Shown in pieces: positions 1 to 64,000 of a DNA stretch of 64,000 nt. This stretch comes from Streptococcus tangpeifui (GTDB lineage Bacteria > Bacillota > Bacilli > Lactobacillales > Streptococcaceae), in NCBI RefSeq assembly GCF_011038795.1, contig NZ_JAAKDU010000005.1, forward strand, positions 1-64,000, in the 5' to 3' direction. The position numbers were made by a program, and so were the translations under genes. Within the stretch, counting starts at the first letter, position 1. Each line of letters opens with the position of its first letter. Under the pieces are notes generated by a model. It was given only the letters and a program-made list of their open reading frames with translations. It was not told where the DNA came from and did not search any database.

Positions 1-10
1 CAATTCATAG

Positions 11-126
11 TTAAGTGACGCTAGCCTAGGAGAGACACCTGTATCCATGCCGAACACAGCAGTTAAGCCCTAGCACGCCTGAAGTAATTGGGGGTTGCCC
101 CCTGTGAGATAAGGGAGTCGCTTAGC
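11..126 (+). rRNA. rrf: 5S ribosomal RNA
   Basis: About 116 nt matching the streptococcal 5S pattern. The 5' end (TTAAGTGAC) pairs with the 3' end (GTCGCTTAGC), and the internal CCGAACACAG and GTTAAGCCC blocks are present. It is the distal part of an rRNA operon whose 16S and 23S genes would lie before base 1. A tRNA-Asn gene follows 9 nt later, the usual streptococcal arrangement. Confidence 0.95.
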
Positions 127-135
127 GTATTATTA

Positions 136-209
136 TCCACCATAGCTCAGTTGGTAGTAGCGCATGACTGTTAATCATGATGTCGTAGGTTCGAGTCCTA
201 CTGGTGGAG
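136..209 (+). tRNA. tRNA-Asn (anticodon GTT)
   Basis: A 74-nt cloverleaf. The acceptor stem is TCCACCA with TGGTGGA and discriminator G. The anticodon stem CATGA/TCATG carries loop CTGTTAA, so the anticodon GTT is at 170-172. The T arm contains GGTTCGAGTCC. No CCA is encoded. It is cotranscribed with the 5S gene and ends at the terminator at 228-252. Confidence 0.95.
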
Positions 210-227
210 TAGAGATGTGACTGGAGG

Positions 228-252
228 GAGTTCTTAAGGGAACTCTTTTTTT
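228..252 (+). terminator. Terminator of the rRNA/tRNA operon
   Basis: GAGTTC (228-233) and GAACTC (240-245) form a short stem followed by seven T residues, directly after tRNA-Asn. Confidence 0.8.
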
Positions 253-378
253 ATTTATTAGACTTGCTTGGACAGGTCCTGAGTGTTAGTGTTACCATCA
301 CTTGGTGGAGAGTTTTATCTTTGTTGGATATTGGTAACTAATTTGTAACTATTTTTAATTTAATAATAGCCATGATTT

Positions 379-387
379 TGGTACAAT
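379..387 (+). promoter_or_regulatory. Promoter of opuAA-opuABC (extended -10)
   Basis: TGG followed by TACAAT (382-387) is an extended -10. No strong -35 is visible (TTTAAT at 359-364 with a 17-bp spacer). It leaves an untranslated leader of about 65 nt before opuAA. Confidence 0.55.
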
Positions 388-460
388 AGTATAGATGCCT
401 ACTAATTAATAGATATTTAGAATATATAGATATTTTGTAAGAAGAAAGGATAAGGGATAT

Positions 461-1657
461 ATGGGAACGATTTTAAAAGTTAGCCATTTAACCAAAATCT
501 TTGGGAAAAAGCAAAAAGCGGCTCTCCAGATGGTCAAAGAAGCAAAGAGTAAAACTGAAATTTTAGAGAAAACTGGCTGTACGGTTGGTGTTTATGATGC
601 TAATTTTGAAGTTCAAGAGGGTGAAATCTTTGTAATTATGGGGCTTTCTGGAAGCGGAAAGTCTACTCTGATTCGCTTAATTAATCGCCTGATTGAACCT
701 TCTTCTGGGGCCATCGAACTTAATGGTCAGAATGTTTCTGAAATGACTGCTAATGAACTGCGAGAGGTTCGCCGCCATTCGGTTAATATGGTTTTCCAGA
801 ATTTTGGTCTCTTTCCGCATAAAACCATTTTGGAAAATACTGAGTATGGTTTGGAATTGAGGGGAGTGCCCAAGGAAGAGCGGGAAAAAATGGCTGAACA
901 AGCCTTGGAAAATTCAAATTTGTTGCCTTTTAAAGATCAGTATCCTGATCAATTATCCGGTGGGATGCAACAACGGGTTGGTTTAGCTAGAGCGCTTGCT
1001 AATAATCCTGATATTCTTTTGATGGATGAGGCCTTCTCTGCTTTGGATCCTTTGATTCGTAAAGAAATGCAGGATGAGCTCCTAGATTTGCAGGATCGTG
1101 TTCAAAAAACAATTATCTTTATTACCCACGATCTCAATGAAGCCTTGCGGATTGGCGATCGTATCGCCTTGATGAAGGATGGTCAAATCATGCAGATAGG
1201 TACAGGTGAAGAAATCTTGACTCAACCAGCTAATGATTTTGTCCGAGAATTCGTTGAGGATGTCGACCGCTCTAAGGTTCTGACGGCTCAAAATATTATG
1301 ATTAAGCCAATTACGGCAAATGTTGATGTTGATGGACCCAATGTGGCTCTGAAGCGGATGGACGTGGAAGAAGTTTCCATGTTGGTAGCCACTAATCGGA
1401 AGCGTCAGCTCTTAGGGGTTATCTCGGCTGATGCAGCTTATGATGCTCGTAAGGCAGGTAAGAAACTGGCTGATGTTGTCGATCCTAATATTCGGACGGT
1501 GCCTCAGGATATGGTGTTGACAGATATCTTACCATTGATTTATGACTCGGCAGCTCCGATTGCTGTGTTAAATGAGAACAAGCGTCCTGTTGGCGTTATT
1601 ATTAAGGGTCGTGTGATTGAGGCCCTTACTAAACAGGGTATTGAAGTAGAAGGGTAG
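461..1657 (+). CDS. opuAA: Glycine betaine/carnitine/choline ABC transporter, ATP-binding subunit (OpuAA/BusAA type)
   Basis: Cytoplasmic ATPase that powers uptake of compatible solutes under osmotic stress. The 398 residues carry Walker [10 protein letters not shown] at 61-69, the signature LSGGMQQR near 166, Walker [14 protein letters not shown] and the His-loop THD. A C-terminal region from about 275 has the tandem CBS layout known to sense ionic strength or nucleotides in this family. The start follows GAAAGGA. The stop abuts opuABC, so the two form an operon. Family assignment is firm. The exact substrate among betaine, carnitine and proline is not visible in the sequence. Confidence 0.93.
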
Positions 1658-3394
1658 GTGAGAAGTTTGAAAAGCTTATTATTAGCAGGAATTGGGAAAT
1701 TACCTATTTCTAATTATATGGATTCTTTTGTTGACTGGCTGACTAAAACTTTTGCTGGGTTCTTCAATGTTCTAAAAATCATTGGTGATGCCCTTATGGG
1801 ATTTATTTCCAATACATTGACTTTCATCAATCCTTGGATTTTAATGCTTCTCATCGTGGCCTTAGCTTATCTGATTTCTAAAAAATGGGGCTTTACGATT
1901 TTAACAGCTATCGGTTTGTTATATATTTACAATCAGGAACTCTGGGGAGATTTGATTAATACCTTTACCTTGGTACTCTTGTCTAGCTTGATCTCAATTT
2001 TAATTGGGATTCCACTGGGAATTTGGATGGCTAAGAATGAGACAGCCAAAAAGGTTATTAATCCAATTCTGGACTTTATGCAAACCATGCCAGCCTTCGT
2101 TTATTTGATTCCAGCGGTTGCTTTCTTTGGTATTGGTATGGTACCTGGGGTTTTTGCTTCAGTTATCTTCGCTTTACCACCAACGGTACGGATGACTAAT
2201 CTTGGGATTCGAGAAATTCCTATCGAGTTGGTTGAAGCATCAGATGCTTTTGGTAGTACCAGTCGGCAAAAGCTCTTCGGAGTTGAACTGCCATTAGCCA
2301 AGAGTACGATTATGGCTGGGGTCAACCAAACCATCATGTTGGCTCTGTCTATGGTGGTGACGGCTTCCATGATTGGGGCTCCTGGCCTTGGTAATGGAGT
2401 CCTTTCAGCTCTGCAACACGCAGAAATTGGTAACGGATTTGTCAATGGTTTGGCTCTGGTAATCTTGGCCATCATTATTGATCGTTTTACCCAAAAATTA
2501 AATGCACCGGTTGGTCAAAAGCAAGCAAGCAAGCCCAAATGGCAGAAATGGATAGCTCCCGTCTTGGTCATAGCCTTTCTTGCTACGGGAATTGCACAAA
2601 CAGTTGCTAGCCATATGGGTCCACATAAGGAAAAGGTTACCTTGGCTTATGTAGAGTGGGATTCGGAAGTGGCTTCGACTAATGTTTTAGCTGAAGTTCT
2701 CAAAGAAAAAGGCTATGATGTTGAAATCAAGCCTCTGGATAATGCCATTGCTTGGAAATCGGTTGCTGACGGTAGTGTTGATGCTTCTGTTTCAGCTTGG
2801 CTGCCGGTTACACATAAAGCACAGTACGAAAAATATAAGGGACAATTAGATGACTTGGGAGTTAATCTAAAAGGAACCAAACTAGGATTAGCTGTGCCAA
2901 CCTATATGACTGATGTTAACAGTATCGAAGATCTATCTGATCAAGCCGATTCAACCATCACTGGTATTGAACCTGGAGCTGGTATCATGACAAGTGCTGA
3001 GAAAGCACAAAAAGAGTATTCCAACCTCTCCAATTGGAAGCTAAGTTCCTCTTCTACTGGCGCCATGATTACCAGTCTTCAACAGGCATTGAAGAATAAG
3101 GAAGATATTGTTATTACAGGTTGGAAACCTCACTGGATGTTTGCTAAGTATGATTTAAAATTTTTGGATGATCCAAAGGGTGTCTTTGGAAAATCTGAGA
3201 ATATTCATACTATCGCTCGCAAAAACCTTAAAAAAGATAATGCAGGTGCTTACAAGATTATTGATAATTTCCATTGGACTTCTGCTGATATGGAATCTGT
3301 TATGCTAGATATTAGCAATGGAACATCGCCATCTAAAGCAGCACAAAAATGGGTTAAAAATAATAAGGATAAGGTAGCTGAGTGGTCTAAATAA
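1658..3394 (+). CDS. opuABC: Osmoprotectant ABC transporter, fused permease and substrate-binding protein (OpuABC/BusAB type)
   Basis: A single 578-residue chain. The N-terminal half (about 50-285) has several membrane segments and the permease coupling stretch around RMTNLGIREIP. A membrane anchor near 300 leads to the extracellular binding domain (about 320 to the end), which resembles the Lactococcus BusAB/OpuABC betaine receptor (VEWDSEVAS, ITGIEPGAG, WKPHWMFAKYDL). The natural fusion is normal for this family. The GTG at 1658 touches the opuAA stop. A TTG at 1667 has better Shine-Dalgarno spacing (TAGGTGAG) and may be the true start. Confidence 0.93.
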   Translation: MRSLKSLLLAGIGKLPISNYMDSFVDWLTKTFAGFFNVLKIIGDALMGFISNTLTFINPWILMLLIVALAYLISKKWGFTILTAIGLLYIYNQELWGDLINTFTLVLLSSLISILIGIPLGIWMAKNETAKKVINPILDFMQTMPAFVYLIPAVAFFGIGMVPGVFASVIFALPPTVRMTNLGIREIPIELVEASDAFGSTSRQKLFGVELPLAKSTIMAGVNQTIMLALSMVVTASMIGAPGLGNGVLSALQHAEIGNGFVNGLALVILAIIIDRFTQKLNAPVGQKQASKPKWQKWIAPVLVIAFLATGIAQTVASHMGPHKEKVTLAYVEWDSEVASTNVLAEVLKEKGYDVEIKPLDNAIAWKSVADGSVDASVSAWLPVTHKAQYEKYKGQLDDLGVNLKGTKLGLAVPTYMTDVNSIEDLSDQADSTITGIEPGAGIMTSAEKAQKEYSNLSNWKLSSSSTGAMITSLQQALKNKEDIVITGWKPHWMFAKYDLKFLDDPKGVFGKSENIHTIARKNLKKDNAGAYKIIDNFHWTSADMESVMLDISNGTSPSKAAQKWVKNNKDKVAEWSK

Positions 3395-3448
3395 GAGGAA
3401 AATCAACTTTTTGTATGATTGATTTTTAGTGAACCTATTAGTTAAATA

Positions 3449-3481
3449 TTTAAGTGCTATTTAAGTAACTCTAGCTATACT
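3449..3481 (+). promoter_or_regulatory. CiaR box and promoter of a csRNA
   Basis: TTTAAG (3449-3454), 5 nt (TGCTA), TTTAAG (3460-3465), 10 nt, then TATACT (3476-3481). TTTAAG-N5-TTTAAG about 10 bp before the -10 is the published CiaR activation site in streptococci. Every element is visible here with exact spacing. Confidence 0.8.
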
Positions 3482-3487
3482 ATAGGT

Positions 3488-3557
3488 ATCCTAAATAAAC
3501 TTTTCTTTTTCATAATCTCCGGGGAGGGGTCCTGTTATAGCAGGGCTCTTCCTTTTT
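3488..3557 (+). ncRNA. Cia-dependent small RNA (csRNA)
   Basis: A short RNA of about 70 nt predicted from the CiaR-type promoter to a terminator. The unpaired 5' part ends in TTTTTCATAATCTCC (3506-3520), the reverse complement of a Shine-Dalgarno plus AUG start. That is how csRNAs of other streptococci block translation initiation. The terminator is a stem of about 12 bp including G-U pairs (5' arm 3523-3534, loop TTATAG, 3' arm 3541-3552) followed by T residues. Its mRNA targets cannot be named from this window. Confidence 0.75.
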
Positions 3558-3607
3558 GGTTTTTAGGAATCAATTTTTAATGTGATGTCGTTGCAATAGG
3601 CAACGTA

Positions 3608-3667
3608 TGTAAGTCTCAATTTAGTTTGTATAGGGTCAGGTGTTTTCATAATCTCTGGGAAGAGCCA
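3608..3667 (+). ncRNA. Degenerate second copy of the csRNA
   Basis: TTTTCATAATCTCTGGGAAG (3644-3663) repeats the functional stretch of the csRNA at 3507-3526. Upstream, TGTAAG-N5-ATTTAG (3608-3624) looks like an eroded CiaR box, no -10 sits at the proper distance, and there is no clear terminator. It is probably a decayed tandem duplicate. The rest of 3395-3786 holds only this, the csRNA and the polA promoter. Confidence 0.4.
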
Positions 3668-3771
3668 GCAGTAACTAAATTCTTTTTTAGGCGAAAATAC
3701 TAATTAGTGATTTATAGCCTCTTGTTCTTCTGTTTGGGCCTGCTTGTGTTTGCTTTCTGGTGGAACTTCTG

Positions 3772-3780
3772 TGGTATAAT
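3772..3780 (+). promoter_or_regulatory. Extended -10 element just before polA
   Basis: TGGTATAAT, with the hexamer TATAAT at 3775-3780, ends six bases before the polA ATG. Transcription from it would begin at or next to the start codon, giving a leaderless message. The SD-like AGGAG (3781-3785) would then not be in the transcript, so either the promoter is leaderless or a further upstream promoter serves polA. Confidence 0.5.
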
Positions 3781-3786
3781 AGGAGC

Positions 3787-6420
3787 ATGGCTAATAAGAA
3801 TAAATTACTATTGATTGATGGGTCTTCCATCGCCTTTCGGGCTTTTTTTGCTCTTTATAATCAAATTGAACGGTTTAAAAATCCTGTTGGTCTGCATACT
3901 AATGCCATCTATGGTTTTCATCTCATGCTGGACCATATGATGAAGCGGATTGAGCCGACCCATGTACTAGTGGCTTTTGATGCGGGTAAGACCACTTTTC
4001 GGACGGATATGTATGCCGATTATAAGGGTGGTCGTGATAAGACGCCAGATGAATTTCGTGAGCAATTTCCTTATATTCGGGAGATGTTGAATCATCTTGG
4101 TATTGCCTATTATGATTTGGAAAATTATGAAGCGGATGATATTATCGGAACCTTGGATAAGTTGGCTGAAAATGGCAATTTTGATGTGACTATTGTCAGT
4201 GGGGACAAGGATTTGATTCAGCTAGCCGATAATAATACGGTGGTCGAGATTTCTCGCAAGGGTGTGGCTGAGTTTGAAGAATATACGCCTGAATATCTGA
4301 TGGAAAAGATGGGCATTACGCCAACCCAGTTTATTGATCTTAAGGCCTTGATGGGGGATAAGTCGGATAATATTCCTGGTGTAACTAAGATTGGCGAAAA
4401 GACAGGGCTCAAACTCCTATTGGAGTATGGTAGTTTGGAAGCCATTTACGACCATATTGATAGCTTCAAGCCATCTAAGATGAAGGAAAATCTCATCAAT
4501 GATAAGGATCAGGCCTTTATGTCCAAGACTTTGGCAACCATCAATACCCAATCGCCTATTGAAATTGGTTTAGATGATACGCTTTACAAGGGTCCTCATT
4601 TGGAAGGGTTGGCTAAGTTCTATGATGAAATGAATTTTAAACAGCTGAAGGCAAGCTTGGGCCTCAAGGAAGAGGCCGAACAGATTGAAATCAATTATCA
4701 AGTTGTTAATAGACTTGAACCTGCTATGTTTGGGCCTGACCAATTCTTCTATTTTGAAATTTTTAATGATAATTATCATCGCGAAGACATTCTGGGCTTT
4801 GCTTGGGGGAATGACCAGAATATCTATGTCAGCAAAAACTTAGATTTACTCAAAGATGAGCTTTTTATCCAAGCTCTTTCTAAGCCAATCAAAACCTATG
4901 ATTTCAAGCGGACTAAGGTTCTTTTGAGCCACTTAGGACTTGATTTGCTGACAGCTAATTTTGACAGCCGTTTGGCAAAATATTTGTTGTCTACGGTGGA
5001 AGATAATGAACTTTCTACTATTGCCAGTCTCTATGGACAAACGCCTCTGGCTAAGGATACAGAAGTTTATGGTAAGGGAGCCAAGAAGGCAGTACCTGAG
5101 GACGACCTTCTTTTTGAACATCTGGCGACCAAGATTCAAGTCCTAGTAGAGACCGAGCCCATTCTAAAGGAAAAATTGGCTGAGCATGACCAATCTAATC
5201 TGCTCTTTGAGATGGAATTACCTTTAGCTAACGTTCTGGCTAAGATGGAAATTGCTGGGATTAAGGTTGACCGCCAGACCCTAAAGGATATGGAGCTAGA
5301 AAATGAGGTAACCCTCAAGGCTCTAACCCAGGAAATCTATGATTTGGCTGGTCAAGAATTTAATATCAATTCACCGAAGCAACTGGGGATGATCCTCTTT
5401 GAAAAGATGGGGTTGCCAATCTCTATGACTAAGAAGACTAAGACTGGCTATTCAACAGCTGTCGATGTTTTAGAACGTCTGGCCCCACATGCTCCGATTG
5501 TGGCTAAAATTTTGGAATATCGACAAATAGCTAAATTACAGTCAACCTATGTGGTCGGTCTACAGGATTTTATCATGGATGATGGGAAAATTCATACCCG
5601 CTATCTGCAAGATTTGACCCAAACCGGACGTCTTTCCAGTGTTGATCCAAACCTTCAAAATATTCCAGTGCGCTTAGAGCAAGGTCGTTTGATTCGTAAG
5701 GCATTTACACCTGAATGGGAGGACAGTGTCCTCCTGAGTTCGGACTATTCGCAGATTGAACTTCGAGTACTGGCCCATATCTCGGGGGATGAGCATTTAA
5801 TCGCTGCTTTTAAGAATGGCGAAGATATCCACACGGCGACAGCCATGCGGGTCTTTAATATTGCAAGACCTGAGGATGTTACCCCTAATGATCGTCGCAA
5901 TGCCAAAGCGGTCAATTTCGGTGTGGTCTATGGGATCTCTGATTACGGATTGTCCCAGAATTTGGGTATCAGTCGCAAGGCAGCCAAGCAGTATATCGAC
6001 ACCTATTTTGAACGTTTCCCTGGCATTAAAAACTACATGGAACGAGTGGTGCGTGAAGCTAAGGATAAGGGCTATGCTGAGACTCTCTTTAAGCGGCGTC
6101 GAATGCTGCCAGATATTAATTCACGTAACTTCAATATCCGTAATTTTGCTGAACGAACGGCTATCAATTCGCCTATTCAGGGTAGTGCAGCCGATATTCT
6201 TAAGATTGCCATGATTAATCTGGATCAAGCCTTGGAAGCAGGTGATTTCAAAACTAAGATGTTACTGCAAGTGCACGACGAAATTGTTTTGGAAGTACCC
6301 AATGAGGAGCTGGCGGTTGTCAAGCAGCTGGTTAAAGAAACTATGGAGTCAGCTATTGAGCTGGCGGTTCCTCTCTTGGCTGATGAAAATACTGGAAAAA
6401 CTTGGTATGAAGCCAAATAA
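3787..6420 (+). CDS. polA: DNA polymerase I
   Basis: Replication and repair polymerase that removes RNA primers and fills gaps. The 877 residues show an N-terminal 5' nuclease domain (LLLIDGSSIAFRAFFAL) and a middle domain at the position of the 3'-5' exonuclease that lacks obvious catalytic acidic motifs, as in other streptococci. The C-terminal polymerase domain has motif A SDYSQIELR (about 650), motif B RRNAKAVNFGVVYG (about 700) and motif C QVHDE (about 827). The ATG at 3787 behind AGGAG is preferred over one at 3760, which would lie upstream of the -10. Confidence 0.96.
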   Translation: MANKNKLLLIDGSSIAFRAFFALYNQIERFKNPVGLHTNAIYGFHLMLDHMMKRIEPTHVLVAFDAGKTTFRTDMYADYKGGRDKTPDEFREQFPYIREMLNHLGIAYYDLENYEADDIIGTLDKLAENGNFDVTIVSGDKDLIQLADNNTVVEISRKGVAEFEEYTPEYLMEKMGITPTQFIDLKALMGDKSDNIPGVTKIGEKTGLKLLLEYGSLEAIYDHIDSFKPSKMKENLINDKDQAFMSKTLATINTQSPIEIGLDDTLYKGPHLEGLAKFYDEMNFKQLKASLGLKEEAEQIEINYQVVNRLEPAMFGPDQFFYFEIFNDNYHREDILGFAWGNDQNIYVSKNLDLLKDELFIQALSKPIKTYDFKRTKVLLSHLGLDLLTANFDSRLAKYLLSTVEDNELSTIASLYGQTPLAKDTEVYGKGAKKAVPEDDLLFEHLATKIQVLVETEPILKEKLAEHDQSNLLFEMELPLANVLAKMEIAGIKVDRQTLKDMELENEVTLKALTQEIYDLAGQEFNINSPKQLGMILFEKMGLPISMTKKTKTGYSTAVDVLERLAPHAPIVAKILEYRQIAKLQSTYVVGLQDFIMDDGKIHTRYLQDLTQTGRLSSVDPNLQNIPVRLEQGRLIRKAFTPEWEDSVLLSSDYSQIELRVLAHISGDEHLIAAFKNGEDIHTATAMRVFNIARPEDVTPNDRRNAKAVNFGVVYGISDYGLSQNLGISRKAAKQYIDTYFERFPGIKNYMERVVREAKDKGYAETLFKRRRMLPDINSRNFNIRNFAERTAINSPIQGSAADILKIAMINLDQALEAGDFKTKMLLQVHDEIVLEVPNEELAVVKQLVKETMESAIELAVPLLADENTGKTWYEAK

Positions 6421-6449
6421 GAAAATACTAATGAGAAAGGGTGGTTTTT

Positions 6450-6881
6450 ATGACTTATCATTTTACAAATCCTAGTGATGAGATCATCAAGTCCTACCTG
6501 CAAGAGGCTAATACGATAGCAGTTGTGGGACTCTCCGATAGAACTGAGACCGCTGCTTATAAAGTCGCTAAGGTTATGCAGGAGGCAGGCTACCAGATAA
6601 TTCCTGTTAACCCTAGGTTGGTCGGTCAGGAAATTCTGGGTCAGACCGTATATGCCTCTCTACAAGATATCCCGGTTCACATTGATATTGTTGATGTCTT
6701 TAGGCGGAGTGAATTTTTGCTTGATGTGGCTCATGATTTTGTTCAGGTGGGTGCAGATGTTTTTTGGGCCCAACTAGGGCTGGAAGCTGAGGATGCGGAA
6801 GACTTCTTGCGCCAAGCCGGTTGTGAGAGAATTGTCATGAATCGCTGTATCAAGATAGAATATGGTCGACTTATGGTTTAA
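6450..6881 (+). CDS. CoA-binding domain protein (YccU/YneT family)
   Basis: A small Rossmann-fold protein of 143 residues. It contains TIAVVGLSDRTETAAYKVAKVMQEAGY, written here as the two parts TIAVVGLSDR and ETAAYKVAKVMQEAGY, then IIPVNPR and a C-terminal CERIVMNRCIKIEY segment typical of the family. It binds CoA or a related nucleotide; its cellular role is unknown. The ATG at 6450 is used because GAAAGG lies 9 nt upstream. It follows polA by 29 nt and is probably cotranscribed with it. Confidence 0.85.
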   Translation: MTYHFTNPSDEIIKSYLQEANTIAVVGLSDRTETAAYKVAKVMQEAGYQIIPVNPRLVGQEILGQTVYASLQDIPVHIDIVDVFRRSEFLLDVAHDFVQVGADVFWAQLGLEAEDAEDFLRQAGCERIVMNRCIKIEYGRLMV

Positions 6882-6892
6882 GTTAGACTCAT

Positions 6893-6923
6893 TTGGCGAG
6901 GGTCAGACTTTTTGTGCTATAAT
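6893..6923 (+). promoter_or_regulatory. Promoter of the Fur/PerR gene
   Basis: TGC followed by TATAAT (6918-6923) is an extended -10. TTGGCG (6893-6898) is a poor -35 at 19 bp. No perfect Per box is seen near it. Confidence 0.6.
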
Positions 6924-6956
6924 AAATTCAAAATGACTGATTAAGAGGAGGTAGCG

Positions 6957-7418
6957 ATGGAAAACGATCGCATGGCTTTAGAAGCTTACGAGACTGTTCT
7001 AGAGCACCTAAAAAGTAAGCATATCCGGATTACAGAAACTCGTAAAGCCATTATTCGTTATATGATTGCCACCAAAAGTCATCCCAGTGCGGAAATGATT
7101 TACGAGGACCTTTTGCCAGAGTACCCCAGTATGAGTTTGGCAACTGTCTATAATAATCTCAAGGTTTTGGTTGATGAGGGTTTTGTGACAGAGCTCAAGC
7201 TTTGCAACTATAGTACGACTTATTATGATTTTTTAGGTCATCATGAGGTTCACATTGCCTGTGAACGGTGTGGGAAAATTACTGATTTCTTGGATGGTGA
7301 TTTGCGGGACATGTATCAAGAAGCCAGTCAGCAGACGGGCTATAAGGTTACTCGCAGTCAGGTCATGCTCTATGGGCTCTGTCCAGATTGTCAGAAAGAA
7401 GATGCCAGTGTTACTTAA
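6957..7418 (+). CDS. perR: Fur-family transcriptional regulator, PerR type
   Basis: Metal-dependent repressor of peroxide-stress and metal-homeostasis genes. The 153 residues have the N-terminal winged helix (RITETRKAIIRYM, SLATVYNNLKVL), the hinge and metal site HHEVHIACERCGKI, and two CxxC zinc pairs (C102/C105 and C142/C145). The SD GAGGAGG sits just upstream of the ATG. Streptococci usually encode one Fur-family protein, PerR, so that name is the best choice. Distinguishing PerR from Fur or Zur needs the metal ligands tested. Confidence 0.85.
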   Translation: MENDRMALEAYETVLEHLKSKHIRITETRKAIIRYMIATKSHPSAEMIYEDLLPEYPSMSLATVYNNLKVLVDEGFVTELKLCNYSTTYYDFLGHHEVHIACERCGKITDFLDGDLRDMYQEASQQTGYKVTRSQVMLYGLCPDCQKEDASVT

Positions 7419-7689
7419 GAGTAGAAGTTGAGGACAAAAGTTCTTGGCTTTTTATTTTCTAAGGATTTTTCAGGAATTGTTTGATAGGTCTAACTATATG
7501 CAAAAAGTCTTAAATAGTTTTACTAAAATAAAAGTAAAATGTTGTAATGATATAAATAGAGGAGACTTTTGTGTCATTACTTATTAAAATAAAATCTTTG
7601 AATTAAAACGTTATATCGATAGAGATAGTTTTAGCTAGTTTAAAAGACTTTTGTAAATAAATTATTTTAGTGAATACTGCTGATATTCC

Positions 7690-7998
7690 AGTTAGACACT
7701 GTTAGTGTTAATCTGAGTTCAGAGACCAGCGATCATTTGAAAATTGAAGCTGGTCATACAGGATTAATTGTCTAACAGACTGGTTTTACCTTTGTGTGTC
7801 TCAAGATGTTCAAAGGATTACAGTAACTGCTGATAATCAAGCAGCTTAGGACAAGCAAGTTCAAGTAACTGTTTAAAAAAGGTTCAAATTAAGTTATTTG
7901 AGATTAATAAACAAAGACTACTTGCAGAAATCATTGGTTTGTTTTTAACAACGATGGGGCTAGTCTATTTCTTATCAAAGAAGGGGCGTCAAGGGTAG
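7690..7998 (+). pseudogene. Decayed LPXTG-type surface protein (beta-sandwich repeat and C-terminal anchor)
   Basis: Three pieces in three frames read as one protein. From 7695: DTVSVNLSSETSDHLKIEAG and onward to a stop. From 7799: SQDVQRITVTADNQAA, a TAG stop, then DKQVQVTV. From 7903 to the stop at 7996-7998: KQRLLAEIIGLFLTTMG followed by VYFLSKKGRQG, a hydrophobic segment plus basic tail like a cell-wall anchor. The first parts resemble Calx-beta-type surface repeats. No LPXTG remains. At least two frameshifts and internal stops make it non-functional. The rest of 7419-8145 has no gene; 7560-7690 may hold more of the relic. Confidence 0.55.
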
Positions 7999-8021
7999 GA
8001 AAAATTTAAGTCTGAGCGTGG

Positions 8022-8043
8022 AGATTATGTCTCGGGCTTTTTT
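8022..8043 (+). terminator. Terminator-like hairpin before ilvA
   Basis: GAGA-TTATG-TCTC with flanking AGC/GCT pairing, followed by a run of T residues. Confidence 0.45.
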
Positions 8044-8095
8044 TCTTACCCTTTTCATGATTTCAGGGAATTCCCTTAATTTCAGCTAACTTTTA

Positions 8096-8120
8096 TGTTA
8101 TAATGAATCTACAGAAAATT
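8096..8120 (+). promoter_or_regulatory. ilvA promoter with CodY box
   Basis: TGT followed by TATAAT (8099-8104) is an extended -10. Directly after it, AATCTACAGAAAATT (8106-8120) matches the CodY consensus AATTTTCWGAAAATT at 13 of 15 positions and covers the expected transcription start. This predicts repression of ilvA when branched-chain amino acids and GTP are plentiful. Confidence 0.65.
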
Positions 8121-8145
8121 TAGACAATAGTAAAAAGGAGAGTTT

Positions 8146-9396
8146 ATGATAACAGCAACTGATGTTGTAAAAGCTCACAATGTTCTCAAAGATGTGGTTG
8201 AGCGAACGCCGCTGGAGTTTGACCGCTATCTGTCGGAAAAGTATCAGGCTACCATCTATCTCAAGCGGGAAAATATGCAAAAGGTTCGCTCTTTTAAGCT
8301 GCGGGGAGCCTACTATGCCATCAACCAACTATCGGATGAAGATAAGGCTAATGGTGTTGTCTGTGCTTCGGCTGGGAACCATGCCCAAGGGGTGGCCTAT
8401 ACTTGTAACGAAATGAAGATTCCAGCTACTATTTTTATGCCTATCACCACCCCTCAACAGAAGATTACTCAAGTTAAGTTCTTTGGTGGAGCTTATGTCG
8501 ATATCCAACTGGTTGGTGATACCTTTGATGCTTCAGCTCAAGCAGCTCAGGAGTTTACTAAGGCTCAGGGCCGTACCTTTATTCCACCTTTTGATGATGA
8601 CAATGTTCAAGCTGGTCAAGGGACTGTTGCCTATGAAATCTATGAGCAGGCTAAAGAAGAAGGTGTTGATTTCGACAGTATCCTAGTACCTGTTGGCGGC
8701 GGTGGTTTGATTGCTGGTGTGGCAACTTATATGAAGGACGTGTCACCTGACATCCGAGTGGTTGGTGTTGAATCCAATGGTGCTCGTAGTATGCGGGCAG
8801 CCTTCGATAAGGGGCATCCTGTTAAACTGGAGCATATTGATAAGTTCGCAGATGGAATTGCTGTTCAGCAGGTCGGACAAAAAACTTATGAAGTGGCCCG
8901 CCGGACAGTCGACCAGCTAGTTGGTGTTGATGAGGGGTTGATTTCTGAAACCTTAATTGATATGTACTCTCGCCAAGGAATTATCGCTGAGCCGGCTGGA
9001 GCGGCTTCAATTGCAGCCCTAGAAGTCCTCAAAGAAGATATCAAGGGCAAGACTTTGGTTTGCATTATTTCGGGAGGGAATAACGATATTAATCGCATGC
9101 AGGAGATGGAAGAAAGAGCCCTAATTTATGATGGGGTCAAGCATTACTTTGTTGTTAACTTCCCCCAACGGCCGGGTGCACTACGAGAGTTTGTTAATAA
9201 TATTTTGGGGCCAAATGATGATATCACGCGCTTTGAATACATTAAGCGGGCTGCCAAGGGAACTGGACCCTGCTTGGTGGGTGTAACGTTGTCTGATAAA
9301 CATGATTATGATGGCCTGCTGAATCGTTTGGCAGGATTTGATCCTAATTATATCAACCTGCACGGTAACGAAAGTTTATATAATATGCTGGTTTAA
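8146..9396 (+). CDS. ilvA: Threonine dehydratase, biosynthetic
   Basis: PLP enzyme converting threonine to 2-oxobutanoate, the first committed step to isoleucine. The 416 residues show the PLP lysine in SFKLRGAY (K51), the glycine loop PVGGGGLIAG and the SGGNND phosphate-binding motif. A short C-terminal ACT-like segment (PQRPGALREFVNNIL) is where isoleucine feedback acts in related enzymes. The SD AAGGAGAG precedes the ATG. It is monocistronic, behind an extended -10 promoter and a CodY box. Confidence 0.95.
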   Translation: MITATDVVKAHNVLKDVVERTPLEFDRYLSEKYQATIYLKRENMQKVRSFKLRGAYYAINQLSDEDKANGVVCASAGNHAQGVAYTCNEMKIPATIFMPITTPQQKITQVKFFGGAYVDIQLVGDTFDASAQAAQEFTKAQGRTFIPPFDDDNVQAGQGTVAYEIYEQAKEEGVDFDSILVPVGGGGLIAGVATYMKDVSPDIRVVGVESNGARSMRAAFDKGHPVKLEHIDKFADGIAVQQVGQKTYEVARRTVDQLVGVDEGLISETLIDMYSRQGIIAEPAGAASIAALEVLKEDIKGKTLVCIISGGNNDINRMQEMEERALIYDGVKHYFVVNFPQRPGALREFVNNILGPNDDITRFEYIKRAAKGTGPCLVGVTLSDKHDYDGLLNRLAGFDPNYINLHGNESLYNMLV

Positions 9397-9575
9397 TCAT
9401 GTATGATGACGTGAAGTTTGACAGGCTGATAAAGGCAGTTAGCTGAATATTTTATTTTAATGAAATTTGCTTACAACTCTGTGGAAAAAGTTGAAGTTTT
9501 CTGTATACTTGTTGTATCAGCCTCAGTGTCTTTTGAGTTATTTAACAGATTAGTATCTTACGAAAGGAAAGTATT

Positions 9576-10466
9576 ATGGGTGTCTTTTTAGTATTTTTAG
9601 TATTGTGTTTTATTATTTTTATTGTTTTTTTGGCCAGCTCGCTTTATGTTGTAAGGCAGCAATCGGTAGCTATTATTGAGCGCTTTGGTCGTTATCAAAA
9701 TACGTCTGCTAGTGGAATTCACATGCGTCTGCCATTTGGTATGGATAGAATCGCAGCGCGTGTTCAGTTGCGTCTCTTACAGAGTGAAATTGTCGTTGAA
9801 ACGAAGACCAAGGACAATGTTTTTGTCACTCTCAATGTAGCAACCCAATATCGGGTTAATGAGCAAAATGTCATTGATGCTTACTACAAATTGATGCGTC
9901 CAGAAGCACAGATTAAGTCTTACATCGAAGATGCCCTGCGCTCCTCTGTCCCTAAGTTGACTTTGGATGAACTCTTTGAGAAAAAGGACGAAATTGCTCT
10001 GGAAGTTCAACATCAAGTGGCAGAAGAAATGTCTACTTATGGCTATATCATTGTTAAGACCTTGATTACTAAGGTTGAACCTGATGCTGAAGTGAAGCAA
10101 TCTATGAATGAAATTAATGCAGCTCAACGTAAACGTGTTGCCGCTCAAGAATTGGCCGAAGCTGATAAGATTAAAATTGTCACAGCTGCTTCTGCCGAAG
10201 CTGAAAAAGATCGACTGCATGGTGTCGGTATTGCCCAACAGCGTAAAGCGATCGTTGATGGTCTGGCTGAATCTATTGCAGAACTCAAGCAAGCTAATGT
10301 TGGTATGACGGAAGAACAGATTATGTCCATCCTCTTGACCAACCAGTATCTTGATACCTTGAATCAATTCGCTGCAGGTGGTAACCAGACCCTCTTTCTA
10401 CCTAATAATCCAGAAGGAGTAGAAGATATCCGGGCACAAATTCTATCAGCCCTCAAGGCCAAATAA
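9576..10466 (+). CDS. SPFH/band-7 (stomatin-like) membrane protein
   Basis: A 296-residue protein with one N-terminal membrane segment (about 3-25), then an SPFH domain beginning VVRQQSVAIIERFGRY. An alpha-helical stretch rich in Ala, Glu and Lys (about 175-225: AAQRKRVAAQELAEADKI) is expected to oligomerise. Stomatin/HflK-like proteins organise membrane microdomains and modulate proteases or transporters; no specific partner is encoded next to it. The SD GAAAGGAAAG precedes the ATG. Single gene ending at a strong bidirectional terminator. Confidence 0.85.
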   Translation: MGVFLVFLVLCFIIFIVFLASSLYVVRQQSVAIIERFGRYQNTSASGIHMRLPFGMDRIAARVQLRLLQSEIVVETKTKDNVFVTLNVATQYRVNEQNVIDAYYKLMRPEAQIKSYIEDALRSSVPKLTLDELFEKKDEIALEVQHQVAEEMSTYGYIIVKTLITKVEPDAEVKQSMNEINAAQRKRVAAQELAEADKIKIVTAASAEAEKDRLHGVGIAQQRKAIVDGLAESIAELKQANVGMTEEQIMSILLTNQYLDTLNQFAAGGNQTLFLPNNPEGVEDIRAQILSALKAK

Positions 10467-10480
10467 GATTTTAAATAGTA

Positions 10481-10513
10481 AAAGGCCCGCCTCTAACTGA
10501 GAGGTGGGCCTTT
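10481..10513. terminator. Bidirectional terminator between the SPFH gene and brnQ
   Basis: AAAGGCCCGCCTCT pairs with GAGGTGGGCCTTT across a short loop. A-rich and T-rich flanks suit both converging genes. Confidence 0.9.
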
Positions 10514-10558
10514 GTTGATAGATTAGTTGATTGGTCCTTGTTAAATCTTTATTAGGTT

Positions 10559-11953
10559 TTAACCTTCTGTTTCTGTTTCTTTAAGTGGCTTAAAGCCAGT
10601 CAGAACTAAGCCGACGACCAAACCAATGACTGCAAAGCTAATCCATCCCATATTGTAGGCACCTAGAGGCAGGGCCTCAGTAAAGAAGTTGACTAGGTCA
10701 CTTGGTAGGGTAAAAAGTTGAGTTTGAGCTGACAGGGTATTGAAGGCATCAAAGAGACCTGCAATAGCCGTGAAGCCTAAGGCTGTTTTGTAAACGACAT
10801 GATTATAGCCAATCCATTTCTTCAGGAAGATGAGGATAATGGTGACGATAGTCAGTGGGTAGAGCAGATAAAGAACGGGTATTGACCATTTGATAATTTG
10901 ATCAAGGCCACCGAAGTAAAGGATGACTCCAATCAGAGTGAAGGCAGTTGCCCAGACAATGTGAGAAACTTTTGGAAAGACCTTATGGAAGTATTCTGCG
11001 CAGGCCGTAATCAGTCCAGTTGCTGTTGTTAGACAGGCTAGGAAGATGGCCATACCTAGGATGATCTGGCCAAAGCTGCCCATGTAGTGAGCGGCTGATT
11101 GGATGAGGACGGGTCCGCCATCAGAAATTGGGACATTTCCTTGGGTGAAGAGGTCTTTGGTCATGCCAAAGAGGGTTTGAGAGGTTGCTCCCAGCCGGGC
11201 AACGAAAATATAGATAGCTGCTAGGATGACAGCTGCGATGATACCAGACTTGAGAGTTAAGCTAGCAACAGCATTAGAGGTTTTGGCTCCGTGTCCTTTA
11301 GCAGCATCAATGACTAGGATAGCAAAGGCCAGAGAGGCCAAGGCGTCCATGGTACTGTAACCCTGAATCAGTCCAGCCACAAAAGGCAGACTCTTGAAAC
11401 TGTCACTGACAGCAGGAGAAGCATTGTGTGCGGATCCGATATGGCCCGCAGGAGAGATAAAGGAAGCGACAATCAGAATTCCTAAGAAAATCAAGAGGGC
11501 CGGTGTCAAATATTTCCCGATACGGTCAGCAATCTTACTCGGCCGGACAGCAATCAGATAGGATAATCCGAAAAAGACTAATCCATAGATGATGTGAGCA
11601 GCTTGACCACTGCCAAAGAAGGGTTTAATTCCGATTTCATAGGAAACTGCCCCTGTCCGAGGAATGGCAAAGAAAGGACCGATAGTCAGGTAGAGAGCGA
11701 TAGCGAAAAATAGGGCGTAAGCCTTGGAAGCAGGTCTAGCAATAGATTCAACATCGGTTCTGCCTGAGTAAGCTACAGCCACAACACCTAGCAGAGGTAA
11801 GGATACTCCTGTGATACAGAAACCTAGAATAGCTAAGGCTAGGTTGGTACCAGAATAGATACCGAGGTAGGCAGGGAAAATCAGGTTACCAGCCCCGAAG
11901 AAGAGGGCGAAGAGCATAAACCCGATAATCCAATAAGTGGATTTTTTTTGCAT
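10559..11953 (-). CDS. brnQ: Branched-chain amino acid transporter (LIVCS/BrnQ family)
   Basis: A cation-coupled importer of leucine, isoleucine and valine in the cytoplasmic membrane. The 464 residues hold about twelve hydrophobic segments, starting WIIGFMLFALFFGAGNLIFP, the N-terminal signature of the family. An upstream ATG exists, but the Met at 11953 has GGAGG at ideal spacing and fits the usual N-terminus. A consensus promoter lies upstream. The leader contains a weak CodY-like sequence (GAATTGCATAAAATT on the plus strand, 11985-11999, 11 of 15), plausible for this substrate but not secure. Confidence 0.93.
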   Translation of the reverse strand: MQKKSTYWIIGFMLFALFFGAGNLIFPAYLGIYSGTNLALAILGFCITGVSLPLLGVVAVAYSGRTDVESIARPASKAYALFFAIALYLTIGPFFAIPRTGAVSYEIGIKPFFGSGQAAHIIYGLVFFGLSYLIAVRPSKIADRIGKYLTPALLIFLGILIVASFISPAGHIGSAHNASPAVSDSFKSLPFVAGLIQGYSTMDALASLAFAILVIDAAKGHGAKTSNAVASLTLKSGIIAAVILAAIYIFVARLGATSQTLFGMTKDLFTQGNVPISDGGPVLIQSAAHYMGSFGQIILGMAIFLACLTTATGLITACAEYFHKVFPKVSHIVWATAFTLIGVILYFGGLDQIIKWSIPVLYLLYPLTIVTIILIFLKKWIGYNHVVYKTALGFTAIAGLFDAFNTLSAQTQLFTLPSDLVNFFTEALPLGAYNMGWISFAVIGLVVGLVLTGFKPLKETETEG

Positions 11954-12011
11954 GAATTCCTCCATATTGATTAATGAAAAATTAGAATTGCATAAAATTG
12001 TATGACAGTTC

Positions 12012-12041
12012 ATTATAACAAGCTAAAGTTAAGACTGTCAA
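12012..12041 (-). promoter_or_regulatory. brnQ promoter
   Basis: On the minus strand, TTGACA (12036-12041), 18 bp, then TATAAT (12012-12017). The remainder of the gap to 12225 shows no gene or clear signal. Confidence 0.8.
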
Positions 12042-12225
12042 GGGAGGGAGGCTGAACTACGATTTCGTATTGAATTGATCAGTCAATTTGCTAGAGAAGT
12101 CAGTATGGTCCTTGCTAACTAGTATTAGTGACTGATTTAATAGATGGTGTTACAGTGGACAAAAATACTTTTGGTAACGTGGTATTAGGACAAGCCCATC
12201 CTGTGTGGGAAAGAGTTTGCCCAGC

Positions 12226-12297
12226 AAAAAGAGAGTAGGCCAGAAATCAAAATCGTGATTTTATCACGATTTACTGATTTTTGTCTCACTCTCTCTT
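12226..12297 (-). terminator. Long hairpin terminator of the amino acid ABC operon (repeat-family stem)
   Basis: Read on the minus strand: AGAGAGTGAGAC, then an inner perfect stem AATCGTGA/TCACGATT, closing into CTACTCTC and TTTTT. The same stem, nearly identical, occurs at 42065-42127 and in degenerate form near 32748-32810. It is therefore a shared terminator module of the intergenic repeat family. Confidence 0.75.
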
Positions 12298-12303
12298 GTG
12301 GAT

Positions 12304-13044
12304 TTAGTTGAGGAAGCGTTGCAAGAATTCTTTGGTGCGGGCTTCTTGTGGGTGTTCAAAGATTTGCTCAGGTGTTCCTTGCTCAGCAATAACGCCTTGG
12401 TCCATGAAGATGACCCGGTCGGAAACTTCTTTAGCAAACTCCATTTCGTGGGTAACAATCAGCATGGTCAAGCCTGATTTGGCTAGATCTTGCATAGTTT
12501 TGAGTACCTCACCAACCATTTCAGGGTCTAGAGCAGAGGTTGGTTCGTCAAAGAGGATAGCTTCTGGATTTACAGAAAGAGCACGGGCAATAGCAACCCG
12601 TTGCTTTTGCCCACCTGAGAGCTGGGCTGGTTTTGCTTGCCAATATTGTTGGCTCATGCCAACTTTTTCTAAATTAGTCTTGGCAATTTTGGTGGCTTCG
12701 GCCTTGTCACGCTTGAGGACAGTTGTTTGAGGCACAATAGCATTGTCCAAGACATTGAGGTTGGCAAAAAGATTGAAGGATTGGAAAACCATACCCAGTT
12801 TTTCTCGGTAAGTGGCCAGATCATAACCCTTTTCCAAAACATTTTGACCGTGGTAGAGGATTTGACCTCCAGTTGGCTCTTCCAAGAGATTGATAGACCG
12901 CAGGAAGGTTGATTTCCCTGAACCTGAGCTACCAATGATGGAGATAACTTCCCCCTTATTGACACTGAGGGAGATGCCTTTGAGGACTTCGTTTTGTCCG
13001 TAAGATTTTTTCAACTGTGTGATTTCTAAAATTGGATCAGCCAT
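12304..13044 (-). CDS. Polar amino acid ABC transporter, ATP-binding protein (GlnQ/ArtM family)
   Basis: A 246-residue ATPase with Walker [10 protein letters not shown] (near residue 37), signature LSGGQKQR and Walker [15 protein letters not shown]. It energises the permease encoded just upstream. The ATG overlaps the permease stop codon (TAATG), with AGGAGG inside the upstream gene, so translation is probably coupled. Substrate is not determinable; glutamine, arginine/lysine and cystine systems all look like this. Confidence 0.9.
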
Positions 13045-14588
13045 TAGCTGGCACCTCCTTGGGTGTAATTATCTTGATCCAGACGGCGTTCTAAGTAACG
13101 CAGGATACGGGTTACTGTGAAGGTCAGGATGAAGTAGATGACAGCGATGATGAGGAAGGTTTGGAAATACTTGTAGGTCTGGGTAGCCACAGTATTACCA
13201 GAGAAGTAAAGTTCAACAACTGAGATAACATTAAGGACTGAGGTATCCTTGATATTGATAACAAATTCATTACCAGTGGCTGGCAGGATATTTCTAACAA
13301 CCTGTGGCAGGACAACCTTTCGCATGGTTTGGTTGTGGGTGAAACCGAGGGCTGTCGCTGCTTCAAATTGTCCCTTGTCAACGGCGTAGATACCACCGCG
13401 AACGATTTCACTCATATAGGCACCAGTGTTGATGGAAACGATAAAAATAGCGGCCCAGGTCCGATCCAGATTGACCCCGAAGGCTTGAGCAGTCCCATAG
13501 TAGATAACCATGGCTTGAACAATCATCGGAGTCCCACGGAAGATTTCAATATAGACATTAAGGAGCCAGCCAAAGCCTTTTTGAAGGCAGGCCAGAGCTT
13601 TGTTGCCAGCTATTGGTGCTGTCCGGTAAACGCCAATTAAGAGACCAATGACCAAACCGACCAGGGTACCGACGATAGAGATGAGCAGGGTCAGACCGGT
13701 TCCTCGCAGAAATTGGGACCAGTTGTTCTTGAGGATGATCCAAGCTTGGCTGAGGAAGCTGCTATTATTCTTACTGTTAGATGGCTGCTCAGTAATCATT
13801 TTATCCATAAGCTTAAGCCGATCCTTTTCAGGAATGGTAGCTAGGATTTGATTGACTTTTTCTTGGGTGGCTGTATCGTCTTTACGTAAGCCGACGGAGA
13901 GAGCTGTGTCAGAAGGATTAGTTTTGAAGCCCTGTTTGAGGGTAATCATTTTGAAGTCCTTGCTGGAAGCCATAGCGGTCTTAGCCTCTGGTCGTTCAGA
14001 GACGTAAGCATCAATGACACCTGATGAGAGGGCTTGTCGCATTTGTGAGAAGTCCCCCATGGCGGTTTGCTTCTTAACTCCTGAAATTTGGTCAATCAGA
14101 TCGTAAAGGTAAACTCCTTGTTGAGCTGTGATTTTAGCTCCCTTGAAGTCTGACAGACTGCTTGCGCTAGCGTATTTACTATCTGATTTAACGACTAAGA
14201 CGGGTTCGCTGGTGTAGTAGCTGTTGGAGAAATTAATCTCTTTCTTACGCTCTTCAGTCGGGCTCATCCCTGCGATGATAAGATCAATTTTCTTGGAAGT
14301 TAGGGCAGGCAGAAGGCCATCCCATTTGGTTTTGACAACCAAGAGTTTTTTCCCCATGCCCTTGGCAATTTTTTTACCAATTTGGACATCGTAACCATTG
14401 GCGTATTGCTTACTGCCTTCAATCGGTACGGCGCCGTTAGAGTCGTTATTTTGCGTCCAGTTGAAGGGAGCGTAGGCGGCTTCCATTCCGACACGTAAAT
14501 ACTCATCAGCCTTGGCAACTGACATACCTCCAAAGATAATGGTCAGGGCTAGAACGATGGTTAGACTAATTTTTTTAAAGTGATCCAT
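13044..14588 (-). CDS. Polar amino acid ABC transporter, fused substrate-binding and permease protein
   Basis: A 514-residue protein. A signal-like segment ends near residue 28 and is followed by a family-3 solute-binding domain ([29 protein letters not shown]) to about 270. A HisM/GlnP-type permease then has several membrane spans and the coupling loop around [20 protein letters not shown]. Such fusions tether the receptor to the channel and are common in streptococci. The SD AGGAG is 6 nt before the ATG. It is the first gene of the two-gene minus-strand operon. Confidence 0.9.
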
Positions 14589-14732
14589 GTGGTACTCCTA
14601 GTATTTTTTCCTGATTGAATCATCAGGGTACAACAACACATACTATCCTATTTTACAGGAAATGAGGGAGTATTTCAATGGGCGGTTACAGAGATTTTGT
14701 CTGATGAAGGATTTTTAGTTGCTGATAAACTA

Positions 14733-14741
14733 TGATAGAAT
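14733..14741 (+). promoter_or_regulatory. Promoter of the DUF2207 gene (extended -10)
   Basis: TGA followed by TAGAAT (14736-14741), 30 nt before the ATG. Confidence 0.5.
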
Positions 14742-14771
14742 AGAAATATACTAGAAAAGGGGAAGTGGGTA

Positions 14772-16700
14772 ATGAAAAAGAAAATTATTTTATGTTGCTT
14801 GAGCTTACTGGCTTTACTATTGTTTTTTTCTAGAAGGTCAGTTGCTGATGAGGTTGACTATAATATCAGTCGCTATGACGGTCTATTAGAAATTCAAAAA
14901 GATAATACAGCAACCTTTACTCAAACGATTACCTTCCATTACAAATCGGAGTATCATGGACAGTATGTCAGTTTAGGTGAAGCTGGAAATATGCCGCAAG
15001 GCTTTTCCATTGATGGGGAGCATGCAAGACCAGAAGTTACTATAAATAATGGTAAGGTTTTTACACCAAAGATGGACATAGAAAGACTTGAGGATGGTTA
15101 CCGTCTTAAAATTTATGATGGTGGAAGTGCAGGGGATACTGTCAAGGTAAAAGTGACTTGGCAGTTAAAAAATATCCTATCCATTCATCGGGATATTGCT
15201 GAATTAAATTGGAAACCAATTTCAGATGGTGATAAAGCAGCCCATCATGTGAGGTTTAAGGTAAGTGCACCTGAAACCAAAGAATCACAACTTTTCGCCC
15301 ATCTAGGATTTTTACAACCAAAAGTTAAAATTTCAAAAGCAGGTAATGATTACCAATTATCGACTGATTATGTTGGTGCTGGGAAGGCATTAGAATTGCA
15401 CGGCTATTGGAGTTCTCAAGCATTTTCGGTAGCTAGATATGTATCAGGAAAGGGTCTTCCTCACTTTAAAAAACAAGAGGAAGACATTAATAGAAAAACG
15501 AAATTTTATCAAAAATTATTCTATGTGATTATTCCTATCATTGGGCTTATTATGCTAGCAGTAGGAGTACTTTTATTCATCTATTATAAATTTTCCCTGC
15601 AACATCAAAAAGGTGCTGCTGGAGTGCCCAAGTGGCTCTACTCAGCTCCTAATGATTGGTCGCCTCAGCTAGTTGCCTCGGTTGTTTATAGTACGGATTG
15701 GTCTGAGGTGAACCCTATTACCGCAGGAAGAGGAAACTTACGATTTGAAAATATGATCCAAGCCAGCCTGCTGGATTTGATTGATCGTGGGAATTTGAAA
15801 CTAGAACCTTCTGAAGGCGGTCCCTTGATTCACCATGTTCATTCGGATAATCTGTCATCATTTGAACTGACCTTCCTAGAGATGACTATGGGACCTAATA
15901 TAGGTGATAAGTTAGCAGTATCTGACCTTTTCCCTGACTACCGAGTGGATAAAAAGGTCAGTGTCAAAAATGGCTATAGTGTTGAGGAGGTTAATCGCTA
16001 TGGTCGTAAGATGACATCTGTTTTCGATAAAAATTTAAACGAATTAACGCAGAGTGTTGAAGAGGCTAAACGCTCACTAGGTTTAGAGGACTACTACCGA
16101 CCTTTAAGGTCTGGTGAAAATAAGCTGCGTCGTTTAAGTTTTGCGGCCTTATATCTAGCTATGATTTTCATGTTTGTCGCTATCGATTATGCTGGATTAG
16201 CCCATTTCTTGAGTGGCCTCAATTGGCCTATGATTCTAGGTTACATTGGCATGATTCTGCTATCCATTGTTTTGGTTATTATCCTCTTCAGGCTTTGCAG
16301 GTTTGATAAGCGAGATGGTACGCCACGAGAAGAAGTAAAGGCTGATTACCATGCTTGGCAGGCTTTCCGCCGAATGCTGAAGGATATTAAACGCTTTGAC
16401 AAAGCTCAGTTAGAGTCTATTGTCGTTTGGAATCGTATTTTGGTTTATGCAACACTTTTTGGCTATGCTAAGCAGGTTGAAGAGGTTCTGAGAATGCAAG
16501 ATATTCCTCTTCCTCCAATTGTTAATCAATATTTAACCTACAATCTTTTCCCTTATCTATATCTATCTTCTCAAAACTTTGCTGACTTTGGTCATCAGGC
16601 TGTAGCTGCTCAAAATTTCCACGTTTCAAGTGGTGGAGGCTTTTCTGGTGGCGGTGGTTTTTCCGGAGGCGGCGGAGGCGGAGGTTTTGGATCTTTCTAG
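14772..16700 (+). CDS. DUF2207 membrane protein
   Basis: A 642-residue protein with an N-terminal signal peptide (cleavage probably after SVADE). A large extracellular beta-rich DUF2207 domain extends to about 225, with a membrane span at about 250-270. A cytoplasmic region follows, then two further spans near 455-515. The C-terminus is nearly all glycine and serine, ending GGGFGSF, as in many members of the family. Function is unknown. It is a single gene ending before the uppP promoter. Confidence 0.8.
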   Translation: MKKKIILCCLSLLALLLFFSRRSVADEVDYNISRYDGLLEIQKDNTATFTQTITFHYKSEYHGQYVSLGEAGNMPQGFSIDGEHARPEVTINNGKVFTPKMDIERLEDGYRLKIYDGGSAGDTVKVKVTWQLKNILSIHRDIAELNWKPISDGDKAAHHVRFKVSAPETKESQLFAHLGFLQPKVKISKAGNDYQLSTDYVGAGKALELHGYWSSQAFSVARYVSGKGLPHFKKQEEDINRKTKFYQKLFYVIIPIIGLIMLAVGVLLFIYYKFSLQHQKGAAGVPKWLYSAPNDWSPQLVASVVYSTDWSEVNPITAGRGNLRFENMIQASLLDLIDRGNLKLEPSEGGPLIHHVHSDNLSSFELTFLEMTMGPNIGDKLAVSDLFPDYRVDKKVSVKNGYSVEEVNRYGRKMTSVFDKNLNELTQSVEEAKRSLGLEDYYRPLRSGENKLRRLSFAALYLAMIFMFVAIDYAGLAHFLSGLNWPMILGYIGMILLSIVLVIILFRLCRFDKRDGTPREEVKADYHAWQAFRRMLKDIKRFDKAQLESIVVWNRILVYATLFGYAKQVEEVLRMQDIPLPPIVNQYLTYNLFPYLYLSSQNFADFGHQAVAAQNFHVSSGGGFSGGGGFSGGGGGGGFGSF

Positions 16701-16811
16701 AGCCTGTCTGCTATCTATCTCTATATTAGCTGATCAAGTAAAATTGGTCGGCTTTTTAATAGAATAATCGGTTTTATTAGGGAAGTCCTATTTTTAAAAG
16801 TCTTTGCTTTT

Positions 16812-16820
16812 TGCTATAAT
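16812..16820 (+). promoter_or_regulatory. uppP promoter (extended -10)
   Basis: TGC followed by TATAAT (16815-16820), 34 nt before the uppP start. Confidence 0.65.
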
Positions 16821-16853
16821 GAAATTAATTGATTTTCGAAAACAGGAGATATT

Positions 16854-17696
16854 ATGTTAGTCATCGAACTGATTAAAGCCATTTTTCTAGGGATTATTGA
16901 GGGGATTACCGAATGGCTTCCCATTTCTAGCACAGGCCACCTAATTCTGGTGCAGGAATTTGTCAAGCTTAATCAAGGTCACGCCTTTAATGAGCTTTTC
17001 AACATTGTTATTCAGCTAGGAGCTATTCTAGCAGTTATGGTCATCTACTTTGAGCGTCTCAATCCTTTTCAAAGAGGGAAGACTCCTAAGGAGATTCGCC
17101 TGACTTGGCAACTCTGGATGAAGGTGGTTATCGCTTGTATTCCCTCAGCTATTTTTGGTCTGCTTTTGGATGATTGGATGGATGCTCACTTTAGTAATTT
17201 CACCAGTGTGGCGACTATGCTCATCGTCTATGGTATTGCCTTTATTTGGATTGAACGCCGCAATCGCAATGTGGAGCCACAGGTGACCGACTTGGCACGG
17301 ATGCATTACAAGACGGCCCTTTATATCGGTCTCTTCCAAGTACTTAGTATTATCCCGGGGACCAGTCGATCAGGAGCTACTATTCTGGGAGCCATTTTAG
17401 TTGGGACCAGTCGGAGTGTGGCAGCGGATTTCACTTTCTTCTTAGGAATTCCGACCATGTTTGGCTACAGTGGTCTCAAGTTCGTTAAGTTCTTGCTGGA
17501 CGGTAATCATTTGAATGTTGCGCAATGGTTGGTGCTTTTGGTTGCCTCGGTGGTAGCCTTTGCGGTCAGCATGGCTGTTATCAAGTTCTTGACGAACTTC
17601 GTTAAAAAACATGATTTTACCGTTTTTGGTTGGTATCGCATCGTTTTGGGATTTATCTTACTTATCTATGCAGCTGTCAAGGTTTTGATGGTATAA
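16854..17696 (+). CDS. uppP: Undecaprenyl-diphosphatase (BacA/UppP)
   Basis: Integral membrane phosphatase that recycles undecaprenyl diphosphate to the monophosphate carrier used for peptidoglycan and wall polysaccharide. Its loss causes bacitracin sensitivity in other species. The 280 residues contain both family motifs: [14 protein letters not shown] near the N-terminus and [10 protein letters not shown] near 168. About eight hydrophobic spans are visible. It sits 1 kb upstream of rgpG, which uses the same lipid carrier. The SD CAGGAGA precedes the ATG. Confidence 0.96.
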
Positions 17697-17705
17697 TGGC
17701 TAGAC

Positions 17706-17734
17706 GACTGAAAGGGAACTTTCGGTCTTTTTTT
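17706..17734 (+). terminator. uppP terminator
   Basis: GACTGAAAG and CTTTCGGTC around a GGAA loop, followed by seven T residues. Confidence 0.9.
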
Positions 17735-17806
17735 ATTTAGCGTTGAAGCTGATTGGGGATGATCAGTCAAAGGCCTTGGGCTTAGGTCTCTGCTGTTCTT
17801 GTTTCG

Positions 17807-17835
17807 TTGAACTTTTGCCCCTTTTCTTGTATAAT
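17807..17835 (+). promoter_or_regulatory. mecA-rgpG promoter
   Basis: TTGAAC (17807-17812), 17 bp, TATAAT (17830-17835). Confidence 0.8.
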
Positions 17836-17864
17836 ATAATAACTACTCGTGCGAGGTAATTACT

Positions 17865-18668
17865 ATGGAAATGAAACAAATTAATGAGTCGACACTCAAG
17901 ATTTCTGTTAGTCTTGAAGATCTTGATTCATACGGCATGGAACTAAAAGATTTCCTGATGCCTCAAGAAAAAACAGAAGAATTTTTCTATACTATTTTAG
18001 ATGAATTGGATATCCCAGATAGTTTTAAATCAACTGGTATGTTAAGCTTCCGGGTAACTCCCCGTAAAGATCGGGTCGATGTTTTTGTAACAAAGTCTGA
18101 GCTTAATGAAAGTCTGGATTTTGAACAGTTAGCCGAAGATATGGGGGATATGTCAGACATGAATCCAGAGGATTTTTTCAAAAATCTGGAAAAGAATATG
18201 ATGGCCCAGGGTGATACTGAAGCTCATGAAAAATTGAAAAATTTGGAAGCCATGCTAGATGATGCTATCGGTGATTTGCCAGAAGAAGTTCAAGCAGTAA
18301 CAACTGGTTCAGAAGACGGTGAGAGCGATGCTAGGGCTTTCAGGCTTAAAGAGGAGGATTTAATTCCTGTTACCAGTTATGCGCATTATGTTGCAGACTT
18401 TCCTAATTTGGAAGCCGTTATTGTAGCAGCCAAGGCCTTGGCTGTGCCAACTGAGGCTTCAGAACTCTTTAAATCAGAAGAAGGCTATCATTTGACAGTT
18501 CTCTTTAGCATTGAAGATGAAGAACCTATTCGCGCTAAGCAGCTGCAAGCTCATCTTTTAGAATATGGTGAACCTGCTCAGCACACCCGAGCCTATCTCT
18601 TGGAGCATGCTGTTAAACTTTTGGATCATACAGCAGTAGATAAATTGAAAACGATAGAATTGGTATAA
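17865..18668 (+). CDS. mecA: Adaptor protein MecA
   Basis: Adaptor that delivers substrates, notably the competence sigma factor ComX in streptococci, to the ClpC-ClpP protease. The 267 residues have the N-terminal recognition domain (MEMKQINESTLKISVSLEDL at the start), an acidic Met/Asp/Glu-rich linker around 95-150, and the C-terminal Clp-binding domain ending EHAVKLLDHTAVDKLKTIEL. The start follows GAGGTAA. rgpG begins 3 nt after its stop, so the two form an operon. Confidence 0.92.
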   Translation: MEMKQINESTLKISVSLEDLDSYGMELKDFLMPQEKTEEFFYTILDELDIPDSFKSTGMLSFRVTPRKDRVDVFVTKSELNESLDFEQLAEDMGDMSDMNPEDFFKNLEKNMMAQGDTEAHEKLKNLEAMLDDAIGDLPEEVQAVTTGSEDGESDARAFRLKEEDLIPVTSYAHYVADFPNLEAVIVAAKALAVPTEASELFKSEEGYHLTVLFSIEDEEPIRAKQLQAHLLEYGEPAQHTRAYLLEHAVKLLDHTAVDKLKTIELV

Positions 18669-18671
18669 AGA

Positions 18672-19832
18672 ATGATTAGTCAATTTCGTTTACAATACAT
18701 TCTGGTTCTGATCGGAGTCTTTTTGATTCCCTTGGTTTTAACACCTCTGATTCGGTTTTTGGCCTTTCGGATCGGAGCGGTTGATAATCCTAATGCTAGA
18801 CGGATTAATCAGGTTCCCATGCCTTCAAGTGGAGGCTTGGGGATTTTGATTGCCTTTTTAGTAGGGACCTTGATTTTAATGCCCATTATCACTGAAAAGA
18901 ATCACTATTTCATGTCCTACTTTGACTATATTCTGCCAGTAGCTATGGGAGGGTTGATCGTCTCGATGACAGGCTTTGTTGACGATGTTTTAGAGCTCAG
19001 GCCGAGAGCAAAAATGTTAGGAATTATTGCTGGTGCGGTTGTCGTCTGGGCTTTTACGGACTATCGTTTCGATAGTTTTAAAATTCCTTTTGGTGGGCCT
19101 ATGCTTTATTTTGGTCCTGTCCTGAGTTTTTTCTTGACGGTCCTTTGGATCGTGGCGATTACCAATGCGATCAATCTGATAGATGGGCTAGATGGTTTGG
19201 TTTGTGGAGTGTCTGTTATCAGTCTGACTACCATGGGTTTGATTTCTTATTTTTTTCTATTTGATAGCAATCTCTATACAACCCTGACTATTTTTCTACT
19301 GATTGCTGCTATTGCAGGCTTTTTCCCCTATAATTACAATCCCGCTATTATTTATCTGGGGGATACGGGTGCTCTCTTTATCGGCTTTATGATTGGGGTG
19401 CTCTCCTTGCAGGGGTTGAAAAATTCGACGGCTGTTGCAGTTATTACTCCGGTCATTATCTTAGGAGTGCCGATTTTAGACACTTTTGTGGCTATTATTC
19501 GGCGGAAATTATCGGGACGACCTGCGACTGAGGCCGATAAGATGCACCTCCACCATCGACTCTTAGCGATGGGGTTCACCCACCGTGGTGCGGTTTTGGT
19601 GGTTTATGGCATCGCAATGGTATTCTCGCTGACTTCCCTGCTTTTGAATGTATCCAGTCGGCTGGGGGGAGTGCTCTTGATTATAGGTCTTCTCTTTACA
19701 GCAGAAGTTCTGATTGAGGGCCTACAAATTTGGGGCGTAGGACGGACTCCGCTTTTTGACTGTCTCAAGTTTATTGGGAATAGTTCCTATCGTCAAGTAG
19801 TTCTGGATAAGTGGAAAAAAAGGTGGAAGTAA
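18672..19832 (+). CDS. rgpG: Undecaprenyl-phosphate N-acetylglucosaminyl-1-phosphate transferase RgpG (WecA/TagO family)
   Basis: Membrane enzyme that moves GlcNAc-1-phosphate from UDP-GlcNAc to undecaprenyl phosphate, initiating rhamnose-glucose wall polysaccharide and, in some species, teichoic acid synthesis. The 386 residues show about ten membrane spans and the family motifs FVDDVLELRPRAKM, NAINLIDGLDGL, YLGDTGALFIGF and the basic HLHHRLLAMGFTHR loop. The SD is weak and mecA ends only 3 nt upstream, so translational coupling is likely. The mecA-rgpG pairing is also found in S. mutans. Confidence 0.93.
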   Translation: MISQFRLQYILVLIGVFLIPLVLTPLIRFLAFRIGAVDNPNARRINQVPMPSSGGLGILIAFLVGTLILMPIITEKNHYFMSYFDYILPVAMGGLIVSMTGFVDDVLELRPRAKMLGIIAGAVVVWAFTDYRFDSFKIPFGGPMLYFGPVLSFFLTVLWIVAITNAINLIDGLDGLVCGVSVISLTTMGLISYFFLFDSNLYTTLTIFLLIAAIAGFFPYNYNPAIIYLGDTGALFIGFMIGVLSLQGLKNSTAVAVITPVIILGVPILDTFVAIIRRKLSGRPATEADKMHLHHRLLAMGFTHRGAVLVVYGIAMVFSLTSLLLNVSSRLGGVLLIIGLLFTAEVLIEGLQIWGVGRTPLFDCLKFIGNSSYRQVVLDKWKKRWK

Positions 19833-19855
19833 GTTAGCTGATTACAATCAAAGAC

Positions 19856-19877
19856 AAAGCCAAGCTTGGCTTTTTTT
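19856..19877 (+). terminator. rgpG terminator
   Basis: AAAGCCAAGCTTGGCTTT palindrome followed by T residues. TATAAT at 19880-19885, with TG one base before it, lies right after the T-run and could start transcription into the repeat-bearing gap. No product is evident. Confidence 0.85.
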
Positions 19878-20019
19878 GTTATAATGTAGGGTGTTTGGGG
19901 AGTGAAGGCAAACTGGCTGGTGGTTGAGCGAACTGATCCTGCTTTCGTTTTGAGGCTGGAGAATGGTTGAGCAAATTATCTCCTTATCTTTTCAGAGCCG
20001 AGTGTTCAAACTTGATCGG

Positions 20020-20230
20020 AAGAGAGTAGGATAAACAGTCAGGGTGTTACTCCCTCACCACAAAGCGCTATCATCTTTGAAATAAGTGTAAAAAGAGCTA
20101 GCTTCTTTGATATAGATGGTAGTTATTGCTTGATGTAGTGGTTGATCGGAAGTTCTTATCTTGGGGGATTCCTATTTTTCAAACACACCTTTAAACTGTC
20201 TACTCGATGCGTAAGTACGATAGCTTATAA
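20020..20230 (+). repeat. Degenerate copy of the intergenic mosaic repeat
   Basis: Contains GAGAGTAGGATAAA, then GTAGTGGTTGATCGG and CTTATCTTGGGGGATTCC with flanking sequence. These match, with many changes, segments of the copy at 24283-24666. The rest of 19878-20387 shows no gene. Confidence 0.45.
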
Positions 20231-20387
20231 GTCTGAAAAATATGACTAAAGGATATAGAATATAGATATAGCGAGCCAAGCTTGTCTCATCTCATCAATT
20301 ATGCAGAGATAGGATTGAAACGCTCTAGTGGTCTAGTGGAGGATATCAACCTGAGCTTAGGTGTTAAAGAGTGAGGAAATTAAGGCG

Positions 20388-20416
20388 TTGTCCACTGATT
20401 TCTATTCTTTTATAAA
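20388..20416 (+). promoter_or_regulatory. suf operon promoter
   Basis: TTGTCC (20388-20393), 17 bp, TATAAA (20411-20416). The expected start is near 20422, immediately upstream of the GAGGAGG of sufC. Confidence 0.7.
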
Positions 20417-20436
20417 ATATATAGAGGAGGAATGTT

Positions 20437-21207
20437 TTGTCTGTACTTGAAATTAAAGATTTGCATGTGTCTATCGAAGACAAAGAAATATTGAAAGGGT
20501 TGAATTTGACCCTGAAAACAGGGGAAATTGCAGCTATCATGGGTCCCAACGGGACTGGGAAATCAACCCTATCTGCAGCCATCATGGGCAATCCTAATTA
20601 TGAGGTGACCCAAGGCCAAATTCTTTTTGATGGTCAGGATATTCTTGAATTGGCAACCGATGAGCGGGCGCGTTTGGGTCTTTTCTTAGCGATGCAGTAT
20701 CCAGCAGAAATTCCCGGAATTACCAATGCTGAATTTATTCGGGCAGCCATGAATGCTGGTAAGGAAGACGAAGAGAAAATCTCTATCCGTGAATTTATTA
20801 CGAAGCTGGATGAGAAAATGGAGCTTTTGGGTATGAAGGAGGAAATGGCGGAACGCTATCTCAATGAAGGCTTCTCAGGCGGTGAAAAGAAACGCAATGA
20901 AATTCTCCAGCTCCTCATGCTGGAACCTAAATTTGCTCTTTTGGACGAAATTGATTCTGGGCTTGATATTGATGCCCTTAAGGTTGTATCCAAAGGCGTT
21001 AATGCTATGCGTGGTGAAGGCTTCGGAGCAATGATTATTACTCACTATCAACGTCTGCTTAACTATATCACACCTGATGTGGTTCATGTTATGATGGACG
21101 GTCGTGTAGTGATGACTGGCGGAGCCGATCTAGCTGCCCGCTTGGAAAAAGAAGGCTATGCTCAATTAGCTGACGATTTGGGCTTAGAGTACCACGAAGA
21201 AGTCTAA
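20437..21207 (+). CDS. sufC: Fe-S cluster assembly ATPase SufC
   Basis: Cytoplasmic ABC-type ATPase of the SUF iron-sulfur assembly complex, normally acting with SufB and SufD. The 256 residues have Walker A GPNGTGKST, signature FSGGEKKRNE and Walker B FALLDEIDSGLDID, the SufC-specific form. Translation starts at TTG (20437), set by AGAGGAGG 6 nt upstream; an ATG at 20432 is out of frame. First gene of sufCDSU. Confidence 0.95.
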   Translation: MSVLEIKDLHVSIEDKEILKGLNLTLKTGEIAAIMGPNGTGKSTLSAAIMGNPNYEVTQGQILFDGQDILELATDERARLGLFLAMQYPAEIPGITNAEFIRAAMNAGKEDEEKISIREFITKLDEKMELLGMKEEMAERYLNEGFSGGEKKRNEILQLLMLEPKFALLDEIDSGLDIDALKVVSKGVNAMRGEGFGAMIITHYQRLLNYITPDVVHVMMDGRVVMTGGADLAARLEKEGYAQLADDLGLEYHEEV

Positions 21208-21342
21208 TGATGAAAAAGAGGTTTGAAGGGTTGCTCTGCTTTCTGTAGGTAGATTAGCTTAGGGAGGCCTCCTTGTTTTTAACAAACCTAGAAAACGAAC
21301 TTTTACTCAAACAGTTTGATTAGAAATGGAGTAAGCATCATT

Positions 21343-22605
21343 ATGACAAAAGAAGCAATTATAAATTTTTCCCAGCTCAAGGCAGAGCCGGCCTGGTTAC
21401 AAGACAGACGTTTGGCTGCTTTTGCGCAAATTGACCAGCTGAAGCTACCCAAGATTGAAAAGGTTCGCTTTAACCGCTGGAATTTCGGAGATGGTAGTCT
21501 GGCTGAAAATGAAGCGACAGCTAATGTGCCTGATTTTACTGCTTTAAGCCAGAATCCTAAGTTGGTTCAAGTCGGCACTCAAACGATTCTGGAGCAGCTA
21601 AGTCCTGAACTCATTGAACAGGGTGTTATTTTTACTGACTTTGCCAGTGCTCTGGAGACTATTCCAGAAGTTTTAGAGACTAATTTTGCTAAGGCTCTGG
21701 CCTATGATGAAGATAAGTTGGCGGCTTATCATTATGCCTATTTCAATAGCAGTGCCGTCCTCTATGTTCCTGACAATATTGAAATCGCCCAACCTCTAGA
21801 AGGTATCTTTTACCAAGACAGTGATTCAGATGTGCCGTTTAATAAGCACATTCTTGTGATTGCTGGCCGCAATAGTAAATTTAGTTATTTGGAACGCTTT
21901 GAATCTATCGGTCAAGCTAGTTCTAAAGCAACGGCTAATATCAGTGTGGAAGTTATCGCTGGGGCTGGCAGTCAGGTCAAGTTTTCAGCTATTGACCGTT
22001 TGGGGCAAAACTTGACCACTTATATGAGCCGGCGGGGGCGCTTGGAGCGCGATGCCAGCATTGATTGGGCTCTGGGCGTGATGAATGAAGGCAATGTCAT
22101 CGGTGATTTTGATAGTGATTTGATTGGTGACGGCAGCCATGCTGATCTCAAGGTGGTAGCCGCCTCCAGCGGTCGTCAAGTTCAAGGGATTGATACCCGT
22201 GTGACCAACTACGGCCGTAACTCTGTTGGGCACATCTTGCAACATGGGGTTATCTTGGAAAAGGGTACCTTAACCTTCAATGGTATCGGTCATATTGTCA
22301 AGGGGGCTAAGGGAGCGGACGCGCAACAGGAAAGTCGAGTCCTCATGCTCTCGGACAAAGCACGGTCTGATGCCAACCCGATTCTCTTAATTGATGAAAA
22401 TGATGTCACTGCTGGTCACGCCGCCTCCATCGGCCAAGTAGACCCTGATGATATGTATTATTTGATGAGTCGTGGTCTGAAATACGAAGAAGCGGAACGT
22501 CTTGTGATTCTTGGTTTCTTGGGAGCTGTGATTACAGAAATCCCAAGCAAGGATGTGCGTGATGAAATGATTGCCGTTCTTGATCACAAGTTAGACCAAC
22601 GTTAA
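21343..22605 (+). CDS. sufD: Fe-S cluster assembly protein SufD
   Basis: Scaffold partner that forms SufB-SufC-SufD complexes. The 420 residues have a variable N-terminus followed by the beta-helix SUF core with DARAsp-type repeats and the C-terminal GHAASIGQVDPDDMYYLMSRG motif with conserved His. The ATG at 21343 behind TGGAGT is preferred to a TTG at 21316. A gap of 135 bp from sufC holds GGAGGCCTCC plus T residues, a weak hairpin that might tune downstream expression. The lack of a cysteine in its C-terminal region and its length separate it from SufB. Confidence 0.93.
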   Translation: MTKEAIINFSQLKAEPAWLQDRRLAAFAQIDQLKLPKIEKVRFNRWNFGDGSLAENEATANVPDFTALSQNPKLVQVGTQTILEQLSPELIEQGVIFTDFASALETIPEVLETNFAKALAYDEDKLAAYHYAYFNSSAVLYVPDNIEIAQPLEGIFYQDSDSDVPFNKHILVIAGRNSKFSYLERFESIGQASSKATANISVEVIAGAGSQVKFSAIDRLGQNLTTYMSRRGRLERDASIDWALGVMNEGNVIGDFDSDLIGDGSHADLKVVAASSGRQVQGIDTRVTNYGRNSVGHILQHGVILEKGTLTFNGIGHIVKGAKGADAQQESRVLMLSDKARSDANPILLIDENDVTAGHAASIGQVDPDDMYYLMSRGLKYEEAERLVILGFLGAVITEIPSKDVRDEMIAVLDHKLDQR

Positions 22606-22626
22606 GATGATTCGAGGAGGTTATCC

Positions 22627-23853
22627 TTGTTAGATACAGAAACGCTTAAAAAAGATTTTAAAATTTTAGATCAGGTAGTCAATGACGAATCCTTGGTCTA
22701 TTTGGATAATGCCGCAACAACCCAAAAACCTCAAGCAGTCCTTGAGGTTTTGCGTGCTTATTATGAGACAGATAATGCCAATGTTCATCGAGGAGTTCAC
22801 ACTCTAGCAGAGCGGGCAACAGCCGCTTACGAGAACAGTCGGGAGAAAGTCCGTGCTTTTATTAGAGCAAAATCAACTAAGGAAGTTCTTTTTACCAGGG
22901 GAACAACTACTGGCCTCAATTGGGTGGCTAATTTTGCCAAAGAAGTTCTGCAGCCGGGTGATCAGGTCTTGATTTCTATTATGGAGCATCATTCCAATGT
23001 CATTCCATGGCAGGAAGCCTGTCGGGCGACTGGAGCAGAGCTGGTCTATGTCTATCTCAAAGATGGCCAGTTGGATATGGTAGATCTCAAGGACAAGCTC
23101 AATGACCGCACCAAGTTTGTCAGTATGGCACAGGCGTCTAATGTTCTAGGCTGTCTCAATCCTGTCAAGGAGATTGCTAGTCTAGCCCATCAGGCAGGAG
23201 CTTACATGGTTGTTGATGGTGCTCAGTCTGCCCCCCACATGCCCATCGATGTACAGGACTTGGATTGTGATTTCTTTGCCTTCTCAGGTCACAAGATGCT
23301 GGGACCAACGGGGATCGGAGTTCTATACGGCAAAGAAGAAGTGCTCAACCTCATGTCGCCTGTCGAATTCGGCGGGGAAATGATTGATTTCGTCTACGAG
23401 CAGGAAGCCAACTGGAAGGAGCTCCCTTGGAAATTTGAGGCGGGAACACCTAACATTGCAGGAGCTATTGCTTTGGGAGCGGCTCTGGATTATCTGGATA
23501 AGATTGGTATGGGGGCAATCCATGCCCACGAGCAGGAGCTGGTGGCCTATGTTCTGCCCAAATTGCAGGCTATTAAGGGTTTAACAATTTATGGGCCTGA
23601 GGATCCTAATCAGCACACTGGCGTTATTGCCTTTAATCTGGATGGTGTCCATCCTCATGATTTAGCTACTGCTCTGGATTACGAAGGCGTAGCTGTTCGG
23701 GCAGGTCACCATTGTGCCCAACCTTTGATTAACCATCTGGGGATTCATTCAGCTGCTCGGGCAAGCTTTTATCTCTATAATAGTAAGGAAGATTGCGATA
23801 AATTGATCCAAGCGATCTTAGCAGCAAAGGAGTTTTTCAATGGCACTCTCTAG
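22627..23853 (+). CDS. sufS: Cysteine desulfurase SufS
   Basis: PLP enzyme that takes sulfur from cysteine for Fe-S cluster assembly, handing it to SufU. The 408 residues include the PLP lysine in SGHKMLGPTG (about K222) and the catalytic cysteine in AGHHCAQPL (about C364). The N-terminal VYLDNAATTQKP is typical of group II desulfurases. The start is TTG at 22627 with GAGGAGG at good spacing. It overlaps sufU by 14 nt, which implies tight coupling of donor and acceptor. Confidence 0.96.
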   Translation: MLDTETLKKDFKILDQVVNDESLVYLDNAATTQKPQAVLEVLRAYYETDNANVHRGVHTLAERATAAYENSREKVRAFIRAKSTKEVLFTRGTTTGLNWVANFAKEVLQPGDQVLISIMEHHSNVIPWQEACRATGAELVYVYLKDGQLDMVDLKDKLNDRTKFVSMAQASNVLGCLNPVKEIASLAHQAGAYMVVDGAQSAPHMPIDVQDLDCDFFAFSGHKMLGPTGIGVLYGKEEVLNLMSPVEFGGEMIDFVYEQEANWKELPWKFEAGTPNIAGAIALGAALDYLDKIGMGAIHAHEQELVAYVLPKLQAIKGLTIYGPEDPNQHTGVIAFNLDGVHPHDLATALDYEGVAVRAGHHCAQPLINHLGIHSAARASFYLYNSKEDCDKLIQAILAAKEFFNGTL

Positions 23854-24280
23854 TTTGAATAATCTCTATAAGATGGTGATTGCAGAGCATTCTCAAAGCC
23901 CTCACCATCATGGCTTTTTAGAAGGGGTTGAACAGCTTCAGCTCAATAATCCTACCTGCGGCGATGTCATCAATTTATCTGTCAAATTCGATGGTGATGT
24001 CATCGAGGATATTGCTTTTGCTGGGGATGGTTGCACCATTTCAACAGCTTCATCCAGCATGATGACCGATGCTGTCATCGGCAAGACCAAGGAGGAGGCC
24101 CTGCACCTGGCAAAAATTTTCTCCGAAATGGTTCAAGGACAAAAAGATGACCAGCAAAAAGAATTGGGTGAAGCTGAACTGATGGCGGGAGTCGCTAAGT
24201 TTCCCCAACGGATCAAGTGTGCTACCCTCTCCTGGAATGCTCTGAAAAAGGCTATCGAAAGAGATGGTGAACAAAAGTAA
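23840..24280 (+). CDS. sufU: Sulfur-transfer protein SufU
   Basis: Zinc-containing sulfur acceptor from SufS in Gram-positive SUF systems. The 146 residues keep the three conserved cysteines: PTCGD (C40), DGCTIS (C65) and RIKCATLSW (C127), plus the 18-residue-type insertion that separates SufU from IscU. It is the last suf gene here. sufB, which follows sufU in S. mutans and most Firmicutes, is absent and the repeat at 24283-24666 occupies its place. Confidence 0.95.
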   Translation: MALSSLNNLYKMVIAEHSQSPHHHGFLEGVEQLQLNNPTCGDVINLSVKFDGDVIEDIAFAGDGCTISTASSSMMTDAVIGKTKEEALHLAKIFSEMVQGQKDDQQKELGEAELMAGVAKFPQRIKCATLSWNALKKAIERDGEQK

Positions 24281-24282
24281 AA

Positions 24283-24666
24283 ATGGGAAGAGGCTGAGAC
24301 AAAAGTTCTCAGCCTTATTTATTTAGTCAATTCACTGACTAGGCGCAGTGGTTGGGAGTAAGACTTGTTGGCTGTGCCAGCTTAGTCTTACCCCTGCACA
24401 GTTCATTAGGTGCTTTAGCACCAATGAACCACTGCTGGTTGGCTATCCTTATCTTGGGACGCATTCCTATTTTCAGGCGCCCCCTTAAACAGTCCACTGG
24501 ACTGTTTAACTACTCTACAAGTGATAGCTCCAACAGTTTGGGGAACTGTTGGAGGATATCCAATTTTATGAACGTTAGTTCATGTCACTCCCTAACCAAC
24601 TGTGCGGAGGTGGGACAACGAAATCAACTTCTTCGAATTATTGATTTCTGTCCCACTCTCTTTTTG
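24283..24666 (+). repeat. Intergenic mosaic repeat, copy with terminator end
   Basis: Begins with a GAGGCTGAGAC...GTTCTCAGCC hairpin, then GCGCAGTGGTTGGGAGTAAG, CTTGTTGGCTGTGCCAGC, a variable centre and CTGTGCGGAGGTGGGAC. It ends in a terminator: TGGGAC (24611-24616) pairs with GTCCCA (24650-24655) around GAAATCAA/TTGATTTC, then CTCTCTTTTT. Blocks recur at 28.7, 32.7, 35.1, 42.1 and 51.1 kb. An open frame at 24352-24681 across it is not considered a gene. Confidence 0.75.
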
Positions 24667-24716
24667 CTCTTTTACGAATAAATAGGTGAAATTATTCGTG
24701 AAAGGAGTTGCATGTC

Positions 24717-26405
24717 ATGAAAAAGGAGAAATTGTTATCACTGACTCTCTTGTTTCTTCTGTCGAGCTCTTACCTAGCCTCAGGAGTAACGCTGGCAGAG
24801 GCTGTCAGTAACTCAGCTCGTAGTCCTAGGGAGGAACAAGGAGATCTTGGAGACGGTGAAAGCGTGGAAACCAGTTCCAGCACTTCACAAAAAGAATCGT
24901 TGGACGAGAGTAAAACAGAAACAAAGGCGACAGGTGAGGAGACTTCTGATGAGGATAATAGTGCCAAGCCTTTAAAATCAGGCGATAAAGAAGATAAGCC
25001 CGTGGCTCCTGAAGAAGAGGGAGCGGCTTATGCTTCAAGTCAGTCTGGTTCTTCCCTTCAAAAAGATTCTGATGAACGATTGGAAAGTACTCCAGAAATT
25101 CGTCGGGGTAACCAATCTGAGCAGGAGATCCAGTCTGCTGATGACTCACCATCAGATCAGCAGAGTTCTGGTAAGGATGCTGGTTCCGACTCTGATAAGA
25201 CTCAGAAGTCCGAATCGAAACCAGTGGCAGAAAAGAAAATAACAAAAACAGAAGAATCAGAAAAACAGTCAGTTTCCTACTGCCAGTCCCCTCAACTGCC
25301 ACTGGGTCAAGCCAATGTGCTTGTCCGCCCATTTTTCGATGGCTACTGGGCAGGGAAGTCAGCGGCTGTCTACTTTAATGATAAGGAAAATGAAGCTGGT
25401 GAGTCTACCGGCCCTTTGACCTATACCACCTATGTAGAACATTGGTCAGGTCAGGATGCTTATAGTCACAACCTTCTCTCCCATCGTTATGGTGTCAAGG
25501 CGGAACAATTAGACGGTTACTTGAATTCTTTGGGACTGGCCTATGATAATCGGCGGATCAACGGGAAACTACTCCTCAAATGGGAGAAGGAGACTGGCCT
25601 TGATGTACGGGCAATTGTTGCTATAGCTCTTCACGAAAGTTCTTTAGGGACTGCTGGAGTAGCAACGCTTCCAGGTTCCAATATGTTTGGCTATGGGGCT
25701 TTCGATAATAATCCTAATCAAGCGAGTCATTTTAACGATAGCCAAGCTATTTCTAAGATGGTAGGTCAGACTATTATTCAAAATAAGAACTGGACTTTTA
25801 AAATACAGGATGATAAAGCAGCAAAGAATGCCTTAGGTCAGCTGGATGTCATCAGTGATGGTGGTGTCTATTTTACTGATACCTCAGGTAGTGGTAAGCG
25901 ACGGGCACAAACGATGCAGGAGCTTGATACTTGGATTGATCAGCATGGCGGAACTCCAGAAATTCCGGAAAAGTTAAAGCATCTGTCCGGTATCAGTCAG
26001 GCGACCTTACCAACAGGCTACCAACTTTCTCGTCCTATGACTCCTCAAGCTTACCAGGCTCTCTCCTATCCTTGGGGTCAGTGCACCTGGTATGTCTACA
26101 ATCGGGCTCGGGAATTGGGTTACAGCTTTGATCCCTACATGGGCAATGGTGGGGACTGGCAATTTAAATCAGGGTATAACCTTAGTCACCAGCCTAAGGT
26201 GGGCTATGCTGTTTCTTTTGCACCGGGTCAGGCAGGAGCGGATCCAGACTACGGTCATGTGGCTATTGTTGAGCAGGTGAAAAAGGATGGTTCCATTCTT
26301 ATTTCTGAATCGAATGCCTTGGGTTCTGGAGTTATTTCCTATCGAATTTTTACGGCTGACCAAGCTGCTGAACTGACTTATGTGATTGGGAAGCCTCTTC
26401 CGTGA
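24717..26405 (+). CDS. Secreted cell-wall hydrolase: glucosaminidase-type plus CHAP domain
   Basis: A 562-residue exported protein. A signal peptide (1 to about 29, LLSLTLLFLLSSS core) precedes a Ser/Glu/Asp-rich disordered region to about 185. An N-acetylglucosaminidase-like domain (AIVAIALHESSLGTAG, about 300-390) follows, then a C-terminal CHAP amidase/endopeptidase domain with the catalytic Cys in GQCTWY and His in YGHVAIVE. It probably cleaves peptidoglycan during division or biofilm growth. The ATG at 24717 behind AAAGGAG is chosen over an upstream TTG. ACGAATAA and TTATTCGT form an inverted repeat (24674-24699) in its leader. Confidence 0.85.
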   Translation: MKKEKLLSLTLLFLLSSSYLASGVTLAEAVSNSARSPREEQGDLGDGESVETSSSTSQKESLDESKTETKATGEETSDEDNSAKPLKSGDKEDKPVAPEEEGAAYASSQSGSSLQKDSDERLESTPEIRRGNQSEQEIQSADDSPSDQQSSGKDAGSDSDKTQKSESKPVAEKKITKTEESEKQSVSYCQSPQLPLGQANVLVRPFFDGYWAGKSAAVYFNDKENEAGESTGPLTYTTYVEHWSGQDAYSHNLLSHRYGVKAEQLDGYLNSLGLAYDNRRINGKLLLKWEKETGLDVRAIVAIALHESSLGTAGVATLPGSNMFGYGAFDNNPNQASHFNDSQAISKMVGQTIIQNKNWTFKIQDDKAAKNALGQLDVISDGGVYFTDTSGSGKRRAQTMQELDTWIDQHGGTPEIPEKLKHLSGISQATLPTGYQLSRPMTPQAYQALSYPWGQCTWYVYNRARELGYSFDPYMGNGGDWQFKSGYNLSHQPKVGYAVSFAPGQAGADPDYGHVAIVEQVKKDGSILISESNALGSGVISYRIFTADQAAELTYVIGKPLP

Positions 26406-26489
26406 TAGTTGATAATTCCTTGACTAGAAACATTTTTATCTGGCAGTCTCTATTTTTGAGAATGAAGATTAGTATTTCTCCTTTAACCG

Positions 26490-26498
26490 TGTTATAAT
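26490..26498 (+). promoter_or_regulatory. Carbonic anhydrase promoter (extended -10)
   Basis: TGT followed by TATAAT (26493-26498), 53 nt before the start. Confidence 0.6.
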
Positions 26499-26550
26499 GG
26501 TCAAACGTTTGATGTCCGAATCCTTTTCTGGATCGGCTAAAGGAGGTATT

Positions 26551-27045
26551 ATGTCTTATTTTGAAAATTTTATCAAGGCTAACCAAGCCTATATCGATCG
26601 ACATGGAACAGCTCATCTACCCATTAAACCAAAGACCAAGGTGGCCATTATTACCTGTATGGATGCCCGGCTCCATGTCGCTCCAGCTCTAGGGTTAGAT
26701 CTTGGAGATGCCCATATTCTGAGAAATGCCGGTGGCCGTGTAACCGAGGATATGATTCGCTCTTTAGTCATTTCCCAGCAGCAGTTGGGAACTCAGGAAG
26801 TTGTTGTGCTTCATCATACTGACTGCGGAGCTCAAACCTTTAAAAATGCCGATTTTGTAGCTGATTTGGAGGAGCGTTTTCAGGTTAATCTGCAAGATAA
26901 GAATTTTCTTCCTTTCACAGATGTGGAAGAGAGTGTCCGCCAAGATGTTGCTCTTCTCAAGGATTCTCCTTTGATTCCGGATGATATTACTATTTTTGGA
27001 GCCATCTATGATGTTGATACAGGACGGATTTCGCCGGTTCAATAA
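26551..27045 (+). CDS. Beta-carbonic anhydrase
   Basis: Zinc enzyme interconverting CO2 and bicarbonate, which supplies carboxylation reactions at low CO2. The 164 residues have the ligands and dyad of the family: CMDAR (C36, D38, R40), HILRNAGGR, and HHTDC (H89, C92). The ATG at 26551 is fixed by AGGAGG. An upstream in-frame ATG at 26497 lies inside the -10 element and is rejected. Confidence 0.93.
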   Translation: MSYFENFIKANQAYIDRHGTAHLPIKPKTKVAIITCMDARLHVAPALGLDLGDAHILRNAGGRVTEDMIRSLVISQQQLGTQEVVVLHHTDCGAQTFKNADFVADLEERFQVNLQDKNFLPFTDVEESVRQDVALLKDSPLIPDDITIFGAIYDVDTGRISPVQ

Positions 27046-27090
27046 TTTCGTTTTCAGTCTCGGTCTCGGGGCTGATTTTTTTCTAGCGTA

Positions 27091-27120
27091 TTGACAACAT
27101 AAGAAGGGGGCGGTTATACT
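27091..27120 (+). promoter_or_regulatory. Promoter of the AIM24-family gene
   Basis: TTGACA (27091-27096), 18 bp, TATACT (27115-27120). A weak TCAG/CTGA stem plus T-run at 27053-27086 just upstream may end the carbonic anhydrase transcript. Confidence 0.75.
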
Positions 27121-27155
27121 AGGCATAGAAAGTTATAGAAAAGTGAGGTGGTCCT

Positions 27156-27902
27156 ATGTCGGATAATCACATGAGCTATCGGATTGATAGTAATATGCAG
27201 TTTCCGCTGGTAGAAATTTTCCTTGAAGCAGGGGAGTCAGCCTATATCCAGCGTGGTAGCATGGTTTACCATACCCCATCAATCACACTTAACACCAAGC
27301 TCAATGCTAAGGGAGATGGTCTAGGTAAACTCTTTAAAGCCGTCGGTCGTTCCATAACTTCTGGAGAATCGGCTTTTATTACTCAGGCCGTTTCTAATGC
27401 AGATGATGGTCGTCTGGCTATTGCGCCTTCCATGCCTGGTCAGATTATCGCTCTGGAATTAGGAGTCAAACAGTACCGCCTTAACGATGGCGCCTTTCTA
27501 GCTCTGGATGGTTCTGCTCAATATACCATGGAGCGACAGTCAGTTGGACGGGCCTTTTTCGGTGGCCAAGGTGGTCTCTTCGTTATGACAACCCAGGGTC
27601 AAGGGACACTCTTGGCTAATAGCTTTGGTTCTATACAGAAAATCGAACTTAACCAGCAGGAGATTACTATTGATAATGCTCATGTGGTTGCTTGGTCCAG
27701 AGAGTTGGATTACCAAATCCATTTGGAAAATGGTTTTCTGCAATCTATCGGTACAGGTGAAGGTATTGTTAACACCTTCCGTGGCAGCGGTGAAATCTAT
27801 GTACAAAGTCTCAATATTGAAACCTTTGCCCAAGTTATCGGTGGCCATTTAGTGACACCATCTACTAGTAACAAGGGTTCGGGGATCATGGATCTGTTTT
27901 AG
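27156..27902 (+). CDS. AIM24/TIGR00266 family protein
   Basis: A 248-residue cytoplasmic protein made of beta-strand repeats with many glycines (LEAGESAYIQRGSMVYHTP, GQGGLFVMTTQGQGTLL split across the fold). This matches the AIM24 family, found widely in bacteria and in yeast mitochondria. The biochemical role is unknown. GAGGTGG lies just upstream of the ATG. The LiaF-like gene follows 120 bp later and may be cotranscribed. Confidence 0.85.
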   Translation: MSDNHMSYRIDSNMQFPLVEIFLEAGESAYIQRGSMVYHTPSITLNTKLNAKGDGLGKLFKAVGRSITSGESAFITQAVSNADDGRLAIAPSMPGQIIALELGVKQYRLNDGAFLALDGSAQYTMERQSVGRAFFGGQGGLFVMTTQGQGTLLANSFGSIQKIELNQQEITIDNAHVVAWSRELDYQIHLENGFLQSIGTGEGIVNTFRGSGEIYVQSLNIETFAQVIGGHLVTPSTSNKGSGIMDLF

Positions 27903-28021
27903 ATGGTTAGATTTGCAGTCTCTAGAAAATAGGGGAGGAGGGCAGGTTGACTTGCTCTCCATTTCAATTGTAACCATCAAGACCGTTTTAGTCTCGCTCA
28001 CTCTGTAAAGAAGGAAGCAAT

Positions 28022-28675
28022 ATGCGAAAGTTTTTCTTAGGAATTAGCCTAATTTTGTTGGCTGCCGTTATCGTATTTCAAGATTTATTTGCCCCAGCCC
28101 TAGTTGATGGCTGGGCTCTTCTTGGTCTTTGTATCACGGCCGCTTGGTTTTTAGGAAGTATCCTGCGTGCCGCTTTTACCAGTAGTTTCCTTAGTCTAGG
28201 TTTTTTCCTAATCATTTTAAATGGCCGCCTGCATTTTTTACCCTTGTCTAATAGTACAATTTTTCTCGTTGCTTTCTTAGTGGGTCTGGGGCTGGATAAT
28301 TTGTTTGGAAGAAGGAAACCTTGGAATTTTAGATGGCGGACCAAGAAAAATAATCAGTATATCTATGCCCCCTATAATAGCAATGCCAGTCACATCAGGG
28401 ATGACAATTTCATCTCAGGTAGGGCGGAAGTAACCTTTGGCAAGAAGGTAATTTACTTTGATGAAGCAATGATTTTGGGTGACATTGCTACGTTTGAGGT
28501 TGAGGTCTCTTTTGCTAGCATAGTTCTTTATATTCCTAGAGATTGGTCGGTTGTTTGTAAGGTCTCGAATGTGTTCGGTTCTGTCAATCTGCCTAGTCGG
28601 CGCTCTGCAGGAAGAAAGACTTTGGAGTTGACTGGTAGTGTGGCTTTTGGCAGTTTGGAAGTGGTTTATCTTTAG
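28022..28675 (+). CDS. LiaF-like membrane protein
   Basis: A 217-residue protein. The N-terminal third has three to four closely spaced membrane spans (FFLGISLILLAAVIVFQDLF; LLGLCITAAWFLGSIL; FLVAFLVGLGL). A soluble C-terminal beta-rich domain (ATFEVEVSFASIVLYIPRDW, VFGSVNLPSR) resembles the cell-wall-active-antibiotic response domain of LiaF/VraT. Those proteins restrain LiaS-type kinases, but no kinase-regulator pair is adjacent here. AGAC and GTCT half-sites before the gene (27982-27997) could be an operator. Function is inferred only. Confidence 0.65.
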   Translation: MRKFFLGISLILLAAVIVFQDLFAPALVDGWALLGLCITAAWFLGSILRAAFTSSFLSLGFFLIILNGRLHFLPLSNSTIFLVAFLVGLGLDNLFGRRKPWNFRWRTKKNNQYIYAPYNSNASHIRDDNFISGRAEVTFGKKVIYFDEAMILGDIATFEVEVSFASIVLYIPRDWSVVCKVSNVFGSVNLPSRRSAGRKTLELTGSVAFGSLEVVYL

Positions 28676-28694
28676 TTAGAGATAATTTTCAAGC

Positions 28695-28960
28695 ATTAAG
28701 GGAGGTGGCTGGGCAAAAACTCGTCCAGTATCCCGTTTTGGGATAAAGTCTTGACGCAGTGGTTGGCCACTATCCTAACTCACTGTGCGGAGGTGGGTTA
28801 AAAAGGTCTGGGAGACCTTTTTAATCGGGAAATGAAGCTTGCAAAGCAAGTGTCAAAAACGGTTTGGGGAGAGACCGTTTCAGGTCACCACCTTAAAACC
28901 AGGCCATGGTGAGGACCAAAATTTTCAATTTTTGGGTTGATCCCACGCCCTTCCCTTTTT
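28695..28960 (+). repeat. Intergenic mosaic repeat, plus-oriented copy
   Basis: Holds GACGCAGTGGTTGG and CTGTGCGGAGGTGGG, then a stretch of about 80 bp (AAAAAGGTCTGGGAGACC, GCAAAGCAAGTGTCAAAAAC) whose reverse complement recurs at 51160-51250 with few changes. GGTCTGGGAGACC forms a hairpin. It fills the gap between the LiaF-like gene and the gltX promoter. Confidence 0.75.
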
Positions 28961-28971
28961 CTCCTATTTAG

Positions 28972-28980
28972 TGCTATAAT
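28972..28980 (+). promoter_or_regulatory. gltX promoter (extended -10)
   Basis: TGC followed by TATAAT (28975-28980), 42 nt before the start. Confidence 0.65.
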
Positions 28981-29021
28981 AATAAGGATTGAATCATTTT
29001 GAATAGGAGACGATAAAAACT

Positions 29022-30479
29022 ATGTCTAATGAAATTCGCGTGCGTTACGCACCAAGTCCAACGGGACTGCTACATATCGGAAATGCACGGACGGCGCTCT
29101 TTAATTATCTCTATGCTCGTCACTATGGCGGTACTTTTGTCATTCGGATTGAAGATACTGACCGCAAGCGCCATGTTGAAGATGGTGAACGCTCGCAATT
29201 GGAAAACCTGCGTTGGCTAGGGATTGACTGGGATGAAAGTCCTGAAACTCATGAACGTTACCGTCAGTCAGAACGTTTGGAGCTCTACCAAAGCTATATT
29301 GATCAACTTTTGGCGGAAGGTAAGGCCTATAAGTCTTACGTAACAGAAGAAGAATTAGCAGCTGAACGGGAACGCCAAGAAGCTGCTGGAGAAACCCCTC
29401 GTTACGTCAATGAATACCTAGGTATGGACGAGGAGCAAAAGGCTGCTTATATTGCTGAGCGTGAGGCTGCCGGTATCGTCCCAACGGTCCGTTTGGCTGT
29501 TAATGAAGCTGGTATTTACAAATGGACTGATATGGTCAAGGGTGATATCGAGTTTGAAGGCAGCAATATCGGCGGTGACTGGGTTATTCAAAAACGCGAT
29601 GGCTATCCAACCTATAACTTCGCTGTCGTTATTGATGACCATGATATGAGGATTTCCCATGTTATTCGCGGCGATGATCATATCGCCAACACTCCTAAAC
29701 AGCTCATGGTCTATGAAGCCCTTGGTTGGGAGCCTCCACAATTTGGTCACATGACCTTAATTATTAACTCTGAAACAGGTAAAAAGCTGTCTAAACGAGA
29801 TACCAATACCCTGCAATTTATCGAGGACTACCGCAAGAAGGGCTACCTCCCGGAAGCTGTCTTCAACTTTATTGCCCTCTTAGGTTGGAATCCTGGTGGA
29901 GAAGAAGAAATCTTCTCCCGTGAGGAATTGATTAAACTCTTTGATGAAAGTCGTCTCAGCAAGTCACCAGCAGCTTTTGATCAAAAGAAAATGGACTGGG
30001 TCAGCAACGACTATATCAAGAAAGCTGATTTTGAGTCTGTCTTCGCCCTCTGTAAACCTTTCTTGGAAGAAGCGGGACGCCTGACCGACAAGGCTGAAAA
30101 GTTGGTAGAGCTTTACAAGCCTCAGCTCAAGTCAGCTGATGAAATTGTCCCTCTGACTGACCTCTTCTTTGAAGACTTTCCAGCATTGACTCAGGAAGAA
30201 AAGGATTTTATGGCGGGTGAAAGCGTTCCAACTGTCCTTACGGCCTTCAAGGCTAAGCTGGAAGCCATGTCTGATGAGGACTTCCAAGCAGAAAATATCT
30301 TCCCGCAAATCAAGGCTGTTCAAAAGGAAACGGGCATCAAAGGTAAAAATCTCTTCATGCCAATTCGGATTGCTGTTTCTGGTGAAATGCACGGTCCAGA
30401 ATTACCAGATACTATTTATCTATTGGGGAAGGAAAAATCTATCCAACATATTGAGAATATGCTGAAGAACTTGAAATAA
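29022..30479 (+). CDS. gltX: Glutamyl-tRNA synthetase
   Basis: Class I aminoacyl-tRNA synthetase that charges tRNA-Glu, and tRNA-Gln in bacteria using the transamidation route. The 485 residues contain the HIGH-type motif [15 protein letters not shown] at the N-terminus and the KMSKS-type GKKLSKRD near 255, followed by the helical anticodon-binding region. The start lies behind AGGAG. A hairpin with T-run follows the stop. Confidence 0.97.
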
Positions 30480-30488
30480 GAAGGATAT

Positions 30489-30514
30489 CAGGACTGGCTT
30501 AGGCTGGTCTTTTT
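30489..30514 (+). terminator. gltX terminator
   Basis: GACTGGC and GGCTGGTC pair with two G-U wobbles, followed by TTTTTT. Between here and 30746 I see no gene or strong signal. Confidence 0.65.
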
Positions 30515-30746
30515 TCTGCTGCCTATTATCTATTATCCATTAGTTATTACAAAATTGCTAAGATCTCAAGATAAGTTCTGGGTGCTTGAGTACTGGAATT
30601 TAGTATGAGGAGGGTGAATAAAGTCAGTAGCATTTAATCTCAGACCAAGTTTCATTTTTGATATAGAGTTGGTGTCATAAAATTTCTCGCATCTAAGTGT
30701 TTTATAAAAAGAGATTTAAAGAGCCTCAGACTTGGAGATTTAACTG

Positions 30747-30799
30747 TTGTAAAATTTACAATCCTTTTATTTTCTGTTACAGGAAGGTTATGATATACT
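30747..30799 (+). promoter_or_regulatory. Promoter of RNA 1 with upstream palindrome
   Basis: TATACT (30794-30799) is the -10. The perfect palindrome TTGTAAA-A-TTTACAA (30747-30761), centred about 52 bp before the predicted start near 30806, is a candidate operator. No good -35 is present, consistent with an activated promoter. The cognate regulator is unknown. Confidence 0.45.
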
Positions 30800-30805
30800 G
30801 AATAG

Positions 30806-30975
30806 GAATTAGTGATAAGTTTGCTTGCTGTTAAAGTTGGCCATGAGGAGAAGATCTGCCTTGAGAATGGGGGAGAGATATTCTCAAGGCTCTGGAGCTG
30901 CTTCTAATAACTGAGCCAACCATAAGAACACGCTGTTCACTGAATGTGATCCCCCCGAGTATTCGGAGGGTTTTT
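30806..30975 (+). ncRNA. Structured RNA 1 with purine-rich apical loop
   Basis: About 170 nt folding into a rod. TTAGTGA (809-815 of 30 kb) pairs with TCACTGA, GTTGGC pairs with GCCAAC, and AGAAG pairs with CTTCT. The tip is a perfect 11-bp stem, GCCTTGAGAAT (30858-30868) with its complement (30880-30890). The apical loop is GGGGGAGAGAT (30869-30879). It ends at CCCCCCGA-GTAT-TCGGAGGG plus TTTTT (30951-30975). No open frame is plausible. The loop is complementary to both loops of RNA 2 at 32134-32300. A 6S-like role is an alternative, but no large central bubble is seen. Confidence 0.6.
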
Positions 30976-30996
30976 ATTTTAAAATGAAGATAATTT

Positions 30997-31025
30997 TTGT
31001 TATTTTAAGTGTGAAATAATATAAT
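30997..31025 (+). promoter_or_regulatory. Promoter of the FasA/ComE-like regulator
   Basis: TTGTTA (30997-31002), 17 bp, TATAAT (31020-31025). It lies after the terminator of RNA 1, so the regulator has its own transcript. Confidence 0.75.
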
Positions 31026-31058
31026 TAATCAAAGAGTGGTTAGAAATGGTGGGAGTTT

Positions 31059-31808
31059 ATGAATATATTTATTTTGGAAGATAATTTAATCCAACAAACG
31101 CGGATTAAAACCTTAGTAACGGAGATATTGCGGGAAGAAGGAATTTCAGCTCGTCAGTTTGAAGTTTTTTCCAAGGCACAAAATCTATTGGATGCTATTG
31201 CTGAAAAGGGTAATCACCAGCTTTTCCTTTTGGATATTGAAATTAAGGGAGAAGAAAAAAAGGGGTTAGAGGCAGCGGCGGATATCCGTCGGATTGATCC
31301 TGCGGCTGTTATTGTTTTTGTGACCACTCACTCAGAATTCGCTCCGATTAGTTTTAAGTATAAAGTTTCTGCCTTAGATTTTATTGATAAAACAGCTCCG
31401 GATGAGCAGTTCAAGACTGATCTGCGTGAAGTTATTGCTTATACGGCTAACAATATGCACCGCTCGGAGGAAGTGGATGAGGTTTTTACCTTTGAATCAG
31501 CTCAGGCGCGTGTTCAGCTGCCCTTCAAGGATATCTATTACTTTGCGACCTCGCCAACGCCCCATAAGGTCATGTTAATTACAAAAAATGAGCGTTTAGA
31601 GTTTTACGGTAGTCTCTCAGAGATTGCAGAAGTCAATTCACGACTCTTTTCCTGCCACCGATCTTTCCTAATTAATTTAGATAATATTAGTCGAGTGGAT
31701 AAGGCTGAGCTCTTAGTCTTCTTTGAGAATGGAGATGCCTGTCCAGTTTCCCGCTTGAAGATGAAGGCTCTTATGCGGGAGTGGGGAGCCAGACAGGAGA
31801 CTGTTTAA
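31059..31808 (+). CDS. FasA/ComE-type LytTR response regulator (orphan)
   Basis: A 249-residue two-component regulator. The receiver domain (1 to about 125) has acidic E7/D8, the phospho-acceptor D59 in LFLLDIEIKG, and the strands VIVFVTTHSEF and VSALDFIDK. The C-terminal LytTR DNA-binding domain (about 145-245) has YYFATSPTPHKV and LFSCHRSFLINLDNI. The sequence resembles streptococcal ComE and FasA. The place between gltX and the rnpA-yidC-jag cluster is where S. pyogenes keeps fasBCA-fasX, so FasA is favoured. No FasB/FasC or ComD kinase is nearby. The SD TGGGAG contains GGGAG, partly complementary to the loops of RNA 2. Confidence 0.85.
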   Translation: MNIFILEDNLIQQTRIKTLVTEILREEGISARQFEVFSKAQNLLDAIAEKGNHQLFLLDIEIKGEEKKGLEAAADIRRIDPAAVIVFVTTHSEFAPISFKYKVSALDFIDKTAPDEQFKTDLREVIAYTANNMHRSEEVDEVFTFESAQARVQLPFKDIYYFATSPTPHKVMLITKNERLEFYGSLSEIAEVNSRLFSCHRSFLINLDNISRVDKAELLVFFENGDACPVSRLKMKALMREWGARQETV

Positions 31809-31825
31809 GGCAAAAAATAAAGTTT

Positions 31826-31915
31826 GAGAGTAGGACAAAAATCAACCACTGCGTCAATTTGGTAAATCTAGGATAATGCTAACGAGTTTGGACTTTTGTT
31901 CCAGACTCTTTTTTA
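31826..31915 (+). repeat. Short copy of the intergenic mosaic repeat acting as terminator
   Basis: GAGAGTAGGACAAAAATC, then CAACCACTGCGTCAA, GGTAAATCTAGGATAATGC, TAACGAGTTTGGACTTTTG and a final CAGACTCTTTTTT. The outer ends can pair (GAGTTTGGAC...GTTCCAGACTC), giving a terminator for the regulator gene. The same blocks occur at 42285-42350 and 42500-42575. Confidence 0.7.
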
Positions 31916-32040
31916 TTTTGCTGGAGAAGATTGAAAAACTAGGTGGTTCAATTGTCCATTTACATAGAAAAAATCTGATTTTAGTCCATCAATCTAGGAT
32001 ATTATTCTATGATCAGAAAGAGCAGTTGGGGATAAAAAAT

Positions 32041-32094
32041 GCATTTCAAGAGAAATTTTGACATTTCAAGATAAAAAAACGACAATTCAAGATA
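32041..32094 (+). promoter_or_regulatory. Three direct repeats upstream of RNA 2 (LytTR-type binding site)
   Basis: GCATTTCAAGAGA (32041-32053), ACATTTCAAGATA (32061-32073) and ACAATTCAAGATA (32082-32094). The start-to-start distances are 20 and 21 bp, two helix turns. The pneumococcal ComE box is ACAnTTCAG in direct repeat with about 21-bp periodicity, so this looks like a site for the regulator encoded just upstream. The last repeat ends 28 bp before the -10 TATACT (32123-32128). Confidence 0.65.
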
Positions 32095-32133
32095 TTGTGG
32101 TTTAAAAATCTTTGATTTGAGATATACTAATCA

Positions 32134-32300
32134 GCGTAGGGATGAAGTTTTCTATCAGTTTCTCTCTCCCAATAATTATTCTGATAGAAGACAGACGCAA
32201 ACTTATCCCGAACTTCTTATTTATTCGAAACCCATTTCTCATCTCTCTCCCAATATACTGTGAAATGGAAAGGGACCCGCGACGGCGGGTTCTTTTTTTT
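32134..32300 (+). ncRNA. Structured RNA 2, FasX-like, with twin C-rich loops
   Basis: About 167 nt from the -10 TATACT (32123-32128) to a strong terminator (GGACCCGC-GACG-GCGGGTTC then eight T, 32273-32300). Hairpin 1 has a 12-bp stem (32147-32158 with 32181-32192) and a 22-nt loop. Hairpin 2 has a 7-bp stem CCATTTC/GAAATGG (32232-32238 with 32262-32268) and a 23-nt loop. Both loops carry the identical 14-mer TCTCTCTCCCAATA (32161-32174 and 32242-32255). Exposed UCCC-containing loops are typical of RNAs that bind Shine-Dalgarno regions. The position downstream of a FasA-like regulator matches FasX of S. pyogenes. Confidence 0.75.
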
Positions 32301-32463
32301 GCAAAAATTATTTTCTAATTTCTGCCGGTATGGTGAAAAGAGGATCATAAGAGGTTGGAACAGACGATCATGAGTGCTGCGCTCTCAGCTGTAAGATCAT
32401 GTAAGCTATAGATGACATCTAAAATATTCGAATTCGATTTAACTGGTTTAGAGAGCATGAGGG

Positions 32464-32701
32464 TAAGAACTTGTATTCACATTTTTTGACAGTTAGCCTT
32501 ATGTGGTAGGGACGCAAGCGACCTCCTAACGGAGTTCCATTGCTCATTTTCAAGCCTAGGGTCTTGAAAATCCCCTCGACGATTGACTTAAATAGGGTCA
32601 ATCGTCTTTTTACCACGACGGCAACTGTCTGCTTTGAGCGACCTTATGGTCGCTTTTTCCAGCTGAGGCTAAGAATTTAAACTTGTGAATACAGTTTCTA
32701 A
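32464..32701. repeat. 238-bp element with terminal inverted repeats (MITE-like)
   Basis: An 18-bp end TAAGAACTTGTATTCACA (32464-32481) is repeated inverted at 32684-32701 with 15 of 18 matches. Inside are stable hairpins: TTTTCAAG/CTTGAAAA (32547-32570), GACGATTGAC/GTCAATCGTC plus T-run (32578-32611), and AGCGACC/GGTCGCT plus T-run (32637-32658). No coding sequence is supported. It could be a miniature mobile element or another structured RNA. Confidence 0.5.
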
Positions 32702-32925
32702 GACTTTGTTGGTTAGGCCAAGAAGCCTTACTCCTGCATAGGTTGAGAATGAGACAAAAATCGGTAAATCGTTATGAAATGGTGATTTCGATTTTCCTCG
32801 CCCTCCCATTTTAAGGCTCAGGCCTCTGCTATTTTTCTATTTTTAGGTGGCAGGCTTTGGCAGTCTATCCCCAGACTGCCAAAGTCTACTGGAGCATTTC
32901 AATCTCACCTCTGCTACAGTCGATA
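32702..32925 (+). repeat. Intergenic mosaic repeat copy
   Basis: About 150 bp (32762-32912) closely match 42078-42224. The shared part includes the perfect 12-bp hairpin CTTTGGCAGTCT-ATCCCC-AGACTGCCAAAG (32855-32884) and ends in a degenerate CTCACCTCTGCTACAG. From 32926 to 33309 no gene or clear signal is seen. Confidence 0.7.
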
Positions 32926-33309
32926 TTGTTAGTCTACTATACTGTTATGCTGTGAAATGGCAGGTATAGCTGCTGGTGTTTCGAACTTTTACAAATATGG
33001 CTGCTAAAAGTATAAAATCTTTCAAGATGTTTGATTATCAGCAACGGTTTTCTAAATTCCTTTTTGCCAGATCTAAGGGGTTTGCGATATGGTGTTGGTG
33101 TTTGTTCGGCCTCGTGTGGGGTTGAGGTCAATGTGCCATAGTGCTTGGTGTTGGCTATCAAGTGAGGGGTGTTTAATAGCAAGTCTCTGGGGTATCTTGA
33201 TGAACCTGTGCAGAGGTAGGTGAGAGCGGTAATAGTTTTGAAGCTGTATTGGAACTTACTAGAGACTTTTCGTCTTCAAATGAATAATTTCCTGTATATT
33301 TACCCAAAA

Positions 33310-33393
33310 CATGAATAAAAAACAAAAAATTATAAAAAAATCGAAAAAAAAATACAAAAAGTACTTGACTCATGAATAAAAATACCATATAAT
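33310..33393 (+). promoter_or_regulatory. argG promoter with two ArgR boxes
   Basis: TTGACT (33365-33370), 17 bp, TATAAT (33388-33393). CATGAATAAAAA occurs at 33310 and again at 33371, filling the spacer between -35 and -10. This matches the Bacillus ARG box CATGAATAAAAATKCAAK and predicts direct repression by arginine-bound ArgR. Confidence 0.75.
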
Positions 33394-33454
33394 GACTTTC
33401 GTAAGGTTGAGATATACAAAAAACAGCCTAAAAAAGAAGAAAAGAGAAATAATT

Positions 33455-34645
33455 ATGTCAAAAGAAAAAGTCATTCTAGCTTACTCAGGGGGACTTGATA
33501 CCTCCGTCGCGATTACTTGGTTGAAAAAAGATTACGATGTTGTTGCTGTCTGCATGGATGTCGGTGAAGGTAAGGACTTGGAATTCATCCATGATAAGGC
33601 GCTGAGCGTTGGAGCTGTTGAGTCTTACGTCCTTGATGTTAAGGATGAATTTGCTGAGGAATATGTTTTGCCAGCTTTGCAGGCTCATGCTTACTATGAA
33701 CAAAAGTATCCTTTAGTATCAGCCCTCAGCCGTCCAGTAATTTCTAAGAAATTGGTTGAGATTGCTCATAAGACTGGAGCAACGACTATCGCTCATGGCT
33801 GTACTGGTAAGGGGAATGACCAAGTTCGGTTTGAAGTGGCTATTGCGGCTCTTGATCCAGAGTTGAAGGTTATTGCGCCAGTTCGGGAATGGAAATGGTC
33901 CAGAGAAGAAGAAATTGAATACGCTAAGAAGAATGGCGTGCCAGTTCCTGCTGATCTTGACAATCCTTATTCAGTTGACCAAAACCTTTGGGGGCGTGCC
34001 AATGAATGCGGTGTCCTTGAAAATCCATGGAATCAGGCCCCTGAAGAAGCCTTTGGTATTACCAATTCTGTTGAAGAGGCTCCTGATACGCCTGAATTTG
34101 TTGATATTGAATTTAAAGCTGGTAAACCGGTGGCTATCGATGGTCAAGAAATGAAATTGGCTGATTTAATTCAAAAATTAAATGATTTGGCTGGGAAGCA
34201 CGGTGTCGGTCGGATTGACCATGTAGAAAACAGATTGGTCGGTATCAAGTCTCGGGAAATCTATGAATGCCCTGGTGCTATTACACTGTTGACCGCACAT
34301 AAGGAAATTGAAGACCTGACCTTGGTTCGGGAAGTGTCCCACTTTAAACCAATTCTTGAAAATGAATTATCTAATTTGATTTATAATGCCCTTTGGTTTA
34401 GCCCAGCGACGGAAAGTATTTTGGCCTATATCAAAGAAACTCAAAAAGTGGTTAATGGAACTGCAAAAGTGAAATTGTACAAGGGAACTGCTAAGGTTGT
34501 GGCACGGAAGTCGCCGAATTCTCTTTATGATGAAAATTTGGCAACCTACACTACAGCAGATAGTTTTGATCAAGATGCGGCTGTAGGATTCATTAAACTT
34601 TGGGGGCTGCCAACTCAAGTCAACTCACAAGTTAATAACAAATAA
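33455..34645 (+). CDS. argG: Argininosuccinate synthase
   Basis: Joins citrulline and aspartate with ATP to form argininosuccinate. The 396 residues open with [20 protein letters not shown], the PP-loop ATP site, and contain [14 protein letters not shown] and the conserved [15 protein letters not shown] segment. The ATG at 33455 matches the usual N-terminus; an in-frame ATG at 33392 overlaps the -10 and is rejected. Paired with argH downstream, though separated by 690 bp of regulatory and repeat DNA. Confidence 0.96.
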
Positions 34646-34697
34646 TGTTAATGTGAGAGGTGAGTGGGCAGAGCTCAAAATAAAGGCAAGGAAAATC

Positions 34698-34870
34698 TTC
34701 AGATAAAAGGGGTCAGAGAGCCCCATCTGGACCTCTTTTCTTTAAACTTAATGCCCGATGAGGCCGTCCGGTGAGGCGACTGACGGGCCCAAGAGGAAGA
34801 AGTGCTCTTCCTTTTAGGGACAAGTCCTGTGAGACCATCAAAACTAGCTATGACATAGGCTAGTTTTTTT
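34698..34870 (+). promoter_or_regulatory. PyrR-type attenuator hairpins between argG and argH
   Basis: Three stem-loops have the PyrR hexaloop CNGNGA. CAGAGA sits in GGGGT/GCCCC with lower stem CAGAT/ATCTG (34698-34731). CGGTGA sits in CGTC/GGCG (34765-34778) with lower stem GCCCG/CGGGC. CTGTGA sits in GTC/GAC (34824-34835). The second and third fit ARUCCNGNGAGGYU closely. The second is followed by GGAAGA-AGTGC-TCTTCC-TTTT. The third is followed by an AACTAGC/GCTAGTT terminator with T-run (34842-34870). No pyrimidine gene lies downstream, only argH. Confidence 0.6.
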
Positions 34871-35061
34871 GATATGATGGTAATACCTGTTGAAAATCAA
34901 AACGATAGGTCCTTGCACACTGACCACGCCTGTGTTTCTGTAAACTAGGTAGGTTTTCTTTGAAACGCTTAAGGGCTTTATATCTTAGTTTCAGCTTGCT
35001 GTACTTTTGGGAGTGAAACAAAAGTACGGCCTTCTACTGACTATTTTAGTAGAACAGTCTG

Positions 35062-35165
35062 ATGCGGCGCAGTGTTGGAAGACAAGTCTTTGTTGGCCAT
35101 GCTAGCTTAGTTTACCTCTGTACAGGTCCATTAGGTGCTTTAGCCAAGGTCCCATAGGACTGGCG
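35062..35165 (+). repeat. Intergenic mosaic repeat copy
   Basis: GGCGCAGTGTTGGAAGACAA, GTCTTTGTTGGCCATGC, TAGCTTAGTTTACCTCTG and CCATTAGGTGCTTTAGC match 24338-24425 block by block. A perfect 9-bp inverted repeat GTACTTTTG/CAAAAGTAC lies just upstream at 35001-35027. No gene is present from 34871 to 35332. Confidence 0.65.
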
Positions 35166-35332
35166 TGTTAGATCCAGTGACAGCGGATTTAACTAAGGCT
35201 TTGCCTTGTCTTGACTGTAAGGGGATATAAAGAAGGCTGGTTGACTCACTAGCTGGGTTTCTTGTCTTTATAATAGATGTTGTAACATTAAAGAAAGGGA
35301 ATGTTCGCTAGCTAAGCGAATCTGGTAATACT

Positions 35333-36724
35333 ATGGCAGAAAATCATAAACTCTGGGGCGGCCGTTTTGAAGCAGGTCTAGAAAAATGGGTCGAGGAATT
35401 CGGTGCTTCTATTTCTTTTGACCAAAAGATGGCAGAATTTGACTTAAAGGGTTCCATTGCTCATGTGACCATGCTGGGGCAAACAGGCATCATCAGTCCT
35501 GAAGAAGCTAGCCAAATCAAAACAGGTCTTGAGGAACTCTTGCAGGACTTCTATGCTGGTCAGCTAGAATTTGATATCGCCAATGAAGATATCCACATGA
35601 ATCTGGAGTCACTTTTGACTCAGAAAATTGGACCAGTAGCTGGAAAGCTCCATACGGCTCGTTCACGTAATGACCAAGTGGCGACCGATATGCACCTCTA
35701 TCTCAAGGCTAAATTAGTTGAAGTGCTGGATAAACTGCATCATTTGCGACAAACCTTGGTTGATTTGGCTGATAAGCATGTTGATACTATTATGCCGGGC
35801 TACACCCATCTGCAGCATGCCCAGCCGATTTCCTTTGGTCATCACCTCATGGCCTACTACAGCATGTTTACCAGAGATAGTGAGCGGTTTACCTTTAACC
35901 AAAAGCACACCAATCTTTCGCCCTTGGGAGCTGCAGCTCTGGCTGGGACAACCTTCCCTATTGATCGCCAACTGACCAGCGATTTGATGGGCTTTGATGC
36001 TCCCTATAGCAATTCTCTGGATGCGGTGTCTGATCGAGACTTTATTTTGGAATTTTTGGCCAATGCCAGTATCCTCATGGTGCACATGAGCCGCATTTGC
36101 GAAGAGATCATTAATTGGTGTTCTAACGAGTACCAGTTCGTCACCTTATCTGATACCTTTTCCACAGGCTCTTCTATCATGCCACAGAAGAAAAATCCTG
36201 ACATGGCTGAACTCATTCGTGGGAAAACAGGCCGAGTTTATGGCAATTTGACTGGCCTGCTGACGGTTATGAAATCCCTGCCTCTCGCTTACAATAAGGA
36301 CCTGCAAGAGGATAAGGAAGGTATGTTTGATACAGCGGAAACCATCACGGTGGCTATTGATATCTTGGCGGGAATGTTGTCCAGTATGACGGTCAACGAC
36401 CGCCACATGGCTGAATCAACCGAAAAAGATTTCTCCAATGCAACAGAACTAGCAGACTATCTGGCTGTCAGGGGGCTTCCTTTCCGTCAGGCTCACGAAA
36501 TTGTTGGTAAGCTGGTTTTAGAATGCACCAAGAATGGTCACTACCTTCAAGATGTCCCCTTAGAGCGCTATCAAGAAATCTCTGATCTGATTGAGGGAGA
36601 CATCTATACTGCCCTGCAATCGAGGACTGCCGTTGAGCGCCGTAATTCACTGGGTGGCACAGGCTTTGATCAGGTACACTGGCAGATTGAAGAAGCGAAG
36701 AAAACTTTAATGAGTGATAAATGA
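35333..36724 (+). CDS. argH: Argininosuccinate lyase
   Basis: Cleaves argininosuccinate to arginine and fumarate, the last step of arginine synthesis. The 463 residues show LWGGRFE at the N-terminus, [26 protein letters not shown]-like [12 protein letters not shown], and the fumarase-superfamily signature [12 protein letters not shown]. The SD is poor: AAGGGA lies 33 nt upstream, with a TTCGCT/AGCGAA hairpin (35304-35320) in between, so initiation may be structure dependent. TATAAT at 35269-35274 could give it its own promoter. It ends at a strong terminator shared with the opposing nucleotidase gene. Confidence 0.96.
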
Positions 36725-36745
36725 TGATCGCTTGATCATCAGGAA

Positions 36746-36783
36746 AAAAGCTCCTACTAGTCAATGTACTAGTGGGAGCTTTT
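36746..36783. terminator. Bidirectional terminator between argH and the nucleotidase
   Basis: AAAAGCTCCTACTAGT pairs with ACTAGTGGGAGCTTTT around CAATGT, a 16-bp stem with T-runs on both strands. Confidence 0.92.
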
Positions 36784-36806
36784 AAGTTAACTGGGGAATT
36801 GTTCTA

Positions 36807-39251
36807 TCAGTGGCGTTTAGATTTAGGCAAAAGATTAGCCGCAAATATGCTGATAAGGAGACCGACTAGGCTCAGGCTCCAGCTAGATTGCCCATTTGTT
36901 TTTGGTAATTCAGCCTGCTTGCTGGTCTTGGAGCCTGTTGGGGCTGCTGTCTGACTTTGCAGGTTTTGGTAGTTGCTGGTTACCATTTGTAAGATAGCTT
37001 GACGTTTTTGGAGCGACAAGGCTGGTTTAGCGGTCTGCTCTTGTTCCTTGGCTTGTGGATCTGCTGGAGTTGTTGGACGGCTTGGATCAGTGGCTTCGGT
37101 ATAGATGTACTTAAAGTCGCCAAAGCCATTCTGACTAGGATCGGCTGCAACAAACTGAATGGTTGTCTTCTGATTAAGGAGATTTTTCGCCCGCTCGGCT
37201 GTGCGGAAGTGAACATCCAGTCCCTTGATGGTATCGGCAAAACGCCAATTGTTGTCGGCAGTGGGGTTGATAATTTTTTCAGCCGTAATGTAATTGATGA
37301 GAATCTGGCGGTTTTCTAAGTTGAGCAGTCGGTTTTCGCTAGCATTTCTCACACCTGGGAAGTTCCCGCTTGCCCGATAGTTGTTGGTTGCCACCATAAA
37401 TTCTTGGTTATCAGCAACAGGCTGTCCCATGTAGGTTAAGTCCCGGACACGATGAGCGTCTGGATTGACGAGGTTGCCATCAATGTCATATTTATTAGGC
37501 TGCGTGACATCGAATGTGTAGTTGATGCCATCGATGACATCAAAATTATAAGTACGATAGTCGGTATTAATCAGTTGTTGAGGTCCTGTCTTGCTAGGGT
37601 CGATCTGGTTAAACTGGCCAGCTGACATTTCCAGCCATTCCCGCAGATCTTTACCAGTAACTTTGAGAACGGCTGTAACATTGTCGTAGAGATAAAGGTC
37701 TGCAACATTTTTAATAGCGATTGGACCGGCAGGAATATCAGTATAGGAAGAAGCATCATTGCGAGCGCCGGCTTTAAAAGGAGCAGCTGCTGAGAGAAGG
37801 GGTAGGCTGGCTTCTGGTGTTCCTGCCAGTTGCTCCTTCAGATACCAGCGTTGAGCATTATTGACGATTTGAACGGAAGGGTCGTCTGCTACTAGGGCAA
37901 AATAGCTATTGATTGGAGCTGTTGTTGTTCCTACTTGTTCACGGACATAATCGATAGTGGCTTCGTGATCAGGTTTGGCTAGGTTTAAAATTCTTTCATC
38001 AGCCTGGTCAGAATTGCTGTCAATCTTGCGAATTTCAGCGTGACTCTGCTCAACCTTCCATTTGCCCCCTTGGAAGAGCAGGTTGAGCTTGATAACGCCT
38101 AGATGATCGCCATATTTTCCGCCCATGGTAACAGGGATACCGTTGATTTTGCCGTTAAAACCATCGACACCAGGAATTTTTTCGTAGACTCCTGTACCAT
38201 TCCCCGATGGAAATTCAGCATGGGCATGACCGGTGACAACTGCATCGATTCCCTTAGCACTGGCAATTTGATAGCCAACATTTTCTTCACCAATATCATA
38301 GTGGTCGTTACCAATACCTGAATGGGACATGACCAAAACAATGTCAGCTCCCTTAGCTCGCATCTCGGGAGCGACAGCCTCGACAGCTTGAACGGCATCG
38401 ATGGTTTTGACCTTGCCCTCTAAATTAGCCTTATCCCAATTCATAATTTGAGGTGGAACGATACCTGTGATACCAACATTGATGGTGACTTGCCGGCCGT
38501 TAATATCGGTAAAAGTTTTGGGAATAATAATGTAGGGATTGAAATAGTGTTTGCCAGTTCTCGCATCAATGACATTGGCATTGACGATTGGTAGACCTGC
38601 TGAATCAACAACGCGATTGAGGTAGTCTAAACCATAATTGAATTCATGGTTTCCCAAAGAAGCGGCATCATAATGCAAGGTCGTAAAAGCCTTGTACATA
38701 GGATGCTGTTGACCTTGCTTAACAGGATTGATGAGTGCTTCGTAAGTTCCCAGTGGGGTGCCTTGAATGGTATCACCGTTATCAACCAAGACAGAGTTAG
38801 GATTTTCCTTTTCAGCCTGATCAATGAGAAGGGCGGTCTTGGCTAGACCGATATTTTGGGCATTCTTGTCTTGATAGTAATCGTAGTTAACCAGATTGGT
38901 GTGGAGATCGGTAGTTGAAAGGATTTGGACATCTACTTTTTCACCTTCAATTGGTTTAGTATCATCAGCCTTTTCTTGATCGGCAGTTTGCGGAGTTGGG
39001 TTTTGATTGATCGGCTGCTCTTGGCTATTTGATACTTGGCCAGCAGGGGCTTGGGCATTAGCATAGCTCTGACTTTGGTCTTGACTGGTTGCAACTTGTT
39101 GACTGCTAACGCCACTGGCGCTTGCTACTTGGTTTTGAGTTTGGGACTGGGATTGAGGAAGCTGTTCATCGGCTGTGACTCGGTTGGCAACTAGTCCAGC
39201 TGTGACCAGTGAGAGTAGCAGGGCACTTTTTCTTAGATAGTGTTGAGGCAT
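36807..39251 (-). CDS. Cell-wall-anchored 5'-nucleotidase / 2',3'-cyclic-nucleotide phosphodiesterase
   Basis: An 814-residue surface enzyme that dephosphorylates extracellular nucleotides. In related streptococci such enzymes make adenosine and blunt host immunity. A signal peptide (1-27) leads to a Gln/Ser-rich spacer to about 105. The metallophosphatase domain has TTDLHTN, NGDTIQGT, GNHEFNYG and GHAHAEF. A 5'-nucleotidase C-terminal domain spans about 430-650. The end is a sorting signal, LPKTN (about 781-785), then a hydrophobic span and KSKRH. The threonine-asparagine form is an accepted sortase A variant. AGGAG precedes the ATG. Monocistronic. Confidence 0.92.
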   Translation of the reverse strand: MPQHYLRKSALLLSLVTAGLVANRVTADEQLPQSQSQTQNQVASASGVSSQQVATSQDQSQSYANAQAPAGQVSNSQEQPINQNPTPQTADQEKADDTKPIEGEKVDVQILSTTDLHTNLVNYDYYQDKNAQNIGLAKTALLIDQAEKENPNSVLVDNGDTIQGTPLGTYEALINPVKQGQQHPMYKAFTTLHYDAASLGNHEFNYGLDYLNRVVDSAGLPIVNANVIDARTGKHYFNPYIIIPKTFTDINGRQVTINVGITGIVPPQIMNWDKANLEGKVKTIDAVQAVEAVAPEMRAKGADIVLVMSHSGIGNDHYDIGEENVGYQIASAKGIDAVVTGHAHAEFPSGNGTGVYEKIPGVDGFNGKINGIPVTMGGKYGDHLGVIKLNLLFQGGKWKVEQSHAEIRKIDSNSDQADERILNLAKPDHEATIDYVREQVGTTTAPINSYFALVADDPSVQIVNNAQRWYLKEQLAGTPEASLPLLSAAAPFKAGARNDASSYTDIPAGPIAIKNVADLYLYDNVTAVLKVTGKDLREWLEMSAGQFNQIDPSKTGPQQLINTDYRTYNFDVIDGINYTFDVTQPNKYDIDGNLVNPDAHRVRDLTYMGQPVADNQEFMVATNNYRASGNFPGVRNASENRLLNLENRQILINYITAEKIINPTADNNWRFADTIKGLDVHFRTAERAKNLLNQKTTIQFVAADPSQNGFGDFKYIYTEATDPSRPTTPADPQAKEQEQTAKPALSLQKRQAILQMVTSNYQNLQSQTAAPTGSKTSKQAELPKTNGQSSWSLSLVGLLISIFAANLLPKSKRH

Positions 39252-39376
39252 GTGGAAACTCCTTACTAATTAATGATGGCCATATAGGCAATGTAGAAAG
39301 AAGGCAGCTGTGCTTGCATTTAAATGCTGTAAAAGATAGCTGCCAAAAAGTTCGCTTAGAAACGCTTTTAGGTCTT

Positions 39377-39404
39377 ATTATACACAGAAAACAGAAACTA
39401 ACAA
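39377..39404 (-). promoter_or_regulatory. Promoter of the surface nucleotidase
   Basis: On the minus strand, TTGTTA (39399-39404), 16 bp, TATAAT (39377-39382). The rest of 39405-39600 shows no other clear signal. Confidence 0.7.
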
Positions 39405-39601
39405 GTTAAAATCCGAACTTTAATTGTATAACATTTAATTTCTATCGTATAACAGTCAATCTTTCACCTGAATACTTTTGGGGCTGATTTAATACTTAGA
39501 ACTCAATTGGTCTGGTATTTATAGCTAACTAGTGATAAAATGTAGCTTGGCAAAGGGAAGCGTCTGAGAGGTTAGATAGATCGTGTTGAATCTAGGGTAT
39601 T

Positions 39602-39630
39602 TTTGGCTTTTGGCTCTTTTATGGTATAAT
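39602..39630 (+). promoter_or_regulatory. rnpA promoter
   Basis: TTTGGC (39602-39607), 17 bp, TATAAT (39625-39630), with TGG giving an extended -10. Confidence 0.7.
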
Positions 39631-39661
39631 AAGGGGTAATTTAGAGTGTTTGGAGACTGCC

Positions 39662-39997
39662 TTGAAGAAGACCTATCGTGTTAAAAAAAACTTAGATTTT
39701 CAAGCTATTTTTAGGCGAGGCAAGAGTGTCGCCAATAGGAAATTTGTCGTTTATAGTTTAGAAAAGTCACAGAAGCATTTTAGAGTTGGCCTGTCGGTCA
39801 GTAAAAAGCTTGGCAATGCCGTTATCCGCAATCGGATCAAACGGAAGATGAGACATGTTTTGATGGAATTGGCTCCGCATTTAAGCAACGATGACTTTGT
39901 TATTATTGCTCGAAAAGGCGTTGAAGATATGGACTATCAGGCAGTGAGACAGAATTTAAAACATGTTCTCAGTCTAGCTGGTGTCTATCAAGATTGA
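39662..39997 (+). CDS. rnpA: Ribonuclease P protein component
   Basis: Small basic cofactor of the RNase P ribozyme that matures tRNA 5' ends. The 111 residues include [20 protein letters not shown] at the start and the RNR motif [19 protein letters not shown] at 39662 with GGAG 6 nt upstream gives the usual N-terminus; a TTG at 39650 would precede the SD. First gene of rnpA-yidC-jag. In many Firmicutes rpmH lies just upstream, but here rpmH is 6 kb downstream. Confidence 0.95.
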
Positions 39998-40056
39998 GTA
40001 TTGCCTATTGGTGAGCTCCTGATGATTTAATAGATTTGTGTTGAAAGGAATATTTT

Positions 40057-40860
40057 GTGAAAAAAAAAGTTAAGTTAAGTGGTCTAGTCCTAGCAGCTTT
40101 GATTGTCTTGTCTGCCTGTGCTCGTCGCAATCCAGTTAACAGTTCATCGACAGGTTGGGATCAGTTGGTTTACGGTTTTGGTCGTGCTATTCAGTGGCTA
40201 TCCTTTGGTGGTTCGGTCGGGATTGGGATCATTCTTTTTACCCTAATTGTTCGTTTAGCCCTGATTCCTCTTTATAATCGTCAGATTAAATCTAGCCAAG
40301 AAATTCAAGAGCTTCAGCCTGAGCTGAAACGGATTCAGAAAGAATACGCTGACGACCGCAATATGCAGGCCATAAAAACGCAAGAACTCTACAAAGAAAA
40401 TGGCGTGAACCAATGGGCAGCTTTATTGCCTTTAGTCATCCAATTTCCAGTGATGATGGCTCTTTATCAGGCTTTGATTCGGGTACCTGCCTTGAGTCAA
40501 GGAAATTTCCTATTCTGGAATTTAGGTGAAAATGACGGTACCTATATTTTGCCGATTCTGGCAGCTATTTTTACCTATCTGTCTATGTGGCTCAGCAACA
40601 AGGCGGCTAAGGAAAAGAATGCCTTTATGACAGCTACTAGCATTATTATGCCTCTCTTTATTTTGTGGATTGGGACTCGCTTCACAAGTGGGATTGCTCT
40701 CTACTGGGCAATTGGTAATGCATTTCAGGTAGCTCAGCTTTTGATTTTCCACAATCCCTTTAAGATTATTGCTGAGCGGGAACGTAAGGAGGCACAAGAA
40801 AAGGAAAGGGAAGCAAAAATTCGTCGAGCCAAAAAAAGAGCGCGAAAAAAACGTAAGTAG
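40057..40860 (+). CDS. yidC: Membrane protein insertase YidC/OxaA (lipoprotein form)
   Basis: Inserts membrane proteins with or without the Sec translocon. The 267 residues begin with a lipoprotein signal ending LSAC (C21). Five hydrophobic segments carry the 60KD_IMP core (WAALLPLVIQFPVMMALYQAL). A highly basic C-terminal tail is rich in Lys and Arg, suited to ribosome contact. The start codon is GTG, with GAAAGGA upstream. It lies between rnpA and jag, the standard arrangement. Confidence 0.94.
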   Translation: MKKKVKLSGLVLAALIVLSACARRNPVNSSSTGWDQLVYGFGRAIQWLSFGGSVGIGIILFTLIVRLALIPLYNRQIKSSQEIQELQPELKRIQKEYADDRNMQAIKTQELYKENGVNQWAALLPLVIQFPVMMALYQALIRVPALSQGNFLFWNLGENDGTYILPILAAIFTYLSMWLSNKAAKEKNAFMTATSIIMPLFILWIGTRFTSGIALYWAIGNAFQVAQLLIFHNPFKIIAERERKEAQEKEREAKIRRAKKRARKKRK

Positions 40861-40911
40861 ACGCATCAGAAAAAGGCGCAAATTTTCTGTTAGCGAAGGA
40901 GTATAGATATT

Positions 40912-42057
40912 ATGGTAGTATTCACAGGTAATACTGTTGAAGAAGCAATTCAGGCAGGTCTTAGTGATTTAGGTATCACTAGAACCAAGGCTTCTATCCG
41001 CGTTCTCTCGCGCGGTAAAAAAGGTTTTTTCGGTTTTGGTAAGAAACCAGCCAAAGTTGATGTAGAAGTCATCAGCCGCACGACTGTTTCTCAAGCCGAT
41101 CAAGAGATCGTTCGGAATTTACCAAAAGCCTTGAGTAAACGGGAAGCCTCCGAGGAAGCTCTCAAACAAGAGGCAGCAGAGTCCCGCAAGGTGACGAGCA
41201 TTATCAAGTATTTGGAAAATCGTGGGCAAATCGTTAATGATAAAGCCAAATCTGAAATGCTGGATGCTAGACGTTCCATAACTTCTGTTCTTAGCGATTT
41301 ACTTCCCGATGAAATTGTTGAAGAGTATCGACGTAAGAAGGAAGAACTGGACAAGGAAGGCCTTGATTGGGAAGATGAGCTAGAAGCTGAGGATAGTCAA
41401 GCTGCTGATTCAACTGAGCTTTCTCCTGAAAATTCACAGAAGTCGGTTAATCAAAGAGCAGCTGGCCCTGTGGCGGATGACGTGGTTGTCCAAGAGGATT
41501 CAGCACAGTCAGTAGCTGAGGATTCAGAACCGGAGCCGCGTCGTTTTACTAACGCTACGAGTGAGTCTAATCAGACTGAAACTAAGGCCGACAAGGATAT
41601 TGGTGAAGCCGCTGAAGCTGTGACAACCTATCTTGAAAATATTATCTACGAAATGGATGTGGAGGCTGGTTTAACAACTAATCAATCCGGCCGTCAAATC
41701 ACCATTCAGGTTGAAGCACCGGAGGCTGGACGAGTCATCGGTTACCATGGTAAAGTGCTTAAATCCCTGCAAATTTTAGCTCAAAACTTCTTACATGACC
41801 ATTATTCTCGTTCCTTCTCAGTGACAGTTAATGTTCATGATTATGTCGAACGTCGCATGGAGACCTTGATTGATTTTGCCCATAAGATTGCTGAGCGTGT
41901 TTCAGACAGCGGTCAGGCTTATCATATGGACAGTATGTCCAACGATGAACGTAAGATTATCCATAAAACAATTGCCAAAATTCCTGACGTCGACAGTTAT
42001 TCAGAGGGACACGACCCTAAGCGCTATGTGGTTGTTGTTCCTAGTCGAGACGATTAA
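40912..42057 (+). CDS. jag: RNA-binding protein Jag/KhpB (EloR)
   Basis: Binds RNA with KhpA and controls cell elongation and peptidoglycan synthesis in streptococci. The 381 residues have an N-terminal Jag-N domain (about 1-50, KKGFFGFGKKPAKVDVEV), a long acidic disordered linker (about 140-235), a KH domain (GRVIGYHGKVLKSLQIL) and a C-terminal R3H domain (RKIIHKTIAKIPDVDSYSEG). The phosphorylatable threonine described for EloR would lie in the linker. Last gene of rnpA-yidC-jag, followed by a repeat-family terminator. Confidence 0.94.
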   Translation: MVVFTGNTVEEAIQAGLSDLGITRTKASIRVLSRGKKGFFGFGKKPAKVDVEVISRTTVSQADQEIVRNLPKALSKREASEEALKQEAAESRKVTSIIKYLENRGQIVNDKAKSEMLDARRSITSVLSDLLPDEIVEEYRRKKEELDKEGLDWEDELEAEDSQAADSTELSPENSQKSVNQRAAGPVADDVVVQEDSAQSVAEDSEPEPRRFTNATSESNQTETKADKDIGEAAEAVTTYLENIIYEMDVEAGLTTNQSGRQITIQVEAPEAGRVIGYHGKVLKSLQILAQNFLHDHYSRSFSVTVNVHDYVERRMETLIDFAHKIAERVSDSGQAYHMDSMSNDERKIIHKTIAKIPDVDSYSEGHDPKRYVVVVPSRDD

Positions 42058-42064
42058 ACTAATA

Positions 42065-42575
42065 GAGAGTGGGACTCAATCAGTAAATCGTGATAAAATC
42101 ACGATTTGGATTTTCCTCGCTCTCTTATTTTAGGGTTCAGATCTCTGCCACTTTTCTATTTTTAGATGGCAGGTTTTGGCAGTTTATCCCCAGACTGCCA
42201 AAGTCCACTGGAGCATTTCAATCCCACCTCCGCACAGTTGATTAGGTTGGCTGCTATCCCTTGCTACGAAAGGGATAAGGACCATCAATCAACCACTGCG
42301 TCAATCTAGTAAATCTAGAACAATGTTAACGAGTCTGAACTTTTTATACGTAATCTTCAGAGAACAATACTTTGTGGGTGAGGGCTAAGCTATCATGGCT
42401 GTTTGTCCCAGACGCTTAAAAACTAAGAAGCGCCCAGTTACAAAAAACAATCGGCAGTGGTTCGAGGTAAGACTTCTTGGTTTACCCGACAAGCCTTACT
42501 CCCCATCACTGTGTCAATCTGGTAAGCTAGAACAATACTAACGAGTCTGGGACAAGAGTCCAGACTCGTTTTGTT
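42065..42575 (+). repeat. Largest composite copy of the intergenic mosaic repeat
   Basis: Starts with the long terminator hairpin also seen at 12226-12297 (AATCGTGA/TCACGATT core). It continues with a block shared with 32762-32912 (hairpin TTTTGGCAGTTT/AGACTGCCAAAG), an inverted TCCCACCTCCGCACAG (42222-42237), CAACCACTGCGTCAATCTAG and a second unit with GCAGTGGTTCGAGGTAAG. It closes with a GAGTCTGGGAC...GTCCAGACTC hairpin. It terminates jag. No gene is present to 42841. Confidence 0.75.
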
Positions 42576-42753
42576 ATGGCTTCAACCCAGTTAGTTTTTA
42601 ACGGAGTACCAAACAATAAAACGACCAGTTCGGCTGATGGCTACTAAGGCTTCGAGCTTTTATCTATTGGGAACACCATATCAAGAAGATGATAGGTATT
42701 GTAAAATCTAGATAAAAATTCTAATGTTCAGGGTATTTTTTCTCCGCTTACCT

Positions 42754-42813
42754 ATGAATTTTGACCGCTTGGCTAAATTGTGAACACAAACTGTTTTTCC
42801 TTTGATAAAATTA
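42754..42813 (+). promoter_or_regulatory. Promoter of the ABC exporter operon with possible LytTR repeats
   Basis: TGA followed by TAAAAT (42806-42811) is an extended -10. Upstream, TGAATTTTGACC (42755-42766) and TAAATTGTGAAC (42774-42785) are imperfect direct repeats about 19 bp apart, the kind of spacing used by LytTR regulators. The repeats are weak evidence. Confidence 0.35.
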
Positions 42814-42841
42814 GGCCAATGAAAGGAAAGCGGGTGATCAG

Positions 42842-43693
42842 ATGCTCATTGAAACGAAAAATTTAACGAAGGTCTACGGTGAGAAGGCCGTTCTGGAAAA
42901 CCTCAATATTCAGGTAGATAAGGGACAATTGCTCGCCTATATTGGGACCAATGGGGCTGGGAAATCAACCACGATTAAGATTTTGACAGGGCTTTTGGCA
43001 GCCAGTTCAGGTCAGGTCAAATTAGCACCGAATCTCAAGATTGGCATGGTTTTTCAGGAAAGTGTTCTTGATGAGGAATTGAGCGTTCAGGCAAATTTGG
43101 AGAGTCGAGCAGGTCTTTATCGCCAAATTGACAAGGCTTGGATTGAAGACTTGATCGAGATGCTTTCGATTGAGGATCTTCTCAAACAGGAATATGGTAC
43201 TTTGTCAGGTGGTCAACGGCGTCGAGTGGATATCGCTAGAGCTCTTTTGACTAAGCCAGATCTGCTTTTCTTAGACGAACCGACAACGGGTTTGGATCTC
43301 CAAAGCCGCAAGGCTATCTGGGATCTGCTGCATCAGCTGAAAAGAGAAGAAGGGTTGACTATCTTTTTGACCACTCACTACTTGGAAGAAGCCGAAAATG
43401 CTGATATGGCCTATATTATTGACCATGGTCGTGTTCTGGTCCAAGGCTCTGCTCAAGAACTCAAGGATCGATATGCCAAAAATCGTCTCTTGATTAAGGC
43501 CGATCAGGCGGAATTCTCGGGACTAACCTATGAAGAAAAAGCCGATGGTTGGTTGCTGTTTGAAGATTTGACTATGCCACAAGCCTTGGATTTTCTAGTC
43601 AATCATCAAAATCATATCCTTGATTTTGATTTTCAAAAAGGAGACATCAATGATGTCTTTATGGCTGTCGCAGGAACAGAATTTAAGAACTAA
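42842..43693 (+). CDS. ABC exporter, ATP-binding protein (DrrA/CcmA type)
   Basis: A 283-residue ATPase with Walker A GTNGAGKST (about residue 35), signature LSGGQRRR and Walker B LLFLDEPTTGLDLQSR. The extra C-terminal portion is typical of daunorubicin-type exporters. It pairs with the ABC-2 permease 14 bp downstream to form an efflux pump for an unknown lipid, peptide or drug. A LytTR regulator with its membrane partner lies in the same cluster, so a role in bacteriocin immunity or envelope stress is plausible. Confidence 0.88.
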   Translation: MLIETKNLTKVYGEKAVLENLNIQVDKGQLLAYIGTNGAGKSTTIKILTGLLAASSGQVKLAPNLKIGMVFQESVLDEELSVQANLESRAGLYRQIDKAWIEDLIEMLSIEDLLKQEYGTLSGGQRRRVDIARALLTKPDLLFLDEPTTGLDLQSRKAIWDLLHQLKREEGLTIFLTTHYLEEAENADMAYIIDHGRVLVQGSAQELKDRYAKNRLLIKADQAEFSGLTYEEKADGWLLFEDLTMPQALDFLVNHQNHILDFDFQKGDINDVFMAVAGTEFKN

Positions 43694-43707
43694 AAAGGAG
43701 CGTACCT

Positions 43708-44556
43708 ATGATTACAATGGCAAAAAGGAACTTACGACTCTATTTTCACAATAAGGTGACCGTTTTTTTCTCCCTCATGGGAGCCTGGATTGCCTTTGGT
43801 CTTTATCTCATCTTTTTGCAAAAAAACATGCAGGATGCTTGGTCTGGCACTAGCCACCCTGAGAAAATGCTGGATCAATGGATTATGGGCGGTACCTTGG
43901 CAGTAGCTTCTGTGACGACTGTTTGGACTGGTATTACTCGCCTAGTGCGTGATTGGGAAAGTCATAAGTTAGACGATTTTCTTTTGACAGACACGACATT
44001 TTTTCAGTTAAATCTCGGTTATGTTATCTCCAGCACGGTTATTGGCGTGATTATGCAGGTTTTGGTCTATTTGCTGATGGCTGTCTATTTTAGCTGGCAG
44101 GATAATTTGGATTTTGTTTCTTTGGAGCAAGGATTGAAACTGTTTGCCCTTATGGTTGCTAGCAGTGTGATGAGTGCGGTGATCGGTTTAGCAGTCGTGC
44201 AATTTATTAAGACTTCAGAGGTTGTGGAGCGATTGGGGGTGATCATCGGAACAGCCTCAGGTTTTTTGGTCGGCGTTTATGTCCCAATCGGAACTCTGCC
44301 AGATTCTGCTCAAACTCTGATGAAATATACCCCTTGGACCTATGTCGCCTCTGCTTATCGTCATATTCTGATTGGTGATCAAGTGGTGAGTTGGCATCGG
44401 CCTGGGCTAAGTGTTCAGGAATACTTGGGGATTGGCCTAAAATGGGAGAAACTGACCAGCCTCAGTCAAGAGTTCTTGGTCCTTGGCTTGAGTTTCTTAG
44501 CTGGCTTGCTTTTGCTGGGCATGAGTGTTTTTGCAAGAAAAGCTAAAAAAATCTAA
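43708..44556 (+). CDS. ABC-2 type permease
   Basis: A 282-residue membrane protein with about six spans and the ABC-2 signature region TASGFLVGVYVPIGTLPDSAQTL, read here as TASGFLVGVYVPIG plus LPDSAQTL, followed by YTPWTYVASAYR. It forms the channel for the ATPase encoded just upstream. The SD AAAAGGAG precedes the ATG. Confidence 0.88.
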   Translation: MITMAKRNLRLYFHNKVTVFFSLMGAWIAFGLYLIFLQKNMQDAWSGTSHPEKMLDQWIMGGTLAVASVTTVWTGITRLVRDWESHKLDDFLLTDTTFFQLNLGYVISSTVIGVIMQVLVYLLMAVYFSWQDNLDFVSLEQGLKLFALMVASSVMSAVIGLAVVQFIKTSEVVERLGVIIGTASGFLVGVYVPIGTLPDSAQTLMKYTPWTYVASAYRHILIGDQVVSWHRPGLSVQEYLGIGLKWEKLTSLSQEFLVLGLSFLAGLLLLGMSVFARKAKKI

Positions 44557-44600
44557 GAAGCGATCCTCAGCTAAAAAAGGATTTAAAGGAGATTAAAACT

Positions 44601-45206
44601 ATGCTAACTGATATTTTTGCTGTCCTAGCTATCATCTGTATTCTAGTCTATTATTATTTGTTAACAGTATTGCATATCAAGAACAGAGGAGTCTATCATC
44701 CGATTTCTCAGGCAGTCAGTGATTATGGGATTGGCGATCATAAGAATTATTTTCAGCTGGCCGGTCTGTTGTCGGCTTTGCGGAACATTTCCTTAGCTTT
44801 AGCCTTAGGATTTTGGACTTATCAATTTGATTTTAAGGAAAAAGCTATTGTTTTACTTTGCCTAGCTTTGCTTGGAACCTTAGGAGTCGCCGTTTTTCCA
44901 ACAGACATAGAAGGGCAGGAAAGGACATTCGAAGGCCGCTTGCATCTCTTGTTTGCCATTTTTCAATTTACAGCCTTGGCCCTAGTGCTCTTGAATTTTG
45001 AAGATGCTTTCCTCCCTTTAAAACACAATTTTTATCAGCTTGCGAATTGTTTAAAAGTTCTGGTTGAATTAGGCCTCTACGGTTTAGTAGCCGCTCTGAT
45101 TCTTCCTTTTTTGAAAAAATATTTTGGACTTTTTGAAAGAATTTTCCTTTTTTTCGGCAACCTTTACTTTCTTTTGATTTGTTTTGCTATCCTTTCGGTC
45201 AATTGA
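44601..45206 (+). CDS. DUF998-like membrane protein
   Basis: A 201-residue protein of about six membrane segments with the motif VAVFPTDIEGQERTFEGRLH between spans 3 and 4, typical of DUF998. Function is unknown. It follows the ABC permease by 44 bp with a good SD (AAAGGAG) and probably belongs to the same operon. Confidence 0.65.
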   Translation: MLTDIFAVLAIICILVYYYLLTVLHIKNRGVYHPISQAVSDYGIGDHKNYFQLAGLLSALRNISLALALGFWTYQFDFKEKAIVLLCLALLGTLGVAVFPTDIEGQERTFEGRLHLLFAIFQFTALALVLLNFEDAFLPLKHNFYQLANCLKVLVELGLYGLVAALILPFLKKYFGLFERIFLFFGNLYFLLICFAILSVN

Positions 45207-45209
45207 TGA

Positions 45210-45238
45210 TTGCATAACTAGCTCTAAAAAGTTAAGAT
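45210..45238 (+). promoter_or_regulatory. Promoter of the LytTR-DUF3021 pair
   Basis: TTGCAT (45210-45215), 17 bp, TAAGAT (45233-45238). Confidence 0.6.
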
Positions 45239-45264
45239 AGAAAGAAAAAAATAGGAGATAGAGC

Positions 45265-45720
45265 ATGCACTATCGCTTTGAGAAAATTAAAGCTTTAGAA
45301 CCGAATGAGGTTCGAGTTTTGGTTCAAAGTCAGGAAAAATCAAAAGAAGTTCAGGACGTGCTGGATTATCTGTCAAGTTATGGTCGGGAAGATGTGACGG
45401 TTCTTCCCATCAAGACTAGTGATCGGATTGAGATGCTTAAAGTTGAAGACCTAATTTATGTAGATGTTGAAGGCAGTCATTTAATTTTGGAAGCGTGCAA
45501 GGGTCGCTTTTTGACCAATGATCGTCTCTATAAATTTGCGGAGAGACTGAACAATCCTGACTTTGTGCAGGTGTCTAAGCATGCACTGCTCAATATCAAC
45601 CATTTAGAGGCTCTGGAAGCCAGCTTTTCAGGAAATATGCTGGCAATTTTGACAGGCCAACGTAAGCTGGATATCAGCCGGCGTTACTTAAGCAATTTAG
45701 AAAAACGTTTGGGTTTGTGA
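45265..45720 (+). CDS. LytTR-family transcriptional regulator (stand-alone)
   Basis: A 151-residue DNA-binding protein with a LytTR domain from about 45 to the end (IKTSDRIEMLKVEDLIYVDV, FVQVSKHALLNINHLEAL) and no receiver domain. In streptococci such proteins form LytTR regulatory systems with a cotranscribed membrane inhibitor, for example HdrRM and BrsRM of S. mutans, which control competence and bacteriocins. Its partner is the DUF3021 protein 9 bp downstream. Likely target: the adjacent exporter genes. Confidence 0.85.
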   Translation: MHYRFEKIKALEPNEVRVLVQSQEKSKEVQDVLDYLSSYGREDVTVLPIKTSDRIEMLKVEDLIYVDVEGSHLILEACKGRFLTNDRLYKFAERLNNPDFVQVSKHALLNINHLEALEASFSGNMLAILTGQRKLDISRRYLSNLEKRLGL

Positions 45721-45729
45721 GGTGAAGAA

Positions 45730-46137
45730 ATGACGATAGCAATTCGGAAGGGCATCATTTACTTTTTGCTGGGGATTGGTTTTGGCAGCTTGAGTTTCAT
45801 AGCTACCCTTTGGTTAAATGGGGCAGAGGATCAGACTGTCTTGCAAATCACAAATGTCGTCTGGATTAGTGGGCTGATTGGCCTATTCTCCATGATTTTT
45901 GAGTTAGAGAGGCCCTCTTTTGTTTTTAGATTACTTTTACATTTTTGTTTAGTTTACAGTTCAGTTGTCTTGATGAATGGTCTAAATCATTATGGCTGGC
46001 ACCTTTTATCACTAACACTATTAGCTAATGTTATTCTTACCTATCTATTGATATGGGGAGTCGTTTATTTTATATTGACCCGACGTTTGGAAAAGATTAA
46101 TCGCAAATTAGCAGAAAAAAGGAGGGAGCAATCTTGA
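45730..46137 (+). CDS. DUF3021 membrane protein, probable inhibitor of the LytTR regulator
   Basis: A 135-residue protein with four membrane segments (GIIYFLLGIGFGSLSFIATL; VVWISGLIGLFSMIF; LLLHFCLVYSSVVLM; LLANVILTYLLIWGVVYFIL) and a basic tail ending RREQS. DUF3021 proteins accompany stand-alone LytTR proteins and are thought to hold them inactive at the membrane. Its stop codon lies inside the -35 of the rpmH promoter. Confidence 0.8.
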   Translation: MTIAIRKGIIYFLLGIGFGSLSFIATLWLNGAEDQTVLQITNVVWISGLIGLFSMIFELERPSFVFRLLLHFCLVYSSVVLMNGLNHYGWHLLSLTLLANVILTYLLIWGVVYFILTRRLEKINRKLAEKRREQS

Positions 46138-46162
46138 CAAGTGCTTAGCCTTAGGATAAAAT
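46134..46162 (+). promoter_or_regulatory. rpmH promoter
   Basis: TTGACA (46134-46139), 17 bp, TAAAAT (46157-46162), giving a leader of about 70 nt. Confidence 0.8.
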
Positions 46163-46238
46163 GAATAAGTATGTTTAGTAACTGATCATAATAATAGCCG
46201 GCTAAACGAATACGAAAATCTATGAGGAGGTATTCCAG

Positions 46239-46373
46239 GTGAAACGTACTTACCAACCAAGTAAGATCCGTCGTCAACGTAAACACGGATTCCGTCATCG
46301 TATGGCAACTAAGAACGGCCGTCGTGTTCTTGCAGCACGTCGCCGCAAAGGACGTAAAGTCTTGTCTGCATAA
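46239..46373 (+). CDS. rpmH: 50S ribosomal protein L34
   Basis: A 44-residue very basic protein, [20 protein letters not shown] then [20 protein letters not shown], ending VLSA, the invariant L34 pattern. It starts at GTG with GAGGAGG upstream. In most Firmicutes it sits next to rnpA and dnaA; here an ABC/LytTR cluster and a repeat separate it from jag. Confidence 0.97.
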
Positions 46374-46389
46374 TGACATCAAACACAAG

Positions 46390-46420
46390 ATCAGCTCTTA
46401 CTCGAGGGAGCTGATTTTTT
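46390..46420 (+). terminator. rpmH terminator
   Basis: ATCAGCTC pairs with GAGCTGAT, followed by TTTTT. Confidence 0.9.
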
Positions 46421-46516
46421 CTTGGCTAAATTCTAGTCTTCTTCCTATTTCAAAAATGAGATTTCAGGAATTTGCTTAACCTGAAAACGGTTACCTATCT
46501 CCGTTCTGTAATAATA

Positions 46517-46525
46517 TGGTAAAAT
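46517..46525 (+). promoter_or_regulatory. dlt operon promoter (extended -10)
   Basis: TGG followed by TAAAAT (46520-46525); the leader to dltX is about 110 nt and shows no obvious attenuator. Confidence 0.55.
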
Positions 46526-46639
46526 AAAGAGACTAAATATTGCAGAGGGAAGACTTAAGACTGATTCTGATTGGAGTTGGTAACTCGGTCTGAGAGGGAG
46601 CTTAAATCTGCAAATTCAAAGATGAGAGGGAAAGCAAAC

Positions 46640-46762
46640 ATGAAGGCCTATTGGCGATTCTTGTGGCGGACAGCCTTGTATTTTATTATCATTCTGATGT
46701 TACTATATTTCTTTAGTTATCTAGGCCGCGGTCAAGGCAACTTTATTTACAACGAATTTTAA
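46640..46762 (+). CDS. dltX: DltX, small membrane protein of the D-alanylation system
   Basis: A 40-residue single-span protein: basic start MKAYWRFLWRT, a hydrophobic segment rich in Leu and Ile, and the C-terminal FIYNEF. DltX proteins end in a conserved motif of this type and pass D-alanine from DltC to the outer leaflet. The ATG at 46640 behind GAGAGGGAAAG is chosen; in-frame Met codons upstream lack an SD. It precedes dltA, as in other Firmicutes. Confidence 0.85.
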   Translation: MKAYWRFLWRTALYFIIILMLLYFFSYLGRGQGNFIYNEF

Positions 46763-46778
46763 GAGAGGTTAGACTACT

Positions 46779-48317
46779 GTGATTAAAGATATGATTCAGA
46801 CGATTGAAGCTTTTGCTCAGTCTCAGGCGGACTATCCCGTTTATAATATTCTGGGAGAAGTCCATACTTATGGTGAATTAAAATCTGACTCTGATAGTCT
46901 AGCTGCTTACCTTGATACTTTGGCTTTACCTGCTCAATCACCAGTCATGGTTTTTGGTGGTCAAGAGTATGAAATGTTAGCAAGTTTTCTTGCCCTCAGT
47001 AAGTCAGGCCATGCCTATATTCCGGTTGATCAGCACTCAGCTTTAGATCGGATTGAAGCCATCTTAGAAGTCGCTAAACCTAGCCTGATCATTTCTATCG
47101 GTGCCTTTCCGATGGCTAATGTGACTACGCCGATACTAAGTCTATCGGACGTTAAAGCCGCTTTTGCGACAAAAACAGTCTACCAGTTGACCCATCCTGT
47201 TCAAGGAGATGATAACTACTATATTATTTTTACTTCAGGGACGACTGGTAAACCAAAGGGAGTGCAAATCTCACATGACAACCTCTTGAGCTTCACCAAC
47301 TGGCTAATCAGCGATCCAGAGTTCAGCATTCCTGAGCATCCGCAGATGTTGGCTCAGCCGCCTTATTCCTTTGACTTATCGGTTATGTACTGGGCTCCGA
47401 CTCTAGCTAAGGGCGGCACCCTCTTTGCCCTCCCTAAGGAAATTATTGTTGATTTTAAGAAACTTTTTGTAACGATCAATGAGCTACCGATTGGGGTTTG
47501 GACTTCAACACCATCTTTTGTTGATATGGCCATGCTGTCGGATGATTTTAATAGCCAAACCCTGCCTCAGCTGACTCATTTCTACTTTGATGGGGAAGAA
47601 TTAACGGTTAAGACGGCTCAGAAATTGCGAGATCGTTTCCCTCAGGCCCGTATTGTCAACGCTTATGGCCCAACCGAAGCAACCGTTGCTTTATCAGCTG
47701 TTGCTGTGACCGATGAGATGCTGGCAACCTGCAAGCGCCTGCCAATCGGATATACCAAGGAGGATTCGCCAACCTATGTCATTGATGAAGCGGGCAATCC
47801 GCTGCCTAATGGTCAGCAGGGTGAAATTATCGTTTCAGGCCCTGCCGTATCCAAGGGCTATCTCAACAATCCTGAAAAGACATCAGAATCTTTCTTTAGT
47901 TATAAGGGTTTGCCAGCCTACCATACAGGAGATTTGGGCAAGATGACTGATGAAGGCCTCTTGCTCTACGGTGGTCGGATGGATTTCCAAATCAAGTTCA
48001 ACGGTTTCCGTATTGAGTTGGAAGATGTGGCTCAGAGCCTTAATAAGTCTCAGTATGTTGATTCAGCTGTAGCAGTTCCGCGCTACAATAAAGACCACAA
48101 GGTGCAAAATCTTCTGGCCTATATCGTTCTCAAAGACGGAGTGGCGGAGCAATTTGACAAGGCCTTGGATATCACTAAGGCCATCAAAGAGGATCTCAAG
48201 GATATTATGATGGACTACATGATGCCCTCCAAATTTCTCTATCGTGATGACCTGCCGCTGACCCCTAATGGCAAGATTGATATTAAAGGACTTATGAATG
48301 AGGTGAATAAGCGATGA
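46779..48317 (+). CDS. dltA: D-alanine--D-alanyl carrier protein ligase
   Basis: Adenylates D-alanine and loads it onto DltC, the first step in adding positive charge to lipoteichoic acid, which protects against cationic peptides. The 512 residues belong to the acyl-adenylating superfamily: [18 protein letters not shown] (P-loop), [21 protein letters not shown] and the C-terminal lysine in LTPNGKID. The start is GTG (46779), as in S. mutans. Its stop overlaps the dltB start (ATGA). Confidence 0.95.
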
Positions 48318-49576
48318 TCAGCTTTTTGACCTCTCTGCCTCAGTTGGAGGCTTATGGGAATCCCCAGTATTTTGTCTATATTATTTTGGCGGTTTTGCCG
48401 ATTTTCATTGGCCTCTTCTTCAAGAAACGTTTCGCTCCCTATGAAGCCTTAGTCAGTCTGGCTTTTATTGTCCTGATGCTGACAGGAAAAGATCTTAATC
48501 AGCTGATTTCCCTCTTGTTTTATGTCATCTGGGAAACAGTCTTGGTTTTTTCCTATAAGGTTTATCGCGGGCGAGCCAATAGTTCTGGAGTTTTCTATGT
48601 GTGGACTGGCCTGTCGATTTTGCCGCTGGTCTTTGTCAAAGTAGCACCGACTATATCGCATGGTTTTGGCTCCCTCTTTGGTTTTCTAGGGATTTCCTAT
48701 CTGACCTTTCGAGCGGTCGGCATGATTATTGAGATGCGAGACGGAGTGCTCAAGGAATTTACTCTCTGGCAGTTCCTGCGTTTCTTGCTCTTTATGCCAA
48801 CTTTTTCAAGTGGCCCAATTGATCGCTTCAAGCGTTTTGATGAGGATTACCAAAATATTCCTGAACGAGATGAGCTGCTCAACATGCTGGAGCAGGCTGT
48901 CTATTGGATTATGCTGGGCTTTCTCTACAAGTTTATCATTGCCTATTTGGATGAGACCTACTTACTCAATCCAATGAAGGAAGCTTCCCTTCAAATGGGC
49001 GGTATTTTCAACCGTTATACTCTCGGTGTTATGTATGCCTATGGTTTGGACCTCTTTTTTGACTTTGCAGGCTATTCTATGTTTGCTTTAGCAATCTCCA
49101 ATCTCATGGGAATTAAGAGCCCAATTAATTTTAATAAGCCCTTCATTTCAAGGGATCTAAAGGAATTTTGGAATCGCTGGCACATGAGCTTATCTTTTTG
49201 GTTTCGAGATTTCATTTTCATGCGATTGGTTAAGCTCTTAATTCAAAAGAAGGTTTTTGACAATCGCAATGTCACCTCCAGCGTAGCCTATCTCGTTAAT
49301 ATGTTGGTAATGGGCTTCTGGCATGGAGTGACTTGGTACTATATCGCTTACGGTCTTTTCCATGGTGTCGGTCTTGTTATTAATGATGCCTGGTTCCGAA
49401 AAAAGAAAAAAATCAATAAGGAAAGAAGGAAGAAGGGGCAGGAGCCTCTGCCTGATAATAAGTGGACGCAAGCTTTAGGGATCTTTATTACTTTCCATGT
49501 AGTGATGGTTTCCTTCCTGCTCTTCTCAGGTTTCCTAGATGCCCAGTGGTTTAATAATCCACTGATTAAAAAGTAA
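48314..49576 (+). CDS. dltB: DltB, membrane-bound O-acyltransferase of teichoic acid D-alanylation
   Basis: A 420-residue multispan MBOAT protein that works with DltX, DltC and DltD to carry D-alanine across the membrane. The conserved histidine is in [10 protein letters not shown] (about H338). The family stretch [12 protein letters not shown] precedes it, and FKRF is in an earlier loop. It overlaps dltA by 4 nt, indicating coupled translation. Confidence 0.95.
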
Positions 49577-49588
49577 AGGGGAATAAAA

Positions 49589-49828
49589 ATGGATATTAAA
49601 GCAGAAGTTATTGAAATTATTGACGATCTTTTCATGGAAGATGTGTCTGATATGATGGACGAGGATTTATTCGATGCCGGTGTGCTCGATAGTATGGGGA
49701 CTGTTGAATTGATTGTTGAATTGGAAAATCATTTCGATATCAGTGTACCTGTTTCAGAATTTGGTCGTGATGACTGGAATACTGCCAATAAGATTGTTCA
49801 AGGAGTAACGGAGTTACGCAATGCTTAA
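49589..49828 (+). CDS. dltC: D-alanyl carrier protein
   Basis: A 79-residue acyl-carrier-like protein with the phosphopantetheine serine in [10 protein letters not shown] (S35) and strongly acidic composition. It carries D-alanine as a thioester from DltA. The SD AAAGGGGA precedes the ATG. The end overlaps dltD by 8 nt. Confidence 0.95.
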
Positions 49829-51092
49829 ACGTTTGTGGCAAATTTTTGGCCCTCTGATCTGTGCCTTTATCTTGGTTATTGCCCTAATTGGTCTTTATCC
49901 GACTAATCGGGGACATTCCTTTCAGGCTGAGAAGACTGATGCAGCCGCTTTGACTAAGGTTAGTTTTAAAAGTCGGGCCAAGAAAGTCCGTGCTCTCGGT
50001 GACCCTAGACATCGCTTTGTTCCTTTTTTTGGTTCCAGTGAATGGTCACGGATAGATGCCATGCACCCTTCCGTCTTAGCTGATGCCTACGACCGCGGCT
50101 ATACTCCCTATCTCTTGGGACAAAAAGGTGCGGCATCTCTAACTCAGTACTATGGCATGCAGCAAATTATTCCTCAGATGACCCATAAGCAGGCGGTTTA
50201 TGTTATTTCTCCCCAATGGTTCGTCAAGGATGGTGCTAATCCGGCAGCCTTTCAAAGCTTCTTTAGCAACGACCAGCTGGTGAGCTTTTTGCAGAATCAA
50301 AAAGGAACCCCTTATGATCGCTATGCAGCAAAACGTTTCCTTAGGCTTTATCCAGCGGCCTCTCTGTCTAAGATGGTAGAAAAAGTTGCTAAAGGACAAA
50401 CATTATCCAAATCCGATCGAGCCCAGCTCAAGCTTAGGGAACAGGTATTGAAAAAGGAAGATAACTTCTATAGTCAATTTGTTGTAAACAGTCTGAACTA
50501 TGATGAAAAAATTGTCAAGAAGGCTGCTACATTACCGGATGATTTCTCTTACGAGGCTCTGTCAGCCAAAGCTGATAAATTAGCGGCCAAGGCAACGAAC
50601 AACAACCGCTTTGGGATCTCTAATCATTTCTATAACAATCGGATTAAGGGAAATTACAAGGCCTTGAAAGGGGCCCAGAAGACATTCAACTATACTAAGT
50701 CGCCTGAGTTCAATGATTTGCAGTTGGTGCTCCATCAGTTTGCTCAGATGAATACTGACGTGCTTTTTATCATTCCACCGGTTAATAAGAAATGGTCTAA
50801 TTATACAGGGCTGGATACTAAAATGTATCAGGAGTCTGTTGCTAAAATCAAATATCAACTGCAAAGTCAAGGATTTAATCATATTGCTGACCTTTCTAAG
50901 GATGGGGAGCGTCCTTACTTTATGCAGGATACCATTCACTTGGGCTGGAATGGCTGGTTAGCTGTTGACAAGTATGTCAAGCCTTTCTTGACGCAAAAAC
51001 AGGTTCAACCAGATTATCATATCAGTGACGATTTCCTGACTCAAGACTGGGCTAATTATACAGGTCAGCTTGAGGCTTTCAAAGCTGGCTAA
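49821..51092 (+). CDS. dltD: DltD, D-alanyl transfer protein
   Basis: A 423-residue protein anchored by one N-terminal membrane span, with an extracellular SGNH/GDSL-like catalytic domain ([17 protein letters not shown] holds the serine; the C-terminal [16 protein letters not shown] holds the Asp and His). It moves D-alanine to lipoteichoic acid on the outer face. Last gene of the dlt operon; the mosaic repeat follows. Confidence 0.95.
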
Positions 51093-51109
51093 AAAGTAAT
51101 AAGGGAGTG

Positions 51110-51455
51110 AAATCATCCCTAAAAATGACAGTTTTGGCTAAGGTGATGACTTGCAAGGGTCTCCCCTAGATCGTTTTTGACACTTGCTTTGCCAGTTTTA
51201 TTTTCTGATTAAAAAAGTCTCCCAGACCTTTTTAGCCCACCCCCGCACAGTTCTAAAGGTCTGGGGGTGCTTTGGAGGTTGGAAGTAAATGAACGATATT
51301 CATCGCATTCGTTTAGATTTTCCGTTTTGGCCTTGTGCCAAAACGGAAAAAGCCAGCAGGGGGCGTAGCTAACAAGTCTTGCTCCTACGGCTGCGTCAAT
51401 CTAGTAAATGGAGAGCCATACAAGAGAGGCCAATAGAGCTTCTCTTTTTTTATTA
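51110..51455 (-). repeat. Intergenic mosaic repeat, inverted copy
   Basis: The reverse complement of 51160-51250 matches 28783-28865 over about 80 bp, including CTGTGCGGGGGTGGGC, AAAAAGGTCTGGGAGAC and GGCAAAGCAAGTGTC. Farther out, GCTGCGTCAATCTAGTAAAT (51391-51410) matches the other copies, and TTCCGTTTTGG/CCAAAACGGAA forms an internal hairpin. The end GAGAGGCC...AGCTTCTCTTTTTTT can serve as a terminator. Confidence 0.75.
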
Positions 51456-51481
51456 TCAAATTAAAAAAGAAGGAGAAAATT

Positions 51482-51769
51482 ATGAATAATAAAATCAATG
51501 ATTTAGAAGAAGTTCTCAATAGAGCACAAGAAAAAGATCGAAATGGGTAAACATTTGAAAAAGAAGAATTTCTAGAAGAAATTTATCAAAAGAACAAGTA
51601 TATTAAGGCTCTTTTTAGAGTCTGCTCGATTTATCAGAGTCTTAGATAACGAGCTTTTTCAGGAAGGATTAAAAATTGTGACTATGAAAATTAGTCCAGA
51701 TGAAGCAGTTTGGATCGAAGAGCAATTTTTTCACGCCCCCCTTTCCAAAAGTGGCAAAAACACGCTTTG
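51482..51769 (+). pseudogene. Decayed small gene (unknown family)
   Basis: Opens with MNNKINDLEEVLNRAQEKDR behind GAAGGAG, then a TAA stop at 51548. The same frame continues TFEKEEFLEEIYQKNKYIKA. After a frameshift near 51630, RFIRVLDNELFQEGLKIVTM and KISPDEAVWIEEQFFHAPL run to a stop near 51769. Each part looks protein-like, so this is a gene with one nonsense and one frameshift mutation. I do not recognise the family. Confidence 0.45.
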
Positions 51770-51806
51770 AAAAAAATAAAAAATTTGATTAATCAAGGAG
51801 ACAAAA

Positions 51807-52080
51807 ATGGATTTTACATTAAACAAAGTAGAATAGTTGACACTGATAGCAGAAAAGATTTTCCTTGGTAAGGTTGCTAATATATTTGATTTTTACTATC
51901 AGGACGGGCACTGGGGGAGGAAGGAAAACTAGCCTATATACTTTATATATAGCTTTTAGATACACAGGGAACAGATTAAGTTCTTAGCATCGCAGGAAAT
52001 ATACGTTTCGCAATGGCGACAGATATAAACGATTCATTATCTTATACTAGGTCTGGATAATGAAGAACAATTTATTTGAA
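51807..52080 (+). pseudogene. Second decayed gene fragment
   Basis: MDFTLNKVE, a TAG stop, then LTLIAEKIFLGKVANIFDFY and YQDGHWGRKEN in the same frame before further stops. AAGGAG precedes the ATG. Coding-like but broken, with no recognised family. From 52080 to 52180 nothing is seen. Confidence 0.35.
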
Positions 52081-52179
52081 TTTCCATATTTATGATTTTG
52101 ATGATAAGTTTTATCTGACCTAAATGTGCTAATAGGTTCACAAATAATGATATCTTCGTGTTCCCTAGTCATAAAATAA

Positions 52180-52216
52180 TTGCCAGATTAATATAATAGT
52201 CGTATAATTACATGTA
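52180..52216 (+). promoter_or_regulatory. Toxin-antitoxin promoter and palindromic operator
   Basis: TTGCCA (52180-52185), 17 bp, TATAAT (52203-52208), followed at once by TACATGTA (52209-52216), a perfect palindrome over the expected start. This suits autoregulation by the antitoxin. Confidence 0.65.
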
Positions 52217-52250
52217 TAGATAGCATGTTTAAAATACAGGAGGTAATGCT

Positions 52251-52538
52251 ATGAGTAAATCAGCATCTTTGAAAAGTGTAGCTTTTAAAATGGATTCAGA
52301 TACTTTGGATTCCGCAAGTAAAGTCCTAAAAGAGAATGGTTATAGTCTTGCTAAAGGAATGACTCTTTTTCTTAAAAATGTGGCCCTAACAAAATCTGTA
52401 GACTTGCCAGATGAAGAAGAACTTGAAAATGAATTTTTGTTCATGCAATTGAAAAATGAAATCAATCAAAGGGTCTCAGATGTTCAATCTGGGGACTATT
52501 ACACTGATACAGATTTGGTAGAGCGTTATGGATTATAA
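52251..52538 (+). CDS. RelB/DinJ-family antitoxin
   Basis: A 95-residue protein with an N-terminal ribbon-helix-helix region (VAFKMDSDTLDSASKVLKEN then GYSLAKGMTLFLKNVALTKS) that should bind the operator, and an acidic C-terminal half that wraps the toxin. The SD CAGGAGG precedes the ATG. It overlaps the toxin gene by 11 nt, the usual arrangement that keeps antitoxin in excess. Confidence 0.88.
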   Translation: MSKSASLKSVAFKMDSDTLDSASKVLKENGYSLAKGMTLFLKNVALTKSVDLPDEEELENEFLFMQLKNEINQRVSDVQSGDYYTDTDLVERYGL

Positions 52539-52872
52539 AATCAGATATGCAAAAGAAGCGATTAGCGAGTTAGATGAAATCTTCAACTTCATCTCAAACG
52601 TTAGTGCTTCTGGAGCTAAGAATGTCGTGAATAGAATCCGCTCTAAGGTGAACAACCTAACTTTTATGCCATCTGGATTTGATTTTGATGATAGAATTGG
52701 CAGGAAATTGCACGACAAATTTAAGACTGAGGCTCTTATCTCTGATGACTATCTCATTTTATTTGTCGTTGACGAAGAGAATAAGGAAGTGATTATCACC
52801 CACTTCATTCCTTCAAGAAGCGACTATATGAGATTGTTAAAAAATAGAACCTCAAACAGACGACTTTCCTAA
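52528..52872 (+). CDS. RelE/ParE-family toxin
   Basis: A 114-residue protein with the RelE/ParE fold pattern: YAKEAISELDEIFNFI at the N-terminus, then RIRSKVNNLTFMPSGF, DDYLILFVVDEENKEVII and IPSRSDYMRLL. The closing R-x-D-Y-x-x-L is like the active end of ribosome-dependent RNases of this family, but ParE-type gyrase poisons share the fold, so the target is uncertain. It appears intact. Confidence 0.86.
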   Translation: MDYKIRYAKEAISELDEIFNFISNVSASGAKNVVNRIRSKVNNLTFMPSGFDFDDRIGRKLHDKFKTEALISDDYLILFVVDEENKEVIITHFIPSRSDYMRLLKNRTSNRRLS

Positions 52873-53069
52873 AAACTAAATTTTTCGAAAAAAAAAATTA
52901 ATCAATTATAAAAGGCAGTTGAACCATTGTCTTTACTGGATTCCTTTAGAGTTTAACTACCTTTTGTTTTTATTTGAAAACTGGGATATTCAATTTTTAG
53001 CCCATTTTTTCATAAAATCGGTATATTTATGCTAAAAATCAGCCTAATTTGCCTTATTTTTTCTTCCGA

Positions 53070-53405
53070 AAATCTTCTGCTACCTGAGTGGTTTTCTTCG
53101 ATTAGGAGGGTTTCATTTCTCATAGTACAGCGATCAGTTATAGCTGTTTTTGGTTGGTTTCGCTAATTTCAGCTATCTGCTCATCTTCTTTCTCAATCTG
53201 AGAGGTATAGTAGGCTCTTTCTCACTCAAAATCAGCCCTTGGTTGGTATCTCCTCTATGCGACTGCTATTAGCCTCTGTACTCTGTACCTTTTTCGTCAG
53301 CTAGAACGGTGCTTATTGGGTAACTGTTTTGCCTTCTTCTTTTGCAAGCCCCACTAGCTTTTCCTTAAGTTCTTTCAATACTCTAATACTGACCTGTAGG
53401 CTCAT
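53070..53405 (-). pseudogene. Remnant of a plasmid- or phage-type accessory gene
   Basis: On the minus strand from 53405 behind GGGGA: MSLQVSIRVLKELKEKLVGL then AKEEGKTVTQ and a stop. Farther on, in other frames, TVLADEKGTEYR and YYTSQIEKEDEQIAEISETN then QKQL can be read. The layout of a short DNA-binding-like start followed by a coiled-coil resembles DUF536-type plasmid proteins. Frameshifts and stops mark it as dead. From 53410 to 53537 no gene is seen. Confidence 0.45.
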
Positions 53406-53537
53406 GGCTATCCCCTATTAAATACATACTCACATAATGCTATGTAGATTTATTATAGCGCATGGTACAACAAATTTAGACATGGATTTTTCCTAGAATC
53501 GATTTTAAGCCAATTTCCTAAAGAATATAAAGGGAAT

Positions 53538-53595
53538 TAGAGACCTACCTCCTCACCTCTGAAGTGGTAGGCGCTCCTGTCTCTTTTAATTTTTT
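53538..53595. terminator. Hairpin with T-run before the lipoprotein gene
   Basis: AGAGAC...GTCTCT encloses CCTACC...GGTAGG, followed by TTTTAATTTTTT. Confidence 0.45.
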
Positions 53596-53617
53596 GTGAT
53601 TTTTCCTCAAAAGTTTT

Positions 53618-53656
53618 ATGAAAGCGCTTGACAAGTTTTATCGGGATTCCTATAAT
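53618..53656 (+). promoter_or_regulatory. Lipoprotein promoter with possible cre site
   Basis: TTGACA (53628-53633), 17 bp, TATAAT (53651-53656). ATGAAAGCGCTTGACA (53618-53633) overlaps the -35 and resembles a catabolite-responsive element, with two mismatches to WTGNAANCGNWNNCW. Confidence 0.6.
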
Positions 53657-53690
53657 AGCTTTGAATTAAATAAAGATTGGAGCTCATCCT

Positions 53691-54203
53691 ATGACCTTAA
53701 AAAAATTAGCCCTCGGCTTAGTCGCTTTCTTAGCGGCCCTGGTCTTAGTGGCTTGCGGCAGCAAACAAGCGACTGAGAATACTAGTCCTCGCGAGACAGC
53801 TGATTTTCAATTAGTAAAGGCGGGACAGATGGATGTCCGGAATCACTATGAGTATAAAGATGATAAAGTGCTGAAAATGACCACCACAACTACCCTGCTT
53901 TACGCAGCTATTCAGGTGGATTCTGCTGATGCTGCCAAGCAATATTTAGAAGCGCACGGCGGTAACAAGTGGGACGGTGTTAAGGGAATTAAGCATAAAG
54001 TTGACTATCAAGGCGATCGAATGGTTGAAACCACAACAGTGGATTTTTCTAAGGTTGATATCAATGCCAATGCTGACCTCTTGCAAGTTCAGGTACCTGA
54101 TGGCAAAAGGGTTGATCATATCAGCTTTAAGCAATCCAGTCAGGCTTTGAAAGATCAAGGTTACACCGAGATCAAAGATGGTAAATTCCAAGAACTAAAT
54201 TAA
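53691..54203 (+). CDS. DUF1307-type lipoprotein
   Basis: A 170-residue exported protein with a lipoprotein signal ending LVACGS (C22), then a small soluble domain (YKDDKVLKMTTTTTLLY, QALKDQGYTEIKDGKFQELN) of the YehR/DUF1307 kind. Function is unknown. It has its own consensus promoter and a strong terminator. Confidence 0.8.
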   Translation: MTLKKLALGLVAFLAALVLVACGSKQATENTSPRETADFQLVKAGQMDVRNHYEYKDDKVLKMTTTTTLLYAAIQVDSADAAKQYLEAHGGNKWDGVKGIKHKVDYQGDRMVETTTVDFSKVDINANADLLQVQVPDGKRVDHISFKQSSQALKDQGYTEIKDGKFQELN

Positions 54204-54216
54204 AGAATACAATAGC

Positions 54217-54246
54217 AGAGCTCAAATATGATTTGGGCTCTTTTTA
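54217..54246 (+). terminator. Lipoprotein gene terminator
   Basis: AGAGCTCAAAT pairs with ATTTGGGCTCT around ATG, followed by TTTTT. Confidence 0.9.
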
Positions 54247-54272
54247 TCTGGACTTTGTGATAAAATAAAGGC

Positions 54273-55046
54273 ATGAATATATTTGATACCCATACCCATT
54301 TAAACGTAGAAAATTTTACAGGAAAAGAAGCAGAAGAGATTGCAGCAGCGCGTGAACTCGGCGTGACGAGGATGAATATCGTTGGTTTTGATGAGCCGAC
54401 GATTAAGCGGAGCTTAGAGCTGTCTCGTCAGTTTCCTGAACTCTATTCGACTATCGGCTGGCATCCGACTGAGGCTGGTTCTTACACGCAGGAAGTCGAA
54501 GATATGATTGTCAGTCACCTGCATGATCCTAAGGTCATTGCCTTGGGTGAAATCGGTCTGGATTACCACTGGATGGAAGATCCCAAGGACGTTCAGATCG
54601 AGGTCTTTAAACGCCAAATCCAGCTGTCCAAGGATTATGACCTGCCTTTTGTTGTCCATACTCGTGATGCGCTTGAGGATACCTATGAAGTTATCAAGGA
54701 AGCAGGTGTCGGTCCATGTGGTGGCATTATGCATTCCTACTCAGGGTCTCTTGAGATGGCGCAGAAGTTCGTGGATCTAGGCATGTTGATTTCCTTCTCA
54801 GGTGTCGTGACCTTTAAAAAAGCACTGGACGTGCAAGAAGCAGCAGCTGGTTTACCGCTTGACAAAATCTTAGTGGAAACCGATGCCCCTTACCTAGCAC
54901 CTGTGCCTAAACGCGGCCGAGAAAACCGCACGGCCTATACTTGTTATGTCGTTGATAAGATTGCCGAACTACGAGGGCTAACGAGCGAAGAAGTGGCTGA
55001 AGCTACGACTGAAAATGCTCTACGTATTTTTGAAATTGACTGCTAG
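54273..55046 (+). CDS. TatD-family metal-dependent DNase
   Basis: A 257-residue TIM-barrel hydrolase. The metal ligands are visible in FDTHTHLN, GEIGLDYHW, PFVVHTRDA, GIMHSYSG and LVETDAPYLAP. It acts in DNA turnover and repair. An extended -10 (TGATAAAAT, hexamer 54260-54265) ends 7 nt before the ATG, so the message may be nearly leaderless. tatD followed by rnmV and ksgA is the standard streptococcal order, but accessory genes have been inserted here. Confidence 0.93.
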   Translation: MNIFDTHTHLNVENFTGKEAEEIAAARELGVTRMNIVGFDEPTIKRSLELSRQFPELYSTIGWHPTEAGSYTQEVEDMIVSHLHDPKVIALGEIGLDYHWMEDPKDVQIEVFKRQIQLSKDYDLPFVVHTRDALEDTYEVIKEAGVGPCGGIMHSYSGSLEMAQKFVDLGMLISFSGVVTFKKALDVQEAAAGLPLDKILVETDAPYLAPVPKRGRENRTAYTCYVVDKIAELRGLTSEEVAEATTENALRIFEIDC

Positions 55047-55063
55047 ATAAGGAAAAAGACTAT

Positions 55064-55513
55064 ATGACTGACACGATCAAGGATTACTGGGCCCGTTGCT
55101 GTAAGAAGTTACATTTACCAGAAGATACCAAGTATGAGGCGTGGAGCTTTGGAAATACCAAAGAGATGGCAGATGAGCTAGCAGATTTGGTCAATAGAGG
55201 GATAAAAACAGCAACGACCTCATCTTATGAATTATATGAGGCGGGAGAGTATGTTCCACAAGTTGGTGATTATAACATTATCCTCAATGGCTCACAGGAA
55301 CCAGTCTGTGTCACTCAAACCAAGGTGACCTACCTTATGCCCTATTATTTGATTTCACCTGAGCATGCTTGGCATGAGGGGGAAGGTGATAGGAGTTATT
55401 TTTACTGGAAAAAGGTTCATGATGATTTTTTTAATCAGGAATACCAAGCAATAGGAAAAGAATTTTACGAACAAGCACCTATGCTGTGTGAAGTATTTGA
55501 AAAGGTTTATTAA
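55064..55513 (+). CDS. ASCH-domain protein
   Basis: A 149-residue soluble protein of the ASCH fold, related to PUA RNA-binding domains: WSFGNTKEMADELADLVNRG, GIKTATTSSYELYEAGE and the acidic HEGEGDRSYFYWKKVH. A role in RNA binding or nucleotide hydrolysis is inferred from the family only. It lies between tatD and rnmV. Confidence 0.82.
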   Translation: MTDTIKDYWARCCKKLHLPEDTKYEAWSFGNTKEMADELADLVNRGIKTATTSSYELYEAGEYVPQVGDYNIILNGSQEPVCVTQTKVTYLMPYYLISPEHAWHEGEGDRSYFYWKKVHDDFFNQEYQAIGKEFYEQAPMLCEVFEKVY

Positions 55514-55552
55514 TTATCCGCTAGTCAGTTTGTGCACATAGCGACAATAAAA

Positions 55553-56128
55553 ATGATGGAAAATAAAATTAAAATACAAGAAGTCCTCGTCGTCGAGGGC
55601 AAGAGTGACACGGCCAATCTGCGCCGTTTTTATGAGGTTGATACCTACGAAACCAAGGGTTCTGCCATTACCGATGAGGATCTAGAACGCATCGCTTATC
55701 TCAATGAGTTACGAGGTGTTATCGTCTTCACCGACCCTGACTACAATGGGGAACGCATCCGCAAAATCATCATGGAGGCTGTACCGACCGCTAAACATGC
55801 CTTTCTTAACCGTGATGAAGCTGTGCCAAAATCAAAAAACAAGGGGCGCTCGCTCGGTGTTGAGCATGCCTCTTTCGAGGACTTGCAAAAAGCTTTGTCT
55901 GGGGTACTTGGCAGCTACGATGATGACAATCATTTTGATATTACCCAATCCGATCTCATGCGCCTCGGCCTTCTCATGGGAGCTGACAGTCGTCAGCGCC
56001 GTGAGTACCTCGGTGAACAGTTGCGAATAGGTTACACCAACGGTAAGCAACTCCTCAAACGCTTAGAACTATTTGGCGTGACCTTGGCAGAGGTTGAGGA
56101 AGTGATGGAGAATTATCAAAAAAATTAA
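55553..56128 (+). CDS. rnmV: Ribonuclease M5
   Basis: Toprim-domain RNase that matures 5S rRNA. About 191 residues, with the Toprim acidic motifs VVEGKSDTANL and VFTDPDYNGERIRK and the C-terminal RNA-binding half. The GTG at 55532 lies farther upstream; the ATG at 55553 (followed by a second ATG) fits homologue length, though neither has a good SD. Confidence 0.92.
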   Translation: MMENKIKIQEVLVVEGKSDTANLRRFYEVDTYETKGSAITDEDLERIAYLNELRGVIVFTDPDYNGERIRKIIMEAVPTAKHAFLNRDEAVPKSKNKGRSLGVEHASFEDLQKALSGVLGSYDDDNHFDITQSDLMRLGLLMGADSRQRREYLGEQLRIGYTNGKQLLKRLELFGVTLAEVEEVMENYQKN

Positions 56129-56145
56129 AAATTGGAGGAAGGGAA

Positions 56146-56775
56146 ATGGAGCATGTTTATCTGCACGGTTTAGGCGATTCTCCATCTGTCTGGCGAGATA
56201 TAGCAACTAAAATTCCTTCAGAAAAATCTTCTATTTTGCCTTTAGGGGATTGGTTTGATAAAGAGCATCCACATTACAGGCAATTGTATGAAGGTTTAGA
56301 GAATTACTGTCACGCTACTAGCGAGCCATTGGTTTTGTCTGGACATTCACTAGGAGCTATACTGGCCTTACATTATGCGGCTGCTCATCAGGATAAAGTT
56401 TCTGGCTTGATCTTAATTTCTGCTCAGTATAAGACACCCAAATGGCTGATAAAAGTACAAAATTTCATCTTTCATTTCATGCCTGAGCAGACTTTTAAAG
56501 GTTTGGGGCTGACAAAAAATCGGGCGATTGAATTTATGAATTCCATGGTAGATGTTAATCTAGAAGAAAAATTGTCGGCAGTCTCTTGTCCGACTTTGGT
56601 ATTATGTGGAACAAAAGATGTTCCCAATAAGAGGGCTGCCAGAGAGTTAGCCAAGCGTATAAAGGTAGCTCAATTAGAATGGATTGAAGGTGGAGCCCAT
56701 CAAGTGCTTACTTCTCACTTGGGACAGATTGAAGAGGTTATATCTAAATTTTTAGAGAGCCAAGTTAGGTTGTGA
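56146..56775 (+). CDS. Alpha/beta hydrolase
   Basis: A 209-residue serine hydrolase fold with oxyanion segment HGLGDSPSVW, nucleophile elbow GHSLGA, acid in LCGTKDVPN and histidine in GGAHQVL. Substrate is unknown. The SD TGGAGGAA precedes the ATG. First gene of the accessory block between rnmV and ksgA. Confidence 0.85.
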   Translation: MEHVYLHGLGDSPSVWRDIATKIPSEKSSILPLGDWFDKEHPHYRQLYEGLENYCHATSEPLVLSGHSLGAILALHYAAAHQDKVSGLILISAQYKTPKWLIKVQNFIFHFMPEQTFKGLGLTKNRAIEFMNSMVDVNLEEKLSAVSCPTLVLCGTKDVPNKRAARELAKRIKVAQLEWIEGGAHQVLTSHLGQIEEVISKFLESQVRL

Positions 56776-56815
56776 GAGTAATAAAAATAAATTAATCGAA
56801 ACGGAGGTTATTAGT

Positions 56816-57103
56816 ATGTACATCGTTAGTTTAAACTATGTGAAACCATTAGAAGATGTGGAAAAATATCTGGAAGCCCATGTCGCTTTCTTAGATAAGT
56901 ATTATGGATCTGGAGATTTTATTGCGTCTGGGCGTAAAAATCCAAGGACAGGAGGGATTATTCTCTGCAATGCTGAAAGTGAAAATGAGCTAAATACTAT
57001 TCTTGCGGAGGATCCGTTCAATGTCAACGCCATCGCAGAATATGAGGTTACGGAATTTTTCCCAAGCAAATTTGCAGAAGGTTTTGAAAGATTTGTTGAG
57101 TGA
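56816..57103 (+). CDS. YciI-like protein
   Basis: A 95-residue single-domain protein with the ferredoxin-like YciI pattern: LEAHVAFLDKYYGSGDFIAS, then GGIILCNAESENEL and an AEDPFNVNAIAEYEVTEFFP segment whose Asp and His-equivalent form the presumed active site. Function is unknown. The SD CGGAGG precedes the ATG. Confidence 0.8.
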   Translation: MYIVSLNYVKPLEDVEKYLEAHVAFLDKYYGSGDFIASGRKNPRTGGIILCNAESENELNTILAEDPFNVNAIAEYEVTEFFPSKFAEGFERFVE

Positions 57104-57168
57104 GAAATATCCTAACTCGATAATCTCTGTCAGGCTTGTGCTGTCCTATTTGTAGGAGCGATTGAATC

Positions 57169-58068
57169 ATGAAGAATAATAGACTGTTTAGAATTCTATA
57201 CTACGTCCTAGAGAAGGGTAAAGTAACGGCTCATGAATTGGCTGAGAAATATGAAGTCTCCGTCAGGACCATATACCGAGATATCGATGTTATCAGCAGT
57301 GCAGGCATTCCGATTTATGCGACTCAAGGCAAGGGTGGTGGCATTGAAATTTCTGATGACTTTGTACTGAGGAAATCACTGCTCTCTGGGAAAGAACAAG
57401 AGCAGATTTTAATCGCCCTGAAAGGTCTGGAGGGAACAAGTAAAGAATATGAGAATGAGCTTCTGACAAAACTGTCTGCCCTCTTTAAAATGAAAAACAC
57501 CAATTGGATAGAGGTTGATTTTGATAGCTGGCAGGGGAATAAAGCCTATGATGAGTTATTTAGAGACATAAAGTCAGCTATTATCAATAAAAATATTGTG
57601 AGATTCCGATATTTTTCCAGCAGTAAAGAAGAAACCTATAGAGAAGTCAAACCCGTCAGGCTTTTATTTAAAAGCTGGGATTGGTATGTCTATGGTTTTT
57701 GTTTGCTCAGAAATGATTTCCGGTATTTTAAACTGTCTCGTATCAAAGGCTTTGAAACGTGTCGGGATCGCTTTAACGATCAATTCGACAGTATTGTTTT
57801 GCCAAGGGAAGTAAAGACTGAAGATACAGTAGCAATCAAAATGAAATTTGATAAAACAGCAGCATTTAGGGTCTACGATGAAATGGCAGAAAATGCTGCA
57901 GAAGATAAAGAGGGCAATCTCTATGCTGAGATAGAACTGCCTAATGATGACAACCTTTATCGTTATATTCTTTCATTTGGAGATGCGGTAGAAGTTTTAG
58001 AACCAGAGGATGTTCGAAAGCAAATGAGAGAAATGACTCATAAAATGGCCAAAAAATATAGAACCTGA
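57169..58068 (+). CDS. WYL-domain transcriptional regulator (YafY/YobV type)
   Basis: A 299-residue regulator with an N-terminal winged helix (KVTAHELAEKYEVSVRTIYR, DIDVISSAGIPIYATQGKGG) and a WYL ligand-binding domain (WDWYVYGFCLLRNDFRYFKL) plus a WCX tail. Family members respond to nucleic acids or small molecules. Its stop codon lies within the inverted repeat TGACA-N5-TGTCA at 58066, just before the next gene, which is a likely target. Confidence 0.88.
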   Translation: MKNNRLFRILYYVLEKGKVTAHELAEKYEVSVRTIYRDIDVISSAGIPIYATQGKGGGIEISDDFVLRKSLLSGKEQEQILIALKGLEGTSKEYENELLTKLSALFKMKNTNWIEVDFDSWQGNKAYDELFRDIKSAIINKNIVRFRYFSSSKEETYREVKPVRLLFKSWDWYVYGFCLLRNDFRYFKLSRIKGFETCRDRFNDQFDSIVLPREVKTEDTVAIKMKFDKTAAFRVYDEMAENAAEDKEGNLYAEIELPNDDNLYRYILSFGDAVEVLEPEDVRKQMREMTHKMAKKYRT

Positions 58069-58098
58069 CAAATGGTGTCAAGTATCTTCCTGTACAAT
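58066..58098 (+). promoter_or_regulatory. Operator and promoter of the GyrI-like gene
   Basis: The inverted repeat TGACA-AATGG-TGTCA (58066-58080) lies 12 bp before a -10 TACAAT (58093-58098), in the position of the -35. It is a candidate site for the WYL regulator encoded upstream. Confidence 0.55.
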
Positions 58099-58128
58099 AG
58101 AACTATCAAAATACAGGAGGATTAGATC

Positions 58129-58743
58129 ATGAAATACGAATGGAGAAAACAGGAAAAAGCTCTTTATGGTGTCAAGCAGACACCGGTCGTAGTAGAAGTA
58201 CCCAAACAGCAGTTTATCCTGATAAAAGGCAAAGGTAATCCCAATGAAGCGGATTTTTCAGATAGGATATCCGCCCTATATGCGCTGGCCTATGCTATCA
58301 AGATGCAGTATAAGAAAGATATGAAAGATAGGTCCGATGCTGAAGTGACGGATTTTACCGTCTATCCTTTGGAGGGACTTTGGGAAAATGGTGATGAGTC
58401 AGCATTTGATAAAAACAAACTGACCTATACACTGATGATTAAACAACCTGATTTTATAAGGCAGAAGGATTTTACCAAGGCGCTTGAGACTGTTAGAAAG
58501 AAAAAGCCTAATGACTTGTATGATGAGATAGGCTTTGAAGAAGTAAAAGATGGCAAAGCTATTCAGATCTTACATATGGGAAGCTACGATGATGAACCCA
58601 AGTCTTTTGCATTGATGGAGCAACTTGCCAATGATCTCAACCTTACACGAACAGCCGATTTTCACAGAGAAATCTACCTAAGCAATCGCAACAGAACAGC
58701 TGAAGACAAGCAAAAAACTATACTTAGGTACTCCGTGAGGTAA
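58129..58743 (+). CDS. GyrI-like small-molecule-binding protein
   Basis: A 204-residue stand-alone GyrI-like/AraC-effector-binding domain (PVVVEVPKQQFILIKGKGNP; ILHMGSYDDEPKSFALMEQL; FHREIYLSN). Such proteins bind hydrophobic drugs or hydrolyse small molecules. The SD CAGGAGG precedes the ATG. Probably controlled by the upstream WYL protein. Confidence 0.82.
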   Translation: MKYEWRKQEKALYGVKQTPVVVEVPKQQFILIKGKGNPNEADFSDRISALYALAYAIKMQYKKDMKDRSDAEVTDFTVYPLEGLWENGDESAFDKNKLTYTLMIKQPDFIRQKDFTKALETVRKKKPNDLYDEIGFEEVKDGKAIQILHMGSYDDEPKSFALMEQLANDLNLTRTADFHREIYLSNRNRTAEDKQKTILRYSVR

Positions 58744-58785
58744 ATACATGGAAAAAGTTATTCAATAGGAGTGTGTGAGGCAGGA

Positions 58786-59406
58786 ATGATGAAAACCGTT
58801 TATATGTACGTCCAAGATACTATGGCCGATTGGGAACATGGCTATCTAATGCAAGCTCTGAGCCTGCAGACTATGCTGAAAAAGCCCAAAGTTTCTTTTA
58901 AGACGGTAGGCAGGACAAAAGCGCCGATTAGGACAGCCAGCGGCATTACTCTAGTGCCCGATTTAAGTCTAGATGATATAGATGTTGCGAGTACAGCAGC
59001 TTTGGTGCTCATTGGCGGTGAGACTTGGCTAGATGAGGAGCAAGCAGCTATTTTGAACCTTGCGGCCAAGTTGTTACAGGAGGGGATCTTGGTTGCCGCT
59101 ATCTGCGGTGCTACCTTGGGGCTGGCTGACCGTAGTGCCTTAAATACACGTTTCCATACGAGCAATGCTCCTTTTTACCCAGAAATGAGTCCTCATTATA
59201 CTGGGCAGAGAAATTATAAAGACGATGTGGCTGTTTGTGATGGCAATCTTATCACAGCAAGCTCTGCTGGCTCACTCTTGTGGGCAAAACTTATTGTGGA
59301 AAAGTTGGGTTTGTATTCTAATAAAACCATCGAAGCTTGGTTTGACTATTTCTCTACGGGAGATGTTGCCGCTTATGCCAGATTGATGGCCTCATTTTCA
59401 GAGTAA
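58786..59406 (+). CDS. DJ-1/PfpI family protein
   Basis: About 206 residues of the class I glutamine-amidotransferase-like fold. The nucleophile elbow is AAICGATLGLAD with the conserved cysteine, preceded by ALVLIGGETWLDEEQA. DJ-1 relatives act as glyoxalases, proteases or chaperones; which applies is unknown. The start is one of two adjacent Met codons (58786, 58789). Confidence 0.82.
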   Translation: MMKTVYMYVQDTMADWEHGYLMQALSLQTMLKKPKVSFKTVGRTKAPIRTASGITLVPDLSLDDIDVASTAALVLIGGETWLDEEQAAILNLAAKLLQEGILVAAICGATLGLADRSALNTRFHTSNAPFYPEMSPHYTGQRNYKDDVAVCDGNLITASSAGSLLWAKLIVEKLGLYSNKTIEAWFDYFSTGDVAAYARLMASFSE

Positions 59407-59415
59407 GGAGACCTG

Positions 59416-59940
59416 ATGGAGAAAATAATCATCCTTTTACGCGGGGTTACACCGACAGGGCAAAATCGCATTCCTAAGATGGCTTATCTTAGAGAGATTT
59501 TAGAGACAGTAGGCTTGCAGGCCGTAGAGATCTATATTCAGAGTGGGAATATTGTTTGCGAGACGGATTTAGCCGATAAAGACGTCAAAAACCTCGTTCA
59601 CGATACCATTTTAGAAAAAATCGGTGCAGATTTATCCGTCATTATCAAAAGTCCTGAGCAACTAATGGCTGCTCAGGAGAATCCTTTTGATGACGGATAT
59701 GATAGCTCACGTGTTCATCTGGTTTTTACTAATGATACACTGCCTTCGGAGAAAGTCGCCCAGCTCCTAGAGCAAGATTTTGATGATGAATTGTTTGCCG
59801 TCGGAAGTGAATGTCTGTATCTTTATCTACCACGTGATGCTGAAAAGAAACGGCTGAATACGAACTTTTTAGAAAAGAAAATGGCGATTAAAGCCACCAT
59901 GCGTAAGCTTAGTGTCACGAAGCGTTTGAGTCAGCTGTGA
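59416..59940 (+). CDS. DUF1697 protein
   Basis: A 174-residue protein of the DUF1697 family: LLRGVTPTGQNRIPKMAYLR and VEIYIQSGNIVCETD near the N-terminus and FLEKKMAIKATMRK near the C-terminus. Function unknown; common in streptococci as a lone gene. It starts 9 nt after the DJ-1 gene, so the two are probably cotranscribed. Confidence 0.82.
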   Translation: MEKIIILLRGVTPTGQNRIPKMAYLREILETVGLQAVEIYIQSGNIVCETDLADKDVKNLVHDTILEKIGADLSVIIKSPEQLMAAQENPFDDGYDSSRVHLVFTNDTLPSEKVAQLLEQDFDDELFAVGSECLYLYLPRDAEKKRLNTNFLEKKMAIKATMRKLSVTKRLSQL

Positions 59941-59952
59941 AAAAGAATTACA

Positions 59953-60010
59953 AAGGGAGTGGGAAAGAACCCAAAAATTGAAAGTTTTGGTTCGTATTCC
60001 CACTCCCTTT
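59953..60010. terminator. Bidirectional terminator
   Basis: AAAGGGAGTGG pairs with CCACTCCCTTT, with inner GAACC/GGTTC pairing. It separates converging genes. Confidence 0.85.
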
Positions 60011-60018
60011 AGAATCAT

Positions 60019-60297
60019 TTAGTCAAACACAGTCACAATTGGTTCAGCTGCTGACCAGTCAGACAATTGGTCGAAAAATTGGGTGAAGACCGGTGTTTGG
60101 TTGTGGCTATCGATAGCTTCTTGATTTTCCCACTGTTCAATCATGATAAATTGATTGGGCTTGTCCACAGCTTGATAGAGCTGGTAGCTGCGGTTTCCTT
60201 TTTCTTGTCTTGAGGATTCAATCAGTGGTTGAATCGCCTGCAAGAAATCTTGACGATTATCCTCTTTAATAAAGAACGTGGCGTTGATTGTTTTCAT
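60019..60297 (-). CDS. Antibiotic biosynthesis monooxygenase-domain protein
   Basis: A 92-residue ABM-fold protein (INATFFIKEDNRQDFLQAIQ; QFIMIEQWENQEAIDSHNQT). These small dimers oxidise aromatics or quinols or degrade haem; the substrate here is unknown. AAGGAGG precedes the ATG. It is probably cotranscribed downstream of the HxlR regulator. Confidence 0.82.
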   Translation of the reverse strand: MKTINATFFIKEDNRQDFLQAIQPLIESSRQEKGNRSYQLYQAVDKPNQFIMIEQWENQEAIDSHNQTPVFTQFFDQLSDWSAAEPIVTVFD

Positions 60298-60390
60298 AAA
60301 TGGCCTCCTTGTAATAGATAATACTGGTAACAGTCTATAAATTTATAGACTAAATGTCAATATTTTGTTGCTTTCTAACATAGAGGGCAG

Positions 60391-60705
60391 CTACATATTA
60401 TCTTTACTCCAATTGTTGAGCCTGAGTAAGAGCTCCAACAGCTCTTGTCCTTTTGCTGTTAAACGGTACTGAGTGTGAAAAGGTAAGGTTTGTAGGTCTG
60501 TTTTGAGCACTAGGCCATCGGCTATTAAATCGTTTAAAGCGCGTGTCAGCATGGTTTTGGTGATCCCCTCTACTTCACGTTTTAACTGATTAAAACGAAT
60601 GGGCTCATGCTGTGAGATAATCCAAATAATATTGAGTTTCCATTTCCCTGAAATGCTGTCCATTAATCTTGATAATCCACAGTTCCAGTGTGTGTTTGTT
60701 TGCAT
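60391..60705 (-). CDS. HxlR-family transcriptional regulator
   Basis: A 104-residue winged-helix protein of the HxlR type (WNCGLSRLMDSISGKWKLNI; RFNQLKREVEGITKTMLTRA; YRLTAKGQEL). The N-terminal cysteine near residue 9 is where members sense quinones or electrophiles. The start at 60705 with AGGAG is preferred to a longer reading. It is divergent from a nitroreductase, and an 11-bp inverted repeat lies between them. Confidence 0.88.
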   Translation of the reverse strand: MQTNTHWNCGLSRLMDSISGKWKLNIIWIISQHEPIRFNQLKREVEGITKTMLTRALNDLIADGLVLKTDLQTLPFHTQYRLTAKGQELLELLLRLNNWSKDNM

Positions 60706-60721
60706 AGAAAGATCTCCTAAG

Positions 60722-60749
60722 ACAGTAGTCACAAAAAAGTGACTACTGT
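60722..60749. promoter_or_regulatory. Inverted-repeat operator between the HxlR and nitroreductase genes
   Basis: ACAGTAGTCAC, six A, GTGACTACTGT: a perfect 11-bp inverted repeat. The nitroreductase -10 TATAAT follows at 60770-60775. Probable binding site for the HxlR protein on both promoters. Confidence 0.65.
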
Positions 60750-60811
60750 TTTTTCATCATTAGCTTTATTATAATGAAATCGTTAAGAAATACAAAGGAG
60801 GATACAAGATT

Positions 60812-61426
60812 ATGGAAAATATTTTAAGCTTTTTGGATGAACGTCGGTCTGTTAGGCATTTTGATTCCCAATCCATCTTGGAAAAAAGTGTGATCGTCGA
60901 TATACTGAAACATGCCAGTTACGCGCCGTCTGGTAATAATTTTCAGCCTTGGCGCGTTGTAGTTGTTAAAAATAAGGAGAAGCAAAAAGAATTGAGGAAA
61001 TTATCAGCTAATCAGCCGCAGGTTGAGACAGCCTCCGCAGTGTTTCTCTTATTTGGAGATAAAGAGGCCTACGATTTGGATTGGTGGCAGGAATTTTATA
61101 TGGAAAAAGGTGCTATTACAAAAGCTGAAGCAGCTGTCCGCTCAGAGCGGATAGATCGGTACTTTGCCCTTCATCCCGAAGATAAGGATGTTGAAGGCTT
61201 ACGACTGGATGTTGGTCTCTTTGCAATGAACCTTATGCATGTTATCCGTACATTTGGTTATGACAGTGTACCGATGAGGGGTGTGGATTTTGAGGCGGTG
61301 AAAGACTTCTTGAATATATCTGCTGAGTGGGAGCCTATTTTGCTGCTTTCTGTGGGGAAAGCTTTAGAATCTGGGCATCCCCATATTAGGAGAAAGGTCG
61401 AAGAGTTCTCGATTTTTATTGATTAA
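60812..61426 (+). CDS. Nitroreductase-family FMN oxidoreductase
   Basis: A 204-residue flavoprotein: the FMN-binding start RRSVRHF, SYAPSGNNFQPWRVVVV and GLFAMNLMHVIRTFGYDSVP. It probably reduces quinones or nitroaromatics using NAD(P)H. The SD AAAGGAGG precedes the ATG. A divergent HxlR regulator and an ABM protein nearby make up a typical electrophile-response unit. Confidence 0.88.
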   Translation: MENILSFLDERRSVRHFDSQSILEKSVIVDILKHASYAPSGNNFQPWRVVVVKNKEKQKELRKLSANQPQVETASAVFLLFGDKEAYDLDWWQEFYMEKGAITKAEAAVRSERIDRYFALHPEDKDVEGLRLDVGLFAMNLMHVIRTFGYDSVPMRGVDFEAVKDFLNISAEWEPILLLSVGKALESGHPHIRRKVEEFSIFID

Positions 61427-61470
61427 TTAGCTCAGCTGTTCTATGCCCGTTACCCCTATTTTATTTATGG

Positions 61471-61476
61471 TAAAAT
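61471..61476 (+). promoter_or_regulatory. ksgA promoter (-10)
   Basis: TGG followed by TAAAAT (61471-61476), 33 nt before ksgA. Confidence 0.55.
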
Positions 61477-61508
61477 AGGTAGAAAGAATTAAAATAGAAA
61501 GTGCCCCT

Positions 61509-62381
61509 ATGAGAATAGCAGACTACTCCGTGACCCGAGCCATTTTGGAGCGTCACGGCTTTACCTTTAAAAAATCCTTCGGTCAGAACTTTTTGACCGA
61601 TACCAATATTTTACAGAAGATTGTCGATACGGCAGAGGTTGACAAAAATGTTAATGTCATCGAAATTGGGCCCGGTATCGGAGCTTTGACCGAGTTTTTG
61701 GCGGAGAAGGCTGCTGAGGTCATGGCTTTTGAAATTGATGACCGTCTCATCCCGATTTTGGCAGATACCCTGCGTGATTTTGACAACGTGCAGGTAGTCA
61801 ATCAAGATATCCTCAAGGCTGATTTGCAGACCCAAATCAAGCAGTTTAAAAATCCAGACCTGCCTATCAAAGTTGTAGCCAACCTGCCTTACTACATCAC
61901 CACGCCGATTCTCATGCATTTGATCGAAAGCAAGATTCCTTTTGCAGAGTTTGTGGTCATGATGCAAAAAGAAGTGGCCGACCGTATCGCAGCTGAGCCC
62001 AATACCAAGGCTTACGGGTCTCTGTCTATTGCAGTACAGTATTATATGGCGGCTGAGGTAGCCTTTATTGTACCTCGGACGGTCTTTGTACCCGCGCCGA
62101 ATGTGGATAGCGCTATTTTGAAAATGGTACGCCGTGATCAGCCCTTGGTTGAGGTGCAAAATGAAGATTTTCTTTTCGATGTCGCAAAAGCTAGCTTTGT
62201 TCACCGTCGTAAAACCTTGTGGAATAATTTAACCAACCGCTTTGGCAAGTCAGAAAATGTCAAAGAAAAACTGAGGCAGGCTTTAGAAATGGCAGGGCTA
62301 AGGCCGAGTGTCCGGGGTGAAGCTTTATCGATTGCTGATTTTGGCCGTTTAGCTGACGCTTTAAAAGAGCAAGGATTTTGA
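61509..62381 (+). CDS. ksgA: 16S rRNA dimethyladenosine transferase
   Basis: Dimethylates two adjacent adenosines near the 3' end of 16S rRNA late in 30S assembly; loss gives kasugamycin resistance. The 290 residues show SAM motif [19 protein letters not shown] and motif [11 protein letters not shown]. In relatives it follows rnmV directly; here the accessory block separates them. Confidence 0.96.
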
Positions 62382-62389
62382 TAGGTTAA

Positions 62390-62589
62390 AAAGAGTAGAA
62401 ATATGGAAAGATCAGGACTTATCTCGTTGAGGATGATAAGGGGAGCCTATATGGCCTCTTTGAGCTGACTTTTTATCGCGTAATCATTATTTTAACTCCA
62501 TCTCATCTATTGTAGCCAGATTTATACAAGGTCATCCAGAGTTTTTCAAGCAGGATTATAGGCATATCCATCTCTCTATTATCGTTTTA
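62390..62589 (+). other. Possible coding relic between ksgA and the PrpD gene
   Basis: One frame reads KYGKIRTYLVEDDKGSLYGL then FELTFYRVIIILTPSHLL, and after a shift FIQGHPEFFKQDYRHIHLSI. This may be the end of a decayed gene, but it is short and the family is not recognised. Confidence 0.2.
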
Positions 62590-62616
62590 AAACCGCTAGA
62601 TTAGCGGTTTTTTTTT
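62590..62616 (+). terminator. Terminator hairpin downstream of ksgA
   Basis: AAACCGCTA pairs with TAGCGGTTT across GAT, followed by T residues. Confidence 0.85.
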
Positions 62617-62721
62617 AATACTCTAAGCACCTAGTCAGAAGGTGTGTCATTTGAATGATAAACTTATGTCATTGGTTATCGATAATAGGTTTCATCTATT
62701 AAAATCATAAAAAACATTAAT

Positions 62722-62750
62722 TTGTGTAATGAATCCGCTTGCAATATAAT
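62722..62750 (+). promoter_or_regulatory. Promoter of the MmgE/PrpD gene
   Basis: TTGTGT (62722-62727), 17 bp, TATAAT (62745-62750). Confidence 0.65.
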
Positions 62751-62780
62751 GGGGGTGAAAAAATTTAAAGGAGATAAAAG

Positions 62781-64000
62781 ATGGAAAATTTAACTGTTGT
62801 TGAACAAATGGCTAAATGGGCTGCTACAAAAAATTTTGCTGACCTTTCTCAAGAAGAAGTAGCTGCTTTGAAGGGACGTGTGCTTGATGCTATTGGTTGT
62901 GCCATTGGTGCTTTGAATAGCCAGACAATCAAGAATATCCAGCAAATGACGCATGATTTAACTGCTGATGGTTCGGTGACCATGATTGGCGGGGGAAAAA
63001 CTACACCAGATTATGCAGCCTTGTTTAATGGTGCAGCTATTCGTTATTTAGATTATAACGACTCTTATTTAGCTAAAGGAGAAACCTGCCATCCGTCTGA
63101 TAATATTTCAGCTATTCTGGCAGCAACAGAGCACAATCATGGGACGGGGAAAGACTTTCTTCTTGGTCTAGCGATTGCTTACCAAATCCAGTGCCGACTT
63201 TCTGATGAGGCTCCTGTCAGAAAACATGGTTTTGACCATACTGTTCAGGAAGCTTATGGGGCTGCAGCTGGTGCGGCTAAGGCCTTGGGACTGACACAGA
63301 CGCAAATTGCAAATGCTATCGCCATCTCAGGAACTAGTTATAATTCTCTGCGGGTCACTCGGACGGGTGCACTGTCGAACTGGAAAGGTTTGGCGGCACC
63401 GAATACAGCCCGCGGTGCAATGTCTTCGGCTCTCTTGGCAAAGTATAATATTACAGGTCCACGAGAAGTTTTTGAAGGCAATAAAGGCTTCTATGAAACT
63501 ATTGCGGGTAAGTTTGAAATCGACTGGGAAAAAGAAGGTTTGGAACGTGTTTTAAAGACAATTATCAAGCGCTACAATGCTGAAATCCACTCCCAGTCTT
63601 CAATTGAGGGCTTGATTGAATTTAGAAATAAGGAACACCTTGCTCCAGAAGCTATTAAGGAAATTCGTTTGGATACCTTTGATGTTGCTTTTAATATTAT
63701 TGGAGGGGGCGAAGAAGGCGATAAGAAACAAATTCGTCTCAAGGAGGAAGCCGACCACTCGCTTCCATACATGCTGTCAGCAGCTTATTTGGATGGTCAG
63801 GTCTTGCCAGCCCAGTATGAACAAGATCGGATCCTAAAAGATGATATTCAAAATCTCTTGCAAAAAGTAACCGTTAGGGAAAATCCTGAGTTCAGCAAAC
63901 GTTTTCCGAATGAGATGGCTATCAGATTGGAAGTAGAAACCAATGATGGTCATGTTTATACGATTGATAAAGATGATTACCAAGGTTTTACTTCCAGACC
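62781..64000 (+). CDS. MmgE/PrpD family protein (2-methylcitrate dehydratase-like), incomplete at window end
   Basis: Open from the ATG at 62781 (SD AAAGGAG) to the last base, over 400 codons with no stop. It begins MENLTVVEQMAKWAATKNFA and carries the family core: LDAIGCAIGALNS, AAIRYLDYNDSYL, HPSDNISAILAATE and TGALSNWKGLAAPNTARGAM. Members dehydrate 2-methylcitrate or related tricarboxylates, or act in itaconate metabolism (cis-aconitate decarboxylase shares the fold). The rest of the gene and any operon partners lie beyond the window, so the substrate cannot be inferred. Confidence 0.9.
   Translation, partial: MENLTVVEQMAKWAATKNFADLSQEEVAALKGRVLDAIGCAIGALNSQTIKNIQQMTHDLTADGSVTMIGGGKTTPDYAALFNGAAIRYLDYNDSYLAKGETCHPSDNISAILAATEHNHGTGKDFLLGLAIAYQIQCRLSDEAPVRKHGFDHTVQEAYGAAAGAAKALGLTQTQIANAIAISGTSYNSLRVTRTGALSNWKGLAAPNTARGAMSSALLAKYNITGPREVFEGNKGFYETIAGKFEIDWEKEGLERVLKTIIKRYNAEIHSQSSIEGLIEFRNKEHLAPEAIKEIRLDTFDVAFNIIGGGEEGDKKQIRLKEEADHSLPYMLSAAYLDGQVLPAQYEQDRILKDDIQNLLQKVTVRENPEFSKRFPNEMAIRLEVETNDGHVYTIDKDDYQGFTSR

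Follow-up and report, generated by a model that had tools for sequence, protein, structure and literature searches.

A probably rearranged Fas locus in the sobrinus group of Streptococcus, where a neighbouring RNA is predicted to antagonise the FasX-like small RNA

We describe what is most likely a rearranged Fas system in the window (the whole stretch of 64,000 nucleotides analysed), whose host is a Streptococcus of the sobrinus group. Two predicted small RNAs flank the gene of a FasA-type regulator, and we lean moderately towards the reading that the upstream one, RNA1, is a local antagonist of the downstream, FasX-like one, RNA2. Directly visible in the sequences are the anatomy of the locus, the complementarity of the two RNAs, which three genomes retain, the boxes in front of RNA2, the local absence of kinase genes and the presence of a kinase pair elsewhere.

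Organization of the locus

The comparison covers the window genome (G000), G087 and G235 (taken as S. sobrinus DSM 20742), with one genome per sobrinus-group species; all three are kin and not independent tests. Among the named genomes of the collection, S. sobrinus DSM 20742 is the closest, its FasA homologue being 92% identical to that of the window. Three landmark genes frame the locus:

29022..30479, + strand: gltX, left flank of the fas locus (open reading frame)
33392..34645, + strand: argG, right neighbour (open reading frame)
39650..39997, + strand: rnpA, right end of the gltX-rnpA interval (open reading frame)

We take these to be gltX, argG and rnpA from sequence familiarity. Between gltX (29022-30479) and argG (from 33392) lie RNA1, a gene for a LytTR response regulator of 249 aa and RNA2. 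The order RNA1 then fasA on one strand is kept in all three genomes; in S. sobrinus two extra genes separate gltX from RNA1. An earlier, sequence-only reading of the window had proposed a Fas-like unit. This is supported: the unit lies between gltX and rnpA, and a FasX-like RNA is found there behind FasA/ComE-type boxes. To that reading we add a second complementary site, the boxes before RNA2, the kinase pair elsewhere and a further RNA, RNA3.

RNA2, a candidate FasX relative

32134..32300, + strand: RNA2, predicted FasX-like small RNA (fold; 92-93% identity in G087 and G235; alignment)
32123..32128, + strand: -10 element TATACT of RNA2 (listed as a plus-strand site by the promoter scan)
32161..32174, + strand: CU loop 1 of RNA2 (fold, repeat)
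32242..32255, + strand: CU loop 2 of RNA2 (fold, repeat)
32270..32300, + strand: RNA2 terminator hairpin with T-run (fold; unlisted by the terminator scan)

RNA2 looks FasX-like. It has a FasA homologue before it, lies in the gltX-rnpA interval, follows FasA/ComE-type boxes and bears CU loops. The latter are two copies of an exact 14-nt repeat, TCTCTCTCCCAATA, at 32161-32174 and 32242-32255, both predicted as open loops; this double occurrence had been read correctly from the sequence, letters and coordinates included. CU-rich single-stranded regions as in FasX are thus present in RNA2, in the form of two predicted open loops TCTCTCTCCC. The predicted fold of the whole RNA has an energy of -47.1 kcal/mol (z -3.70), equalled by 1 of 200 shuffles. 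Across the three genomes, two pairs of hairpin 1 are changed on both sides and its CU loop is constant.

The Rfam model of FasX (RF02384) does not match RNA2, neither at the gathering threshold nor at E up to 1. The same model misses loci L050 and L052 and matches L055 and L057. A CU run of at least 8 follows fasA in 23 of the 26 other fasA genomes examined for it. In S. pyogenes, FasX uses UC-rich sequence to mask ribosome-binding sites (PMC4691137; PMC12675982 section 1). It is reported to pair with ska via UCAAUCCCC and with cpa via UUGUUUUCUCUCUCUC (PMC4691137). Among the ribosome-binding sites it covers are those on adhesin mRNAs; under FasX several adhesins fall and streptokinase rises (PMC12675982 section 1).

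RNA1, a predicted small RNA in front of fasA

30791..30799, + strand: extended -10 element (TGATATACT) of the presumed RNA1 promoter (by eye; kept in G087 and G235)
30806..30978, + strand: RNA1, predicted small RNA and presumed RNA2 antagonist (fold and shuffles; genus search; alignment)
30814..30824, + strand: RNA1 5' site GATAAGTTTGC, complementary to RNA2 32197-32207 (11 Watson-Crick bases in all three genomes)
30858..30890, + strand: RNA1 apical hairpin, with pairing loop GGGAGAGA at 30871-30878 (inverted repeat, fold, interaction computation)
30950..30978, + strand: RNA1 terminator hairpin with T-rich tail (by eye; the hairpin folds in all three genomes)
30997..31025, + strand: separate promoter-like site before fasA (TTGTTA, 17 nt, TATAAT; scan, 10/12 matches)

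The most prominent element of RNA1 is an apical loop GGGGGAGAGAT on a perfect 11-bp stem, for which the sequence-only reading had given the right letters and coordinates. The stem is a perfect 11-nt inverted repeat (30858-30868/30880-30890) with arms 11 nt apart. The minimum free energy of RNA1 is -55.0 kcal/mol (z -2.55), and 2 of 200 shuffles folded as well. Its -10 element was seen by eye only, the mechanical plus-strand promoter scan yielding no promoter-like site for RNA1. Likewise, the mechanical terminator scan listed the end of neither RNA1 nor RNA2, and the hairpin and T-run of both were recognized by eye.

When 284 genomes of the genus were searched by blastn, RNA1 and RNA2 were each found in the window genome, G087 and G235. 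For RNA1 this amounts to 2 of the 283 other genomes, aside from one coding match; weak matches elsewhere (G264 for RNA1, G027 for RNA2) were dropped, as they lie inside protein-coding ORFs. In four loci (L055, L057, L058 and L118) the stretch from gltX to fasB was inspected for an RNA1 counterpart, and none was seen. The known occurrence of RNA1 in just three related genomes counts against its reading as an antagonist.

RNA1 is more variable than RNA2, with a mean column identity over the three genomes of 86% vs 96%. Its loop core GGGGAGAGA is unchanged in all three, and the surrounding stems are altered. The minimum folds have a common overall shape in which the apical loop is open, and all three RNAs keep the terminator hairpin despite sequence change. 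Other results point the opposite way: the ensemble of the G235 RNA1 is mixed (frequency of the minimum fold 0.0003, apical stem missing from the centroid), the hairpin region folded alone does no better than shuffles in G235 and G087, and RNAalifold, run on an automatic alignment of the three genomes, proposes a different pairing for the loop Gs.

A short GTG frame in RNA1, noticed by eye, was rejected as a peptide gene, being broken by an indel in the relatives. Origin of RNA1 by duplication of RNA2 is unsupported: the similarity at their 5' ends was matched by 147 of 2000 shuffles.

RNA1 may also be viewed as an attenuated leader of fasA, whose transcript would mostly stop near 30978 and sometimes enter fasA; binding of RNA2 to the leader loop would then tune read-through, giving feedback of the small RNA on its own activator. 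The position of RNA1 suits such a leader: it immediately precedes fasA on the same strand, its end is about 80 nt before the ATG, and the order is conserved in all three genomes. Judged by eye, the loop also has a G-run able to pair with a C-run in the terminator. We nevertheless consider it quite improbable. A promoter-like site (10 of 12 positions) separates the terminator from fasA in a stretch that is largely conserved (with TTGTAA in G235), and a leader has no need of the two sites complementary to RNA2 described below.

Complementarity of RNA1 and RNA2

The RNA1 loop sequence GGGAGAGA (30871-30878) pairs over 8 Watson-Crick bases with TCTCTCCC, which occurs at 32163-32170 and 32244-32251, so that either loop of RNA2 can serve as partner. 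This match had been claimed before, and it was found again exactly. The addition of a neighbouring complementary RNA to a Fas-like unit, also proposed earlier, gains from the relatives, as the loop stays complementary to RNA2 in both; in G087 and G235 the match even extends to 11 bases with CU loop 2 and 10 with loop 1. Opening the loop sites costs 0.0-0.7 kcal/mol. The best accessible Watson-Crick interaction reaches -13.2 kcal/mol in the window genome, -17.9 in G087 and -17.4 in G235; these net energies take no account of loop geometry. When RNA1 was dinucleotide-shuffled 1000 times for each genome, 4, 0 and 0 of the shuffles, respectively, gave an interaction as good as the best one observed. 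Complementarity of the loop to the predicted seed regions of RNA2 exceeds chance, as a sponge requires.

A second site lies between the two CU loops:

32197..32207, + strand: RNA2 site GCAAACTTATC for the RNA1 5' end (exact 11-mer)

After opening, this exact 11-mer nets -3.7, -1.4 and -1.9 kcal/mol (window genome, G087, G235), and it overlaps in part the predicted base stems of both RNAs. Because of this location and marginal energy, it would at best prolong a predicted loop-loop contact. A complementary run of at least 11 arose in 20, 18 and 22 of 2000 shuffles in the three genomes, and such a run together with a disjoint run of at least 8 in 8, 6 and 8. A 7-nt pairing of ATAAGAA with TTCTTAT, present in all three genomes, was dropped at net energies of -0.5, 0.6 and 0.7 kcal/mol.

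Could the match be a product of low complexity, RNA1 being an unrelated RNA with a purine-rich loop and no interaction taking place? GA and CU runs are indeed common, GGGAGAGA occurring 57 times in the window genome and its reversed control 38 times, and the shuffle counts for runs of at least 11 show that chance produces such runs now and then. Against this stand the rarity of shuffles that reach the accessible interaction, the preservation of the loop while the stems change, and the longer match in both relatives. We therefore regard an absence of interaction as unlikely. The CU loops of RNA2 could themselves be kept by mRNA targets alone, and this counts against the antagonist reading.

Comparison of the two loops for covariation, as the sequence-only reading had suggested, was uninformative because the loop cores are invariant: across the three genomes they neither vary independently, which would have spoken against an interaction, nor co-vary, which would have spoken for one.

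FasA/ComE-type boxes and RNA3

32041..32092, + strand: three FasA/ComE-type boxes, 20 and 21 nt apart, before RNA2 (repeat and box searches)

Each of the three sobrinus-group genomes has a box pair before RNA2. Among the 27 other genomes with a FasA homologue, 20 have box pairs with a spacing of 21-22 nt directly after fasA; of the rest, one has its pair about 470 nt further on and six lack a pair by that pattern, some of these six having looser matches near fasA. In S. pyogenes, too, a ComE-type box precedes the FasX promoter (PMC12675982 section 2.7). Allowing 2 mismatches, a box match occurs in 106 of 284 genomes, including genomes and places without FasA, where the boxes are presumably ComE sites. 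Since this type of box is unspecific, we infer rather than observe that RNA2 is under FasA control.

The box search of the three genomes detected no FasA-type box at RNA1, where a TTAC repeat with 21-nt spacing was seen by eye only. RNA1 and RNA2 are therefore probably controlled differently. This asymmetry invites a reversal of roles, with RNA1 as the effector and the box-induced RNA2 as its sponge: boxes stand at RNA2 only, and base pairing is symmetrical and silent on which partner is the effector. Such a reversal is very unlikely in our opinion. It is RNA2 that has the place and the CU loops of FasX, the accessible loop of RNA1 is purine-rich, unlike those of small RNAs covering ribosome-binding sites, and RNA1 is the more variable of the two.

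Besides RNA2, one further box site is kept in all three genomes (G000:C16:57736 and counterparts). It precedes an intergenic predicted RNA of 184-189 nt, RNA3 (L311, L312, L313), whose end resembles a terminator and whose open, pyrimidine-rich loop of about 38 nt is conserved. RNA1 and RNA3 are complementary over at most 7 nt. Two box matches confined to single genomes, G087:C2:1245790 and G000:C8:27701, were dropped, the latter lying inside an ORF of 833 aa. FasX-like second copies behind such boxes are found in G020 (L345), taken as S. loxodontisalivarius, and in G221 (L346), taken as S. saliviloxodontae, and G066 has a tandem copy (L350). More than one box-preceded small RNA per genome is hence not unique to the sobrinus group, and RNA1 is found there only.

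The FasA homologue and a kinase pair elsewhere in the genome

31059..31808, + strand: fasA-like LytTR response regulator gene, 249 aa (Pfam Response_reg and LytTR)

The regulator is of FasA type, with the receiver aspartate column aligned and 61-66% identity to FasA of several pyogenic relatives, its best matches outside the group. FasA homologues at E 1e-85 or better were found in 30 of 284 genus genomes, 27 of them outside the sobrinus group. In all of these 27 a kinase-like ORF, 100 codons or longer, has its end next to the start of fasA; in none of the three sobrinus-group genomes is there such an ORF. The end of this ORF resembles FasC in the 16 genomes examined for it and in the 27th genome. 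FasB and FasC genes are thus absent directly upstream of fasA throughout the sobrinus group genomes compared, and RNA1 occupies their place. As separate observations, fasA is split into two frames in the record named S. uberis CAIM 1894 (L116; also G015), and S. ictaluri (L049) has a short fasA ORF and insertion-element-like ORFs among its kinase ORFs.

The regulator had been called an orphan. This is correct locally and does not hold for the genome, as a tandem kinase pair is present elsewhere in all three genomes. A FasC query returned, in each genome, a kinase beside a ComE homologue and, separately, this pair (G000:C15:73983-76636, L310; counterparts L314 and L315). No response regulator gene was found among the ORFs adjoining the pair in the three genomes, and a FasA query gave three matches in the whole window genome. 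At the column of FasC H246, aligned for two of the three sobrinus-group genomes, the first kinase has histidine (2/2) and the second lysine or arginine (2/2). In the comparison set histidine occupies this column in FasC (4/4) and not in FasB (0/3), and ComD has histidine as well. H246 is required in S. pyogenes FasC, and other histidines are discussed for FasB (PMC12675982 section 2.5). The first kinase scores at best 145 bits against a Fas-locus kinase and 71 against ComD; the second, 218 and 144. With identities to the compared kinases of 25-37% and weak tree support, the second kinase groups with FasB-side kinases (support 80/80 and 85/92), ComD being unresolved in the same large fork. The simplest reading of these comparisons is that the detached kinases represent a relocated fasC-fasB pair.

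Search for targets, and a dispersed repeat

A purine run that RNA2 could cover, GGGAGAGA, is situated shortly before an ATG in 13, 11 and 9 cases (G000, G087, G235), its reversed pattern in 1, 2 and 2. One match per genome is simply the minus-strand reading of RNA2; of those left, several are inside genes and others resemble ordinary ribosome-binding sites. Outside RNA2, the longer TTGGGAGAGA occurs 4, 7 and 4 times in the same genomes. By our judgement one in G087 and one in G235 are at a real gene start, and none in G000; these two precede similar-looking starts of secreted proteins. In addition, GGGGAGAGAGAG precedes the ATG of a gene with a YSIRK-like signal (G000:C15:153060). These pattern searches before ATG in three genomes established no mRNA target of RNA2. 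Elsewhere in the genus, GGAGAGA immediately precedes what is presumed to be the start of fasB in S. thoraltensis (L058 1348) and also stands before fasA of S. loxodontisalivarius (L052 2810), each a possible feedback site for the CU loops of FasX.

The window also contains, at 28857-28952, a copy of a dispersed repeat, structured and about 110 nt long, whose ends pair and which includes hairpins. The window genome has at least 40 matches (40 of 73 candidates scored), several of them partial; G087 has one partial match and G235 none. Its near absence from the relatives points to recent expansion in the window genome. None of the seven loci tested gave an Rfam match. The loop of its hairpin is often GGGGAG and varies among 29 aligned copies. 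We discarded the repeat as a source of the RNA1 loop or of extra RNA2 targets because the loop varies and RNA1 exists where the repeat is absent.

Discussion

If RNA1 is an antagonist of RNA2, the system might work as follows. Phosphorylated by the detached FasC/FasB-like kinases, the FasA homologue would occupy the boxes with their 21-nt spacing and so activate both RNA2 and the distant RNA3. By analogy with FasX of S. pyogenes, the CU loops of RNA2 would cover purine-rich ribosome-binding sites. RNA1, presumably made from its own box-free promoter, is predicted to kiss a CU loop of RNA2, and its 5' end might prolong the contact into the RNA2 base stem. RNA2 would then become active only once it is more abundant than RNA1.

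A further-reaching and more doubtful version can be put forward tentatively. In the sobrinus group, Fas may have been rebuilt as a thresholded switch, where an antagonist RNA that replaces the departed kinases kisses both loops of RNA2, and RNA3, driven by the same regulator, is free of a sponge. One signal would in that case give one thresholded output, RNA2, and one graded output, RNA3.

The locus shares with FasBCA/FasX of S. pyogenes a FasA homologue followed by a CU-loop small RNA behind a ComE-type box in the gltX-rnpA interval; two kinases, one of them with the FasC histidine, may be a further common feature. It differs in that the kinase genes are detached from fasA, a complementary RNA precedes fasA, RNA2 is unmatched by RF02384, and a second box-preceded small RNA exists elsewhere in the window genome.

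RNAs that antagonise small RNAs are a known kind, exemplified by RosA/RoxS (PMC8216469) and CJnc180/190 (PMC8687705). As with RosA and RoxS of Bacillus subtilis, one small RNA is (here by prediction) paired with another in a Gram-positive; RosA is presented as the first confirmed RNA sponge in such a bacterium (PMC8216469). CcpA represses RosA, and the small RNAs that RosA binds number at least two (PMC8216469), whereas here both RNAs flank the gene of the presumed activator. In Campylobacter jejuni, CJnc180 and CJnc190 are cis-encoded antisense partners (PMC8687705), unlike RNA1 and RNA2, which are encoded apart from each other on one strand and are complementary in short stretches. LhrC of Listeria monocytogenes resembles RNA2 in its redundant CU-rich loop motifs, there used for target pairing; its regulators and targets are others, and PMC4691137, as far as its passages on LhrC go, mentions no complementary neighbour.

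Searches of the open-licence literature (titles and abstract openings) for a FasX sponge, a streptococcal sponge RNA or an S. sobrinus small RNA brought up no such partner. Measured against that literature, RNA1 would, if the antagonist reading is true, be the first FasX-type sponge described, and the present account the first of Fas in the sobrinus group. A built-in antagonist of this kind would constitute a natural experiment in how the output of a small RNA gains a threshold.
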